Of a stretch of 52,283 nucleotides of DNA, positions 1 through 52,283 are shown in pieces. Each line of letters opens with the position of its first letter. Position 1 is the first letter of the stretch. Source of the stretch: Acidobacteriota bacterium (lineage in GTDB: Bacteria > Acidobacteriota > Terriglobia > Acidiferrales > 2-02-FULL-67-57); assembly GCA_016210855.1 (NCBI GenBank), contig JACQTJ010000030.1, positions 1 through 52,283 on the forward strand, written 5' to 3'. The notes under the pieces were generated by a model. It made no database searches. It was not told where the DNA came from and saw only the letters and a list, made by a program, of their open reading frames with translations. The position numbers were made by a program, and so were the translations under genes.

Positions 1-67
1 ACCCCGGGCCCCCTCACTTCAGGCGACCTTCCGGGGACGAACCGCGTACACCCGGAAGGAAACCGGT

Positions 68-1069
68 GTGCGCCGAGAGGGCAAGTTGGGCTATGATTGC
101 CAGTCGATGACCGCGCCCGGAGCCTATCCGAAGACTCTCTATCGCGTGCGCCCGCGGGGCTTCTGCGCGGGTGTGGTGCGGGCGATTGAGATTGTGGATC
201 TGGCGCTCCAGGCCTACGGCCCGCCTATCTATGTCCTGCACGAAATCGTGCACAACCGCTACGTGGTCGAAGAGCTGGCCGCCAAGGGTGCGGTGTTTGT
301 GAACGACCTCGGAGAGGTTCCGGTGGGGGCGCGACTCATCTTCAGTGCCCACGGGGTCTCGCCGGCGGTGCGGCAGCTCGCGGCCGACCGCCAGCTGCGG
401 GTGATTGACGCCACCTGCCCGCTCGTCACCAAGGTCCACCTCGAGGCCATCAAGTTCGCCCGCCAAGGCTACACCATCCTGCTCATCGGCGACCGCGAGC
501 ACGACGAGGTCGAGGGTACGTCGGGCGAAGCGCCTCGGGCGACGCTGGTGGTCTCAAGCGTTGCCGAAGCCGACAGGGTCGAAGTGCCCGACCCGAGCCG
601 GGTCGTCTACCTCACGCAGACTACGCTCAGCCAGTACGATACCGCGGAAATCATCGCCCAGCTGCGCCAGCGTTTCCCGGCTCTGAAGGGTCCGCCGGCC
701 GACGACATCTGCTATGCCACCCAGAACCGGCAGCAGGCAGTCGAGAGCGTCGCTCGGCGCGCCGGCCTGGTGCTGGTCGTCGGCTCGAAGAACAGCGCCA
801 ACTCGAACCGGTTGGTCGAGGTGGCCGAGCGCGCCGGCGCCCGCGCCTGCCTGATCGAGGACGAAAACGGCGTTGAGCCCGCCTGGCTTGAAGGCGTGAG
901 CGGCGTGGCCCTGACGGCCGGCGCCTCGGCGCCGGAGGTAGTAGTCGAGCGGGTCAGCCGCCGCCTGCAGGAGCTGGGCTTCGCCCGCGTCGAAGAAGTG
1001 GAAGTCATCCCCGAAGACGTCCGCTTCACGCTGCCCGCCGAGCTCGCCCCTTACGCCGCCACCCGCTGA
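68..1069 (+). CDS. ispH: 4-hydroxy-3-methylbut-2-enyl diphosphate reductase (IspH/LytB)
   Basis: IspH carries out the last step of the MEP isoprenoid pathway, reducing HMBPP to IPP and DMAPP in the cytoplasm with a [4Fe-4S] cluster. The three cluster cysteines are visible in RGFCAGV, DATCPLV and DDICYATQNR. Other family motifs are VLHEIVHN, SAHGVSP, GTSGEAP and VVGSKNSANSNR. The 333 residues cover the full family length. GTG at 68 is chosen because GGAAGGA lies about 7 bases upstream; the ATG at 107 lacks a ribosome-binding site and would also leave an intact enzyme. It converges with the next gene across a palindromic spacer. Confidence 0.97.
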   Translation: MRREGKLGYDCQSMTAPGAYPKTLYRVRPRGFCAGVVRAIEIVDLALQAYGPPIYVLHEIVHNRYVVEELAAKGAVFVNDLGEVPVGARLIFSAHGVSPAVRQLAADRQLRVIDATCPLVTKVHLEAIKFARQGYTILLIGDREHDEVEGTSGEAPRATLVVSSVAEADRVEVPDPSRVVYLTQTTLSQYDTAEIIAQLRQRFPALKGPPADDICYATQNRQQAVESVARRAGLVLVVGSKNSANSNRLVEVAERAGARACLIEDENGVEPAWLEGVSGVALTAGASAPEVVVERVSRRLQELGFARVEEVEVIPEDVRFTLPAELAPYAATR

Positions 1070-1082
1070 CCCATTCCCTGTC

Positions 1083-1129
1083 ATCCCGAGCCAAGCGAGG
1101 GATTTCTTTTTCCTCCGCTTTGTAGCGGG
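1083..1129. repeat. REP-like palindrome and hairpin between convergent genes
   Basis: ATCCCGAG, a short centre and CGAGGGAT form an imperfect palindrome at 1083-1103. It is followed by a T-rich run and a second small hairpin, CCGCT-TTGT-AGCGG. Palindromes of the form TCATCCCGAGCGAAGCGAGGGAT are familiar dispersed intergenic repeats in acidobacterial and other environmental genomes, and this looks like a diverged copy. Its place between two convergent genes would also suit bidirectional transcription termination. Copy number elsewhere cannot be judged from this window. Confidence 0.45.
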
Positions 1130-1137
1130 GCCTGTCC

Positions 1138-2244
1138 TTAGGTGAGTGCGGCTTCGAGCGACAGGATGGGAGGAAGGTGGGTCGGCATCAGGCTCCAAGA
1201 GTTGCCGCTATCGGCGGAGTAGAAGATTTCGCCGGTGGTCGTGCCCACATAGATCCCGGCCGGGTCGCAGGTGTCCGCTGTGGCGGCGTGGCGCATGATG
1301 GCCAGGTAGGCGTTCTGCTGGGGCAAGCCGCGGGTCAGCGGCTGCCAGCTTTTGCCGCCGTTCTTCGACCGATAGACGCGGAGGCGCCCTTCGGGCGTGA
1401 AGCGGTACTGGTCCGCCTGCTCGGGGACGACGTAAATCGTGCCCGACTCGTGCGGATGGGCCACGATGGGGAAACCGAAGCGCGAGGGCAGCCCCTGAGC
1501 GATGTCGGTCCACACACTCCCCCCTTCATCCAAGCGGTACTGGCCGCAGTGGTTCTGCTGATAGAGAATTCCTGGGTTCACCGGGTCGAGCGTCATGCGG
1601 TGCACGCACTGGCCAACTTCAGGAAAGGTCGTCGGCAAGAAGTCGGCGCGCACGCCTTTGTTGAGCGGCTGCCAGCTTTGGCCGTCGTCCTCGGAGCGGA
1701 AGCAGCCGGCGGCGGAAATGGCGACGTGAATTCGCTGCTCGTTCTGGGGGTCGGGCAGGATGGTGTGCACCATCAACCCGCCGGCGCCCGGCTGCCAGGC
1801 TGAGCGCGTGGGGTGGTCGGTGAGTGAGCGGACTTCGGTCCAGTTTTCCCCGCCGTCGTCCGAGCGGAACAGCGCCCCAGGATCCACGCCGCACCAAAGC
1901 CTCTCGGGGCGCGACGCCCGGTCCGGGGTGACGTGCCAGATGCGGTTGAGGTTCAAGCCGCGTTCGGGGGCAAAGCCCAGCCCGGCACTCGCCTTCCGCC
2001 AGCTCTTGCCGCCATCGTCGCTCGCCTGCAAGTCGTTCCCCCACCAGGTGGTGTTGATGGCGGCCCAGAGGCGCCCGCAGCGCAGGTCGCGGATGAGATG
2101 GTTCACCTCCCAACCGGCGAAGAACGGGCCTTCGACCCGCCAGCTCTTGCGTCGCAGGTCGCTGCGCAGCAGAAACCCGCCCTTGCGAGTGCCGACCAGC
2201 AGCTGGACTTCTCTTGCTCGTGAGGAGCTGGCCTTTTTCGTCAT
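1138..2244 (-). CDS. BNR/Asp-box repeat (sialidase-like beta-propeller) protein
   Basis: The protein of about 368 residues is built from beta-propeller blades with repeated Asp-box motifs: SDDGGKSW, SDDGGENW, SEDDGQSW, SKNGGKSW and SADSGNSW. These are typical of the WD40/YVTN/BNR-like superfamily (photosynthesis-stability-factor and exo-sialidase folds). No signal peptide or catalytic sialidase residues are evident, so the enzymatic role is unknown; many family members are only annotated as glycosyl hydrolase-like. The ATG at 2244 is chosen because GGAGGAG lies just before it; a longer frame begins at 2271 without support. Confidence 0.85.
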   Translation of the reverse strand: MTKKASSSRAREVQLLVGTRKGGFLLRSDLRRKSWRVEGPFFAGWEVNHLIRDLRCGRLWAAINTTWWGNDLQASDDGGKSWRKASAGLGFAPERGLNLNRIWHVTPDRASRPERLWCGVDPGALFRSDDGGENWTEVRSLTDHPTRSAWQPGAGGLMVHTILPDPQNEQRIHVAISAAGCFRSEDDGQSWQPLNKGVRADFLPTTFPEVGQCVHRMTLDPVNPGILYQQNHCGQYRLDEGGSVWTDIAQGLPSRFGFPIVAHPHESGTIYVVPEQADQYRFTPEGRLRVYRSKNGGKSWQPLTRGLPQQNAYLAIMRHAATADTCDPAGIYVGTTTGEIFYSADSGNSWSLMPTHLPPILSLEAALT

Positions 2245-2269
2245 GGTCTCCTCCGCCGCAGGCCGCAGC

Positions 2270-2299
2270 ACGCTACCAGATTCTTTGTCGGCCGCGCAA
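2270..2299 (-). promoter_or_regulatory. possible promoter for the BNR protein
   Basis: On the minus strand TTGCGC (2294-2299) and TAGCGT (2270-2275) are separated by 18 bases, about 25 bases before the start codon. The match is only moderate. Confidence 0.35.
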
Positions 2300-2475
2300 C
2301 AGAGGCAAGTACTCCTCCGCCGTCACTGCCAGGGAGACGGTTTTCCACCGCCCCTCAGGCTTCGGCAGCAGGCTGGAGCGAGCCCTTCCAACTCAGGGGA
2401 AGGTGCGAGTCAAGCGGTGATGATTTACACCCCGCGGCGGTTGGGGTAAGCTGGCGCCTCCCGAACCGACAAGCC

Positions 2476-3441
2476 GTGAGCCCGGAAACCATCGGCAAGT
2501 ACCGTCTGCAGGCGCCCCTGGGGGAAAGCGGCCGGGGTGTGGTCTATCGGGCCGAGGCCCAGGACACGAACCAGACGGTGGCCCTGAAGCTGCTGCCGGC
2601 CGGCAAGTTCCCCGACCCCGCCACCCGCCAGAAGTTCCTCGAGCAGGCCCGGGCGGCGGTGCGCCTCTCCCACCCTAACCTGCGGCAGCTCTACGAAGTG
2701 GGCGAGAGCGGCGACACACTCTACTTGGCCATGGAGTACCTGGAGGGCGTGACCCTCAAGAGTCTGCTCGTGGGCGGACGGGTAGAAGCGGAGACGGCGC
2801 TGGCCTGGGGCGCGGAGATCGCCGAGGCCCTGGCGGCGGCCCACGCCCAGGGAGTGGTGCACGGCGACCTGCGTCCCGCCAAGGTGATCATCACCGGCCA
2901 GGGGACGGTGAAGCTGCTGGACCCTGGCCTGTGGCGATTGAGCCCGTCCGCGGGAGTAGACCTAAGCGGGGAGGAGAAGCTGTTGGAGTTGGGCTTGAGC
3001 GCCGCCGCGGTGGCGCAACTCGCCCCCGAGCAAATCCGCGGGCGGGAGCCGGACGCTCGCAGCGACCTCTTTGCCTTGGGCGCCTTGCTTGATGAAATGA
3101 TTACCGGGCGCAACCCTTTCCTCGGCAAGGACGCCGTGCAAACCATGCATTTGGTGCTGCGCCGGGCCCCCCAGCCCGCCAGCCAGCTGGCGCCGCAGGT
3201 TCCGGGGGCGCTGGACGCTGTGCTGGCCCGGGCGCTCGAGAAGGAGCCGAAGGCGCGCTTCCGCAGTGCCGCCGAGCTGGCCGCGGCCCTGCGGGCGGTG
3301 GCCGCGGGCGAAGAGCTGCCTGCCGAAGCGGCGAAGCCGGTGGTCGTCGTCCGCTGGACCCGGTCGCTCTGGTGGGGGATCGCCGGGCTGGGAGCGGTGC
3401 TGGCGGCCTGGTTCGCCTACTTGGCTTTGACTCGCCCCTGA
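2476..3441 (+). CDS. PknB-like serine/threonine kinase fold, degenerate catalytic motifs, C-terminal membrane anchor
   Basis: The protein has a Hanks-type kinase domain at about residues 7-270 and one C-terminal transmembrane segment at about 297-318. The ATP-binding lysine is kept in VALK (K38), and the APE motif appears as APEQ. Other motifs are altered. The glycine loop reads GESGRG, HRDLKPxN reads HGDLRPAK (catalytic D131 kept, the Mg-binding Asn replaced by K136), and DFG reads DPG (149-151). It may be a weak kinase or a pseudokinase. The GTG start is assumed, with no clear ribosome-binding site. The symporter gene starts two bases after its stop, suggesting co-transcription. Confidence 0.85.
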   Translation: MSPETIGKYRLQAPLGESGRGVVYRAEAQDTNQTVALKLLPAGKFPDPATRQKFLEQARAAVRLSHPNLRQLYEVGESGDTLYLAMEYLEGVTLKSLLVGGRVEAETALAWGAEIAEALAAAHAQGVVHGDLRPAKVIITGQGTVKLLDPGLWRLSPSAGVDLSGEEKLLELGLSAAAVAQLAPEQIRGREPDARSDLFALGALLDEMITGRNPFLGKDAVQTMHLVLRRAPQPASQLAPQVPGALDAVLARALEKEPKARFRSAAELAAALRAVAAGEELPAEAAKPVVVVRWTRSLWWGIAGLGAVLAAWFAYLALTRP

Positions 3442-3443
3442 CC

Positions 3444-4736
3444 ATGGCCGCGGAAGAACACCTCGACAAAAAGCTGACCACAAAGATTCTCTTGGGCCTG
3501 CTGCTGGGAGCTTTTGCCGGCGTCCTGGCCCACGCGGTGGCGGGCCCCTCGCCGCGGCTGGTGTGGGTGGTGGAGAAGGTGACCCAGCCGGCCGGACAAA
3601 TCTGGCTGCGCAGCCTGATCATGATTGTGGTGCCGCTGGTCTTTGCCTCGCTCACCCTGGGCGTCGCGGGCCTGGGCGACATCCGCAAGCTGGGTCGCAT
3701 CGGGCTTAAGACGGTCAGCTACTTCTTGGCTACCACGGCGGTGGCCACGCTGATCGGCTTGCTCCTCGTGAATGCGGTGCGGCCGGGGGCCGGCTTGCCG
3801 CAGGAGACCCGGGAGGACCTGCTGGCCCGCTTCAGTGGGCAGGCCCAGCAGATGGCCCAGCAGGCCGGCCAGACCCAGTTCGGCGTGGAGCTGCTGGTGA
3901 ACATCGTGCCGCGCAACCCCGTGGCGGCCGCCGCGAATTTCGACATGCTGGGGCTGATTTTCTTTTCGCTGATATTCGGCGCCGCCCTGAGCATCCTGCC
4001 GGAGGCGCGGGCGCGGCCGCTGCTGGGGGTGCTGGAAGCGGTGGGCGACGCCGTGGTGGTGATCATTCACTGGGTGATGAAGCTGGCTCCCTATGGTGTT
4101 TTCGCCCTGATCTTCAGCGTCACGGCGCTCTTCGGCTACGACCTGCTGCGGAAACTGCTCTGGTACGTGCTGACGGTGCTGGCGGGGCTGCTGGTGCACT
4201 TCCTCGGGGTGTACTCCATCCTGGTACACTTCTTGGGGCGGATGAACCCGCTCGACTTCTTCGCCCGCACCAAGACCATCATCGTTACGGCCTTTTCCAC
4301 CAGCTCTTCGAGCGCCACCCTGCCCACCACCTTGCAGGTGACCGAGCGCAACCTGGGGGTGCCGCGGGAGATCTGCGGGTTCGTGCTGCCGCTGGGGGCC
4401 ACGATGAACATGCACGGCACGGCGCTCTTCGAAGGCGTGACCGTGCTCTTCATCGCCCAGGTGTTCGGGGTGACGCTGAGCCTGGAGACGCAGCTTGTGG
4501 TGGTAGTGATGGCGGTGCTCATCGCCATTGGCACAGCCGGCGTGCCGAGCGGCTCCATCCCGCTGCTGATGATCGTGCTGCAAGTGGTGGGGCTGCCGCC
4601 GGAATCAATCGCCCTGGTGCTCGGGGTGGACCGCATCCTCGACATGTGCCGGACCACGCTCAACGTCACCGGCGACGTCACCGCCGCCCTCTACGTGGCT
4701 CGCTCCGAAGGCTACCGGCTGGACCCGGGAAGCTAG
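3444..4736 (+). CDS. dicarboxylate/amino acid:cation symporter (DAACS, glutamate transporter family)
   Basis: This 430-residue polytopic inner-membrane protein belongs to the GltP/DctA family. The HP1 serine-rich loop reads FSTSSSSATLPTTLQV, the TM7 signature is NMHGTALFEG (NMDGT in the archaeal homologue), and HP2 contains AGVPSGSIPLL. TM8 reads DRILDMCRTTLNVTGD; the Arg and last Asp of this motif bind amino-dicarboxylates in the characterised glutamate/aspartate members, so aspartate/glutamate is a more likely substrate than succinate (inference). The ATG at 3444 follows the kinase gene by two bases. Confidence 0.93.
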   Translation: MAAEEHLDKKLTTKILLGLLLGAFAGVLAHAVAGPSPRLVWVVEKVTQPAGQIWLRSLIMIVVPLVFASLTLGVAGLGDIRKLGRIGLKTVSYFLATTAVATLIGLLLVNAVRPGAGLPQETREDLLARFSGQAQQMAQQAGQTQFGVELLVNIVPRNPVAAAANFDMLGLIFFSLIFGAALSILPEARARPLLGVLEAVGDAVVVIIHWVMKLAPYGVFALIFSVTALFGYDLLRKLLWYVLTVLAGLLVHFLGVYSILVHFLGRMNPLDFFARTKTIIVTAFSTSSSSATLPTTLQVTERNLGVPREICGFVLPLGATMNMHGTALFEGVTVLFIAQVFGVTLSLETQLVVVVMAVLIAIGTAGVPSGSIPLLMIVLQVVGLPPESIALVLGVDRILDMCRTTLNVTGDVTAALYVARSEGYRLDPGS

Positions 4737-4792
4737 ACGCGGAACCATCTCTGCGGGCCGTTCCTCCCGAGGCCGCGATCGAGACGAACGCC

Positions 4793-6349
4793 ATGAGGAC
4801 GTTTGACGCCGTGGTGGTGGGGTCGGGCTTCGGCGGGGCGGTGGCTGCCTGCCGGCTGGCCGAGCGCGGCGGTTCGGTCGTGGTGCTTGAGCGCGGCCGT
4901 CGCTGGGAGCGAACCGATTTTCCCCGACCCGGGCAGCCGCGGGCGCGCTGGTGGTTTCAGGGCGACGAGCGGGGCTTGTTCGAGCTGCGTCGCTTTGCGG
5001 GGATGAAAGTAATCGTCGCCGCCGGGGTGGGCGGCGGGTCGCTCGTCTACACCAACGTGCAAAAAATCCCCCCGGCCGCGGCCTTCCAGGGCTGGCCCGA
5101 GCCGGTTTCGCTCGACTCTTTGCATCCCTACTACGCGCGGGTCGAGGAGATGCTCGACCCCAGCCCCATCCCGCACCCGCTCGTGCGCCTGCAGGCCTTC
5201 GAGGCCGCCCACGCCACCCTGGGGCGAGCCGAGGGCCTGGAGCGTCCCCCGCTCGCCATTCGCTGGGGCGAAGGCGACTTGGAGCGCGCGAACCGCTTCG
5301 GGGCTCTCCAGAAGCCCTGCAACCTCTGCGGGCAATGCATCTTCGGCTGCGACCGCCACGCCAAGAACACGCTCGACCTCACCTATTTGAAGCGGGCCGA
5401 GACCCTGGGAGCCGAGGTGTGGCCGCTCTGCCAGGTCAACCGGATCGAGCCCCGCGCGCTCGGCTATGAGGTTCGATTCCGTCGCCTTCCCGACCGGGAG
5501 GCAGGGAAGCCGGAGGAGGAGACGGTCGCGGCCCGCCGCCTGTACCTGGCGGCGGGCAGCCTGGGCACGACGGAACTGCTGCTCCGCGCCCGGGATGTGG
5601 ACGCCACCCTGCCGAAGTTGAGCCGCCGCCTGGGCGAGGGCTGGTCTCCGAACGGCGACTTTTTTGCCGGACTCATCGGCTCCCGGATTCCCATCCAGCC
5701 CACAGTGGGCCCGTCGGTGGCGGCGGGTTACGAGTCGGCGCCAGAAGGGTTCTACGTTCTTGAGGGGGCGATTCCACCGGCGGCAGCCGAGCCCCACAAG
5801 ACCCTGCTGCGGCTGGTGAATCATTTGCTTTCGCTGCGGCTTTTTTTTTCGGGCCGGTCAGACTCCTCCTCCCCTGGGGACACACCGGCTTGCGCCGACC
5901 CCGAGAGCGAGGAACTGCTGCGTCACATGGGAGTTTTCTTCCTGATGGGGCGCGAGTCGAGCCACCCCTCGACTCCGTTCGGGACCGGCGGCCGGCTGCG
6001 GTTGGGTCCGCGGGGCGAGCTCGAGCTGGATTGGGACGCGAGGGAGAGCGAGCTCCTCTTCGGCCGGATTCGGCGGTACTTGGCTGAACTCGGCCGCGGC
6101 TACGGCGGATGGATGGTGGTGCCGGAGCGCTGGTGGGCCCCGGACCTGGGCAGCGTCCATCCGCTCGGCGGCTGCGGGATGGGGCGGGACGCCTCGGCGG
6201 GTGTAGTGGACGCCTTCGGCCGGGTCTTCGGCTACGAGAATCTCTTTGTCTGCGACGGCAGCATCGTGCCGCGGGCCCTGGGCGTGCCGCCCTCGATGAC
6301 CATCGCCGCCCTGGCCGAGCACGTGGTCGAGAATTCCGTTTCCGGTTGA
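4793..6349 (+). CDS. GMC-family (cholesterol oxidase-like) FAD oxidoreductase
   Basis: This 518-residue flavoprotein opens with the dinucleotide-binding motif VVVGSGFGGAVAACRLAERG and continues with GVGGGSLVYTNVQ (FAD site). A cysteine cluster, PCNLCGQCIFGCDRHAKNTLD, is typical of cholesterol-oxidase-like GMC proteins. The C-terminal catalytic region has HPLGGC and PRALGVPPSMTIAALAE. The substrate is probably an alcohol or sterol-like lipid, but the sequence does not fix it. The ATG at 4793 places the Rossmann motif at the N-terminus as in relatives. A T-rich run near 5843 lies inside the gene and does not break the frame. Confidence 0.9.
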   Translation: MRTFDAVVVGSGFGGAVAACRLAERGGSVVVLERGRRWERTDFPRPGQPRARWWFQGDERGLFELRRFAGMKVIVAAGVGGGSLVYTNVQKIPPAAAFQGWPEPVSLDSLHPYYARVEEMLDPSPIPHPLVRLQAFEAAHATLGRAEGLERPPLAIRWGEGDLERANRFGALQKPCNLCGQCIFGCDRHAKNTLDLTYLKRAETLGAEVWPLCQVNRIEPRALGYEVRFRRLPDREAGKPEEETVAARRLYLAAGSLGTTELLLRARDVDATLPKLSRRLGEGWSPNGDFFAGLIGSRIPIQPTVGPSVAAGYESAPEGFYVLEGAIPPAAAEPHKTLLRLVNHLLSLRLFFSGRSDSSSPGDTPACADPESEELLRHMGVFFLMGRESSHPSTPFGTGGRLRLGPRGELELDWDARESELLFGRIRRYLAELGRGYGGWMVVPERWWAPDLGSVHPLGGCGMGRDASAGVVDAFGRVFGYENLFVCDGSIVPRALGVPPSMTIAALAEHVVENSVSG

Positions 6350-6373
6350 CGCCGTGTGGGCGGGCGGCTGTCG

Positions 6374-7471
6374 CTATGGGCGCGCGAAGCGCAGGGAGCT
6401 GAAAGGCTCGAGCGGAAGCGAGGGGCCGCGCCCGAGGATGACGTCGGCCAGGAGCTCAGCGGTGATGGGCGCGAGCAGGATGCCGTTGCGGAAGTGCCCG
6501 GTGGCGGCGTAGTAGTTCTCGATGTCGGTGGCGCCCAGGATAGGCAGGTGGTCGGGCGTATCCGGCCGCAGTCCCGCCCAGGCTTCCTCAAAGGGGAGAG
6601 CGGCTAGGTGAGGAGCGATTTCGACCGCGCCGACGAGGATGCAGCGCAGGCCGCTCGGGGTCACGCTTTTGTCGTAACCAGCGTCGTCCATGGTGCTGCC
6701 CAGCAGCAGCCGGCCCTCCGAGCGCGGGACGATGTAAGCGCGCGGGGAGCGCACTACGTGGCGGAGGAAGTTCGGCGCGGCCCGCAACGCGAGCATCTGA
6801 CCGCGCACCGGTCGGGTGGGCGTAAGGCGCGAGCCCAAGGGCGGTAGGCAACCCGCCCAGCAGCCCAAGGCATTGACCACGGCTCCCGCTTCTAGATTCT
6901 CCCCTGCGGCCGTCCGTACCCCCAGGGCGCGGCCGGACTCGACCCGCCACTCCGCCACCGGGGTTTGGCTTCGCAACTCCACGCTGGCTGCCCTGGCTGC
7001 CTCGACCAGCGCCGCCAGCAGCCGGCGGTTGTCCACCTGGCGGTCGCCGGCGAGGAACCGGGCCGCCACCAAGCGCGGCGACAATGTCGGCTCCAGGCGC
7101 TGGGCTTCCTCCGCCGACACGGCTTCGCCGGGAAGAGAGCCGAGACCGGTGGCTTCCTCGGAGTTGAAGGCGACAAGCAGCGTCCCTTCCGCGCGGTAGC
7201 CGACCGAAAGCCCGGTGGCGTCTTCGAGGTGCCGGATCCAGGCGGGGTAGAGCGCCGCACTGGCCTCGGCTAGGGCGGCCTCAGCTTTCACTTGCACGTG
7301 TTCCGAAGTAGGCGCCAGCATGCCCGCCGCCGCCCAGGAGGCTTCTTTGCCGGGGCCACCACGGTCTACGACGGTCACAGAAAGCTTCTCTTCTCGGAGC
7401 CGCACGGCCAGCGAGCAGCCGATCACGCCGGCTCCGACGATGAGGACGTCTGGTCTTGGCATGGCGAGCAC
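6374..7471 (-). CDS. thiO: glycine oxidase ThiO
   Basis: ThiO is an FAD-dependent amine oxidase that converts glycine to the imine needed for the thiazole of thiamine. The 365 residues show the N-terminal FAD motif GAGVIGCSLAVRL, the family signature KEASWAAAGMLAP, PVRGQMLAL, VPRSEGRLLLGSTMDDAGYD, and the C-terminal GLRPDTPDHLPILGA and HFRNGILLAPITAEL. No other thiamine gene is adjacent. The start is GTG at 7471 or ATG at 7462; neither has a strong ribosome-binding site. It converges with the oxidoreductase gene. Confidence 0.93.
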   Translation of the reverse strand: MLAMPRPDVLIVGAGVIGCSLAVRLREEKLSVTVVDRGGPGKEASWAAAGMLAPTSEHVQVKAEAALAEASAALYPAWIRHLEDATGLSVGYRAEGTLLVAFNSEEATGLGSLPGEAVSAEEAQRLEPTLSPRLVAARFLAGDRQVDNRRLLAALVEAARAASVELRSQTPVAEWRVESGRALGVRTAAGENLEAGAVVNALGCWAGCLPPLGSRLTPTRPVRGQMLALRAAPNFLRHVVRSPRAYIVPRSEGRLLLGSTMDDAGYDKSVTPSGLRCILVGAVEIAPHLAALPFEEAWAGLRPDTPDHLPILGATDIENYYAATGHFRNGILLAPITAELLADVILGRGPSLPLEPFSSLRFARP

Positions 7472-7529
7472 GTCAGCATAGCAGAGTTGGGTAAGGGCAA
7501 ATTCGTTGACTTTTCTGTTCCATTACGGG

Positions 7530-7544
7530 AAACTATCCCAGTTT
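7530..7544. promoter_or_regulatory. inverted repeat, possible activator site upstream of the sigma-54 promoter
   Basis: AAACT-ATCCC-AGTTT is a perfect 5-base inverted repeat centred about 84 bases upstream of the sigma-54 -24 element at 7621. That is a usual distance for enhancer sites of NtrC-type activators. That it is an operator is inferred. Confidence 0.35.
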
Positions 7545-7620
7545 GGAATGTAGGAACCGGAGAGATTGCCGCGAAGTCTTCGCTTCTCCTTGATTCTTCG
7601 GCAGACACCGCATTCTAGAA

Positions 7621-7637
7621 TGGAACGGCGGTTGCTT
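7621..7637 (+). promoter_or_regulatory. sigma-54 (RpoN) promoter
   Basis: TGGAACG-N4-TTGCTT matches the sigma-54 consensus TGGCACG-N4-TTGCW. The invariant GG (7622-7623) and GC (7634-7635) are separated by exactly 10 bases. It lies about 77 bases before the start codon of an RpoN-dependent activator, implying autoregulation. Confidence 0.7.
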
Positions 7638-7713
7638 GCGGTGGGTGCAGTCATCGGGATTGGCGAGACCCTTGGGCAGTGAACTGGGCCTGCGGGTTCG
7701 AGGGGGTGGATTG

Positions 7714-9102
7714 ATGGCTTTGAAGCCAGGGGAGGGGGGGCCAGCTAGGAGCGACCTGGTGCTCCTGGTGGCCGACGATGACCCGGCGGTTTGTGCTGTG
7801 TGTCGGGACGTCGCGGAGGCTCTTGGCCTGCGGGTGCTTGAGGCGGGCACGACCGAGCGATCCGTGGAGACAGTCGACCGGGAGCGGGTCGACCTGGTGT
7901 TGGCCGACCTGAGGATGCCCTCGGGCGGGGGGATGGCGCTGCTCGAGCGGCTGAAGCAGGCCCATCCGCAACTCGAAGTGATTCTCATGACCGGCTACGG
8001 CTCGGTCGAAACCGCCGTCGAAGCCATCAAGCGGGGCGCCTACGACTACCTGGCCAAGCCCTTTCACCTCGACGACCTGCGCGCCAAGCTCCAGCACGCC
8101 GTCAAAGAGCTCGAGCTCACCAGCGAGAACCGCATCCTGCGCGAGCAGGCCCGCGGGCAGCCGGGCTTCGGCGGCCTGATCGGCACCTCCCCGAAGATGC
8201 AGCGCATCTACAAGCTGATCCTGAAGGTCAGCCAGAGCCGTCACCCGGTTTTGATTGTGGGCGAGAGCGGCACCGGCAAGGAGCTCGTGGCCCGCTCCAT
8301 CCACTTCCTCGGGCCCAACCGGGACAAGCCTTTCCTGCCGGTGGACTGCGCCGGGCTGGTCCCGACCCTAATCGAAAGCGAGCTGTTCGGCTACGTGAAA
8401 GGGGCCTTTACCGGGGCGGGGCGGTCGAAGCCAGGCCTGCTGGAGATGGCTCGTGGGGGCACGCTCTTCCTCGACGAAATTGCCGAGCTCTCGCCCGACT
8501 TGCAGGCCAAGCTGCTGCGGGCTTTGCAGGAGAAGGAAATCAAGCCGGTGGGGGGCACGGAGCGGGTGCCCATCGAAGTGCGCGTCGTGGCCGCCACCAA
8601 CCGCGACCTCGACCAGGCCATCCGCGACGGCCGCTTCCGCCAGGACCTCTACTACCGCTTGAACGTGGTCACCATCAAGCTGCCGCCGCTGCGAGAGCGC
8701 AAGAGCGACATCCCGCTGCTTGTACACACCTTCCTGGAGCGCTTCAGCGACCCGGCCCGGCCGGTGGGCGGCCTCTCGGAAGAAGCCATGGCCCGCCTGA
8801 TGAACTCCGACTGGCCGGGCAACGTGCGCGAGTTAGAAAACGTGATTGAGCGTGCCCTGGCCCTGGGGGCCGGGCCCGTCGTCCACACCGTGGACCTGCC
8901 CTCGAACCTGCAAAGCCCCGCGAGCGGCGCGTCCCCAGCCCCTCCGCGCGAAGGCATCCTCCCGCTGCGGGAACTCGAGAAGCGCGCCATTCTCCAGACG
9001 GTCGAAGAGCTGGGCGGCGACAAGCTGCTGGCGGCTCGCCTGCTCGGCATCGGCAAGACCACCCTCTACCGCAAGCTCAAAGAGTACGAGCTCGAAGCCT
9101 AG
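7714..9102 (+). CDS. sigma-54-dependent response regulator (NtrC family)
   Basis: This 462-residue enhancer-binding protein has three domains. The receiver domain (about 10-125) has the acidic pair in ADDDPAV and phospho-acceptor D65 in LADLRMP. The AAA+ domain has Walker A GESGTGK at 183-189 and the sigma-54 contact loop GAFTGA at 230-235, intact. The C-terminal Fis-type helix-turn-helix reads LAARLLGIGKTTLYRKL. It should activate RpoN promoters after phosphorylation, most simply by the kinase 280 bases downstream. The ATG at 7714 follows a GGGGGTGGA ribosome-binding site and sits downstream of the sigma-54 promoter, which excludes the earlier in-frame start at 7636. Confidence 0.95.
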   Translation: MALKPGEGGPARSDLVLLVADDDPAVCAVCRDVAEALGLRVLEAGTTERSVETVDRERVDLVLADLRMPSGGGMALLERLKQAHPQLEVILMTGYGSVETAVEAIKRGAYDYLAKPFHLDDLRAKLQHAVKELELTSENRILREQARGQPGFGGLIGTSPKMQRIYKLILKVSQSRHPVLIVGESGTGKELVARSIHFLGPNRDKPFLPVDCAGLVPTLIESELFGYVKGAFTGAGRSKPGLLEMARGGTLFLDEIAELSPDLQAKLLRALQEKEIKPVGGTERVPIEVRVVAATNRDLDQAIRDGRFRQDLYYRLNVVTIKLPPLRERKSDIPLLVHTFLERFSDPARPVGGLSEEAMARLMNSDWPGNVRELENVIERALALGAGPVVHTVDLPSNLQSPASGASPAPPREGILPLRELEKRAILQTVEELGGDKLLAARLLGIGKTTLYRKLKEYELEA

Positions 9103-9272
9103 CGAGCGCGTCTCGCATTGGGCCTGCGGTTCCAATTTGAAACCGCGCTCCGCCTCTGGCCTCCCCGCCTCCCGTTATCCTGTTGGCGCCACAAGGGATT
9201 TCTTCCTGCCGGTGTGGCCCGAAGACTGCTTCAAGCGAGGGGGCAACAGTGAGGCTAACGGGCAGGAAGCAG

Positions 9273-9365
9273 ATGAGCAAAACCTGGCGGACGGTGGTGT
9301 TTGTTGCTGCCTTTCTCCTGGCGGATGCGGTGATTTGCTGGGTCGTGGTGGCGCGACCCTTCTAG
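9273..9365 (+). CDS. 30-residue single-span membrane peptide
   Basis: This short frame begins with MSKTWRT, followed by one hydrophobic segment of about 20 residues and a charged ARPF tail. An AGGAAG ribosome-binding site lies four bases before the ATG. It ends 16 bases before the histidine kinase start and lies in the same orientation, so it would be made together with the kinase. No homologue is recognised. It could be a microprotein that contacts a membrane partner, or a translated leader for the kinase. Coding status rests on the ribosome-binding site and the hydrophobic pattern alone. Confidence 0.45.
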   Translation: MSKTWRTVVFVAAFLLADAVICWVVVARPF

Positions 9366-9381
9366 AAAACCGGGAAACTCC

Positions 9382-12363
9382 ATGCCGGGGTGGCTGCTTG
9401 GCAGCGATCGGGCTCGTGCCTTTGAGCTGGTGGCCGACTTCCTCCGCCTGGCCACCCGGCCCGCAGGACTCGAGGAGTGCTTCCGCCACGCGTGCTGCCT
9501 GCTTTGCCGCCTGTGGGAGGCCCAGGCGGTGGAACTGTGGCGGTTCGACCCGACCTACGCCCGTTTGCAGTGGCTGGCCGCCTCCTCGCCGGACTGGGAG
9601 TCTTTCGGCGAACTGACCTTGGAGGCCTTCCCGGATTTGAACCGCATCCTGAGCGAAGGTGAGCCGGCGTGGGTTGAGCAGGTGGCCGGCCGCTGGAAAC
9701 CTTTTCCCCCTTTCTTGGGCAAAGCGGCGAGCGTGCTGGTGGTACCGGTTGTGGCCAGCCGCCGCACCTATGGTTGCCTGTTGGGTTTGTTCGGCAAAGG
9801 CAGGCCCGCGCCCGCAGCCGAAGAGATTGAAGCCAGCTCGCTCCTGGCCCGCGCCCTGGGCTGGCGGCTCGAAGCCGAAGCCTTCCGGTCTGAGCGGGAG
9901 CTGTTGGCCGGGCGGGAGGAGTCCCGGCAGCAGCTCGAGCGCGAACTGCTTCGGCTGGGATTCTCCGGCCCCGGGCTGCAGCGCCTAGTCTCGGCGGCTC
10001 GGGATCGCAGCGGGGCCGAAGCTGTGGCTCTCTACGAGCGGCGGCCAAGCGGTTTCCGGCGATTGGCCGTAGCCGAGGCGACCCACCTGCTGCCCCTCGA
10101 GCTTCCTGTGGGGGGCTCGGCCCTGCTGCCTTGGGAGCGCGCTCTCGAGGAAGCCGCCCCGCGCACGGTTTCGCCCGACGAAATCGCCTCTGCCCTCGAA
10201 CCCTGGCTGCCTCGCCTGGCTGCCAGCCATCTCCCGTTGCGGATCATCCCGCTGCGAACCGCCGAGCTCCTCCTGGGGGTGTTGGCCGTGGCTGGGGGCG
10301 AAAGGCCGGCCCCGGCATCGGCAGGGCCGGCGGCAGCCGGCAGGGAGGGCGAAGATTGGTTCGGGGTGTCGCTGCTGGCGGCGGCCTTGGAGAACCGCGG
10401 CTTGCGCCTGCTCCAAGAGGAGCTCGAGCGGCGCTACCAGCTCTGGTTCAACCACACCGATGAGGGGGTCTTCTGGCTCGATGCCGCCGGTCGTCTCCTC
10501 ACCGCCAACCCCACGCTGCTCCGCCACGTCGGCTACCCTCTCGCCGAGCTCGAGCAGCGCTGCCTGGCGGACTTTCTTCCCAGAGCGGACTGGCAGAGTC
10601 TCTGCGCTTGGCTCGAGAACCCCTCCGAGCCCGCCTTTCAGTTGAGCACCCGCTGGCAGACGAAAGCCGGCTTCGGGTGGGAGCTCGAGTTGAGCCTGCA
10701 CGCCCCGGCTCTCGAGGCCGAGCCGAGCGTGTTGCTGGGCTTGGCCCGGGACACCTCCCGGGAGCGGCAGTTGGAAGGGCGGCTGCGGGGCCAGGAAGCC
10801 CGCTTGCAGGGACTGCTCGACTCGGTCCACGACGGGGTGTGGCTCGTCGGCCCGGACGGTCGCGTGGAGTTCGCCAACCAGCGCCTGGGGCAACTCTTTG
10901 GGGTGGATCCACGCCATCTGGGCCCGGGCCGGGCGCAGCGGGAGGCTGCCCTGCAGCTGAACGACCGCCTGCTCAACCCCGACGCGGCTCGGGAGCGCTG
11001 GGCGCAACTGGAAGCCCAACCCGACCAGGTCTGCTGGGACGAAATCGAGCTGGTTCGGCCGCGCCGGCGTGTGCTGGAACGCTTCGCGCGCCCCCTGCTG
11101 GACGCCCAGCAGCAGGTGGTCGGCCGTCTCGAGGTCTACCGCGACATCACCTCCCAGCGGGTGGTTGAAAACAAGGTCTTGCAGCGCGAAAAGCTGGCTA
11201 CCTTGGGGCAGCTCGTCTCCGGCATTGCCCACGAGCTCAACAACCCCCTCACCGCTGTCAGCGGCTACGCCCAGCTCCTGCTCAGCGCCGGCCTCCCCGC
11301 CCCCCTCCAGGAGAAAGCCCGGCTGCTGGCCCACGAAGCCGAACGCGCCGGGCGGGTGTCGCAGAACTTGCTCCTGTTTGCCCGCGAGAGCAAGCCCGAA
11401 CGGCAGGCGGTAGAGTTGACCGACCTCTTGGAGCGCATCCTGTCCTTGCGTGCCTACGAACTCAAAGTCGAGAACATCGAGGTGGTGCGCGAGTACACCC
11501 CCGAACCCTGCTCCGTCTGGGCCGATCCCCACCAGCTCCAGCAGGTCTTCTTGAACCTGCTGCTCAACGCCGAGCAGGCCATCCGCAGCCAGCGCGACCA
11601 GGGCCGCATCCGGGTGCGCACCGGCGGGCCGGCGGCGGGTGGGGCAGGGGCCAGCGAGCGGGTGCGGGTGGAAATCGCCGACGACGGTCCGGGCCTCCCG
11701 GCCGTCGTCCTCCCGCACATCTTCGAGCCGTTTTTCACCACCAAGGCGCCGCGGGAGGGCACAGGCCTGGGCCTGTCCATCTCCCAGGCCATCGTGAAGG
11801 AGCACGGGGGCGAGATTTTCGTCGAGAGCGCTCCCGGCCAGGGGGCCACATTCCGCTTGGAGTTTCCGCTCCATCAGCTGGAAGGCCCCGCGCCGCCACC
11901 CCGCTCTCTCCGGGAGCCGCTACCCGCCGCGGTGGGCGAGCCCCGGCGCATCCTGGTTGTCGATGACGAGCCTGCGGTGGCCCACCTGATCGCCGATGCC
12001 CTCAGCCAGCAGGGCTACTTGATCCGGGCCCACACCGAAAGCCGCCTCGCCCTGTTCGAGGCCTTGAGGGAGCCCTTCCACCTGGCCATCTGTGACATCC
12101 GCATGCCGGAGATCGACGGGCCGGCGTTCTACCGCGCCCTGCGCGAGCAACGCTCCGTTCTCGCCCGCCGCCTGCTGTTCACCACCGGCGATACCCTGGC
12201 CCGGGAAACCGCCGATTTCCTGGCTGAAGTCGGCCTCCCCTACTTGGCCAAGCCCTTCCGTGTCGAAGAACTCCGGGCGATGGTGCGGCAGTTGTTGAGC
12301 GATGGGGACAGGTCGGAGCCAGAGACATCCGGCCGGGGTCCGCGCCCGGCCCGGCCATCCTAA
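9382..12363 (+). CDS. hybrid sensor histidine kinase (GAF-GAF-PAS-PAS-HisKA-HATPase-REC)
   Basis: This soluble 993-residue kinase has two GAF-like modules (about 20-165 and 195-345), PAS modules from about 351 and 467, and HisKA with the H-box GIAHELNNPLTAVSG (H617). The HATPase_c domain carries the N-box NLLLNAEQAI, DDGPGLP and GTGLGLS. A C-terminal receiver starts near 855 (VVDDEP) with acceptor D905 in CDIRMPE and the conserved KPF. There are no transmembrane segments, so the signal is probably cytoplasmic. The gene order with the upstream NtrC-type regulator suggests a cognate pair, with the receiver as an internal phospho-sink or relay. Confidence 0.93.
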   Translation: MPGWLLGSDRARAFELVADFLRLATRPAGLEECFRHACCLLCRLWEAQAVELWRFDPTYARLQWLAASSPDWESFGELTLEAFPDLNRILSEGEPAWVEQVAGRWKPFPPFLGKAASVLVVPVVASRRTYGCLLGLFGKGRPAPAAEEIEASSLLARALGWRLEAEAFRSERELLAGREESRQQLERELLRLGFSGPGLQRLVSAARDRSGAEAVALYERRPSGFRRLAVAEATHLLPLELPVGGSALLPWERALEEAAPRTVSPDEIASALEPWLPRLAASHLPLRIIPLRTAELLLGVLAVAGGERPAPASAGPAAAGREGEDWFGVSLLAAALENRGLRLLQEELERRYQLWFNHTDEGVFWLDAAGRLLTANPTLLRHVGYPLAELEQRCLADFLPRADWQSLCAWLENPSEPAFQLSTRWQTKAGFGWELELSLHAPALEAEPSVLLGLARDTSRERQLEGRLRGQEARLQGLLDSVHDGVWLVGPDGRVEFANQRLGQLFGVDPRHLGPGRAQREAALQLNDRLLNPDAARERWAQLEAQPDQVCWDEIELVRPRRRVLERFARPLLDAQQQVVGRLEVYRDITSQRVVENKVLQREKLATLGQLVSGIAHELNNPLTAVSGYAQLLLSAGLPAPLQEKARLLAHEAERAGRVSQNLLLFARESKPERQAVELTDLLERILSLRAYELKVENIEVVREYTPEPCSVWADPHQLQQVFLNLLLNAEQAIRSQRDQGRIRVRTGGPAAGGAGASERVRVEIADDGPGLPAVVLPHIFEPFFTTKAPREGTGLGLSISQAIVKEHGGEIFVESAPGQGATFRLEFPLHQLEGPAPPPRSLREPLPAAVGEPRRILVVDDEPAVAHLIADALSQQGYLIRAHTESRLALFEALREPFHLAICDIRMPEIDGPAFYRALREQRSVLARRLLFTTGDTLARETADFLAEVGLPYLAKPFRVEELRAMVRQLLSDGDRSEPETSGRGPRPARPS

Positions 12364-12381
12364 AGGAGAGGCACAGGCACT

Positions 12382-13059
12382 ATGGGACAGCTCGCAGGCA
12401 ATCCGGTGGAAAAGCCGATTCGGGTGCTCCTGGTGGTGGAGCGCAGCGAGGAGCGCGCCGCGCTGGGGCGGTACCTGGTCGAGTCCGGCCTGGGAGCTAG
12501 CCCTCTGCTGGCGCCCACGTTGGCGGAGGCCGTGCCGCACCTGGCGGCCGGGCGAGCGGACCTCATCCTGGGAGACCTGGCCGCCTGGATCGCCCTGCGT
12601 GAAGGTGGCGCGACCGGCTGCGAAGCCGCCCGCACGGTTCCCTTTTGCGTCCTTGTGCCTCCAGGCGCGGAAGAGCAGGCCGCCGCGCTCCTGGAGCACG
12701 GGACCGCAGATTTCATCCTCCAGGCCGGCGACTATCACCGCCTCTTGCCGGCGCTGCTCCAGCACATCCTCACCCGCCAGGAAACCTCCTGGGAAGAGAT
12801 CGCCCGGGTCATCCGGCACGAAATGAATAACCCCCTCACCGGGGTGCTCGGGAATGCCGAGTTGATTCTGGCCGAAGGCACCGCGCTCCCGGAAAAGGTT
12901 CGCCAGCGCTTGACCACCATCGTCCATCTGGCGGTGCGGTTGCGCGATGTGGTCAGGGATCTGGAGAGGCGCCTGCGCGGCAACGGGGACCTCTCGGACC
13001 GGGCACTCCCTCCGGGGACTCCGCCGGGCGTGGGGCTTCCCCGTGAGGTTGTCCGGTGA
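12382..13059 (+). CDS. receiver-like plus HisKA protein lacking the ATPase domain
   Basis: The 225 residues contain a receiver-like domain (about 12-135, LILGDLAAW carrying an Asp at the usual strand end) and then a clear H-box, RHEMNNPLTGVLGNAELIL, followed by the second dimerisation helix. The protein ends where an HATPase_c domain would begin, in a Pro/Gly-rich tail. It is therefore not a self-sufficient kinase. It might act as a phosphotransfer protein, an adaptor dimerising with the upstream kinase, or a decoy. AGGAGAGG precedes the ATG. It ends the two-component cluster and converges with the TPR gene. Confidence 0.8.
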   Translation: MGQLAGNPVEKPIRVLLVVERSEERAALGRYLVESGLGASPLLAPTLAEAVPHLAAGRADLILGDLAAWIALREGGATGCEAARTVPFCVLVPPGAEEQAAALLEHGTADFILQAGDYHRLLPALLQHILTRQETSWEEIARVIRHEMNNPLTGVLGNAELILAEGTALPEKVRQRLTTIVHLAVRLRDVVRDLERRLRGNGDLSDRALPPGTPPGVGLPREVVR

Positions 13060-13065
13060 GTGTCC

Positions 13066-13644
13066 TTAGCGGGGACCTTCCTTCTTGCGCCCGGCTAGCT
13101 CCCGGCGCACGTGGCTCACGAAGTCAGGGTGCACGGCGTAGCCCAGGGCCTGGGCGATTTGCAGGTGGTAGGCGGCGGAGTCGAAGTCGGAGTTCATGGC
13201 GTAGGTAACCGCCAGGTTGTTGTGGGCCAGGGCGAAGTAGGGTTCGAGGTCCACGGCCACCCGGTATTCCGCGATGGCGCTGTCGAGCTGGCCTTTTTCC
13301 CGGTAGATGTTTCCCAGGTTGCAGTGCGACTCCGGCACGGTGGGCCGCAGGGAGATGGCTTTTTCGTAGGCGGCCTGGGCCGGCTCGAGGAGTTTCTTCT
13401 TCTCGTAGGCCACCCCCAGGTTGTAGTAGACGTCTTCACTCTGCGGGGCCAGGGTGCGGGCCCGCTCGAAGGCGGCCAGGGCCTCCTCGACCTGGTCGAG
13501 TTCCAGGCAGGCGACTCCCAGATTGATGTGGGCCTCGGCCCAGTCGGGCCTCTCCACTACGATCTTCGCGAACTCTTCGCGGGCCTCGGCAAACTGGGCC
13601 CGCTCCAGCAGTTGCACGGCCCGCTGATAGTCTTCCTCGCCCAT
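13066..13644 (-). CDS. tetratricopeptide repeat protein
   Basis: The protein consists of 192 residues with about five consecutive TPR units. Recognisable cores are AEAHINLGVACLELDQVEEA, EDVYYNLGVAYEKKKLLEPA, PESHCNLGNIYREKGQLDSA and ALAHNNLAVTYAMNSDFDSA. There is no signal peptide, so it is probably a cytoplasmic scaffold. GGAGGCGGGG immediately precedes the ATG. It is divergent from the FHA-phosphatase gene, a layout that may mean shared control. Confidence 0.9.
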   Translation of the reverse strand: MGEEDYQRAVQLLERAQFAEAREEFAKIVVERPDWAEAHINLGVACLELDQVEEALAAFERARTLAPQSEDVYYNLGVAYEKKKLLEPAQAAYEKAISLRPTVPESHCNLGNIYREKGQLDSAIAEYRVAVDLEPYFALAHNNLAVTYAMNSDFDSAAYHLQIAQALGYAVHPDFVSHVRRELAGRKKEGPR

Positions 13645-13659
13645 CCCCGCCTCCGGCTA

Positions 13660-13688
13660 TTTACTTTGCCGCCCGCTTTCCCTACACT
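13660..13688 (+). promoter_or_regulatory. sigma-70 promoter for the phosphatase pair
   Basis: TTTACT (13660-13665) and TACACT (13683-13688) with a 17-base spacer. Predicted transcription start is near 13695, upstream of both candidate start codons. Confidence 0.55.
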
Positions 13689-13732
13689 CTACTACCACGA
13701 AACGCTGTCCCGCCACCCAGTGAAGACGGCCG

Positions 13733-15394
13733 GTGGCGGCCCGCCGCCTGGGGAAGCGAACGGTTACCGTGAGCGCGCGCTCGACTCCCCAACTGGTTCT
13801 CATTGACCCGTCGGGAGCGCGCACTCAGGTCCCCATTGGCAAGACCCCCTTTACCATCGGACGCTTGAGCGACAACGACTTGCCTCTGCGCGACAGCCGC
13901 ATCTCCCGCCACCACGCCGCCATCGTCCTCGAAAACGGGCACTACGCCGTCCAAGATCAGAACAGCCGTCACGGCACCTTCGTCAACGGGGAGCGAGTCG
14001 AGACCGTCCGGCCACTCCGGAACAACGACCGCATCGAGTTCGGCGTCCCCGGCTCCTACGTGCTGCTGTTCGTGAGCGAGGAAGAGTCGCTGGCCCGGCT
14101 CCTCGAGCGGGTGGACACGCCCGCCCCCGCGGCCGGCACCACCTCCCGGGAGTTGCGCAACTTGAACCTGCTGCTCGAGGTAGGGCGGTCGCTCCAGGCC
14201 GGGCTGGCCCTGGAGGACGTGCTCGCCACCGTGGTGGACGCCTGCTTGAAGGTCACCGGCACCCAGCGTGGCTTCCTGTTCCTGCGCAACGAGCGGGGGG
14301 AGCTGACGCTCGAGGTGGGCCGCGACCACCAGAAACGGTCGCTCGGCCCCGGCGACTTCCAGGGCAGCCCAGCCTTCGTCGAGGAAATCGTCCGGGGCAG
14401 CCAGGACATTGTCATTACCAACCCCCGGGGTGAGCCGCGGGCCGTCATCGGTCTGGCCCTGCCCCGCCTCCCCCACGTGGCCTCTCTGGAAACCACCTTG
14501 ACCGAGTATCTTCCGGAGGCGCTCGGGGTCATCTATCTCGACACTCAGCTCTCCAGCCAGGTCTTTTCGGAAAGCGACAAGCAGGTCCTGCGCTCGCTGG
14601 CGATGGAAGCTGTCGGGGTCATCGAGAACGCCCGGCTGTTCACCGCCGCCCGCGACAAAGAGCGCCTCGAGCACGAGCTCGCCATCGCCCGCGACATCCA
14701 GCAGGCTCTCCTCCCCAAGCGGTTCCGCCGCCACCCGGGCTTCCAGGTGGCCGGCATCAACATCCCCTCCCAGCAGGTGGGCGGGGACTACTACGATCTA
14801 GTCGAGATTCCTGGCCAGCGGTACGCCTTCGTGGTAGCCGACGTCAGCGGCAAGGGCATCTCGGCGGCGCTCCTCACCTCGATGCTGCAAGGGGCGCTGG
14901 CCGCCATGCTCGAGCTGGGCCAGCCGGTCGGCGCCGTGGCCCGCCAGCTCAACCGCTACCTCTGCCAGCGCTCCGAAATGAACCGCTTCGCCACTTTTTT
15001 CTTCGCCGTCCTCGCCCCCGGAGGGCGGCTCGAGTATATCAACGCCGGGCACGTGCCGCCGCTGTTCCTCCCTGCCGGGGGAGATGCTAGGGTACTGCGG
15101 GCGGAGAGCCTGCCCCTGGGATTGTTCGAAGAGGGGGAGTTCGCCGCCCAAGTCTTGGGCTTGCAGCCCGGCGACACCCTGGTCCTCTACACCGACGGCT
15201 TCATTGACGCCACCAACCCCCGGGGGGAAACCTACGGCCTGGAGCGGCTGAAAAAGGCGGTGGCCCGTTTCAGCTCCCGCCCGGCGGAAGAGCTGGCCCA
15301 GGCAGTCCTGGGCGACGTGCGCGAATTCGCTCGCGAAACGCCGCCCGAGGATGATATGACTCTGCTCGTGGTTCGCTATGAAGGGAACGCCTAA
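13733..15394 (+). CDS. FHA-GAF-SpoIIE (PP2C-type) serine phosphatase
   Basis: This 553-residue signalling phosphatase has three domains. The FHA domain (about 20-105) has IGRLSDNDLPL, SRISRHHAA and NSRHGTFVNG, the residues that read phosphothreonine. A GAF-like domain follows at about 140-300. The SpoIIE/RsbU catalytic domain (about 315-550) has QQVGGDYYDL, VADVSGKGISAALL and the C-terminal PEDDMTLLVV metal ligands. Relatives dephosphorylate anti-anti-sigma factors in partner switching; the target here is not in the window. The start may be GTG 13733 or GTG 13769. Its end overlaps the next gene by 17 bases. Confidence 0.92.
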   Translation: MAARRLGKRTVTVSARSTPQLVLIDPSGARTQVPIGKTPFTIGRLSDNDLPLRDSRISRHHAAIVLENGHYAVQDQNSRHGTFVNGERVETVRPLRNNDRIEFGVPGSYVLLFVSEEESLARLLERVDTPAPAAGTTSRELRNLNLLLEVGRSLQAGLALEDVLATVVDACLKVTGTQRGFLFLRNERGELTLEVGRDHQKRSLGPGDFQGSPAFVEEIVRGSQDIVITNPRGEPRAVIGLALPRLPHVASLETTLTEYLPEALGVIYLDTQLSSQVFSESDKQVLRSLAMEAVGVIENARLFTAARDKERLEHELAIARDIQQALLPKRFRRHPGFQVAGINIPSQQVGGDYYDLVEIPGQRYAFVVADVSGKGISAALLTSMLQGALAAMLELGQPVGAVARQLNRYLCQRSEMNRFATFFFAVLAPGGRLEYINAGHVPPLFLPAGGDARVLRAESLPLGLFEEGEFAAQVLGLQPGDTLVLYTDGFIDATNPRGETYGLERLKKAVARFSSRPAEELAQAVLGDVREFARETPPEDDMTLLVVRYEGNA

Positions 15395-16709
15395 AACCGC
15401 GCCCCCCCTGGAGCGTGAGCCGCCGGCCCCCGCGAGCCTGGTCGAAGCCCGCGAGGCGCTGGCCCAGCAGTCCCGCACCCTGGCCCGCCTGCAGTTTCTG
15501 GTGGAGGCCAGCAAGATCCTGAACTCCACCCTCGACCTCCCGGAGCTGCTCGGCATCATCCTGAAGATGGCTACGGAAAACACCGGGGCCGACCGCGGCA
15601 GCCTCTTCCTGGTCGACTACGAGCAGCAGCAGCTCTGGTCGCTCATTGCCCACGGGCTGGAGCAGAAGGAAATCCGCCTGCCCATGGGGAAGGGCATCGC
15701 CGGGGCCGTGGCCCAGAGCGGCGAAATCGTCAACCTCACCGACGCCTACACCGATTCCCGCTTCGACCGCGACTTCGACCAGCGCTTCGGCTACCGCACT
15801 CGCAGCCTCCTCTGCCTGCCCATCTGCGACCGCGACGAGAAAATCGTCGGCGTGCTGCAGCTGCTCAACAAGCGGGATGGCAACTTCGACGCCGAGGACG
15901 TCGAGTTCCTCCAGGGCCTTTCGGTTCACTCCGCCATCGCCCTGGAAAACGCCCGGCTGCACCGGGAGTCGCTCGAGCGCCAACGCATGGAGCGGGAGCT
16001 GACGCTCGCGCGCAGCATCCAGCAGGGCCTGCTGCCCGAGAAGCCCCCGACGCTCGACGGCTACGAGGTCGCCGTCCGCCACCAGAGCTCCCTGCAGGTG
16101 GGCGGCGACTACTACGACTTCCTTACCCCGACCCCGAACACCTTCCTCTTCGTGGTCGCCGACGTGGAAGGCAAGGGGGTGGCGGCCGCCCTCATCATGT
16201 CGAACCTCCAGGCTACCCTGCACGCCGTGGTGATGCACCTGCACTCGCTCGAGGGCATCGTCTTCACCCTGAACGAGAGCATCATCTCCAGCGCCCACGC
16301 CAAGAAATTTCTCACCTTCTTCGTGGGCCTGGTGGACTTGAACGGCCACGGCCTGCACTACATCAACGCCGGCCACGTCCCCCCGGTCGTGGTCCGCCCA
16401 GAAGGCGACCCGGTCCTGCTGAAGGAAGGGGGGATGGTGCTCGGGCTGTTTCCCCAGCAGCGCTACGAGCGCGGCTTCCTGAAGCTTCTGCCCGGCGACG
16501 TGATTCTCGCCTGCACCGACGGCATCACCGAAGCCGCCAACCCCGCCGACGACCAGTACGAAACCCAGCGGGCCATCCTCGTCGCCCGGGCCAACCGCCA
16601 GCGCTCGGCCGAGGAGATTGTCGAGGCCATCTTCGCCGACGTGGCCGCCTTCGAGCGCGGCGGCACCCACCTGGACGACAAGGTGATGATGGCCATCAAA
16701 GTCCGCTGA
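15378..16709 (+). CDS. GAF-SpoIIE (RsbU-like) serine phosphatase
   Basis: This 443-residue paralogue-like partner of the preceding gene has a short coiled N-terminus, a GAF domain (about 45-205; MGKGIAGAVAQSG and LPICDRDEKIVGVLQLLNK) and a SpoIIE phosphatase domain (about 210-440) with QVGGDYYDFL, VADVEGKGVAAALI, TDGITEAANP and LDDKVMMAI. Metal-binding aspartates are intact. The 17-base overlap implies translational coupling. Unlike its neighbour it has no FHA domain, so one protein may sense phosphorylation while the other senses a small ligand (inference). Confidence 0.92.
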   Translation: MKGTPKTAPPLEREPPAPASLVEAREALAQQSRTLARLQFLVEASKILNSTLDLPELLGIILKMATENTGADRGSLFLVDYEQQQLWSLIAHGLEQKEIRLPMGKGIAGAVAQSGEIVNLTDAYTDSRFDRDFDQRFGYRTRSLLCLPICDRDEKIVGVLQLLNKRDGNFDAEDVEFLQGLSVHSAIALENARLHRESLERQRMERELTLARSIQQGLLPEKPPTLDGYEVAVRHQSSLQVGGDYYDFLTPTPNTFLFVVADVEGKGVAAALIMSNLQATLHAVVMHLHSLEGIVFTLNESIISSAHAKKFLTFFVGLVDLNGHGLHYINAGHVPPVVVRPEGDPVLLKEGGMVLGLFPQQRYERGFLKLLPGDVILACTDGITEAANPADDQYETQRAILVARANRQRSAEEIVEAIFADVAAFERGGTHLDDKVMMAIKVR

Positions 16710-16715
16710 GCAGTT

Positions 16716-17129
16716 TTACTCGCCCATCACTTTGATGATCAGCCGCTTGGGGCGCTGGCCGTCGAACTCGCCGTAGAAGACCCGCTGCCAGGGCCCGAGG
16801 TCGAGCTTGCCGGTGGTAATCGGCAGGATGACCTCGTGGTGCAGCAAGAGGTTTTTCAGGTGGGCGTCGCCGTTGGTCTCGCCGGTGCGGTGGTGGCGGT
16901 AGTCGCGCCGGAAAGGGGCGAGCTTCTCCAGCCACTCGTCAATGTCGGCGAGCAAGCCTTCTTCGTGGTCGTTCACGAACACCGCGGCAGTGATGTGCAT
17001 CGCCGACACCAGCACCAGCCCTTCGCGCACCCCGCTCTTTTCGACCGCGGCCTCCACCTGCGGGGTGATGTGGATGTAGTCGCGGTGCTTCGCGGTGTTG
17101 AAAGTGAGGTACTCGGTATGAAACTTCAT
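16716..17129 (-). CDS. YjbQ/UPF0047 family protein
   Basis: This 137-residue protein has the family motifs [37 protein letters not shown] and [17 protein letters not shown]. YjbQ proteins form small trimers with a conserved His/Glu site; some complement thiamine-phosphate synthase defects, but the physiological role is unsettled. The ATG at 17129 is preceded by GGAGGGCGGAG and gives the family N-terminus MKFHTEYL. It is the last gene of a minus-strand run with the zinc ribbon and the MFS gene. Confidence 0.92.
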
Positions 17130-17180
17130 CGCTCCGCCCTCCGTGGGAAAAAGCATGGGTGGCGCGGGTCCCGCGCCCGT

Positions 17181-17321
17181 CTATTCCTTGCGGCAGTTCG
17201 GGCAGCGCAGCTGCTTGCTGTCCGGGTGGGTGGCGAACATGTTGTTGCAGCCCTCGCAGACCCGGTGGATGACAGGTTTATCGGAGCTTTCTTGGGCGGG
17301 CTGGGTCTTGGTCTCTTCCAC
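17181..17321 (-). CDS. 46-residue zinc ribbon protein
   Basis: This tiny protein has two CxxC knuckles, CEGC and CPNC, 13 residues apart, preceded by a flexible charged N-terminus. The spacing fits a single-zinc ribbon. The GTG at 17321 has GGAGAGG six bases upstream. It lies 38 bases after the MFS gene. Function unknown; similar short ribbons may bind nucleic acid or protein partners. Confidence 0.7.
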   Translation of the reverse strand: MEETKTQPAQESSDKPVIHRVCEGCNNMFATHPDSKQLRCPNCRKE

Positions 17322-17359
17322 GGTCGCCTCTCCTGCCTCTATTCTCTCGATTCTCGCCG

Positions 17360-18649
17360 CTATTGCAAGCGCCGCAACCAGGGCACGGCCACGGCCAGGG
17401 CCGCCGTCACGAGCAACGGCCCGGCGGCCGCCAGCGCCAGCGCCGCCGGCGTCCCCCAGCGGTCGGCCAGCACCCCCACCAGCAGGCTGCCCACGGGGTT
17501 GAAGCCGAAGTACGCCATGGTGTGCCAGCTCAGCACCCGCCCGCGGACGTTGTCCGGCACCAGGGTCTGAATCAGGCTGTTGACCGTAGCCACCGCGCAC
17601 ACCACCGCTCCGCCGGCCACGACCAGAACCGCCAGCGACAGGTAGAAGTTCCGCGAGAGCGCCAGCAGCAGCACGGCGCCAAACAGGACCAGCGTCCCTC
17701 CGAGCACCAGCGGTCCCCGGCGGCGTTCCGCCGGCCAGGTGGCGAGCAGCAGCGCTCCGACCAGCGCCCCGCCCCCGCTCGCCGAGGTCATGTAGCCCAG
17801 CCCGCGCGCGCCCACCTGGAGGATGTCGCGGGCGAAAACCGGCAGAAAGATCAAGTAGGGAAGCCCGAACAGGCTCACCATCGCCACGATGCTCACGAGA
17901 AGCAGGATCTGGCGGTGCCCGCGCAGGTAGCGGATGCCTTCGACCAGCCGCTCGCCGAGCGAGCCGGTGGCGGCCTGGGGCTCCCCGTGCCAGTGCACCA
18001 GGCTGAGGGCTGCGAGCGGCGCCAGAAAGCTCGCCGCATTGACATAGAAGCAGCTCGCCAGCCCCACCGTGCTCACCAGGATGCCCGCAATCGAGGGCCC
18101 GATGAACCGGGAGAGGTTGAACTGCATGGAGTTCATGGCGATGGCGTTCAGGATGTCTTCGTGGCTGGAAAGGTCGCGCACCATGGCCTGGAAGGCCGGG
18201 GCGTTCACAGCGCTGGCGGTGCCGAGCAGGAAAGCGATAACCAGGATTTCCGCGTAGGTGATGACTTCGAAGCTCACGGAGAGTGCCAGGGCCAGGGCCA
18301 GCACCAGCATCGTGCCGTGCGTCCCCAGCAGCCACAGCCGGCGGTTCACCCGGTCGGCGATCACGCCTCCGGGAAGAGAAAAAAGCAGCGCCGGGGCGAA
18401 TTGCACGAACCCCACCAGCCCCAGCAGAAAGGGCGAGTTCGTCATCTCGAGCACCAGCCACCCCAAGGCCACCTGGTGCATCCAGGTGCCGACATTGGAG
18501 AGAAAGTTCCCTGTCCAGAACAGCCGATAGTCCCGGCGGCGCAGCGCCCGCAACATTCCCGTCCGCGGAGCGAACAGCCGCGCCGGCAGGCCCGGGATGA
18601 GCGACGGTGGCTCGGGGACCAGCGTCTCGGGCGGTTTGGCGGAGTCCAT
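17360..18649 (-). CDS. major facilitator superfamily exporter
   Basis: This 429-residue protein of about 12 transmembrane segments has the MFS loop 2-3 motif GGVIADRVNRR. Its N-terminus, RRRDYRLFWTGNFLSNVGTWMHQVALGWLV, is characteristic of the EntS/MFS_3 group that exports siderophores and drugs. The second half contains RGRVLSWHTMAYFGFNPVGSLLVG. The substrate cannot be told from sequence. A plausible minus-strand promoter lies 18 bases upstream. Confidence 0.9.
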   Translation of the reverse strand: MDSAKPPETLVPEPPSLIPGLPARLFAPRTGMLRALRRRDYRLFWTGNFLSNVGTWMHQVALGWLVLEMTNSPFLLGLVGFVQFAPALLFSLPGGVIADRVNRRLWLLGTHGTMLVLALALALSVSFEVITYAEILVIAFLLGTASAVNAPAFQAMVRDLSSHEDILNAIAMNSMQFNLSRFIGPSIAGILVSTVGLASCFYVNAASFLAPLAALSLVHWHGEPQAATGSLGERLVEGIRYLRGHRQILLLVSIVAMVSLFGLPYLIFLPVFARDILQVGARGLGYMTSASGGGALVGALLLATWPAERRRGPLVLGGTLVLFGAVLLLALSRNFYLSLAVLVVAGGAVVCAVATVNSLIQTLVPDNVRGRVLSWHTMAYFGFNPVGSLLVGVLADRWGTPAALALAAAGPLLVTAALAVAVPWLRRLQ

Positions 18650-18666
18650 GGAAATGGAAGCCGGCT

Positions 18667-18694
18667 AGTCTAGCAGCAAGTTAGACGCCGGCAA
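18667..18694 (-). promoter_or_regulatory. probable promoter for the MFS gene
   Basis: Minus strand TTGCCG (18689-18694), 16-base spacer, TAGACT (18667-18672). The spacer is 17 bases if TTTGCC is taken as the -35. Confidence 0.45.
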
Positions 18695-18706
18695 AGCTGG
18701 GCGGGG

Positions 18707-19042
18707 TTAGGCCGAAACCAGCGCTTTGACTGCCGCCGCCACGTCCTCAACGCGCAGCGGCCGCCGCAGGGCTCGCAGCGAAGCGTCCAGCGGCTCATCG
18801 GCGGCGGCCACCACCACTACTGGCAGCCGCGCGGCCAGGCCGGGGAGCTCGGTCCGGATCTCAACGGGGGAGGCATCGCTCGTGTCGAAGACGAGCGCCA
18901 CCGGCGGCGGGGAACTGGCAAGCGGCTCGGTGGCCTCCTCCAGCGTGGCAAAGCCCAAGGCGTTGTAGCCGTCCTCGCGCAGCTGGGCGCGCAGCAAGGC
19001 GCGGAACTTCCAGTCGCGCCCCACCACCAGAATCGTCTTCAT
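18707..19042 (-). CDS. stand-alone receiver-like protein
   Basis: The 111 residues have a CheY-like pattern: hydrophobic strand ILVVGRDWKFRALLR, an Asp at the end of strand 3 (VFDTSDAS), strand 4 VVVVAAADEP and a proline loop RRPLRVEDV. The usual acidic pair is reduced to one Asp and the conserved KP lysine is Arg, so phosphorylation may be lost. A TAGAAT -10-like box lies 12 bases before the ATG, implying a very short leader. The partner is unknown. Confidence 0.65.
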   Translation of the reverse strand: MKTILVVGRDWKFRALLRAQLREDGYNALGFATLEEATEPLASSPPPVALVFDTSDASPVEIRTELPGLAARLPVVVVAAADEPLDASLRALRRPLRVEDVAAAVKALVSA

Positions 19043-19093
19043 CGCATTCAACCGATTCTAGCACCCGGCCGCAGGCCCGGTGGGCGGGTGCAA

Positions 19094-19122
19094 TTGCCAT
19101 CCGCGGGGGCCGATGCTAAGCT
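19094..19122 (+). promoter_or_regulatory. sigma-70 promoter for moaDE-vwa-imp
   Basis: TTGCCA (19094-19099), 17-base spacer, TAAGCT (19117-19122). The predicted start near 19129 excludes a GTG at 19123 as the moaDE start. Confidence 0.55.
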
Positions 19123-19152
19123 GTGCGATTGATCGGCCGCCCGAAGCTGGCT

Positions 19153-19860
19153 ATGCAGGTCAAGGTCCTCTTCTTCGGACAACTGAAAGACGTGGTGGGC
19201 ACGGCCGAGGAGCGGGTGGAGCTGCCCGAAGGCGCCTCGGTGGCCGACTTGTTTTCCCACTACCAGCGGCGCTTTCCGCGCTGGGCGGACTTCCGCCCCA
19301 GCCTCGCCGTGGCCGTGAACCAGGAATACGCCGACAGCGCCGCCCCGCTTCGCGGGGGCGACGAAGTGGCCTTCCTGCCGCCGGTGAGCGGCGGAGCGAC
19401 GGACGACATCGTGGAGCTGGCGCGGGCACCCATCAACCCCCAGGAGCTGCTCGCCCGCCTCAAGGCCCCCGCCGACGGCGCCGTGGTGGTTTTCGACGGC
19501 ATCGTCCGCAACCAATCGAAGGGCCGCCAGACCCTTTACCTCGACTACGAGGCCTACGAGCCCATGGCCCGGCGCCAGATGGAAGAGATCGTCACCGAGC
19601 TGCGCTCCCGCTGGGCGGTGGACCGGGTAGCGGTGGTGCACCGCCTGGGACGACTGCAAATCGGCGAAACCAGCGTTTGGATCGGCGTCAGCGCCGCGCA
19701 CCGGGCCGCCGCCTTCGAGGCCTGCCGCCACGCCATCGAGCGCCTGAAGCGGACCGTCCCCATCTGGAAAAAGGAATACTTCGCCGACGGCGCCGTTTGG
19801 GTGGAAGGCGAGCAGCCGCCGGCGGAGCTCGAAGCCTCGCCCGCCCGCCAGGAATCGTGA
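19153..19860 (+). CDS. moaDE: fused molybdopterin synthase (MoaD-MoaE)
   Basis: This 235-residue protein joins the small, sulfur-carrying subunit (residues 1-81) to the large subunit (about 84-220) of molybdopterin synthase, which converts cyclic pyranopterin monophosphate to molybdopterin. The MoaD part ends FLPPVSGG, so the functional C-terminal Gly-Gly (80-81) is internal. The MoaE part has FDGIVRNQSKGR, LDYEAYEPMA, VAVVHRLGRLQIGE and PIWKKEYFADG. Comparable fusions exist in Mycobacterium (MoaX) and Deinococcus; MoaX must be cleaved after the glycine pair to work. ATG 19153 is chosen from family length and promoter position. Its stop overlaps the next start. Confidence 0.92.
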   Translation: MQVKVLFFGQLKDVVGTAEERVELPEGASVADLFSHYQRRFPRWADFRPSLAVAVNQEYADSAAPLRGGDEVAFLPPVSGGATDDIVELARAPINPQELLARLKAPADGAVVVFDGIVRNQSKGRQTLYLDYEAYEPMARRQMEEIVTELRSRWAVDRVAVVHRLGRLQIGETSVWIGVSAAHRAAAFEACRHAIERLKRTVPIWKKEYFADGAVWVEGEQPPAELEASPARQES

Positions 19861-20783
19861 TTTCGCGCGCGCACCCCCGGGCTCTGCTGTGGTTTTTTCT
19901 CTCAGGGCCGGCGTTCGCCCTGTTCCTCTCGGCGCAGCAGCCGCCCCCGGAGGATTACCGCTACCGGGTGGACGTGCAGCTGGTGATGGTCTCGGCGAGC
20001 GTCACGGCCCCGGACGGCACGCCGGTGACCTGGCTCGAACAGGATGCCTTCGAGGTGTACGAGGACGGCGTGGCCCGCCCGCTCAAGGTCTTCGAGAAGA
20101 AGACGGCCATCCCCTTGCAGCTCGTGCTGCTGGTGGATGCCAGCCTGAGCACCGCCAGCGAGCTGCCGGCCGAGAAGATGGCGGTGGCGCGCTTCCTCCA
20201 GCGAGTGCTGCGCCCCGTGGACGCCGCGGCGCTCTACGAGTTCTCGGGGAAGAGCCGGGCCCTGGTCGATTTCTCCGACAACCCGAAGAAGCTCGAGGCC
20301 GGGCTGCAGCTGATTCGTCCCCGGGCCGGCACCGCCCTCTACGACACGCTGATCGAGGCTGCGGCCCAACTCCAACGGCGCGAAGGCCGGCGGGTGCTCG
20401 TGCTCATCACCGACGGCAACGACACCACCAGCGAATGCGACTACCACGCCGCCCTGCGCGCCCTCCAGGAAGCGGAAGCCACGGTCTTTGCCCTGATTGT
20501 CCGGCCGATCCCGGGCGAAAGCGGCCGCAACGTGCGCGGCGAGCACGTGCTTGTGAATCTCGCCGACATGACCGGGGGACGGGTCTTCTACCCCGCCCGG
20601 ATGGCCGAGCTCGACCGCTTCTTCGACGAGCTTGGCGCCCTGCTGCGCACCCAGTACCTGCTCGGCTACCAGGCCGCCCCGCCCGAGTGGCGGGAGCGCC
20701 TCCGCACCATCGAGGTGCGCGTCCGAGGCACCGACTACGTGGTGCGCCACCGCAAGAGCTACTACGCCGAGGCGCGGCGATGA
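19857..20783 (+). CDS. exported VWA-domain protein (VWFA-related acidobacterial type)
   Basis: The 308 residues begin with a signal peptide ending LFLSA-QQ (about residue 26), then a short beta domain (VQLVMVSASVTAPDG, FEVYEDGV) and a von Willebrand A domain with an intact MIDAS: DASLS (94-98), the Thr in AGTALYDTL, and ITDGND. The layout matches the VWFA-related family found mainly in Acidobacteria, presumed to act outside the inner membrane in protein contacts. GTG 19857 overlaps the moaDE stop by four bases (GTGA) with AGGA upstream; its stop overlaps the following ATG. Confidence 0.88.
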   Translation: MISRAHPRALLWFFLSGPAFALFLSAQQPPPEDYRYRVDVQLVMVSASVTAPDGTPVTWLEQDAFEVYEDGVARPLKVFEKKTAIPLQLVLLVDASLSTASELPAEKMAVARFLQRVLRPVDAAALYEFSGKSRALVDFSDNPKKLEAGLQLIRPRAGTALYDTLIEAAAQLQRREGRRVLVLITDGNDTTSECDYHAALRALQEAEATVFALIVRPIPGESGRNVRGEHVLVNLADMTGGRVFYPARMAELDRFFDELGALLRTQYLLGYQAAPPEWRERLRTIEVRVRGTDYVVRHRKSYYAEARR

Positions 20784-21562
20784 ACCGCTATTTGCAGGTG
20801 GGCGTCGAGACCGCCCAGCAGGCCGGGGCGCTCCTCCTCGATGAGTTCCAGAAGCCCCGCGAGCACGAGTACAAGGCGGGCGTGGACCTGGTGACGGTGG
20901 CCGACCGCCGCTCGGAGGCCTTCATCGTCGAGCGGCTCCGCACCCATTTTCCCCAGCACGCCATCGTCGGGGAAGAAGGCACTCGCCACCAAGCCGCCTC
21001 CGACTACTGCTGGTACGTGGACCCGCTCGACGGCACCACCAACTTCGCCCATCGCTACCCCTGTTTTGCGGTGTCGCTCGCCCTGGTGCAGGGCGAGGAA
21101 GTCCTGGTCGGAGTGGTCCACGACCCGGTGCGCGGCGAAACCTTTCACGCTGCCCGCGGCGAAGGCGCTTGGCTCAACCAGAAGCGCATCCACGTGAGCG
21201 CCACCGAGCGGTTGACCGAAAGCTTGCTCGCCACCGGTTTTCCCACCCGCAAGCGCCACCAGAATCCGAACATCCTCTACTACCACCGCTTCACAATGCT
21301 CTCCCACGGCGTCCGCCGCGACGGCTCGGCCGCGCTCGACCTCTGCTCTGTTGCCGGCGGGCGCTTCGACGGCTTCTGGGAGTTCAACCTGCAATCGTGG
21401 GATGTGGGCGCCGGCATCCTGCTGGTGCGAGAGGCGGGCGGCGTGGTCACGGATTTCCAGGGCGTGCCGTTCCGACTCGGCGGCGCAGAAATCGCCGCGT
21501 CCAACGGCCGCATCCACCCGGAACTGCAGCAGGTCTTCGCCGAAATCGCCGCCCAGGCTTAG
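20780..21562 (+). CDS. inositol monophosphatase family protein
   Basis: This 260-residue Mg-dependent phosphatase carries the family signatures: E66 in GEEGT, DPLDGTTNFAHRYP (81-94), the loop ALDLCSVAGGRFDGFWE, and WDVGAGILLVREAGGVV with the third metal Asp. The substrate may be inositol-1-phosphate, a related sugar phosphate or PAP. The start ATG overlaps the VWA stop by four bases, so translation is coupled. Confidence 0.93.
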   Translation: MNRYLQVGVETAQQAGALLLDEFQKPREHEYKAGVDLVTVADRRSEAFIVERLRTHFPQHAIVGEEGTRHQAASDYCWYVDPLDGTTNFAHRYPCFAVSLALVQGEEVLVGVVHDPVRGETFHAARGEGAWLNQKRIHVSATERLTESLLATGFPTRKRHQNPNILYYHRFTMLSHGVRRDGSAALDLCSVAGGRFDGFWEFNLQSWDVGAGILLVREAGGVVTDFQGVPFRLGGAEIAASNGRIHPELQQVFAEIAAQA

Positions 21563-21604
21563 CAGCCGCGATGTTTGGTCGGGGATGAGAAGCGGCTTGA
21601 CCGC

Positions 21605-21824
21605 CTACTCACCAAATTGCATGTTGTATAGAGCGAAGGCTGCGCCAACTGCCAACAGCCAATACAAGACCTTACCTACCAGTTGGGCACCTTCTTTTGA
21701 GTTCTTCTTTTTCCGTCTTTGTGCCAAACAACACTTTGTACAAGAGCACACCGAATACCAACACCAAGGCGCTGCGCCATAGCGGCTTAGCCTCCGCAAG
21801 TAACGCTAGGTTGAGGAGTGTCAT
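21605..21824 (-). pseudogene. frameshifted gene for a 72-residue two-helix membrane protein
   Basis: Two overlapping minus-strand frames share one protein. The first gives MTLLNLALLAEAKPLWRSAL and a hydrophobic helix ending LLYKVLFGTKTEK; the second, one base out of phase, gives NSKEGAQLVGKV and a second helix ending ALYNMQFGE. Removing one A from the A5 run in the GGAAAAAGAAG stretch (about 21706-21716) restores a single 72-codon frame. A good promoter lies upstream. It could be a real indel, an assembly error or a slippage site. Base composition is clearly less GC-rich than its neighbours. Confidence 0.6.
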
Positions 21825-21846
21825 TGTTGTTGTATGCTTTACCGCA

Positions 21847-21875
21847 ATCCTAGCTTTCACACGCGGGCAAGTCAA
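21847..21875 (-). promoter_or_regulatory. promoter of the frameshifted membrane-protein gene
   Basis: Minus strand TTGACT (21870-21875), 17-base spacer, TAGGAT (21847-21852). Predicted start near 21840 gives a leader of about 16 bases to the ATG at 21824. Confidence 0.6.
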
Positions 21876-21901
21876 CGCGCCAGGGATTCGCCCGGCTTGA
21901 C

Positions 21902-21930
21902 TTTACAGCGGGCGAGCGGGGTGGTAGAGT
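21902..21930 (+). promoter_or_regulatory. possible promoter for the metallophosphoesterase and nucleoside operon
   Basis: TTTACA (21902-21907), 17-base spacer, TAGAGT (21925-21930). If correct, translation must start at ATG 21974 rather than GTG 21929. Confidence 0.4.
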
Positions 21931-22765
21931 GGCGTCGGTTTTCGCGCCAGCCTTCGCGCTCCGCAGCCTAGCGATGCGTTTTCGACAACGTCGAACTCGT
22001 CGGCGCCACCAGCTCCAGGTCACCCACCAGCCCATCTACCTCTCCCGGCTTTCGGCGGATTTTTCCGGCCTGCGCCTGGTGCAACTGAGCGACATCCACC
22101 ACGGGCTCTACACCCGCCTGGACGAGGTGGAGCGGGCGGTGGAGCTCGCCAATCGCCTCGAGCCCGACCTGGTGGCCCTGACCGGCGATTTCGTGACCAA
22201 CTCGCCCAACTACATTGCCCCGGTGGCTCGGGCGCTCGGCCGCCTGCGGGCCGGCCTGGGCTGCTTTGCGGTGCTCGGCAACCACGACCACCGGGTGGGG
22301 GCCAATCGGGTGGCTTGGGCACTCGAAGCCCACGGCATCGAAGTGTTGCGGAACCGCCACGTGCGCCTGCGGCGGAACGGCTCCAGCCTTACCGTGGCTG
22401 GCGTGGACGACTTCAGCTACGGCGCTGACGACCTGCGCCGGGCCCTGCGCGGCGCCATCGCCGACACCCCCACCATCCTCCTCAGCCACAACCCGGCGCT
22501 GCTGCTCCAGGCGGCCGCCTGCGGCGTCGACCTGGTGCTTTCCGGCCACACCCACGGCGGGCAGGTGGACGCTCCCCGCCTGCGCTCGTTCATCGGGCGA
22601 CGCGGACTTCAAGTTCCCTTGCGCTTCCGCCACGGCTGGGAGCAGAGCGGCGCCACCCAGCTCTACATCAGCCGCGGCATCGGCACCGTCGTGCTTCCCA
22701 TCCGGCTGCGCTGCCCCGCGGAGATCCCGGTCCTCACCCTCCAGGGCAACGGGCACGCCACTTGA
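21929..22765 (+). CDS. calcineurin-like metallophosphoesterase (YkuE/YaeI type)
   Basis: This 278-residue enzyme has all five metallophosphoesterase motifs: LSDIHHG, LTGDFV, GNHDH, LLSHNP and SGHTHGGQ, binding two metal ions. The lead-in LSADFSGLRLVQLSDIH is typical of the YkuE/YaeI group, in which lipid-A precursor pyrophosphatases also occur, so a phospholipid or UDP-sugar-lipid substrate is possible. An Arg-rich stretch (residues 17-26) could be a membrane-surface anchor. Start is uncertain (GTG 21929 or ATG 21974). The nucleoside operon begins 18 bases after its stop. Confidence 0.9.
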   Translation: MASVFAPAFALRSLAMRFRQRRTRRRHQLQVTHQPIYLSRLSADFSGLRLVQLSDIHHGLYTRLDEVERAVELANRLEPDLVALTGDFVTNSPNYIAPVARALGRLRAGLGCFAVLGNHDHRVGANRVAWALEAHGIEVLRNRHVRLRRNGSSLTVAGVDDFSYGADDLRRALRGAIADTPTILLSHNPALLLQAAACGVDLVLSGHTHGGQVDAPRLRSFIGRRGLQVPLRFRHGWEQSGATQLYISRGIGTVVLPIRLRCPAEIPVLTLQGNGHAT

Positions 22766-22783
22766 GTACCCGGTCGGGTTCTG

Positions 22784-24088
22784 ATGCGCCCTGAGGAGTT
22801 GATTCGGAAGAAGCGCGACGCCGGCGCCCTGACCCGCGAAGAAATCTTCTTCCTCATCGAGCACTACACCCGCGACGCCATCCCCGACTACCAGATGGCC
22901 GCCTGGCTGATGGCCGTCTTCTGGCGGGGGATGACGCCGGCGGAGACCGCCGACCTGACCGAGGCCATGATGCGCTCCGGCCAGGTGTTGGATTTGAGCG
23001 AACTTCCCGGAGCAAAGGTGGACAAGCATTCCACCGGCGGCGTCGGTGACAAGACGTCCTTGGTCATCGCCCCGGTGGTGGCCGCCGCCGGCCTGCCCGT
23101 GCCCATGATTTCCGGCCGCGGCCTCGGACACACCGGCGGGACCCTCGACAAGCTCGAAGCCATTCCCGGCTTCAACGTCCGGCTGACCCTCCCGGAATTT
23201 CGCCGGGCCCTCGCCGAAGTGGGCTGCGCGCTCATCGGGCAGACCGCCGAGATCGCCCCCGCCGACCGGAAGCTCTACGCCCTGCGCGATGTCACCGCCA
23301 CCGTCGAAAGCATCCCTCTCATCACCGCCTCCATCCTGAGCAAAAAGCTCGCCGAGGGCATTGACGCCCTGGTGCTGGACGTCAAGGTCGGCTCGGGGGC
23401 CTTCATGAAGGACCGGGAGAGTGCCACCCGGCTAGCCCGCTCGTTGCAAGAGATCGGCACCCGGATGGGCAAGCGCGTGGTGGCTCTGCTGACTAACATG
23501 GACCAGGTGCTCGGCCGCGCCGTCGGCAACGCCCTGGAAGTGGAGGAGGCCGTGGCCGTGCTCAAGGGAGAAGAGCGGGAGGACTTGCGCGCCCTCTGTC
23601 GCCAACTGTGTGCTTGGATGCTGGTGCTGGGCGGCGCCGCCCAGACGCTCGAAGAGGGCGGACAGCGGTACGATGAGCTGGTTCGCTCGGGCGCGGCGGC
23701 GGAAAAATTCCGCCAGATTATTGCTCGCCAAGGCGGCGACCCCCGTGTGGTGGATGATCCCAGACGCCTGCCCCAAGCTCGCGAGCGGCGCGATTTCCCG
23801 GCGCCCGCCTCTGGCTACTTGGCACGGATGGACGCCGAGCGCATCGGCCGGGCGGCCATGGTGCTGGGAGCGGGCCGGGCGCGGGTCGAGGACGCGATTG
23901 ACCCGGCCGTGGGGCTGGTGCTGCACAAGAAGGTCGGGGAGCGGATGGAACAGGGCGAGCCGCTTGCCACCCTGTATTTCAACCACGCGGAGCGGCTGGC
24001 GGACGCGTCGGCGCGGCTCGAGGGAGCCTTCAGGGTCGAACCCTCACCCCCGAAGCCGACTCCGCTCGTCTTCGAGACGCTGACCTGA
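22784..24088 (+). CDS. deoA: thymidine / pyrimidine nucleoside phosphorylase
   Basis: This 434-residue enzyme cleaves thymidine, deoxyuridine or uridine with phosphate to the base and (deoxy)ribose-1-phosphate. The signature KVDKHSTGGVGDKTSL binds phosphate; SGRGLGHTGGTLDKLEAIPGF is the family PROSITE-type motif; LDVKVGSGAFMKD follows. The C-terminal alpha/beta domain ends with a biotinyl-like LHKKVGERMEQGEPLATL stretch. It may be the broader Pdp type rather than strictly thymidine-specific DeoA. It is the first gene of a nucleoside salvage run. Confidence 0.95.
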   Translation: MRPEELIRKKRDAGALTREEIFFLIEHYTRDAIPDYQMAAWLMAVFWRGMTPAETADLTEAMMRSGQVLDLSELPGAKVDKHSTGGVGDKTSLVIAPVVAAAGLPVPMISGRGLGHTGGTLDKLEAIPGFNVRLTLPEFRRALAEVGCALIGQTAEIAPADRKLYALRDVTATVESIPLITASILSKKLAEGIDALVLDVKVGSGAFMKDRESATRLARSLQEIGTRMGKRVVALLTNMDQVLGRAVGNALEVEEAVAVLKGEEREDLRALCRQLCAWMLVLGGAAQTLEEGGQRYDELVRSGAAAEKFRQIIARQGGDPRVVDDPRRLPQARERRDFPAPASGYLARMDAERIGRAAMVLGAGRARVEDAIDPAVGLVLHKKVGERMEQGEPLATLYFNHAERLADASARLEGAFRVEPSPPKPTPLVFETLT

Positions 24089-24125
24089 CGAACTTGCCTG
24101 TCGAAAACACTCCGGGAGGGAATGC

Positions 24126-25379
24126 ATGGAACGCCTGATGGGTTTCGTGGGGCTGCTGGCGATGCTCGCCATCGCCTACCTGCTTTCCACCAACCGCCGC
24201 GCCATCCGGCCGAAGACCGTGGTGGTGGGCCTGGGTTTGCAGTTTGTTTTTGCCCTGTTCGTGCTGCGCACCGACTGGGGGCGGGCGCTGTTTGCCATCC
24301 TGGGCGGCCTGGTGACCCGGTTCCTGCACCTGTCAAGGGCGGGGTCGGAGTTTGTCTTCGGCCAGCTGGGCGTGCCCGACAGCGCCTTTGGCAAGAGCTA
24401 CGGCGGCGTCTTTGCGTTCGACGTCCTGCCCACCATCATCTTCGTGGCTGCCTTCTTCGCCATCCTCTATTACTACGGAGTGATGCAGCAGGTGATTCGC
24501 GGCTTCGCCTGGCTGATGACCCGCCTGCTAGGGGCGAGCGGCGCCGAGTCGGTCACCGTGGCCGCCAGCGTCTTCGGCATGGGGCAGACCGAGGCTCCGC
24601 TGACCATCCGCCCCTACCTCGGCAAGCTCACCCAGTCGGAGCTGATGACGGTGATGACCTCGGGCATGGCCCATATCGCCGGCGGGGTGATGGCTGCCTA
24701 CATTGCCTTCGGGGCTGAGGCCCGCCACCTGCTGACCGCGGTGGTGATGACCGCGCCGGGAACCATCCTGCTGGCCAAGATGCTCGTCCCCGAGACCGAG
24801 GCTGCGCTCACCGCCGGGGTGGTCAAGGTGGAAGTGGAGCGCACCGACCCGAACGTGCTCGGCGCCGCCGCCCGCGGCACCACCGACGGTCTCCACCTGG
24901 CGCTCAACGTGGCCGCCATGCTGGTGTCTTTCCTCGCCCTGATTGCCTTTGTGAACTGGGTGCTGGGTGGCGTTCACGACGGGCTGGCGCAGATGGGATT
25001 CCTCTATTTCCCCGCCAACCTCGAGGAAATCCTGGGCTGGGTGTTCAGTCCCCTGGCCTGGCTACTCGGAGTGCCCTGGGGCGAAGCCTCGACGGTCGGG
25101 AATCTGCTCGGCTTGCGCATGGTGACGAATGAGTTCATCGCCTACGGGCAGCTCGGACAGCTCATCAGCGCCGGGAGCCTCAGCCCGCGCTCCATCACCA
25201 TCACCACCTTCGCGCTCTGCGGGTTCGCCAACTTCAGCTCCATCGGCATCCAGATCGGCGGCATCGGCGCCCTGGCCCCGGAGCGCCGCGGCGACTTGGC
25301 CCGACTCGGCTTCCGTGCCATGATTGCCGGGACGCTCGCCAACTTCATGTCCGCGGCCATCGCCGGGATTCTGCTATGA
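24126..25379 (+). CDS. nupC: concentrative nucleoside transporter (NupC/CNT family)
   Basis: This 417-residue inner-membrane cation-coupled nucleoside symporter contains typical CNT stretches: ASVFGMGQTEAPLTIRPYL (the nucleoside-binding HP1 region; GQxEAP motif), MTSGMAHIAGGVMAAYIAFG, GLRMVTNEFIAYGQL, and TTFALCGFANFSSIGIQIGG (HP2/TM7). GGGAGGGAA precedes the ATG closely. Located between deoA and punA, it supplies substrates to the salvage enzymes. Confidence 0.95.
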   Translation: MERLMGFVGLLAMLAIAYLLSTNRRAIRPKTVVVGLGLQFVFALFVLRTDWGRALFAILGGLVTRFLHLSRAGSEFVFGQLGVPDSAFGKSYGGVFAFDVLPTIIFVAAFFAILYYYGVMQQVIRGFAWLMTRLLGASGAESVTVAASVFGMGQTEAPLTIRPYLGKLTQSELMTVMTSGMAHIAGGVMAAYIAFGAEARHLLTAVVMTAPGTILLAKMLVPETEAALTAGVVKVEVERTDPNVLGAAARGTTDGLHLALNVAAMLVSFLALIAFVNWVLGGVHDGLAQMGFLYFPANLEEILGWVFSPLAWLLGVPWGEASTVGNLLGLRMVTNEFIAYGQLGQLISAGSLSPRSITITTFALCGFANFSSIGIQIGGIGALAPERRGDLARLGFRAMIAGTLANFMSAAIAGILL

Positions 25380-25395
25380 TGGCGCTCCCCTCGGT

Positions 25396-26235
25396 ATGAG
25401 TCGCGGCGAATACGACAAGGCGCAGGAGGCCGCGCTCTTCATCCGCGAGCGAGCACGGCTGGAGCCCCGCATCGGCCTGGTGCTGGGTTCGGGGCTGGGG
25501 GCGTTTGCGGAGGGGCTGGAAGAAGCCAGCCCCATTCCCTACGGCGAGATTCCGCACTTCCCTGTCTCTACGGCGGTGGGCCACTCGGGGCGGCTGGTGA
25601 TCGGCCGCTCGAGCGGCGTTACGGTGGCGGTGATGCAAGGACGAGTGCACTTCTACGAGGGCTACACGCTCAAGGAAGTCGTCTTTCCCATCCGGGTGCT
25701 GGGTGGGCTGGGGGTGCGGGTGCTGGTGCTCACAAACGCCGCCGGGGGCATCAACCGCAAGCTGCGGGCTCGCGGCTTGCTGCTCATTCGCGACCACATC
25801 AACCTGCAGGGGTCGAACCCGCTGCTCGGAGCGAACGAGGAGCGCTTCGGGCCGCGCTTCCCTGACATGACCGAGGCCTACTCGAAAGAATTGATCGCCC
25901 TCGCCCAGAAAGTGGCACGCCGGCAGCGGCTGCGCCTTTTTGAAGGTGTGTACGCCGCCGTGCACGGGCCGAGCTATGAGACCCCGGCGGAAGTCCGAGC
26001 CCTGGCCCGCCTCGGCGCGGACGTGGTGGGAATGTCCACGGTGCCGGAAGTCATCGCCGCCAACCACCTGGGGCTGCGCGTGCTGGGGATCTCCTGCGTC
26101 ACCAACATGGCCGCCGGCATCTCCAAGCAGAAGATCAGCCACGACGAAGTCCTCGAGGCCGGCGAGCGCGTGGCCAAGCAGTTCACCGCTTTCCTGCGGG
26201 CGCTGATTCCTGTGCTGGCCCGGGGGGCTAGATGA
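25396..26235 (+). CDS. punA: purine nucleoside phosphorylase (PNP-I, trimeric type)
   Basis: This 279-residue enzyme phosphorolyses inosine/guanosine-type nucleosides. It has GLVLGSGLGAFAE (phosphate loop), MQGRVHFYEG, VLTNAAGGIN, HGPSYETPAEVRAL with the base-site Glu, VGMSTVPEVIAA and ISCVTNMAAGI with the base-binding Asn. This identifies the mammalian-like low-molecular-mass class. The ATG at 25396 gives the family N-terminus. Its stop overlaps the next start by four bases. Confidence 0.95.
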   Translation: MSRGEYDKAQEAALFIRERARLEPRIGLVLGSGLGAFAEGLEEASPIPYGEIPHFPVSTAVGHSGRLVIGRSSGVTVAVMQGRVHFYEGYTLKEVVFPIRVLGGLGVRVLVLTNAAGGINRKLRARGLLLIRDHINLQGSNPLLGANEERFGPRFPDMTEAYSKELIALAQKVARRQRLRLFEGVYAAVHGPSYETPAEVRALARLGADVVGMSTVPEVIAANHLGLRVLGISCVTNMAAGISKQKISHDEVLEAGERVAKQFTAFLRALIPVLARGAR

Positions 26236-26627
26236 CAGCAGCGCAACGGCGGCTGCTCAACCAGGCCCGGCGGGCTCGGGCCCGGGCCTTTGCGCCCTTC
26301 TCCCGCTTCTCGGTGGGGGCGGCGGTGGAGGCGCGGGCCGGCCGGGCCTATACCGGGGCCAACGTCGAAAGCGCCAGCTACGGTTTGACCTGCTGCGCCG
26401 AGCGGGTGGCCATCTTCAAGGCCGTCACCGCGGGTGAGCGCGCCTTCAAGCGCCTGGCGGTGGTGACCGATACCGACCGCCTGACCCCTCCGTGCGGGGC
26501 CTGCCGGCAGATCATCTGGGAGTTCTGCGGCGACATCGAAATCATCCTGGCCAACTTGAAGGGTCAGGCGGCCGTGCACCGCATGCGCACGCTGCTGCCG
26601 CGGCCCTTTGATGCTTCGCTGCTTTGA
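26232..26627 (+). CDS. cdd: cytidine deaminase
   Basis: This 131-residue tetrameric-type enzyme deaminates cytidine and deoxycytidine to uridine forms, feeding the upstream phosphorylase. Zinc ligands and the catalytic Glu are visible in CCAERVA and PPCGACRQ; NVESASYG binds the ribose. The ATGA overlap with punA shows translational coupling. Confidence 0.96.
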   Translation: MTAAQRRLLNQARRARARAFAPFSRFSVGAAVEARAGRAYTGANVESASYGLTCCAERVAIFKAVTAGERAFKRLAVVTDTDRLTPPCGACRQIIWEFCGDIEIILANLKGQAAVHRMRTLLPRPFDASLL

Positions 26628-26661
26628 GGCGAGCGTTGGGCGCGCTTCCCGGGAGCCTGCC

Positions 26662-28062
26662 GTGCGTTGCTGGCGTGTAGTCATCCTGGCTCTGGCCCTC
26701 GGGTTCCCCGGGGGCGGGCGGGCCGCCCTGGAACGAGTGGACCTGCTCGTGACCGGCGGGACCGTGGTCACCATGGACGCCGAGCGGCGCGTGATCGAGA
26801 ACGGCGCCGTGGCCATCCGCGGCTCGGACATCGTGGCCGTGGGGCCGACCGAGGAGCTCCAGCGCCGCTACCGGGCCCGCCAGCGGCTGCGCGCCGACGG
26901 CCGGCTGATCCTGCCCGGCCTCATCAACGCCCACACCCACGCCGCCATGGCGCTCTTCCGCGGCGTGGCCGACGACCGCACGCTCGAAGAGTGGCTGAGG
27001 AACTACATCTTCCCGCTTGAAGCCAAGCACACCACTGCGGAGTTCGTCTACTGGGGGACGAAGCTGGCGGCCCTCGAGATGATCCGCGGCGGCATTACCA
27101 CGTTCGCCGATATGTACTACTTCGAAGAGGAAGTGGCCCGGGCCGCCAGCGAAGCCGGAATCCGCGTGGTGGCCGGCGAAACCATCCTGGATTTTCCCGC
27201 GCCCGACTTCAGGACGCCGGCGGAGGCGCTGCGCTACACCCAGCAATTCATCCAGCGCTGGCGCGGCCATCCCCTGGTGGTCCCGGCCGTGGCTCCCCAT
27301 TCGGTCTACACCTGTTCGGCCGAGACCTTGCGAGAGGCCGCCGCCCTGGCCCGCCGCACGGGCGCCCCGCTGCTGATTCACTTGGCGGAATCGAAGCTGG
27401 AGGTGGAAGGCATCCGAAAACGCGAGGGCCGAAGTTCGGTGCAGTACGCGGACGAGCTGGGCCTGTTCGAGGCCCGGGTGCTGGCCGCGCACTGCATCTG
27501 GGTAGATGCAGCCGACCAAGAGCGGCTCGCCCGCCGGGGCGTCGGCTGCGCCCATAACCCCACCAGCAACATGAAACACGCCAGCGGGATTGCCCCAGTG
27601 GTGGCCCTGCGGGCGGCGGGCGTGGCCGTGGGCCTGGGCACGGACGGGGTGGCGGGCAGCAACAACGATTTGAATCTCTTCGAAGAAATGGACCTGGCCG
27701 CCAAACTGCAGAAGGTGTCCACGGGCGACCCGCGGGCTCTGCCCGCCCGGGAGGCGCTGGCGCTGGCCACCATCGAAGGGGCGCGAGCCTTGGGCCGGGA
27801 GCAGGAAATCGGTTCGCTCGAGCCCGGCAAGCGCGCCGACCTCATCCTGCTGCGGCGGGACGCGCCGCACGCCATCCCGTTCTACGACGTCTACTCGCAG
27901 ATCGTCTATTCGCTCAAGGCCAGCGATGTGGACGCGAGCCTTATCCACGGCCGGGTGGTGCTGAGAGAAGGACGGGTCCTCACGGTGGACGAGGGCGAGG
28001 TCAAGCGGCAGGCGGCCCGCCTGGTCGCGGCCGTGAAGGAATCGCTTGCGAAGAAGCCCTAG
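26662..28062 (+). CDS. amidohydrolase, adenosine/S-adenosylhomocysteine/methylthioadenosine deaminase type
   Basis: This TIM-barrel amidohydrolase has metal ligands NAHTHAAM, HLAES and AAHCIW plus the Asp in GTDGVAGSNND, as in MtaD/TrzN-type deaminases that act on adenine nucleosides. Downstream of cdd and punA, an adenosine-like substrate giving inosine would complete the pathway (inference). Translation from GTG 26662 (GGGAG six bases upstream) gives a hydrophobic N-terminus, WRVVILALALGF..GGGRAA, that looks like a signal peptide; a longer frame from ATG 26611 overlaps cdd. An exported deaminase would be unusual. Confidence 0.88.
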   Translation: MRCWRVVILALALGFPGGGRAALERVDLLVTGGTVVTMDAERRVIENGAVAIRGSDIVAVGPTEELQRRYRARQRLRADGRLILPGLINAHTHAAMALFRGVADDRTLEEWLRNYIFPLEAKHTTAEFVYWGTKLAALEMIRGGITTFADMYYFEEEVARAASEAGIRVVAGETILDFPAPDFRTPAEALRYTQQFIQRWRGHPLVVPAVAPHSVYTCSAETLREAAALARRTGAPLLIHLAESKLEVEGIRKREGRSSVQYADELGLFEARVLAAHCIWVDAADQERLARRGVGCAHNPTSNMKHASGIAPVVALRAAGVAVGLGTDGVAGSNNDLNLFEEMDLAAKLQKVSTGDPRALPAREALALATIEGARALGREQEIGSLEPGKRADLILLRRDAPHAIPFYDVYSQIVYSLKASDVDASLIHGRVVLREGRVLTVDEGEVKRQAARLVAAVKESLAKKP

Positions 28063-29075
28063 TGTCCGCCGCCGCTGCTCCGGGACGAAGTGCGCTGCTT
28101 GTAGAGCTTGGTGGCCAGGGTGCGCACGGTTTCCGGAACGTTCCGGTTCGAGCACAGGAACTTGAGGTCCTGCTCGGTGAGGCGGTTGAGAAGGCCGAGG
28201 GAGATGTCGATGGGGGCGCGGGGGTTGTTCACCAGGCTGCGCACCACCCCGTAGCTCTTCATGAACTTGCGGCTGCTGGCGATGATGCGCAGGGCCTCCT
28301 CGGCGATGTTTTTCATGGAGGCGAACGACTCCACCTCACTGTCGGTCAGCTTCGGGGACTGCAGCACGGCGCGGTAGACCACCTTGGTGGGGTCGCGCAC
28401 CAGGATCAGGCGCTCATCTTTGGTGCCCTTGAGCGCCAGCTGGACGCGCTCAGACACCACCATTCGGGATATCTTTTGTGTCACACTAATGCGCTCGCGC
28501 TTCTCCTCGGGCTTGGCCTGGGCTTCGTGTTCTTCTTCGCGGGCCAGGGCGGCCGCCACATCCTCTTCCTCCTTGGTCTGCTCGCCGTGCAGGCTCTGCA
28601 GGCGGGTGCGCAGCTCGTCCGGCAAGTCCGTGCGGTCGAGCAGGCCGGCGATGAAGCGGGGCAGCTCCGGCAGCCGGGCGTCGTTCGAGGCGATGGCCTG
28701 AATCTGCTCAAGGGTGAGGCGCCCGGCCAGCGGAGCCAGAGCGTCGTCCCCGGCCTGCGGATGTCCGGCAATGAGGGAGACGAAGGCCGCAGGGACCTCC
28801 CTCTGCGCAGAGAAGTAGGCCAGTACGGCGGCGGAGGCCGTGGGCTGACCCAGCAGGGACGCAGCCTTTTCTGTCGGCCAGCTGGCCAGGGTTTGCTTGG
28901 CCGCCTCGCTGCAGGTGGGGTCCGGGTCCGCGCTCAGCAAAACCAGAATCTCCAGGAGCTCGTCGACGGCCACCGGAATCGTGCCCCGCGAGGCCCGGCG
29001 CTTCACCACCGCCGGAGCCTTCCCCTGGCGGATGGCTTCAAACAGGGCCCGCTCTTCCTTCTGCTCGGTGGTCAT
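28059..29075 (-). CDS. uncharacterised alpha-helical repeat protein
   Basis: This 338-residue protein with no signal peptide or membrane segment is not recognised with certainty. The N-terminal part (about 1-165) reads like HEAT/DUF2336-type helical hairpins with LSADPDPTCSEAA and a similar spacing of helices. An acidic/basic coiled linker follows (about 165-195). The C-terminal part (about 195-325) has KNIAEEALRIIASSRKFMKSYGV and LGLLNRLTEQDLKFLCSNRNVPE, a well-organised helical module reminiscent of uncharacterised proteins in Acidobacteria and delta-proteobacteria. The gene overlaps the amidohydrolase stop by four bases in convergent orientation and follows rodZ. Confidence 0.75.
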   Translation of the reverse strand: MTTEQKEERALFEAIRQGKAPAVVKRRASRGTIPVAVDELLEILVLLSADPDPTCSEAAKQTLASWPTEKAASLLGQPTASAAVLAYFSAQREVPAAFVSLIAGHPQAGDDALAPLAGRLTLEQIQAIASNDARLPELPRFIAGLLDRTDLPDELRTRLQSLHGEQTKEEEDVAAALAREEEHEAQAKPEEKRERISVTQKISRMVVSERVQLALKGTKDERLILVRDPTKVVYRAVLQSPKLTDSEVESFASMKNIAEEALRIIASSRKFMKSYGVVRSLVNNPRAPIDISLGLLNRLTEQDLKFLCSNRNVPETVRTLATKLYKQRTSSRSSGGGH

Positions 29076-29083
29076 TCCTGAAT

Positions 29084-29899
29084 TCAGCGTGTGGGGGCTT
29101 TCAAATCCTGCGCGGTCAGGGTGACGTTCTTCCGCTCGCCGGGGTTGCCGAGCGGAGGCAGGGTCTCGCCGTTCAGGGTGAGGATGACGGCGCTGGCGTT
29201 GCCGGTGGTGAGCTCGATGCGGGCGCGACCCCGGAAGCTGCGGGTCTCGCCGGGCTTCATCACCCGGGCGTAGAGCGGCTGGCCGTCCACGGTCACGCTC
29301 ACCCAGGCGTCCTCGAGGGCGTCCACCTGCAGGCGCAGTTCATCGCTCGCCGGGCGGGACCAGGCAGGGGAAGAAGCCTCGCCGTTCGCCGCGGGGACAC
29401 GGGGGGCGGTCTCGGCGCTGCTGGCCGGCTCAAGCGGCGCCGCCGTCGGGCGGACCGAAGACAAAGCCGGCTGCGAGGCTGAGCCGGGCGCGGCCACCAC
29501 CACCGGGGCGACGTCAGCCGGCCGGCGCAGGCGAGCTTGGTGGACGATGTAGGCGCCCACGCCAAACACCACCACCAGCAGGGCCAAGCTCCAGACCCCG
29601 CGGCGGGCGGAGGCTTGCGCGGCGGCGGAGTTCGGGGGCGCGTAGCGAGCCAGGATGTCGGGTTCCTCGTGGGCGGCGCGCACGAATTCTCCCACCCAGT
29701 GGTGCTCGTCCAGGTTCAGGTAGCGGGCGATGGCTCGCACGAATCCGCGGTTGAAGACGCCGCCCGGCAGCCGGTCGAACTCGTCATTTTCCAGGGCGTC
29801 CAGGTGGCGGAGGCTGATCTTGGTGGCGTTGGAAAGCTCCGGAAGCGTAATGCCGCGGAGCTCACGCTCGCGCCGGAGGTTTTCGCCAAATGTCCCCAT
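29084..29899 (-). CDS. rodZ: RodZ-like helix-turn-helix membrane protein
   Basis: The 271-residue protein has an N-terminal RodZ-type HTH (about 3-70; LRRERELRGITLPELSNATK, then RHLDALENDEFDRLPGG and VFNRGFVRAIARYL). One transmembrane helix lies at about 108-127, followed by a Pro/Ala/Ser-rich periplasmic linker and a C-terminal DUF4115 domain (LQVDALEDAWVSVTVDG). RodZ links MreB filaments to the elongation machinery in rods. ATG 29899 is chosen by the GGGAG ribosome-binding site and by the promoter upstream. It is divergent from the diguanylate cyclase. Confidence 0.9.
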   Translation of the reverse strand: MGTFGENLRRERELRGITLPELSNATKISLRHLDALENDEFDRLPGGVFNRGFVRAIARYLNLDEHHWVGEFVRAAHEEPDILARYAPPNSAAAQASARRGVWSLALLVVVFGVGAYIVHQARLRRPADVAPVVVAAPGSASQPALSSVRPTAAPLEPASSAETAPRVPAANGEASSPAWSRPASDELRLQVDALEDAWVSVTVDGQPLYARVMKPGETRSFRGRARIELTTGNASAVILTLNGETLPPLGNPGERKNVTLTAQDLKAPTR

Positions 29900-29907
29900 G
29901 GACCACT

Positions 29908-29920
29908 CCCGTACGGGCGA
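29908..29920. promoter_or_regulatory. palindromic motif CCCGTACGGGCGA in the rodZ leader
   Basis: The perfect 10-base palindrome CCCGTACGGG followed by CGA lies between the rodZ promoter and start. The same 13-mer is in the HU gene leader at 50218-50230, and CCCGTACGG is in the shell gene leader. Function unknown; an operator is one possibility. Confidence 0.35.
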
Positions 29921-29930
29921 AGGCAGGGCG

Positions 29931-29959
29931 ATGATAGGATTGGCGCCAGGGAGTGTCAA
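29931..29959 (-). promoter_or_regulatory. sigma-70 promoter of rodZ
   Basis: Minus strand TTGACA (29954-29959), 17-base spacer, TATCAT (29931-29936); near-consensus. Predicted start about 29924. Confidence 0.75.
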
Positions 29960-29974
29960 TGGGCAAGTCAATTA

Positions 29975-30004
29975 TTGCCTGGGCGGCGGGAGCGCCGGTA
30001 TAAT
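29975..30004 (+). promoter_or_regulatory. sigma-70 promoter of the diguanylate cyclase
   Basis: TTGCCT (29975-29980), 18-base spacer, consensus TATAAT (29999-30004). Leader of about 70 bases to the ATG at 30080. Confidence 0.7.
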
Positions 30005-30079
30005 GGAGCGGCTTTTCAGGGGAAATCCGAGCCGACCCTCTTACCGGGAGAAGACCCGGACGGGTCAAGGCTGAGGCCA

Positions 30080-31201
30080 ATGGCCGCGCGCAAAGCCAAG
30101 GCAACCGCCACTCGGCGACGCACGGGGAAAGCCTCTCGGGGCGCGTTTCCCGAAGACCGCGTCACTGAGATGCGCCGCAAGATGGAGGAGTTCACTTTCG
30201 TCCACGACATGGCTCGGGCGCTCACCTCCACCCTCCAGCTCGAGCAAGTGCTCAAGACGGTCATGGAGAAGGTGCAGGAGCTGCTGGCCCCCGACACCTG
30301 GTCCCTGCTGCTGGTGGACGAAAAGACCAACGAACTTTACTTCCAGATCGCTACCGGCGAGGCCGCCGCCAAGCTGAAAGATGTGCGCCTGAAGATGGGC
30401 GAGGGCATCGCCGGCTGGGTGGCGCACACCAGTCAGGCCACCATCGTCCCTGACGTCAGCAAGGACCCCCGCTTCTCCGGCCAGGTGGACCAGATGACCA
30501 AGATGCGCACCCACTCCATCATCTGCGTGCCCATCCGCGGCAAGGAGCGGGTGCTGGGAGTGATCGAGATTCTCAACTACGTGGGCAAGCGCGGCTTCGA
30601 CCAGGACGACCTGGCCCTGCTGCAGGCCATGGCCGACTACGCCGCCATCGCCCTGGAGAACGCCATCCACGTGCAGCGCATCCACGAGCTCACCATCACC
30701 GACGATTGCACCGACCTCTACAACGTCCGCCACCTGAACTTCGTGCTCGACACCGAAATCTACCGCTCCAACCGCTACCAGTACCAGTTCTCGGTGATCT
30801 TCTTCGACCTCGACCACTTCAAAGACGTCAACGACACCCACGGGCACCTGGTGGGGAGCAAGCTGCTGCAAGAGATCGCCCAGTTGATCCGCGGCAGCCT
30901 GCGCCTGATCGACTACGCCTTCCGCTACGGCGGCGATGAGTTCGTCATCCTGCTGCCGCAGACCGGCCAGGAGGCCGCGCAGGTCGTGGCCCGGCGGCTG
31001 CACGAGCGCTTGAACGAGAAACGGTTCCTGCAGGAAGAAGGCCTCAACCTCCACCTCACCGCCAGCTTCGGCATGGCCACTTATCCCGTGGACGCGAACA
31101 CGAAGGCCGAGATCATCCGTCTGGCCGACGAGGCCATGTACCTGGTCAAGAACACCTCCCGCAATAACATCGCCGCCGCCCACGCCGGCTTGTTGCTCTA
31201 G
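30080..31201 (+). CDS. GAF-GGDEF diguanylate cyclase
   Basis: This 373-residue cytoplasmic enzyme predicted to make cyclic di-GMP has a basic N-terminus (1-20), a GAF domain (about 45-205; MGEGIAGWVAHTSQ, CVPIRGKERVLGVIEILN) and a GGDEF domain (about 210-370). The active-site motif GGDEF (284-288) is intact, and the product-inhibition site RLID (275-278) sits exactly five residues before it. The usual HGHxxGD reads HGHLVGS. A PilZ-receiver protein 3.5 kb downstream could be a reader of its product (inference). Confidence 0.94.
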   Translation: MAARKAKATATRRRTGKASRGAFPEDRVTEMRRKMEEFTFVHDMARALTSTLQLEQVLKTVMEKVQELLAPDTWSLLLVDEKTNELYFQIATGEAAAKLKDVRLKMGEGIAGWVAHTSQATIVPDVSKDPRFSGQVDQMTKMRTHSIICVPIRGKERVLGVIEILNYVGKRGFDQDDLALLQAMADYAAIALENAIHVQRIHELTITDDCTDLYNVRHLNFVLDTEIYRSNRYQYQFSVIFFDLDHFKDVNDTHGHLVGSKLLQEIAQLIRGSLRLIDYAFRYGGDEFVILLPQTGQEAAQVVARRLHERLNEKRFLQEEGLNLHLTASFGMATYPVDANTKAEIIRLADEAMYLVKNTSRNNIAAAHAGLLL

Positions 31202-31232
31202 GGCCTGCTGTTCACTACCGACGTCGTAATTC

Positions 31233-31261
31233 TTGACCCTCCCCCGGCTTCGTGCTAGCGT
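31233..31261 (+). promoter_or_regulatory. sigma-70 promoter of the shell/aldehyde dehydrogenase genes
   Basis: TTGACC (31233-31238), 17-base spacer, TAGCGT (31256-31261). Leader of about 58 bases, which contains CCCGTACGG at 31309-31317. Confidence 0.6.
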
Positions 31262-31325
31262 GAGCGGCCGTCCCGGAGCTGGCCGGGCATACCCCCACAT
31301 CGAAAACACCCGTACGGAGCTACCC

Positions 31326-31631
31326 ATGGCCAACGAAGCACTGGGGATGATCGAGACCCGCGGGCTGGTGGCCTCCATCGAGGCGGCCGATGCCATGGTG
31401 AAAGCCGCCAACGTGGTTCTCATCGGCAAGGAATACATCGGTGCCGGCTACGTCACGGTGATGGTGCGCGGGGACGTGGGGGCGGTGAAAGCCGCTACGG
31501 ATGCCGGCGCCGCGGCAGCCCGCCGGCTGGGGGAGCTGGTGAGCGTACACGTCATTCCGTGGCCGCACCCCGACGTGGAGAGAATCCTTCCCGGCGGAGG
31601 CCGAGGTCCCGCGGGCCGCTCGGCTGACTAG
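31326..31631 (+). CDS. bacterial microcompartment shell protein (BMC-H, PduA/EutM type)
   Basis: This 101-residue single-BMC-domain hexamer subunit has [39 protein letters not shown] and [16 protein letters not shown], close to PduA/EutM. The pore loop reads IGAG where PduA has IGSG. Such hexamers tile the facets of protein organelles that confine aldehyde metabolism. GGAG lies seven bases before the ATG. It is followed 24 bases later by an acylating aldehyde dehydrogenase, a signature organelle enzyme. No other shell gene (pentamer or trimer) is in the window. Confidence 0.95.
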
Positions 31632-31655
31632 CTCTCTGGCTGTAGGAGTGCCGCT

Positions 31656-33422
31656 ATGACCGTAAGCGACCCCGACCTGGTTTCCGTCCAGCAGGTGCGC
31701 GACCTGGTGCGCCGCAGCGTCGAGGCCCAGCGGCGCTGGGCCACCTTCTCCCAGGCCCAGATTGACGCCGTGATTGACGCCATGGCCGAGGCCGCCACGG
31801 CGGGCGCCGAGCCGCTGGCCCGTATGGCGGTGGAAGAGACCGGCTATGGCAACGTCCCCGACAAGATCAAGAAGAACAAATTCAGCTCCGAAGATGTCTA
31901 TCGCGCCATCCGCCCGCTGCAGACGGTCGGCATCCTGCGCGAGGATCGCGAGAACGGTGTGCTTGAAATCGCCGAGCCGGTGGGTCTGGTGGCCGCCATC
32001 ATCCCGTCCACGAACCCCACCTCCACCGCCATTTACAAGATTCTGATTTCGCTTAAGGCCCGCAACGGCGTCATCCTGAGCCCGCACCCTTCGGCCAAAA
32101 ACTGCATTTGCGCCACCGCCGACATCATGACCAAGGCCGCCCTGAAGGCCGGGGCCCCCGAGGGACTCATCGGCTGCCTCACCCAGGTAACAGCCGCCTC
32201 GACGCAGGAGCTGATGCGGCACCGGCAGGTGGGCGTGATCCTGGCCACGGGCGGCACCGGCCTGGTGCGCGCCGCCTATAGCTCCGGCAAGCCCGCCTTC
32301 GGCGTGGGCCCGGGCAACGTCCCGGCCTACATCGAGCGCACCGCCAACGTGCGCAAGGCCGTCTCCGACATCCTCACCGGCAAGACCTTCGACAACGGCA
32401 CCATCTGCTCGGCCGAGCAGGCCATCCTGGCCGAAGAACCCCTGCGGGACGCCGTCCTGCAGGAGCTGCGCGAGCAAGAGGCCTACTTCTTGAGCGCCGC
32501 CGAGATCGAAGCCCTGAGCAAGCTGGTCCTCCGCCCGGACACCTTCCTGGTGAACCCGAAAGTGGTGGGCCGGGCCGCGCCGGTGATTGCCCAGATGGCC
32601 GGCTTCAAGGTGCCGGCCACGACGCGAGTGCTCGTCGCCGAGCTCGCTGGGGTGGGCCGCGACTACCCGCTGTCGGCCGAGAAGCTTTCTCCGATTCTGG
32701 CCTTCTACACGGTGCGGAACTGGCAGGAAGGCGTGGAGCTCTCGAACCGGCTGCTCGAATTTGGCGGCCTCGGCCACACCATCGTCATCCACTCCCAGAA
32801 CGACAGCGTCATCCGGGAGTTCGCCTTGCGGGTGCGCGCCTACCGGGTGGTGGTGAACAGCCCGGCCCCGCACGGCTCCATCGGCTATTCGACTCGCCTC
32901 TTTCCGGCCATGACCCTCGGCTGCGGCGCCGTCGGCGGCAACATCACCTCCGACAACATCGGCCCGCAGCACCTGATGAACATCAAGCGGGTGGGCTATG
33001 AGATGCGCCCGGTCGAGCCCGCCACGGTTAGCCGCCACCCGCGCGCGCTTCGAGCGCCCGCAGCGGCTCCCGCGCCGGCGGCGGCCGCGCCCACCCCCAG
33101 CCCGGCTCCCGCAGCGTCCTTGCCCCTTCCGGATCGGGCCACCATCGCCCGCGTGGTGGAGCGCTTCTTGGCGGAGAAGGGTGTGCCACGCCCCGCGGGC
33201 GCTTCCGCCGCGGCGGCGCCCGCGCCCGAGGTGCCTCCGCCGCCGCGCGTGGTGGATTTCGTCAGCGAAAACGACGTGCGCGCCGCTCTCGAACGGGCCG
33301 AAAAGATTTTCATCTCTTCTCGAACCATCCTCACCCCATCGGCGCGCGACCTGGGCTACGCCCAGAATGTCTTCATCGAGACCGCCGCGCCCGCCAGCGG
33401 CAAGGGCGCCCGCCCCGAGTGA
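31656..33422 (+). CDS. CoA-acylating aldehyde dehydrogenase with targeting-like C-terminal extension
   Basis: This 588-residue protein has a catalytic domain at about 1-455 like EutE/PduP and the N-terminal half of AdhE; it should oxidise an aldehyde with CoA and NAD to acyl-CoA. The active-site Cys251 lies in FDNGTICSAEQA; PVGLVAAIIPSTNPTSTAIYK and ILATGGTGLVRAAYSSGKPA are also typical. The tail is unusual. An Ala/Pro linker leads to an amphipathic helix at about 492-508 (DRATIARVVERFLAEK), a second linker, and then a segment with SENDVRAALERAEKIF and TPSARDLG (560-567). Such helix-on-linker tails target enzymes into microcompartments. TAGGAG precedes the ATG. Confidence 0.93.
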   Translation: MTVSDPDLVSVQQVRDLVRRSVEAQRRWATFSQAQIDAVIDAMAEAATAGAEPLARMAVEETGYGNVPDKIKKNKFSSEDVYRAIRPLQTVGILREDRENGVLEIAEPVGLVAAIIPSTNPTSTAIYKILISLKARNGVILSPHPSAKNCICATADIMTKAALKAGAPEGLIGCLTQVTAASTQELMRHRQVGVILATGGTGLVRAAYSSGKPAFGVGPGNVPAYIERTANVRKAVSDILTGKTFDNGTICSAEQAILAEEPLRDAVLQELREQEAYFLSAAEIEALSKLVLRPDTFLVNPKVVGRAAPVIAQMAGFKVPATTRVLVAELAGVGRDYPLSAEKLSPILAFYTVRNWQEGVELSNRLLEFGGLGHTIVIHSQNDSVIREFALRVRAYRVVVNSPAPHGSIGYSTRLFPAMTLGCGAVGGNITSDNIGPQHLMNIKRVGYEMRPVEPATVSRHPRALRAPAAAPAPAAAAPTPSPAPAASLPLPDRATIARVVERFLAEKGVPRPAGASAAAAPAPEVPPPPRVVDFVSENDVRAALERAEKIFISSRTILTPSARDLGYAQNVFIETAAPASGKGARPE

Positions 33423-33479
33423 GCGATTGCCGCACGAAGCTGCCACGGGACCCAACGGGGTGGGATACCAGCCACGGCT

Positions 33480-33947
33480 TCATTCCCGGTGTTCCCTCCA
33501 CGGTTTGTAGAAGTACCCTAACCTTCGCAGTTCGCCCTTGTAAAACGCATGGATCCGCTCGCTAAACTGATATGAATCCTTGTCTTTGTACCTTCTGACT
33601 TCGTCCAAGTCATCTATTTGGACCGAACCCATAGCAATATCCGTAGCAGGCTGGTTTCCGTATTCGTCGACCAAACCTATGTTCGACATATAAACGTTTA
33701 CAGTTAGCCTCTTGAGTTCCCGATGCGCCTTGGCCGCTTTGTAGACGGCTTCCGACAGGTCCCAGGCTGCGAGGTCAAGCGTTTGCGTTGAACTGACCGT
33801 GAAGTTTATCGTTCCCGTTTGCCCGGACACCACAACTCGAGGAGGTTGGGGCTCGAGGTCAAAATCGCCACAGGAAGAGAGCACGATGAGGAGCGACAAC
33901 CCACAGACCCTCGATAGGAAGGATGAGTTCTTGCTGGCCGCCGACAT
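33480..33947 (-). CDS. predicted lipoprotein of unknown function
   Basis: The 155-residue protein begins MSAASKNSSFLSRV, a hydrophobic stretch, and the lipobox LSSC (Cys26), then a mature domain with no recognised family. Visible elements are VVSGQTGTINFTVSSTQTLD, LTVNVYMSNIGLVDEYGN and a C-terminal basic segment. ATG 33947 has GGAGGTG closely upstream. The gene is noticeably less GC-rich than its surroundings and lies just after the zinc-binding protein gene in the same orientation. Confidence 0.7.
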   Translation of the reverse strand: MSAASKNSSFLSRVCGLSLLIVLSSCGDFDLEPQPPRVVVSGQTGTINFTVSSTQTLDLAAWDLSEAVYKAAKAHRELKRLTVNVYMSNIGLVDEYGNQPATDIAMGSVQIDDLDEVRRYKDKDSYQFSERIHAFYKGELRRLGYFYKPWREHRE

Positions 33948-33969
33948 TCGGCACCTCCAAGTTGCTCGT

Positions 33970-34404
33970 TTATAGGCCTTCTGCACCCGGCGAGCAATCT
34001 GGCCGATAACTGGAGAGAAACCCCCGCACTTCCTGCCTCAACTCGTCCCACTTCTCGATGGTCAGGAGGGGCCCGTCTTGGCCGAACTGAATCCTGCCAG
34101 CGGGCCTTACCCAATAGCGAGGCCACAGCACGTACTCCGAGGGCTGCTCGAGGTTGCGACACAGGATGAGGGCGGCCAAGTATCTAGAGTCCTTTTTATC
34201 GAGCCAGTCATAAAACGCCACAAAGAGCACTTCGTATGGCCGCGGTCGAGCCTCGGGCGCGGCCTTCGCTGGTGGCCACGCGCCGAACCACCGAACGGGT
34301 CCGCCGCACCTCGGGCAGACTACGCGCTTTGGCCACCTCCGTATGGCGTCAATCCACGGGCGCCAATGTGTGTGGGCTTGGGGGCATCTGAATTCAGGTT
34401 TCAT
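33970..34404 (-). CDS. small zinc-ribbon protein of unknown function
   Basis: The 144 residues have an N-terminal metal-binding pattern FRCPQAHTHW followed by CPRCGG (a Cys/His and CxxC combination typical of a zinc ribbon), then a Trp/Tyr-rich domain (LFVAFYDWLDKKDSRYLAALILCRN, VLWPRYWVRP). No family recognised. ATG 34404 is preferred: AGAGGGG precedes it and the predicted promoter at 34466-34494 lies inside the longer frame that would start at 34512. Probably co-transcribed with the lipoprotein gene 22 bases downstream. Confidence 0.6.
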   Translation of the reverse strand: MKPEFRCPQAHTHWRPWIDAIRRWPKRVVCPRCGGPVRWFGAWPPAKAAPEARPRPYEVLFVAFYDWLDKKDSRYLAALILCRNLEQPSEYVLWPRYWVRPAGRIQFGQDGPLLTIEKWDELRQEVRGFLSSYRPDCSPGAEGL

Positions 34405-34465
34405 GAGAAGGCCCCTCTCGTAATCCGGCTGCGCTGTTATCTCTGCTACGGCGGCGTCTCCAACC

Positions 34466-34494
34466 CTTGTAGCATCGGCGAGGTCACACGTCAA
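34466..34494 (-). promoter_or_regulatory. sigma-70 promoter for the zinc-ribbon and lipoprotein genes
   Basis: Minus strand TTGACG (34489-34494), 17-base spacer, TACAAG (34466-34471). The leader to ATG 34404 is about 55 bases. Confidence 0.5.
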
Positions 34495-34723
34495 CCTGCC
34501 TGCCTGGTTCATCTCGGGTCGGGAGACTAGCGGGGAGTTTCAGCGCCCCACGTGAAAGAGGGTCCACGCCCGCGAGCGGCAAGGCCGTGCGGTCCGAGTA
34601 GAAGCCATCCGCAGATCCCGCCAAACTCACCTAAGGCACCTTACTTGTGGCATAGTAGGACCCAAGGGAGCTCACCCAAGGCTGCCACACGGCAATCAGG
34701 CAAACGCGCGGCGGGGCTGTCGG
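34495..34723. other. intergenic region without a convincing gene
   Basis: Together with the leader at 34405-34465, this is the longest gene-free stretch of the window. It contains one copy of the repeat at 34576-34601 and short G/C palindromes. A CATAGT box near 34652 could be a -10 for the PilZ gene but lacks a good -35. Open frames across it have no ribosome-binding site or protein-like composition. Confidence 0.5.
34576..34601 (+). repeat. imperfect direct repeat, left copy
   Basis: A 26-base unit starting GCGGCAAGG and ending TCCGAGTAG; 22 of 26 positions match the copy at 35422-35447. The pair brackets the PilZ-receiver gene. Confidence 0.5.
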
Positions 34724-35404
34724 ATGAAACCCAAGGAAAGCGGCAAGGAACGCCGGAAGAGCCCACGGCTCAAAACCCGGAAATTAATCTCCGCCGAATG
34801 GGGCGGGAAACAGTCTGCGCTGGGAGATCTAAGCGTCACGGGAGCTTTTGTTCGGACAAACCATCCCCTTGAGGTGGGGAAGGAACTGGAATTGCGATTG
34901 GTGGGCGGGCGCATGGCGAGACCCGTTGGCCTCAAAGCGGCCACACGCCACAGCGAACCCGGCTATGGAATGGGGGTGGAATTTACTGAGTTCCACGGGG
35001 AGGACCAGCGGGAGTTGGAATCGTTCCTGGTAAGGCTGGCCGTGCCTCGGATTCTGGTGGTGGACGACAACGAGGACATCCGGCGCGTGCTCAAGCTTGC
35101 GTTGGAGCGCGAAAAGTATGACGTTTTGACGGCCGCCGATGGAGTCGAAGGGCTGCAAAAGGCGTTGGATTCGCGGCCGGACTTGATTGTCTTGGATCTC
35201 ACTATGCCGGGGCTGTCCGGGTTGGAGGTTTGCCAGCGGTTGCGAGCCAGCCCCGACCTGGCGAACGTTCCTGTTCTTATTCTGAGCGCCACGACTGACC
35301 TGGCTGACGTTAGCTCGGCGCAGAAATTAGGTGCCATGTTCGTCCCTAAGCCCTTTCAGCCGCAGAAGCTGCTGGTTCACGTTCGGATGCTGCTGGAACG
35401 CTAG
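34724..35404 (+). CDS. PilZ-receiver protein
   Basis: The 226 residues have an N-terminal PilZ domain (about 8-105) with the cyclic di-GMP motifs RKSPR (RxxxR) and DLSVTG (D/NxSxxG), and a C-terminal receiver domain (about 108-226) with VVDDNED, acceptor Asp in IVLDLTMPG, LSATTD and KPFQP. It could integrate cyclic di-GMP and phosphorylation without a DNA-binding output, acting by protein contact. The ATG has only a weak ribosome-binding site. Imperfect direct repeats lie about 120 bases before and 20 bases after the gene. Confidence 0.9.
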   Translation: MKPKESGKERRKSPRLKTRKLISAEWGGKQSALGDLSVTGAFVRTNHPLEVGKELELRLVGGRMARPVGLKAATRHSEPGYGMGVEFTEFHGEDQRELESFLVRLAVPRILVVDDNEDIRRVLKLALEREKYDVLTAADGVEGLQKALDSRPDLIVLDLTMPGLSGLEVCQRLRASPDLANVPVLILSATTDLADVSSAQKLGAMFVPKPFQPQKLLVHVRMLLER

Positions 35405-35421
35405 CCGATTCTTCCCCGCGC

Positions 35422-35447
35422 GCGGCAAGGTCGCCCGCTCCGAGTAG
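35422..35447 (+). repeat. imperfect direct repeat, right copy
   Basis: Second copy of the 26-base unit GCGGCAAGG...TCCGAGTAG, 18 bases after the PilZ-receiver stop; differs from the left copy at four positions. Confidence 0.5.
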
Positions 35448-35475
35448 GCCTTCTCCTTCGCTCCCCTCGCGGCGC

Positions 35476-35504
35476 TTGTCCTGTCTCCACCTCTTCCCTA
35501 TACT
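35476..35504 (+). promoter_or_regulatory. sigma-70 promoter of the lpt-rpoN operon
   Basis: TTGTCC (35476-35481), 17-base spacer, TATACT (35499-35504), with GGAGAGGAGAG before the ATG at 35526. Confidence 0.65.
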
Positions 35505-35525
35505 GGCGATTGGGGAGAGGAGAGC

Positions 35526-37718
35526 ATGAAGCGGCCCCCGATAGAAAAGCTGCGGCGGCTGGCGTTGGTCGGCGTCGTGGCCGTGGGTCTGGTGCTGGCG
35601 GTGAGCTACGGAGTGCGCCGCTGGCGCGCCTACCAGGCCCGGCGCGCCGTGCCGGTCGCGATTGCGGGTGACGTCGAGCAGCAGGCGGAAAAGTTCACCT
35701 TCTCCCGCTCCGAAGCGGGCCGCACCCTCTTCACCGTCCAGGCGTCCCGCACCATTGAGCGCACCGGCAAGACCACGGTGTTGGAAGATGTGGTGGCGGT
35801 CATCTACGGGCGGGACGGCGGCCGCACCGATGAGATTCGCACCCGACGCTGCGAGTACGACGCCAACGGCACCGGCGAGATCACCTGTCCCGGTGAGGTG
35901 ACGGTCCGGTTGGGAGGTGGCCCCGCTTCAGACGCCACCCAGATGGCGGGCGCGGTTGTGTTCGCCACCGCCGGCGTGCGCTTTGATACCCGGCAGGGGG
36001 CGGCCTGGACCGATCAGGCAGTGCGCTTCAGCTTCCCCGAAGGGAGCGGCGAGGCGATTGGACTCCGCTACCAAGCGCAGGAACCAACGGCCCGGCTCGA
36101 GCGCCAGGTGCGCATCGGCTTGAACCGGGAGGGCGGAGCGCCCGTCGAAATCCAAGGCTCCCAGTTTCACTACTACGCCCGGAACCAGGTCCTTGAGCTC
36201 CTCCCGCCTCTCTCCCTCGAATCGGACGGTCGCCTCCTGGTGGCGGATCGCCTGCGGATGGAGCTCGACACCGGCTTCCGCGCCCGCCGAATTGAAGCCA
36301 CGGGCAACGTGCGCGCCCGAGGGAAGCAAGGCGACCGGGAGCTGGCCTTGCGCGCCCCGCGGGCCGTGGCTCTCTATGCGCCGGACGGCAGCCTGGAGCG
36401 GCTCGAAGCCCGCGACGGGGTGGAATTGATCGGCCGCAGTCCGCAATCAGAGGAACGGCTCACCTGCCGGGAGGCAGTGTTGAGCTTTGATACGTTGCAC
36501 CGCGAGGTGCACCGCGTAGTCGCCACCGGTGCCGCCGACCTGCTCGTCCGCACAGGCGAAGAAACCCGCGAACTGCGCGCCCCGGTGCTCGAGCTCACTC
36601 TGAGGGGGCCGGGACAGGCCGAGCAAGAGCTGGTCGCCAGCCAGCGCGGTACGCTCGAGATCAAGCGGCCGGGCGAGGGCCCGCGCACTCTGGCAGCCGA
36701 CCGGATCGAGCTCCGGTCCGAGGACAAGCAAAGGCTCAAGAGCCTGGCGGGGTCGGGCGGGGTCGAGACGAAGGCCGTGCGGCCGGACGGCTCCGAGCAG
36801 GCGACGGCCAGCGACGAGCTCCGGGCCCGCTTCGATCGGGAAGGGAAACTTGCCGAGGCCGAGCAGTGGGGGCGCTTTCGCTACCACGACGCGCGCTGGC
36901 GCGCCGAGGCAGGTCGCGCCCTCTACAATGGCGTTGCCGGGAACTTCCGGCTGAGCGAGCAGCCTGCGGTGTGGGATGCCACGATTCGCGTTACCGCCCG
37001 CACCCTCGAGCTGGCCGAAACTTCCGGCGCTTTCGAGGCCGACGGGGATGTTCGCACCACCCGGCAGCCCGCCGGCCCGAACGGCGAGCCGGTTCACTTT
37101 GCCGCCGCGCGCCTGCGCGCCGAGCGCCAGCGAGGCTGGGCCCGCTATGAGGGTCAGGCCCGAATGTGGGCGGGGCCGAACCGGCTGGCGGCCCACGCCA
37201 TCGAGCTGTTCGATAACCCGAGGAAACTCGCGGCCGCGGGGCAGGTGTCCGGTTTGTTCATTGAGGAGTCGCCGACGAAGGAGAACAGTGCCCAGGCGGC
37301 CGGGCCGCCCCGAGCCCTGACCGTGACCTCCGAGCGCTTCACCTATCTGGAAGCGGAGCGCCGGGGCGTGTTTGAAGAGAACGTGAAAGCTCGAAACGAC
37401 TTCGGACTGCTGACAGCGCCCCGGCTGGAGGTCTTCCTGGCGGCCGCCGGCGGGCAAAGCTCACAGAGCCTAGAGCGCGCGCACGCCGAAGGCGGAGTGC
37501 GCATTGAGCAGCCGGGCGGCCACGCGGAAAGCGAGCGGGCCGACTACCGCGCCGACACTCGCACCGTGGTTCTCTCCGGCGGCACGCCCACCATCGTGGA
37601 CGCGCAGCGCAGCACCATCACCGGCGCTCAATTGACTTTGTTTTTGGCGGATGGTACGATTCAAGTGAGTTCAGCTGAGGGAACACGCACCGTCACACGC
37701 CGACCGTGGGCGCGATGA
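35526..37718 (+). CDS. fused LptC/LptA-like lipopolysaccharide transport protein
   Basis: The 730-residue protein begins with a membrane anchor (about 12-32) followed by an LptC-like domain (EQQAEKFTFSRSEAGRTLFTVQA, VLEDVVAVIYGRDG). Several hundred residues of OstA/LptA-type repeats follow, with pairs such as ARRIEATGNVRARG and AHAEGGVRIEQPGGHAES, ending LSGGTPTIVDAQRSTITGAQL. Its length and internal repeats suggest it makes a substantial part of the periplasmic bridge on its own. lptB follows after three bases, confirming the pathway. It indicates a diderm cell with lipopolysaccharide-type outer membrane. Confidence 0.88.
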   Translation: MKRPPIEKLRRLALVGVVAVGLVLAVSYGVRRWRAYQARRAVPVAIAGDVEQQAEKFTFSRSEAGRTLFTVQASRTIERTGKTTVLEDVVAVIYGRDGGRTDEIRTRRCEYDANGTGEITCPGEVTVRLGGGPASDATQMAGAVVFATAGVRFDTRQGAAWTDQAVRFSFPEGSGEAIGLRYQAQEPTARLERQVRIGLNREGGAPVEIQGSQFHYYARNQVLELLPPLSLESDGRLLVADRLRMELDTGFRARRIEATGNVRARGKQGDRELALRAPRAVALYAPDGSLERLEARDGVELIGRSPQSEERLTCREAVLSFDTLHREVHRVVATGAADLLVRTGEETRELRAPVLELTLRGPGQAEQELVASQRGTLEIKRPGEGPRTLAADRIELRSEDKQRLKSLAGSGGVETKAVRPDGSEQATASDELRARFDREGKLAEAEQWGRFRYHDARWRAEAGRALYNGVAGNFRLSEQPAVWDATIRVTARTLELAETSGAFEADGDVRTTRQPAGPNGEPVHFAAARLRAERQRGWARYEGQARMWAGPNRLAAHAIELFDNPRKLAAAGQVSGLFIEESPTKENSAQAAGPPRALTVTSERFTYLEAERRGVFEENVKARNDFGLLTAPRLEVFLAAAGGQSSQSLERAHAEGGVRIEQPGGHAESERADYRADTRTVVLSGGTPTIVDAQRSTITGAQLTLFLADGTIQVSSAEGTRTVTRRPWAR

Positions 37719-37721
37719 GCC

Positions 37722-38447
37722 ATGGTTCAATTGACCGCCGTCGAGCTCAGCAAGTCCTTCCGGGGTCGCAAGGTTGTTGACGGCGTCAGCCTGAGCATTT
37801 CTCCCGGCGAAGTGGTGGGCCTGCTGGGCCCGAACGGCGCCGGGAAGACCACCACCTTCCACATCCTGGTCGGCCTTACCCGTCCCGATGCCGGCCGCGT
37901 CACCCTGAACGGAACTGACCTCACCCACTTCCCTATGTATTTGCGCGCCCGCCACGGGCTCGGCTACCTCCCCCAGGAGCCGTCGGTCTTCCGCAAGCTG
38001 ACGGTGGAGGAAAACATCCTGGCCGTGCTTGAGACCCTGCCGATTGACGGGCACGAGCGCCGGGAGCGCCTGGAGGAATTGCTGAACCTGATGGGCCTGG
38101 CCCACCTGCGGACTCATCCCTCCTACACGCTTTCCGGCGGGGAGCGGCGTCGGGTGGAGATCGCGCGCACACTGGTGATTTCTCCTTCCTTCATCCTGCT
38201 CGATGAGCCCTTCTCCGGCATCGACCCCATCACCGTGCTCGACATCCAGAAAATCGTGCGCGACCTGAGGGACCGCGGCATCGGCGTGCTGGTCACCGAC
38301 CACAACGTGCGCGAGACCCTGCGGGTCACCGACCGCGCCTACATCATCCACAACGGGCGCATCTTCCGCAGCGGCACCCCGCAGGAGTTGGGCAGCGACC
38401 CGGAGGTCCGGCGCATCTACCTCGGCGACAATTTCGAGCTTCGCTAG
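37722..38447 (+). CDS. lptB: LPS export ATPase LptB
   Basis: This 241-residue ABC ATPase energises extraction of LPS from the inner membrane with LptFG. Walker [10 protein letters not shown], signature [14 protein letters not shown], Walker [14 protein letters not shown] and the switch His in VTDHNVRET are all intact. The characteristic LptB C-terminus [11 protein letters not shown] is present. lptF/lptG are not in the window. Confidence 0.97.
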
Positions 38448-38453
38448 GCGGCC

Positions 38454-39902
38454 ATGAGCTGGCTCGAACCAAGACTTCAACTCAAAGTCACCCAGAAGCA
38501 GATCCTCACCCCGGGCCTGGTGCAGATGGTCAGCCTGCTGCAGCTCAACAAGCTCGAGCTGCGCACGATGATCGAGCAGGAGCTGATGCAGAACCCCGTG
38601 CTCGAAGAGGTGGCCGATGACGGGCTGCCGCGCGAGCCCGAACCGGGCGACCGGGAAGCCGCCGAGGACGGCTTTGAGCGCGCCGAGGCGGAAGTGCCGC
38701 GGGAGGAAGCCCCGGATCCTTTCGAAGAATTCGACATGAAGGCTGTTTTCGAGGAGTACATGGATGCCACCGAGCGCCAGGGGGAGCGCGAGGAAATCGA
38801 GCGGCCCGCCTTCGAGAACTTCCTCTCCCCGCCCAGCACCCTCACGGATCACCTGGAGTGGCAGTTGGGGCTGGCGCTGGCCACCGACGAGGTCAAAGCC
38901 GCGGCCCGCTCCATCATCGGCAACCTGAATGAGGACGGCTACCTGACGGCCACGCTGGAGGAAATCGCCTCGAGCGGCGCGCATGAGCGGGCCCACGTCG
39001 AGGGGGCTCTGCGGCTGGTGCAGGAGTTCGACCCGCTGGGGGTGGCGGCGCGCGACTTGCGCGAATGTCTGCTCGTGCAGCTGCACACCCTGGCCCCGGA
39101 AAACACCCTGGCCCAGCAGATCGTGAGCGACCACCTGAAGCAGGTGCAGAACAAGCAGTACCGCGAACTGAGCCGGGCCCTGAACCGGCCGCTGCCGGCG
39201 GTGCTGGCGGCCATCGAGGTGGTGAAGCGGCTCGATCCGCGGCCGGGGTTGCGCTACAACCGGACGCAGCCGCGGCTGATTGAGCCGGACATCTTCATGG
39301 TTAAGGTTGGGAACGACTACCAAGTGCTGTTGAACGAAGACGAGCTGCCCCAGCTCCGCTTGAGCCCGCTCTACCGGCGAATGCTGGACCGGCGCTCGGC
39401 CGCCCCCGACGTGCGCAACTATGTCCGCGAGCGGTTTGCCTCGGCCATCCAGCTGCTGAAGAACATCGAGCAGCGCAAGCACACCATTCTGCGCGTGTGC
39501 GAGATCATCGCCCAGCGTCAGCGCCAGTTCCTCGACCGCGGGCCCGACTGCTTGAGGCCGTTGATGATCAAAGAAGTGGCCGAGGAAGTGGGCGTGCATC
39601 CCTCGACGGTCAGCCGGGCGGTGGCCAACAAGTACGCCCATACCCCGCAGGGGGTGATGGAGCTGCGGGCATTCTTCTCCGAGGCGGTCGGGGGAGCCTC
39701 GGGTCACGATACTTCCTTGCTCACCTTGAAGCGCCGGGTGCGCAAGATGATCGAGGAGGAAGACCCGGCCCACCCCTTCACTGACGACCGCATCGCTCAA
39801 CTGCTGGCCGCCGAAGGAATCCGCGTCACCCGCCGCACGGTGGCCAAGTACCGCGAGGATATGAAAATCCCCAGCACCCACCAGCGGCGGGTGAAGCTAT
39901 AG
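38454..39902 (+). CDS. rpoN: RNA polymerase sigma-54 factor RpoN
   Basis: This 482-residue factor has the Gln/Leu-rich activator-interaction region I (LQLKVTQKQILTPGLVQMVSLLQ), an acidic region II, the core-binding domain (about 120-300), the helix-turn-helix EVAEEVGVHPSTVSRAVANKY, and the C-terminal RpoN box TRRTVAKYRE. It directs transcription from -24/-12 promoters such as the one at 7621 and needs AAA+ activators such as the one at 7714. The position after lptB is the conserved one. Confidence 0.97.
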   Translation: MSWLEPRLQLKVTQKQILTPGLVQMVSLLQLNKLELRTMIEQELMQNPVLEEVADDGLPREPEPGDREAAEDGFERAEAEVPREEAPDPFEEFDMKAVFEEYMDATERQGEREEIERPAFENFLSPPSTLTDHLEWQLGLALATDEVKAAARSIIGNLNEDGYLTATLEEIASSGAHERAHVEGALRLVQEFDPLGVAARDLRECLLVQLHTLAPENTLAQQIVSDHLKQVQNKQYRELSRALNRPLPAVLAAIEVVKRLDPRPGLRYNRTQPRLIEPDIFMVKVGNDYQVLLNEDELPQLRLSPLYRRMLDRRSAAPDVRNYVRERFASAIQLLKNIEQRKHTILRVCEIIAQRQRQFLDRGPDCLRPLMIKEVAEEVGVHPSTVSRAVANKYAHTPQGVMELRAFFSEAVGGASGHDTSLLTLKRRVRKMIEEEDPAHPFTDDRIAQLLAAEGIRVTRRTVAKYREDMKIPSTHQRRVKL

Positions 39903-39950
39903 TTCCCTCCCGGCGCGAGGAGGCCGGGGAACCGCCGCACCCGTTACCGC

Positions 39951-40877
39951 ATGCCTAGACACCGCAGCCGCCCCCGGGCCGCAAGGGGACGATCCGGCCG
40001 GACCCTGCGGGCCGCGTCCCTGGTCATCATCACCGGTTTGAGCGGGTCGGGGAAGGGCTCGATCTTGAAGGCCCTTGAGGATCTGGGCTACTACTGCGTG
40101 GACAACCTGCCCGTTCCGTTGATTTCCACCTTTGCGGACCTTTACGGGAAAACGAGCGAGGCGGTGCAGCGCGCCGCCCTGGTGGTGGACATCCGCGAAG
40201 GCAGCGCGCTGAAAGGTTTCCCCCGGCTGTTCGACAAGTTGCGCCGGCAGGTGCCGGTCACGCTGGTGTTTGTCGAGGCCAGCGACCCGGCCCTGGCCCG
40301 GCGCTTCAGCGAAACCCGCCGTCCCCATCCGCTGGGCGCAGACCTGCCGGTGCGGGAAGGCATCCGGCAGGAGCGCGCCCTGCTCGAGCCGATCCGGGCC
40401 CTGGCAGATGTCATCATTGACACGACTCGCTTCGGTCCGCACGAGCTGCGCCGGTTTGTCCAGGAGCGTTTCGGCGGGACCGACCGGCGGCGGCCGCTGT
40501 TGATTTCGCTGGTGAGCTTCGGCTACCGCTACGGGATTCCGCCCGACGCCGACCTGGTGTTCGACGTGCGCTTCCTCCCCAACCCCAACTTTGTCCCCGC
40601 CTACAAGCCCCTGGCCGGAACCCACCGCCGGGTGGCCGGCTACGTCCTCTCCTTCGCCCAAACGCGGCAGTTCTTGAGCCGCATCGAGCGCTTGCTGACT
40701 TACTTGATCCCGCACTACATTCACGAGGGCAAGAGCTACCTCAGCATCGCCTTCGGCTGCACGGGAGGCCGGCATCGGTCGGTGGCCATCGCCCAAGCCC
40801 TGCGCCGCCGGCTGGCCCGCAGCGGCCACCCGGCCATCATCAGCCATCGCGACGTTCACAAGAGGAGCCAGGGTTGA
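39951..40877 (+). CDS. rapZ: RNase adapter protein RapZ / nucleotide-binding YvcJ family
   Basis: The 308-residue P-loop protein has TGLSGSGKGSILKALEDLGYYCVDNLP at the start of the domain (about residue 28), EASDPALARRFSETRRPHPL, and the C-terminal RNA/metabolite-binding part FDVRFLPNPNFVP, SYLSIAFGCTGGRHRSV. In enterobacteria RapZ controls amino-sugar synthesis by guiding RNase E; elsewhere the role is less clear. The Walker A lysine is followed by Gly rather than Ser/Thr. Extra basic residues 1-25 suggest the true start could be later. hpf and ptsN, usual between rpoN and rapZ, are absent. Confidence 0.93.
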   Translation: MPRHRSRPRAARGRSGRTLRAASLVIITGLSGSGKGSILKALEDLGYYCVDNLPVPLISTFADLYGKTSEAVQRAALVVDIREGSALKGFPRLFDKLRRQVPVTLVFVEASDPALARRFSETRRPHPLGADLPVREGIRQERALLEPIRALADVIIDTTRFGPHELRRFVQERFGGTDRRRPLLISLVSFGYRYGIPPDADLVFDVRFLPNPNFVPAYKPLAGTHRRVAGYVLSFAQTRQFLSRIERLLTYLIPHYIHEGKSYLSIAFGCTGGRHRSVAIAQALRRRLARSGHPAIISHRDVHKRSQG

Positions 40878-40903
40878 CTTTCGGGCAGTCCGCTCCCTAT
40901 TGT
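40874..40903 (+). promoter_or_regulatory. sigma-70 promoter of the exporter-yicC-gmk-rpoZ operon
   Basis: TTGACT (40874-40879, overlapping the rapZ stop), 18-base spacer, TATTGT (40898-40903). Predicted start near 40910 supports ATG 40944. Confidence 0.6.
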
Positions 40904-40943
40904 TAGAGTTTTGTCCGCGGGCGCGGGTCGCCGCTGGGAGACG

Positions 40944-42797
40944 ATGCCGACACCGATGCGCAACCTGGGACGCCTGTTCCGCACCATCCGGCCACACCTG
41001 GGGTGGCTGGTGACGGGCGGGGTGTTGATGGTGGTGGTCGGTGTGCTGGAAGGGGCCAGCGCCCTCCTGGTGCGCCCCCTCGTGCAGCTGGTGCTCGAGC
41101 CCGGGGCCACCCGCCAGGAGATTGTGCTGCTCGAGCTGCCCTACCTCGACCGCACCTACTACTTGCAGGATTTTGTTCCGCTGCCCGTGGCCACCGCGGG
41201 GTGGCTGGTGGTGGGGACGATTGTGCTCGTCTACAGCGCCAAAGCCCTGAGCGAGTATCTGGGCGAGTACAGCGTGCACCGGCTGGGCCATTCGGTGGTG
41301 ATGGACCTGCGCAACCAGCTCTACGCCCGCACCCTGCGGCAGTCGCTGAGCTTCTTCCACCGGCAGACTACTGGCCGGCTGATGTCCACGGCCATCAACG
41401 ACGTGGACCGCGTGCAGCTGGCAGTCTCGCACGTGCTCACTGATTTTTTCCGCCAGGCCTTCACCCTGCCGGTGCTGCTGGTGCTGGTGTTTGTGATTGA
41501 CTGGCGGCTGGCCGCGGTCTGCTTCCTGACCGTGCCCCTGATCGTGGTCCCCGTCTCGCAGATCGGCCGCCGCATCCGACGCCTGAGCCGTCAAGCCCAG
41601 GAGGAGCTGGCCGGCCTGAGCGACGCCCTGCAGGAAACCTACAGCGGGGTGCGCATTGTGCAGGCCTTCGGCAGCGAGGACTGGGAGACGGCCCGCTTCC
41701 GCGACCGCGCCCGGCGCCTATTCCGCACCAACCTGCGCTGGGTGCGCTACTATGCGCTCACCTCGCCGTTGATGGAGGTGCTGGGAGCGGCCACCATCGG
41801 CGGGCTGCTTCTCTACGCCCGCCAGCGGATCGAGACCGGGGCGCTCACCTCGGCGATGATGGTGGTCTTCGTGGTGGCCCTCATCAAGGTTTACCAGCCC
41901 CTCAAGCGCCTGGCCGGCATCTACAGCCTGTTCCAGCAGGCTCTGGGCGCCTCCGAGAAGGTCTTCGAGTTGCTCGACCGCCAGGAAGAAGTCCGAGAGA
42001 AGCCGGATGCGCCGGACCTCCCCCCTTTCCGCGACCGGATCGAATTTGATCGGGTGAGCTTTGCCTATGACAGCGGGCCCGGCTTGCTCCGCGATATTTC
42101 GCTGGTGGCCCGGGCTGGCGAAGTGGTGGCCCTGGTGGGCTTGAGCGGAGCGGGAAAGACCACGCTGGTGAACTTGCTGCCGCGCTTCTTTGACGCCAGC
42201 GGAGGCTCGATCCGCATCGACGGGCACGACATCTGCGACGTGCGCCTGGCCTCGTTGCGGGCCCAGATCGGCATCGTCACCCAGGAGACCGTGCTCTTTA
42301 ACGACACCGCGGCTGCGAACATCCGCTACGGGCGCCGGGCGGCTTCGGAGAAAGAGCTCGAGCGGGCCGCGGAGGCAGCCCTGGCCCATGACTTTATCGG
42401 GAAGCTGCCGCAGGGCTACCAGACGCTCATCGGGGAGCGGGGCCTGCGCCTGAGCGGCGGGCAGCGGCAGCGGCTGGCCATCGCCCGGGCCCTGCTCAAG
42501 GACGCCCCGATTTTGATCCTCGACGAAGCCACCTCGGAGCTCGATGTGGAATCCGACCTGCTCGTGCAGCGGGCGCTGGCCAACCTGATGCAAGGCCGCA
42601 CCGTCTTCGTCATCGCTCATCGGCTCTCGACCATCCGCCGCGCCGACAAGATTGTGGTGCTCGAGGACGGCACCATCCGCGAAGTGGGCCACCACCAGGA
42701 ACTGCTCGCCCGCGGCGGGCTCTACCAGCGGCTGTACGAGCTCCAGTTCGTGGATGTGGACGCGCCGCCGCGCGTGGAGACGGGAGAGCCGGTGTAG
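40944..42797 (+). CDS. ABC exporter, MsbA/lipid flippase-like
   Basis: The 617-residue half-transporter has a six-helix membrane domain (about 15-325) fused to a nucleotide-binding domain (about 355-595). Walker A GLSGAGKTT, Q-loop IVTQETVLF, signature LSGGQRQRLAIARALL, Walker B ILILDEATSELD and the switch AHRLSTI are intact. It resembles MsbA, the flippase of lipid A-core, which would fit the neighbouring lpt genes, but multidrug exporters look alike. ATG 40944 has GGGAG close upstream and lies after the promoter. Confidence 0.9.
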   Translation: MPTPMRNLGRLFRTIRPHLGWLVTGGVLMVVVGVLEGASALLVRPLVQLVLEPGATRQEIVLLELPYLDRTYYLQDFVPLPVATAGWLVVGTIVLVYSAKALSEYLGEYSVHRLGHSVVMDLRNQLYARTLRQSLSFFHRQTTGRLMSTAINDVDRVQLAVSHVLTDFFRQAFTLPVLLVLVFVIDWRLAAVCFLTVPLIVVPVSQIGRRIRRLSRQAQEELAGLSDALQETYSGVRIVQAFGSEDWETARFRDRARRLFRTNLRWVRYYALTSPLMEVLGAATIGGLLLYARQRIETGALTSAMMVVFVVALIKVYQPLKRLAGIYSLFQQALGASEKVFELLDRQEEVREKPDAPDLPPFRDRIEFDRVSFAYDSGPGLLRDISLVARAGEVVALVGLSGAGKTTLVNLLPRFFDASGGSIRIDGHDICDVRLASLRAQIGIVTQETVLFNDTAAANIRYGRRAASEKELERAAEAALAHDFIGKLPQGYQTLIGERGLRLSGGQRQRLAIARALLKDAPILILDEATSELDVESDLLVQRALANLMQGRTVFVIAHRLSTIRRADKIVVLEDGTIREVGHHQELLARGGLYQRLYELQFVDVDAPPRVETGEPV

Positions 42798-42799
42798 CC

Positions 42800-43696
42800 A
42801 TGGTGCGTAGCATGACCGGATTCGCGCAGGCCCAGGTGGAGGAAGGCCCCTGGACCCTCGGCGTCACCGTCAAGGCCTTGAACCACCGCTTCCTCGACCT
42901 GCACCTGCGGCTCCCCCAGGAGCTCGAGGCCGTAGAGCCGCTGCTGCGCGAGCGGGTGCGGGAGAAAGTGGGCCGGGGTCACGTCGAGGTGCACTTTCAG
43001 GTGGAGGCCCACGAGCGGCGCCCCTTGCAGGTGGACAAGGAGTTCCTGCGCGCCTATCTGGAGCTCTACGCCGAGTTGAAGCGCGAGCACCAGCTCGGCG
43101 GAGAGCTGGACCTGACGGCAGTGCTGCGCTTGCCGGGCGTGCTGCGCACCAGTTCGCCTCCGCTCGAGTCGGAGGAAGCCCAGCAGCTGGTGGGGCTCGC
43201 CGAGCGGGCCCTGCGGGAGGCCCTGGAACGGCTGAACGAGATGCGGCGGGCCGAAGGTGCCGCCCTGGAGCGGGAACTGCGGGAGCGGATCGAGCAGATT
43301 GCCAGCGGGCAGAAAGAGCTGGTCAAGTTGGGTCAGCGGGCCCTGCCGGCTTGCCACCGGCGGCTCACCGAGCGCCTCGAGGAGCTGCTGGGCCAGAGCC
43401 CGCTCGACCCGGCCCGGCTGGCGCAGGAGGCTGCCTACCTGGCCGAGCGCAGCGACGTCAGCGAGGAGCTCACGCGGCTGGCCAGCCACACCGAGCAGTT
43501 TGCCCGCCTGCTTTCAAGCGACGGCACCGTGGGCAAGCGGCTGGACTTCCTCCTCCAGGAGATGAACCGCGAGGCCAATACCATTCTCTCCAAGGCGTCG
43601 GGACTCGAAGCCGACGGCCTGGAGATGACCCGCTGGGGCCTGGAGATCAAGGCCCAGATTGAGCGCCTGCGTGAGCAGGTGCAGAACGTGGAGTGA
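42800..43696 (+). CDS. yicC: YicC family endoribonuclease
   Basis: This 298-residue protein has the family N-terminus SMTGFAQAQVEEGPWTLGVTVKALNHRFLDLHLRLP and the C-terminal DUF1732 segment GKRLDFLLQEMNREANTILSKA. Family members are RNA endonucleases implicated in stationary phase and small-RNA turnover. It follows the exporter by two bases and overlaps gmk by four (GTGA), the common yicC-gmk-rpoZ order. Confidence 0.95.
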   Translation: MVRSMTGFAQAQVEEGPWTLGVTVKALNHRFLDLHLRLPQELEAVEPLLRERVREKVGRGHVEVHFQVEAHERRPLQVDKEFLRAYLELYAELKREHQLGGELDLTAVLRLPGVLRTSSPPLESEEAQQLVGLAERALREALERLNEMRRAEGAALERELRERIEQIASGQKELVKLGQRALPACHRRLTERLEELLGQSPLDPARLAQEAAYLAERSDVSEELTRLASHTEQFARLLSSDGTVGKRLDFLLQEMNREANTILSKASGLEADGLEMTRWGLEIKAQIERLREQVQNVE

Positions 43697-44397
43697 GCGT
43701 GACCGGCGCCGGAGCAGGGCAGCTCTTCATCATATCGGGCCCGTCCGGCTCGGGGAAAAGCTCGGTGGTCAGCTTTGTGGTGAACTCGCTGCCGGACATG
43801 ATGTTCTCCATCTCCTACACCACGCGGGAGCCGCGGGCGGGCGAACAGGACGGGCGCGACTACCGGTTCATCAGCCGGGAGGCCTTCGAGACCATGCTGG
43901 CCCGGGGCGAGTTGCTCGAGCACGCGCAAGTCTTCGGCAGCTACTACGGCACCCACCGCAGCATCCTGGAGGAGGCCCGGCGGCAGGGGAAAGACGTGGT
44001 ACTCGACATCGACGTCGAGGGGACCCGGCAGGTGAAGTCAAGTCTTGCCAGGGCGGTGGCCATCCTGCTGCTGCCGCCTTCCCGGCAGGAGCTGGAGCGC
44101 CGCCTCCAGCAACGCGCCCTGGACACGGCGGAGATGGTGCAGCGACGCCTGGAGCGGGCCCGTCAGGAGATCGAGAACTACCGCCTGTATGACTACTTGA
44201 TTGTCAATCGGGTGTTGGCCGATACCTGTGCCCAGGTCCAGGCCATCGTGCTCGCTGAGCGGACTCGGCGCGCCGGCCCGGCCGGCTCCAGTCCCGAAGC
44301 CCGGGCGGCCGAAGCCCGGGCCGCCGGGGCACGGACGGAGGCCAATCGCAGCCAAGTTTCTGCTATCCTAGAGAGCTTCGGAGCGCAAACGCAATGA
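43693..44397 (+). CDS. gmk: guanylate kinase
   Basis: This 234-residue enzyme phosphorylates GMP to GDP. P-loop SGPSGSGKSS, the GMP-binding YTTREPRAGEQDGRDYRFIS, and DIDVEGTRQVK are typical. About 30 C-terminal residues beyond the usual end are Ala/Arg-rich with a short tandem repeat (EARAAEARAAGAR) and may be dispensable. GTG start overlaps yicC and its stop overlaps rpoZ (ATGA). Confidence 0.96.
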   Translation: MSVTGAGAGQLFIISGPSGSGKSSVVSFVVNSLPDMMFSISYTTREPRAGEQDGRDYRFISREAFETMLARGELLEHAQVFGSYYGTHRSILEEARRQGKDVVLDIDVEGTRQVKSSLARAVAILLLPPSRQELERRLQQRALDTAEMVQRRLERARQEIENYRLYDYLIVNRVLADTCAQVQAIVLAERTRRAGPAGSSPEARAAEARAAGARTEANRSQVSAILESFGAQTQ

Positions 44398-44630
44398 TCC
44401 CTGTGGACAAGATAGAAAGCAAATTCTGCTTTGTGCTGGCGGCGGCCAAGCGGGCCCGCCAGTTGCAGGCGGGGGCGAAGACCCTGATCAAGACCTCGGC
44501 CCGCAAGTCGACCCGGGCAGCCATGGAGGAGGTGGTCGCCGGCGTGGTTCCCTACGACCTGCCCTCTATCGAGGGTGAGGCCGACGACGGCAAGGGCAAG
44601 AAGGGCAAGAGCAAGCGGGCCGAGAAGTGA
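44394..44630 (+). CDS. rpoZ: RNA polymerase omega subunit
   Basis: This 78-residue protein has DKIESKFCFVLAAAKRARQLQAGA and the helix region VVAGVVPY, as in omega, which helps assemble and stabilise beta-prime. A Lys/Gly-rich tail follows. Placement directly after gmk is the conserved arrangement and adds confidence to a weakly conserved family. Confidence 0.92.
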   Translation: MIPVDKIESKFCFVLAAAKRARQLQAGAKTLIKTSARKSTRAAMEEVVAGVVPYDLPSIEGEADDGKGKKGKSKRAEK

Positions 44631-44640
44631 GCAGTCTCAA

Positions 44641-45846
44641 ATGAAGATTGTCCTGGGTGTGAGCGGCTGCATCGCCGCCTACAAGGCGGCCGAGCTGGTG
44701 CGGCTGCTCCAGCAAGAGGGCTTCGCCGTCCAGGTGGTGATGACGGCCCACGCTCAGGAGTTTGTCCGCCCGCTCACCTTCGCCGCCCTCTCCGGCCAGA
44801 AGGTCATCACGGAGATGTTCGACCAGGGCGGCGCCCCGGCCAACATCGACGCCGCCATCGAGCACATCGCCGTGGCCCAGGAGGCCGAAGCCCTGCTCAT
44901 CGCCCCGGCCACCGCCAACCTCTTGGCCAAGCTCGCCCACGGGATCGCCGACGACTTCCTCACCACTCTCTATGTGGCCACCAAGGCCCCGGTGATTGTG
45001 GCCCCGGCGATGAACGTAAGCATGTGGGAGCACCCCACCGTGCAGGCGAACCTGGCGCGGTTGCGCCAGTGCGGCGTGGCCGTCGTCGAGCCGGACGAAG
45101 GCTACCTGGCCTGCGGAATGACCGGTCCGGGGCGCCTGGCGAGCAGCGAGGCCATCCTCGCCAAGGTGCGCGCCGTGCTCGGCCTGCGGCGGGACATGGC
45201 CGAAGAAACGGTACTGGTGACCGCCGGGCCCACCTGCGAAGACATCGACCCCGTGCGCACCCTGACGAACCGGTCGTCCGGCCGGATGGGCTATGCGATG
45301 GCGGAAGCCGCTCTGCGCCGGGGGGCGCGAGTGATTCTGGTGAGCGGGCCGACGGGGCTCGAGCCTCCGGCGGCGGCCCGGGTCGAGCGCGTCCGCACCA
45401 CGGAAGAGATGCGGCAGGCCGTGAAGGCCCATCTTGAGGAATCGAGCGTCGTGGTGAAAGCCGCGGCGGTGGTGGATTTCCGCCCGGCCCGTGTGGAGAA
45501 GCAGAAGATTAAGCGTTCGGGCGGAGGGCTGAAGCTGGAGCTGGCTCCCACGCCCGACCTGCTCGAAGAGATTGCCGCCGCGAAAGGCAACCGGCTGGTG
45601 GTGGGCTTTGCCGCGGAGACCGAGAACGTAGTGGAAAACGCCCGCGCCAAACTGAACGCGAAGCGGCTCGACGTTGTGGTGGCGAACGACGTCACCCAGA
45701 ACGGCGCCGGCTTTGACGTCGAAACCAACATCGTCACCATCCTCACCCGCGACGGCCAAGAAATCTCGCTCCCCAAGATGAGCAAAGGGGCGGTGGCCCA
45801 CCGCATCCTCGACGAAGTCGTCCGCCTGCGGAGCGCCCGCGGATGA
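44641..45846 (+). CDS. coaBC: bifunctional phosphopantothenoylcysteine decarboxylase/synthetase
   Basis: This 401-residue coenzyme A enzyme has an N-terminal CoaC flavoprotein domain (about 1-180) with VSGCIAAYKA, the active-site His in IEHIAVA, PATANLLAKLAHGIADD, PAMN and the cysteine flap GYLACGMTGPGR. The C-terminal CoaB domain (about 190-400) has VTAGPTCEDIDPVRTLTNRSSGRMGYAMAE, KAAAVVDFRP and VGFAAET. ATG 44641 gives the canonical MKIVLGVSGCIAAYKA; its ribosome-binding site is weak, so coupling to rpoZ is likely. Confidence 0.96.
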   Translation: MKIVLGVSGCIAAYKAAELVRLLQQEGFAVQVVMTAHAQEFVRPLTFAALSGQKVITEMFDQGGAPANIDAAIEHIAVAQEAEALLIAPATANLLAKLAHGIADDFLTTLYVATKAPVIVAPAMNVSMWEHPTVQANLARLRQCGVAVVEPDEGYLACGMTGPGRLASSEAILAKVRAVLGLRRDMAEETVLVTAGPTCEDIDPVRTLTNRSSGRMGYAMAEAALRRGARVILVSGPTGLEPPAAARVERVRTTEEMRQAVKAHLEESSVVVKAAAVVDFRPARVEKQKIKRSGGGLKLELAPTPDLLEEIAAAKGNRLVVGFAAETENVVENARAKLNAKRLDVVVANDVTQNGAGFDVETNIVTILTRDGQEISLPKMSKGAVAHRILDEVVRLRSARG

Positions 45847-46610
45847 AGGACCAGCACGAGGAGTCGCCCCGGCAGCCACTGCGCGCCTGGCTCGACTTCT
45901 ACGAAGAACTCGGCCTGACTCCCCTCTATCGGCGGCCGCCGCGCCCCGGTCGAGAAAAGCCCACACCCGTCCTTGAACCCACTCCGGCAGCCGTGTTTCC
46001 CCCGGTGGCGGCCTCTTTGCCGCCGACGCTGTCTCTCTTCGGGGAAGCGGCGGGCCGGATCGAAGGCGATACCCTCGACCGCATCCGCGCCGAGATCGGC
46101 GACTGCCAGCGCTGCAAGCTGGCCCCGCACCGCAAGACCATCGTGTACGGGTCGGGCCATCCCCGCGCCCAACTGGTGTTCGTCGGGGAAGCGCCCGGGG
46201 CCGACGAAGATCTGCAAGGGCTGCCGTTCGTGGGGCGGGCCGGCCAGTTGCTGACGCACTGGATTGAGTCGCTGGGGATGACGCGCGAGGACGTCTACAT
46301 CTGCAACGTCATCAAGTGCCGCCCGCCGGGCAATCGCAGCCCGGAGAAGGATGAGATCGAGACCTGCTCGCAATTTCTCGTCCGCCAGCTCGACGTCATT
46401 CGCCCGCGCTTGATCTGCTGCCTGGGAAGCGTGGCCCTGCAAACGCTGCTCGGCAAGTCGGTCTCGATCACCCGGGTGCGCGGGCAGTTCTTCGACTACC
46501 GCGGGACGAAACTCTTCGCCACCTTCCATCCCGCTTACCTGTTGCGCAACCCCAACGCCAACCGCCAGGTGCAGGAAGACCTGCGCACGATTCGGCAATT
46601 CCTGAGTTGA
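45843..46610 (+). CDS. uracil-DNA glycosylase, family 4 (Fe-S type)
   Basis: This 255-residue repair enzyme has a variable, Pro-rich N-terminus (1-75) and a catalytic domain. It has the Fe-S cysteines in CQRCKL, KCRPP and ETCSQF, the uracil-site motif GEAPGADEDLQGLPFVGRAG, and FATFHPAYLL. It excises uracil arising from cytosine deamination or dUTP use. The overlap ATGA with coaBC couples translation. Confidence 0.94.
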   Translation: MKDQHEESPRQPLRAWLDFYEELGLTPLYRRPPRPGREKPTPVLEPTPAAVFPPVAASLPPTLSLFGEAAGRIEGDTLDRIRAEIGDCQRCKLAPHRKTIVYGSGHPRAQLVFVGEAPGADEDLQGLPFVGRAGQLLTHWIESLGMTREDVYICNVIKCRPPGNRSPEKDEIETCSQFLVRQLDVIRPRLICCLGSVALQTLLGKSVSITRVRGQFFDYRGTKLFATFHPAYLLRNPNANRQVQEDLRTIRQFLS

Positions 46611-46619
46611 TCGGTCTCG

Positions 46620-48872
46620 ATGGGCGCACCGGCCTACTGTGACGTAGCGGTCCCCGTCCCTCTGCCCGATACCTTCACCTACCGCATTCCGCCCGCGCTT
46701 GCCGGCCAGGTCGCGGTCGGCGGGCGCGTGCTGGTGCCCTTCCGCCAGCGGAAGCTGGTGGGGGTGGTGACGGCACTGGCCGCGGAGCCCCGGGTCGGCG
46801 GCCCGCTCAAGGATGTTCTCGAGGCCTTGGACGCCGAGCCGCTGCTGCCCGCGCCGCTCCAGGAGCTGGCCCGCTGGGTGGCCGACTACTACGCGGCTCC
46901 GCTCGGCGAAGTCTATCGCGCCATGCTGCCTCTGCACAGCGAGTTTGCCCGGCGGGAGCGGGCCCGGCTGCGGGCGGGCGGCGCGGAGCGGCTGGCCACG
47001 CTCGAAGCCAGGGAACGGAACGAGGCCGAGCAGGCGGATTGCGAGCTTCTGCGGCGACTCCAGGACGGCAAGCCGCGCAATGTGGCGCGGCTCGTGCGCG
47101 GCCTCGCCAGCGGTCGGCACCGGCTCGGCTGCCTGCGTCGCCAAGGGCTTGTGGAAGTGGTGCGGGACGTCCGCCCCAAACAGCTCCAGGTCAAACCGTC
47201 GGCTCCGCTGCTCTTTGAAGGCGACTGGAGCAGCGCCGCCCTGCCCGTGCTGACCGTTGAGCAGGAGCGGGCGGTGGTGGAAATCGAGGGCCTTGTCGTG
47301 GCCGGGCAGTTCGCCACGGTCTTGCTCCAGGGCGTCACCGGTAGCGGCAAGACCGAGGTGTACTCGCGCGCCATTCAGTCCTGCCTGGAGCGGGGCCGGG
47401 CGGCGCTGCTGCTCGTGCCCGAGATCGCGCTCACCCCTGCGGTGGCGGAGCTTTTCGCCAGCCGCTTCGGCGACCGCGTGGCCGTGCTGCACAGCGGGCT
47501 CGGGCCGCGGGAGCGCTCGGTCGAGTGGTGGCGGCTGCGGCGCGGAGAAGCTCGGGTGGCTGTGGGGACGCGCTCGGCGGTATTCGCTCCGCTGGAGAAT
47601 CTGGGCGTGGTCATCGTGGACGAAGAGCAGGACGCGAGCTACAAGCAGGCCGAGACGCCCCGCTACCACGGCCGCGATGCCGCCGTGGTGCGGGCCAAGC
47701 TCGAGGGCGCCGTGGCGGTGCTGGGCTCGGCCACGCCTGCGCTCGAAACCAGCTTCCACGCTCGCAGCGGCCGCTACCAGCGCCTGGAGCTGGCCACCCG
47801 TGTGGGCGAGCGCCCGTTGGCTGAAGTCCGCGTGGTGGACATGCGCGCCGAGTTCGAAGAGACCAAAAGACCGGCGCTGTTCTCGCGGGCACTTGCGGAC
47901 GGCATCGAGCGGGCTCTGGCCGACGGCGGCCAGGTGCTGGTGCTGCTGAACCGGCGCGGCTATGCGAACTTCCTGCTCTGCCGCAAGTGCGGGGCCACGG
48001 TGCAGTGTGCGAATTGTAGCATCTCGCTCACCTTTCACCGCGGACGCAACCGCCTCCTCTGCCATTATTGCGGCTTGGCGCGAAACCTGCCCCAGGCCTG
48101 CGAGAAGTGCGCGAGCCCGCACATTTACTTCGTCGGGGAAGGCGCCGAGAAAGTCGAAGAAGCGCTGCGGAGCGCCTTCCCGGGGGCGCGCCTCGCCCGG
48201 CTCGACCGTGACACCGCCGCCGCCCGCCGCCGCGCCGAACAAATCCTGCGGCAGTTCGTGCGCGGCCAGCTCAACCTTTTGGTGGGCACGCAGATGATTG
48301 CCAAGGGGCACGACTTTCAGGGGGTGACGCTGGTGGGCGTGGTTTCGGCCGACGTGATGCTCGGTCTGCCTGACTTTCGCGCTGCCGAGCGCACCTTCCA
48401 GTTGCTCACCCAGGTGGCGGGCCGCGCCGGCCGCGGAGCGCTGCCCGGGCGAGTCGTCGTGCAAACCTACTATCCCGACCACTACGCCATCCGCTTTGCC
48501 GCTGCGCAGGACTACGACGGCTTCTACGAGCAAGAGCTGCGCTTCCGCCGCCTGCTGCACTACCCGCCGCTTACGGCCCTTGCCAATCTGGTGGTGCGCG
48601 ACCGCAACCTGTCGGCGGCGCTGCGCGCCAGCCGCCTGTTGCAGGAGTTCTTCCAACGCCAGCGTCCCGAAGCTTCGGGGCTGCGCGTGCTCGGGCCGGC
48701 GCCGGCCCCCATCGCCCGCCTGAAGCGCGACTACCGCTTCCAGTTCCTTCTGAAGTCGCCCGACCGCCGCGCTCTGCAAGAGGCCCTGCGCGCCGCCCTG
48801 GCCCATGCGCGCGCCAAGGAATTTCCCGCCGGCATGCTGCTCGTGGACGTTGATCCCCTCAGCCTGCTCTAA
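46620..48872 (+). CDS. priA: primosomal replication protein N' (PriA helicase)
   Basis: This 750-residue superfamily 2 helicase restarts stalled replication forks. It has the N-terminal 3' DNA-binding domain (VAVPVPLPDTFTYRIPP), Walker A GVTGSGKTEVY, DEEQ box VDEEQDASYKQ, and the eight zinc cysteines in CRKCGATVQCANC and CHYCGL..CEKC. Motifs V/VI (GTQMIAKGHDF, TQVAGRAGRG) follow. Its stop overlaps the convergent site-2 protease gene by four bases. Confidence 0.97.
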   Translation: MGAPAYCDVAVPVPLPDTFTYRIPPALAGQVAVGGRVLVPFRQRKLVGVVTALAAEPRVGGPLKDVLEALDAEPLLPAPLQELARWVADYYAAPLGEVYRAMLPLHSEFARRERARLRAGGAERLATLEARERNEAEQADCELLRRLQDGKPRNVARLVRGLASGRHRLGCLRRQGLVEVVRDVRPKQLQVKPSAPLLFEGDWSSAALPVLTVEQERAVVEIEGLVVAGQFATVLLQGVTGSGKTEVYSRAIQSCLERGRAALLLVPEIALTPAVAELFASRFGDRVAVLHSGLGPRERSVEWWRLRRGEARVAVGTRSAVFAPLENLGVVIVDEEQDASYKQAETPRYHGRDAAVVRAKLEGAVAVLGSATPALETSFHARSGRYQRLELATRVGERPLAEVRVVDMRAEFEETKRPALFSRALADGIERALADGGQVLVLLNRRGYANFLLCRKCGATVQCANCSISLTFHRGRNRLLCHYCGLARNLPQACEKCASPHIYFVGEGAEKVEEALRSAFPGARLARLDRDTAAARRRAEQILRQFVRGQLNLLVGTQMIAKGHDFQGVTLVGVVSADVMLGLPDFRAAERTFQLLTQVAGRAGRGALPGRVVVQTYYPDHYAIRFAAAQDYDGFYEQELRFRRLLHYPPLTALANLVVRDRNLSAALRASRLLQEFFQRQRPEASGLRVLGPAPAPIARLKRDYRFQFLLKSPDRRALQEALRAALAHARAKEFPAGMLLVDVDPLSLL

Positions 48873-49900
48873 GGCTCGAAGGGGGTGTGGAAGGGAACGG
48901 GGGTGAAGCAGAGCGCGAAGACCACCAACCCGAGAAGGGCCACGAGCTGCCGACGGCGATCGAGCGGCGGACCGGGGTCGAGCACGGCCGGGTGGCGGAG
49001 ACCGATCAGCAGCAGCAGCCCGCCCCAGAACAGCCAGCCGGGCCAGATGGCCTCCGGATAGCGCAGGCCAAGCAGGCCGGCGACCAGAAGCGCCGAGAGA
49101 AATCCACGCGACAACAGCCTGTGCTTCTGGGCGGCGACGGCATAGACGATGTGGCCACCGTCGAGCTGGCCCACCGGCAGGAGGTTCAGGGCCGTGGCGA
49201 ACAGCCCCACCCAGGCGGCCCGCGCCACCGGATGCAGCATGAGCTGCGCGGGCGACACCTCCGGCCAGAACAGCTTGGCAAAGAACCACACCAGCGGCGG
49301 GTTGCCGAAGATGACGGCGCTCTCTTCGAGTCCGCCGGGGATTATTTTCGAGTGCGCCACACCGATGGCCAAGGCTGGTACGGCCAGGATGAAGCCGACG
49401 AGCGGCCCGGCGATGCCGACGTCAAACAGCGCCCGGCGGTTCACGATGGGTGACTGGATGCGGATGAACGCCCCCATGGTTCCGATCAGAGTGGGCGCCG
49501 GCAGGAAGTAAGGATAGCTGGCCACGATCCCGTAGTGGCGGCAGGCAAAGTAGTGGCCGAGCTCGTGCGCGAGCAGAATCCCGAGCAGGGTGGCCGCGAA
49601 CGGCCAGCCGCTGAGCAGCAGCCTGGGGTCGTCGGCCACCTGGCGGAAAATATCGAGCGAGTAGATGGCGTCTGTGTAAGGCGGCTGGTTTTGCTCGTAG
49701 GCCTGGGTCAGGTGCAAGCCCACAAACAGCGTGCTCACCACCGTGAGCAGGAACAGGGTCAGAGCCAGGCCCAGGCGGCGCGGCGGGGCCGCGGAGATTG
49801 GCGCCATCGGGAGGCGGAGCGGCTCGGCTGCGGCCGGGACGCGTCCGTGGGTGTAGAAACCGTTGCCCATAGAGAAGAAATGCCCGCGCGCCGCGGACAC
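48869..49900 (-). CDS. site-2 protease family (M50) membrane metalloprotease
   Basis: The 343-residue polytopic protein has the zinc site AHELGHYF (His112, Glu113, His116) in a membrane helix and the third ligand in NLLPVGQLDGGH (Asp247). Length and motifs match the acidobacterial/cyanobacterial EGY1-like group of M50 peptidases; intramembrane cleavage of a regulator is the presumed role, target unknown. GTG 49900 has AGGATGGTGA before it; ATG 49870 is an alternative. HU lies just upstream on the same strand. Confidence 0.9.
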   Translation of the reverse strand: MSAARGHFFSMGNGFYTHGRVPAAAEPLRLPMAPISAAPPRRLGLALTLFLLTVVSTLFVGLHLTQAYEQNQPPYTDAIYSLDIFRQVADDPRLLLSGWPFAATLLGILLAHELGHYFACRHYGIVASYPYFLPAPTLIGTMGAFIRIQSPIVNRRALFDVGIAGPLVGFILAVPALAIGVAHSKIIPGGLEESAVIFGNPPLVWFFAKLFWPEVSPAQLMLHPVARAAWVGLFATALNLLPVGQLDGGHIVYAVAAQKHRLLSRGFLSALLVAGLLGLRYPEAIWPGWLFWGGLLLLIGLRHPAVLDPGPPLDRRRQLVALLGLVVFALCFTPVPFHTPFEP

Positions 49901-49926
49901 TCACCATCCTAACGGAAAGGGTGGAA

Positions 49927-50196
49927 CTAGGAAAGGTCCTGGAGTTCCTTGCCGGGCTTGAAGCGGACGGCTTTGCCGGGCGGGATGCTGACTTCTTCGC
50001 CGGTGCGCGGGTTGCGCCCGATGCCGGTCTTGCGGGGGCGGACGTTGAAGACCCCGAAGCCACGCAGCTCGATGCGCTGGCCCCGTTCCAGGGCGTGCTT
50101 CATGGCTTCGAACACGGTTTCGACGGCGAGCTCAGCCTTGGATTTACTGACCCCGGTGCGGCTGACGACTTCGTTGACGATGTCGAGCTTGATCAA
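49927..50196 (-). CDS. HU/IHF family DNA-binding protein
   Basis: This 89-residue histone-like dimer subunit has [21 protein letters not shown]-like helices, the beta-arm motif [13 protein letters not shown] and FKPGKEL. It bends and compacts DNA; IHF may assist looping at sigma-54 promoters. The TTG start at 50196 is supported by a strong GGGAGGACGGAG ribosome-binding site and a near-consensus promoter. Confidence 0.95.
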
Positions 50197-50217
50197 CTCC
50201 GTCCTCCCCGAATCGGG

Positions 50218-50230
50218 CCCGTACGGGCGA
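50218..50230. promoter_or_regulatory. palindromic motif CCCGTACGGGCGA in the HU leader
   Basis: Same 13-mer as in the rodZ leader (29908-29920), again between promoter and start codon. Function unknown. Confidence 0.35.
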
Positions 50231-50261
50231 GTGGGTCGGCGTGCGGAGGAAAGCGAGGCGT

Positions 50262-50290
50262 ATGCTAGTGACGCCGCCGGGCATTGTCAA
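50262..50290 (-). promoter_or_regulatory. sigma-70 promoter of the HU gene
   Basis: Minus strand TTGACA (50285-50290), 17-base spacer, TAGCAT (50262-50267). The -35 shares five base pairs with the -35 of the divergent dcd promoter. Confidence 0.7.
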
Positions 50291-50313
50291 GGGCTTTGGG
50301 GGCGCGTTACACT
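50284..50313 (+). promoter_or_regulatory. sigma-70 promoter of dcd
   Basis: TTGTCA (50284-50289), 18-base spacer, TACACT (50308-50313). Leader of about 58 bases includes an 18-base palindrome. Confidence 0.65.
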
Positions 50314-50326
50314 CCGCCGGCCTCCT

Positions 50327-50344
50327 GCCCCGAAGCTTCGGGGC
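50327..50344. promoter_or_regulatory. 18-base perfect palindrome in the dcd leader
   Basis: GCCCCGAAGCTTCGGGGC reads identically on both strands. It lies just after the predicted transcription start and 33 bases before the dcd ATG. It could be a repressor operator or, in RNA, a hairpin with a tight loop; a terminator is unlikely without a good T-run. Confidence 0.5.
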
Positions 50345-50377
50345 GGGCGCGGAACTCTTTTGAGCAAAGGAGTCACG

Positions 50378-50932
50378 ATGCCCATCAAGTCTGACCGCTG
50401 GATCCGTCGCCTGGCCCAGGAACAAAAGATGATCGAGCCGTTCGTCGAAACCCAGCAACGCGAGGGGGTCATCAGCTACGGGCTGTCCAGCTACGGCTAC
50501 GACATCCGGGTCGCGGACGAGTACAAGATTTTTACCAACGTCCACACCGCCATTGTCGACCCCAAGCACTTCGACGCCCGCTCCTTCGTCGAATACCGCG
50601 GCGAGATCTGTGTGATACCTCCGAATTCGTTCGCCCTGGCGCGCTCGGTCGAGTACTTCCGCGTTCCCCGCAACATCCTCACCATCTGCATGGGCAAGTC
50701 CACCTACGCCCGCTGCGGCATCATCGTCAACGTCACCCCCTTTGAGCCCGAATGGGAAGGCTTCGTGACGCTGGAAATCTCGAACACCTCGCCGCTGCCC
50801 GCCCGCGTCTATTCGAACGAGGGCATCTGCCAGGTCGTGTTCCTCGAAGCCGACGAAGTCTGCGAAGTCTCCTACAAGGACAAGAAAGGCAAGTACCAGG
50901 CCCAGCAGGGCATCGTCTTGCCCCGCGTCTAG
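50378..50932 (+). CDS. dcd: dCTP deaminase
   Basis: This 184-residue trimeric enzyme converts dCTP to dUTP, the precursor for dTMP. It has [49 protein letters not shown] (catalytic Glu and the nucleotide-binding stretch) and a C-terminal [13 protein letters not shown] lid. AAAGGAG lies five bases before the ATG. With a uracil-DNA glycosylase nearby, the cell handles dUTP made on purpose and uracil in DNA. Confidence 0.95.
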
Positions 50933-50945
50933 GTATGGCGGCGGC

Positions 50946-50974
50946 TTGCTTTGCCCTGAAGTCTGGGCTAGCAT
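50946..50974 (+). promoter_or_regulatory. sigma-70 promoter in front of the mrp leader RNA
   Basis: TTGCTT (50946-50951), 17-base spacer, TAGCAT (50969-50974), just after dcd. Predicted start near 50981. Confidence 0.55.
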
Positions 50975-50980
50975 GGGATT

Positions 50981-51179
50981 GGTTCTCCGATCCCGGCCGC
51001 CTACCGGAGAGACAACCCACGGCGCCGGGGCGATACCGTGTCTCGCGAAAGCGAGACGCGCCCCGCTTGCCCTGAGGCCCCAGGCCGAAGGGCTTGTCCC
51101 GAGGCCAGCCCAACGGGCAGAGCCGAAGGATGTTGGAAAGGAGGACGCGGCTTGCGCCGGCGGGGTGCAAGCTTTTTTA
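50981..51179 (+). ncRNA. candidate structured RNA (small RNA or mrp leader/attenuator)
   Basis: A predicted transcript of about 200 bases has its own promoter, several hairpins and an intrinsic terminator, and no convincing reading frame. At 51027-51064 GGGGCG/CGCCCC encloses a seven-pair stem capped by a GAAA tetraloop. Two tandem hairpins follow at 51069-51093 and 51097-51130. Their 5' arms repeat (GCTTGCCCTGAGGCC and GCTTGTCCCGAGGCC, 13 of 15 identical, 27 bases apart) and both have a symmetric GA/GA internal loop. A CAAC/GTTG pairing (51013-51016 with 51131-51134) could close the set. It matches no RNA family I can recognise by eye; a REP-like repeat cluster is the main alternative. Confidence 0.5.
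51150..51178 (+). terminator. intrinsic terminator 14 bases before mrp
   Basis: GCTTGCGCC (51150-51158), loop GGCGG, GGTGCAAGC (51164-51172), then six T. The nine-pair stem has a single G-U wobble. It must be bypassed for transcription from upstream to reach mrp. Confidence 0.85.
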
Positions 51180-51192
51180 GTCCGGAGAGGCG

Positions 51193-52283
51193 ATGGGCCT
51201 GCTGGGCAGCAAAGACAAGAAGCTGACGCAGGAAGCGGTGCTTGACGCCCTGCGCACCGTCCAGGAGCCCGAGCTCCACCGCGACCTGGTCAGCCTCAAC
51301 ATGGTCAAGGACCTGGCCGTGGACGATGGCCGGGTGTGGCTGACCATCAACCTCACCACCCCGGCCTGCCCGCTCAAAGACACCATCGAGCGCGATGTCC
51401 GCGCCGCTCTGGGCCGGCTCGAAGGCTTCCGGGAAGTCACCATCAAGTGGGACGCCACCGTCCCGCAGGGCCGCGGCGTCGCGGGCCGCGGCACCATCCC
51501 CGGCGTCAAGAACATCATCGCCGTGGCCAGCGGCAAGGGCGGCGTGGGCAAGACCACCGTGGCGGTAAACCTGGCCGTGGCTCTGGCCCGGCTGGGCTCG
51601 AAGATCGGCCTGCTCGACGCCGACGTTTACGGCCCCAACGTTCCCACCATGCTCGGTGTCACCGACTCGCCCGTGGCCCGCGGCGACCGCATCGTCCCGC
51701 TCGAAGGCTACGGGCTCAAGGTGATGTCGATGGGGTTGTTGAACCCCGAGCGCAAGCCCCTCATCTGGCGCGGGCCCATGCTCCACCAGGTGCTCCAGCA
51801 GTTCCTCCGCCAGGTGGACTGGGGCGAGCTCGACTACCTGGTCATCGACCTGCCGCCCGGTACCGGCGACGTCCAGCTCTCCCTCATCCAAACCGTGCCC
51901 CTCACCGGCGCCGTCGTCGTCACCACCCCCTCGGTCGTGGCCCTCGATGACGTCTACAAGGCCATCGAGATGTTCCGCCAGGTGAAGGTCGAGATTCTCG
52001 GCGTGGTCGAAAACATGAGCTACTTCCTCTGCCCCCACTGCGGCCAGCGCACCGACGTCTTTAGCTACGGGGAAGGCAAAACGATGGCCGAAAAGTTTAA
52101 CGTGCCTTTCCTCGGCGAGATTCCGCTGCATTCGAACGTTCGCCTCTACGGCGACACCGGCAAGCCCGTCGTCACGTTCGGCGAGGAGACCCCCGAGGCC
52201 CGGCCGTTTTACGCCGTGGCCCGCCAGGTGGCCGCCGCCATCAGCGTCGCCGCCCTGCGCGAGCCCGGCGCCCCCATCATTCA
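51193..52283 (+). CDS. mrp: Mrp/ApbC iron-sulfur carrier ATPase (cut by the window end)
   Basis: At least 363 residues without a stop, so only a few are probably missing. The N-terminal MIP18-like domain (about 10-90) has EPELHRDLVSLNMV and PACPLKDTIE. The P-loop ATPase domain has the deviant Walker A SGKGGVGKTTVAVNLA, LLDADVYGPNVPTML, IDLPPGTGD, and the Fe-S binding pair CPHC (Cys280, Cys283). It assembles and delivers [4Fe-4S] clusters, for which IspH and the glycosylase in this window are clients in principle. GGAGAGG precedes the ATG; a terminator lies 14 bases upstream, so expression may be attenuated. Confidence 0.95.
   Translation, partial: MGLLGSKDKKLTQEAVLDALRTVQEPELHRDLVSLNMVKDLAVDDGRVWLTINLTTPACPLKDTIERDVRAALGRLEGFREVTIKWDATVPQGRGVAGRGTIPGVKNIIAVASGKGGVGKTTVAVNLAVALARLGSKIGLLDADVYGPNVPTMLGVTDSPVARGDRIVPLEGYGLKVMSMGLLNPERKPLIWRGPMLHQVLQQFLRQVDWGELDYLVIDLPPGTGDVQLSLIQTVPLTGAVVVTTPSVVALDDVYKAIEMFRQVKVEILGVVENMSYFLCPHCGQRTDVFSYGEGKTMAEKFNVPFLGEIPLHSNVRLYGDTGKPVVTFGEETPEARPFYAVARQVAAAISVAALREPGAPII

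Follow-up and report, generated by a model that had tools for sequence, protein, structure and literature searches.

The RNA encoded between dcd and mrp in the window (the whole stretch of DNA analyzed, 52,283 nt) is, by comparison with its homologues, a divergent riboswitch of the molybdenum/tungsten-cofactor type (RF01055) placed directly before mrp. We consider it very probable that this element, a variant lacking P3 and carrying a REP-type repeat, acts in cis as an RF01055-family riboswitch and controls mrp by cofactor-dependent termination; we infer the ligand and the direction of control from the biology of RF01055 and from sister copies located on moaA. The genome of the window (G000) is 87% complete in 130 contigs and belongs, together with G001–G004, to a family designated here f1; the same order also contains the families f2 (represented by G005) and f3, and f6 is another family of the class. 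The element is preceded by dcd (50378–50932; Pfam DCD match) and followed on the forward strand by mrp (51193–52283), which is truncated by the contig end at 52283 and encodes an Fe-S cluster carrier with a DUF59/FeS_assembly_P domain and a NUBPL-type P-loop NTPase (PF10609, E 5.7e-102; PF01883, E 2.4e-23). The closest named relatives of this Mrp were from MAGs of Acidobacteriota, with about 60% identity. A gene for a small HU/IHF-like DNA-binding protein, recognized by eye from its translation, lies at 49927–50196 on the reverse strand, divergent from dcd.

The search of the window against Rfam (E ≤ 10) returned no match to RF01055, the element staying short of the gathering threshold, and the sole match was a spurious one to a plant-virus pseudoknot; the assignment therefore rests on homologues. 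In a DNA search of relatives, conservation within the order was confined to the 5′-most 85 bases of the core, and the copy of the sister genome G001 was 92% identical to the window core. Relative to the RF01055 cut-off of 36 bits, the elements of G005 and G001 scored 54.3 and 46.8 bits with laxer filters, and the moaA copy of G003 39.9 bits; ten relative loci scored 36–71 bits, and the cut-off was passed in 41 of 61 genomes in the first pass. To test membership without circularity, a covariance model (R1) with an RF01055-style structure was built from 18 RF01055 hits, all of f3 and none of f1. R1 gave a single match in the 52 kb, at 50979–51151 (45.9 bits, E 9.3e-12), and also recovered all moaA copies. 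In this alignment P1, P2 and the 3′ strand were placed correctly and P4 was misplaced onto the REP hairpins, so that the correctly placed parts contribute most of the score. The miss by Rfam is probably due to the absent P3, the altered base of P4 and a 68-nt insertion in P5. A preliminary description of this DNA had recognized no known family and had suggested comparison with Rfam, which was negative for the window element itself and positive for its homologues; the Rfam scores of the relatives and the R1 match place the RNA in the RF01055 type.

The window element has the P1–P2–P4–P5 architecture with the conserved junction (CUCCGA, GGAAAGGAG, CCC), the aptamer spanning 50982–51146 on the forward strand. 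P1 is formed by 50982–50988 with 51140–51146 (GUUCUCC/GGAGGAC), and its four core pairs, CUCC/GGAG, are intact in 26/26 sequences. P2 (50991–51030; 50991–51001 with 51021–51030) contains an inner GG/CC stem and a receptor-like CCUAC...CACGG, which resembles the consensus CCUAAG...UAUGG without matching it exactly, and docking of the tetraloop is putative. P3 is absent, as no stem exists between the end of P2 (51030) and the start of P4 (51037). P4 (51037–51060) comprises 10 bp capped by a GAAA tetraloop (51047–51050) that is found in the window and in all sister copies. The CCC within CCCC at 51061–51064, invariant in 26/26 sequences, is the 5′ strand of P5 and pairs with the GG of GGAAAGGAG at 51135–51136. 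The most conserved 3′ strand, TTGGAAAGGAG (51133–51143), unites the P5 3′ strand, AAA and the P1 3′ strand, and GGAAAGG is invariant across all f1 copies. Extra hairpins were observed in some relatives: in the elements L153 and L151 one is inserted in P2 close to the tetraloop receptor, and in f3 (L109–L132) a short one of varied sequence lies between P1 and the terminator.

Covariation supports this fold. In the alignment of 26 sequences, pairing is intact in 94.9% of cells and 11 pairs show double changes; the covariation score was 0.365 vs 0.147 in shuffles (0/500), and slid partners gave at most 0.149. Double changes affect 8 of the 11 P4 pairs, and compensatory changes in P2 were found at four pairs within f1 and f2 and at three in the 26-sequence set. 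In the set lacking P3, 99.5% of cells pair and nine double changes occur, mostly between f2 and f1, which reflect few independent events because the seven f1 copies are related. At the P4 pair 78–101 of the alignment, every f2 and f3 sequence has G-C and 7/7 f1 copies have C-G, which is a clean compensatory change. The whole P4 base of the seven f1 copies reads ACCG (once AGCG)/GCGNCCC, not the canonical AGGG/CCUCCC; its pairing is compensated at one pair, and the outer G-U is lost in six of them. Compensatory changes had been proposed as a test of the RNA, and P2 and P4 display them. The GAAA-capped hairpin described earlier is confirmed by comparison as regards the stem 51037–51060, but its outer part (51027–51031 with 51060–51064), which takes the 3′ strand of P2, finds no support in the comparison.

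The region between the two genes also contains the signals expected for a separate transcript, and in this respect the preliminary description was accurate. A promoter, TTGCTT (50946–50951)-17-TAGCAT (50969–50974), precedes the element on the forward strand, and the motif TTGCNN-17-TANNNT sits 7–10 nt upstream of the element in all seven f1 copies, from five species; shuffles gave a chance frequency per site of approximately 1e-4 to 1e-3. A generic sigma-70 scan did not call a promoter at 50946–50974, because TTGCTT-17-TAGCAT is too distant from the consensus. Transcription probably starts at approximately 50981–50982, at the 5′ end of P1. The RNA had been described as rich in stems, and the 218-nt region indeed folds at −113.2 kcal/mol vs −95.3 kcal/mol in dinucleotide shuffles (z −3.45, 0/200 as stable). 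The strong intrinsic terminator, which represents the expression platform (51149–51178, forward strand), consists of a stem (51149–51158/51164–51173) with a hairpin energy of −17.4 kcal/mol and a T-run to 51178, ending 14 bases ahead of the mrp ATG (51193).

Among the 95 genomes of the order, the element was found in 66 and a strong mrp match in 86, and the two adjoin only in G000 and G003. These are the two of the five f1 genomes in which mrp is assembled, and both have the arrangement dcd–riboswitch–mrp. G003 possesses one copy before moaA and another, with the same promoter, between dcd and mrp, while the second copy of G000 lies before moaA-nadA. In G005, of the sister family f2, dcd adjoins mrp without the element (the dcd–mrp neighborhoods of G003 and G005 were read from sequence and translations); downstream of copies in G003 and G005 lies the gene for MoaA. 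A survey of 80 mrp loci from other bacteria and some archaea revealed no element upstream of mrp, the best score being 14 bits. The most parsimonious interpretation is that the mrp copy arose within f1 by duplication of a copy of the moaA type. The hisS gene is located near mrp on the same strand in G003 and G005.

The sister copies on moaA point to the molybdenum or tungsten cofactor as the ligand. The response of RF01055 RNAs to Moco in E. coli is experimentally supported, and direct binding could not be demonstrated because of the instability of the cofactor (Regulski et al., 2008; PMC2408646). In the same study, RNAs lacking P3 were found to accompany tungsten-enzyme genes and were assigned to the tungsten cofactor. 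This correlation lends some weight to the tentative alternative that the RNA family is the same and the ligand has changed, the swapped P4 base and the missing P3 tuning the aptamer to the tungsten cofactor or another molybdopterin derivative, in which case mrp would answer to another form of the cofactor; moreover, 7/7 f1 copies differ at the P4 base from the 19 sequences of other families. However, the variant is common to moaA and mrp copies, and other families of the class have elements with the canonical P4 base but no P3 (those of f6 lie before moaA), so the lack of P3 alone says little. In addition, no protein with AFOR_N (aldehyde ferredoxin oxidoreductase) was found above the cut-off in G000–G009, where AFOR_N was the single marker of tungsten enzymes used and G000 is 87% complete; PF00384 proteins were present in 10/10 genomes and do not discriminate. 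A more elaborate version, which we regard as rather improbable, is that f1 harbors a re-tuned subclass (P4 swap, no P3) that senses a different molybdopterin-type cofactor and was duplicated to bring Fe-S delivery through mrp under cofactor control.

The P5 loop, which has just 3 nt in the sister G001, contains in the window a 68-nt insertion (51065–51132, forward strand) that is a REP-type repeat, with CCCTGAG...CGAAGGG at 51070–51092 and a degenerate second copy. The two repeat hairpins described earlier (51065–51130) correspond to one good and one degenerate copy. The pattern CCCTGAG-N(4-30)-CGAAGGR was counted 61 times in the G000 genome (reversed control, 2) and as many as 166 times in relatives, and the repeat part matched many scattered places in relatives in the DNA search. 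Similar repeats also occupy the P5 loop of the copies on moaA in G000, G002 and G004. The two 5′ arms of the repeat, GCTTGCCCTGAGGCC and GCTTGTCCCGAGGCC, are 87% identical with a spacing of 27. Their near-identity, noted in the preliminary description, is thus real, but they belong to a dispersed genomic repeat and are not duplicated aptamer modules, and with 61 genomic copies their GA/GA loops do not form the functional core that had been supposed. The likeness to REP-type dispersed palindromic repeats, named beforehand as an observation that would speak against a functional RNA, is limited to 51065–51132; the aptamer core is not dispersed.

We propose that cofactor-dependent termination would operate as follows. 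Transcription would begin at the riboswitch's own promoter and run on towards mrp. At low cofactor levels, GCGCCCCGC (51058–51066), the 5′ strand of P5, would base-pair with GCGGGGTGC (51160–51168; both on the forward strand), which lies in the loop and 3′ arm of the terminator, and this antiterminator would permit read-through and synthesis of Mrp; with the cofactor bound, P1, P4 and P5 would lock, the terminator (51149–51178) would form and mrp would be switched off. Such an OFF switch is suggested by analogy with what was proposed for terminator-bearing RF01055 RNAs (Regulski et al., 2008; PMC2408646). As for its purpose, Mrp may bring 4Fe-4S clusters to MoaA or to cofactor-using enzymes, and a role in cofactor synthesis or use would place Mrp on the schedule of moaA. 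The earlier proposal of a ligand-binding attenuator of mrp with its own promoter is supported by the compensatory changes in P2 and P4, with the ligand deduced from the moaA copies.

The antiterminator duplex of the window has an energy of −26.0 kcal/mol, which approximately 1% of shuffles equal. The P5 5′ strands of eight elements paired better with their own than with swapped terminators (1/20000 permutations), a statistic weakened by the post hoc choice of this antiterminator from three candidate pairings and by the relatedness of the elements; in 2/8 elements the own terminator was not better. The unconstrained minimum of 50979–51192 uses the antiterminator and lies 9 kcal/mol below aptamer plus terminator, whereas with a slightly extended sequence the predicted fold is aptamer plus terminator, and partition functions gave the antiterminator a probability of ≤0.03. 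In f3 the related NNNNTTGGAA and terminator pairing fits the own terminator best (10/5000). Two other candidates were considered: pairing of the P2 3′ strand with the terminator 5′ arm, although promising by eye, was dropped, shuffled arms being equal in 43%, and pairing of the P5 3′ strand with the terminator 5′ arm was unsupported in f1 (410/5000) and supported in f3 (10/5000). Inspection by eye of the elements L172, L173, L174 and L176, which belong to a different family within the class, suggested complementarity between GTGTTTGGA, their P5/J strand, and the terminator arm TCCAAACAC, less exact in L173 and L176, and these strands likely represent an antiterminator.

The Rfam miss, the 68-nt repeat in P5 and a terminator unlike that of the sister copies, whose arm GCCTATACC is conserved, might also indicate a decayed aptamer, in which the REP insertion and divergence have left a leader with promoter and terminator that does not respond to a ligand. 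We consider this unlikely, given that P1, P2, P4 and GGAAAGGAG are intact with compensated changes, that the new terminator still fits its own P5 strand and that G000, G002 and G004 have comparable P5 insertions in their moaA copies. A leader responding to Fe-S status, as had been suggested for mrp, is very improbable. The controlled gene is indeed an Fe-S carrier, and moaA and nadA also encode 4Fe-4S enzymes. However, the related elements precede moaA rather than Fe-S carrier genes and thus point to the Mo/W cofactor, and the aptamer belongs to RF01055, for which the Moco response has support in E. coli (Regulski et al., 2008; PMC2408646). The own promoter and strong terminator would likewise suit an independent small RNA that ends at the terminator and plays no role in mrp control, the other option raised previously, but this is scarcely credible in view of the RF01055 homology, the terminator 14 nt ahead of the start codon and the conserved position, in the cases examined directly before mrp or moaA and in the same direction.

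Overall, the riboswitch before mrp shares with the Moco RNA motif (RF01055; Regulski et al., 2008; PMC2408646) the P1 closure CUCCGA...GGAAAGGAG, the receptor-like CCUA...CACGG of P2, the GAAA-capped P4, the CCC/GG of P5, a terminator or RBS platform and the occurrence of sister copies before moaA. It differs in falling below Rfam detection, in lacking P3, in the repeat within the P5 loop, in its target and in the junction-proximal P4 pair, where C-G replaces G-C and the G-U beneath it is broken. With the “Tuco” form of the same study it has in common the absence of P3, whereas the P4 base is different and the AFOR_N protein was not found in G000–G009. Mrp and NadA are not mentioned in the main text of the 2008 paper, and a literature search combining riboswitch, mrp and iron-sulfur cluster carrier, with subscription journals mostly outside its coverage, found nothing. 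The variant undetected by Rfam, without P3 and with a swapped pair at the base of P4, and the target Mrp thus appear to be new, unreported as far as we found. The Fe-S carrier Mrp would join the targets of this cofactor riboswitch, which would provide an RNA-level link between Fe-S delivery and the supply of the Mo/W cofactor. The lineage-specific P4 change and the repeat insertions probably hide the riboswitch from Rfam, so that counts of the element underestimate its frequency in this phylum. As a natural variant, the swapped P4-base pair may also help to work out how the pocket of the aptamer is formed.

The pair of moaA and nadA (quinolinate synthase) is kept behind the riboswitch in several families (L153:5058-7542, reverse strand; L158:6537-8917; L157; L156, reverse strand), and NAD synthesis may also be under the control of the cofactor.
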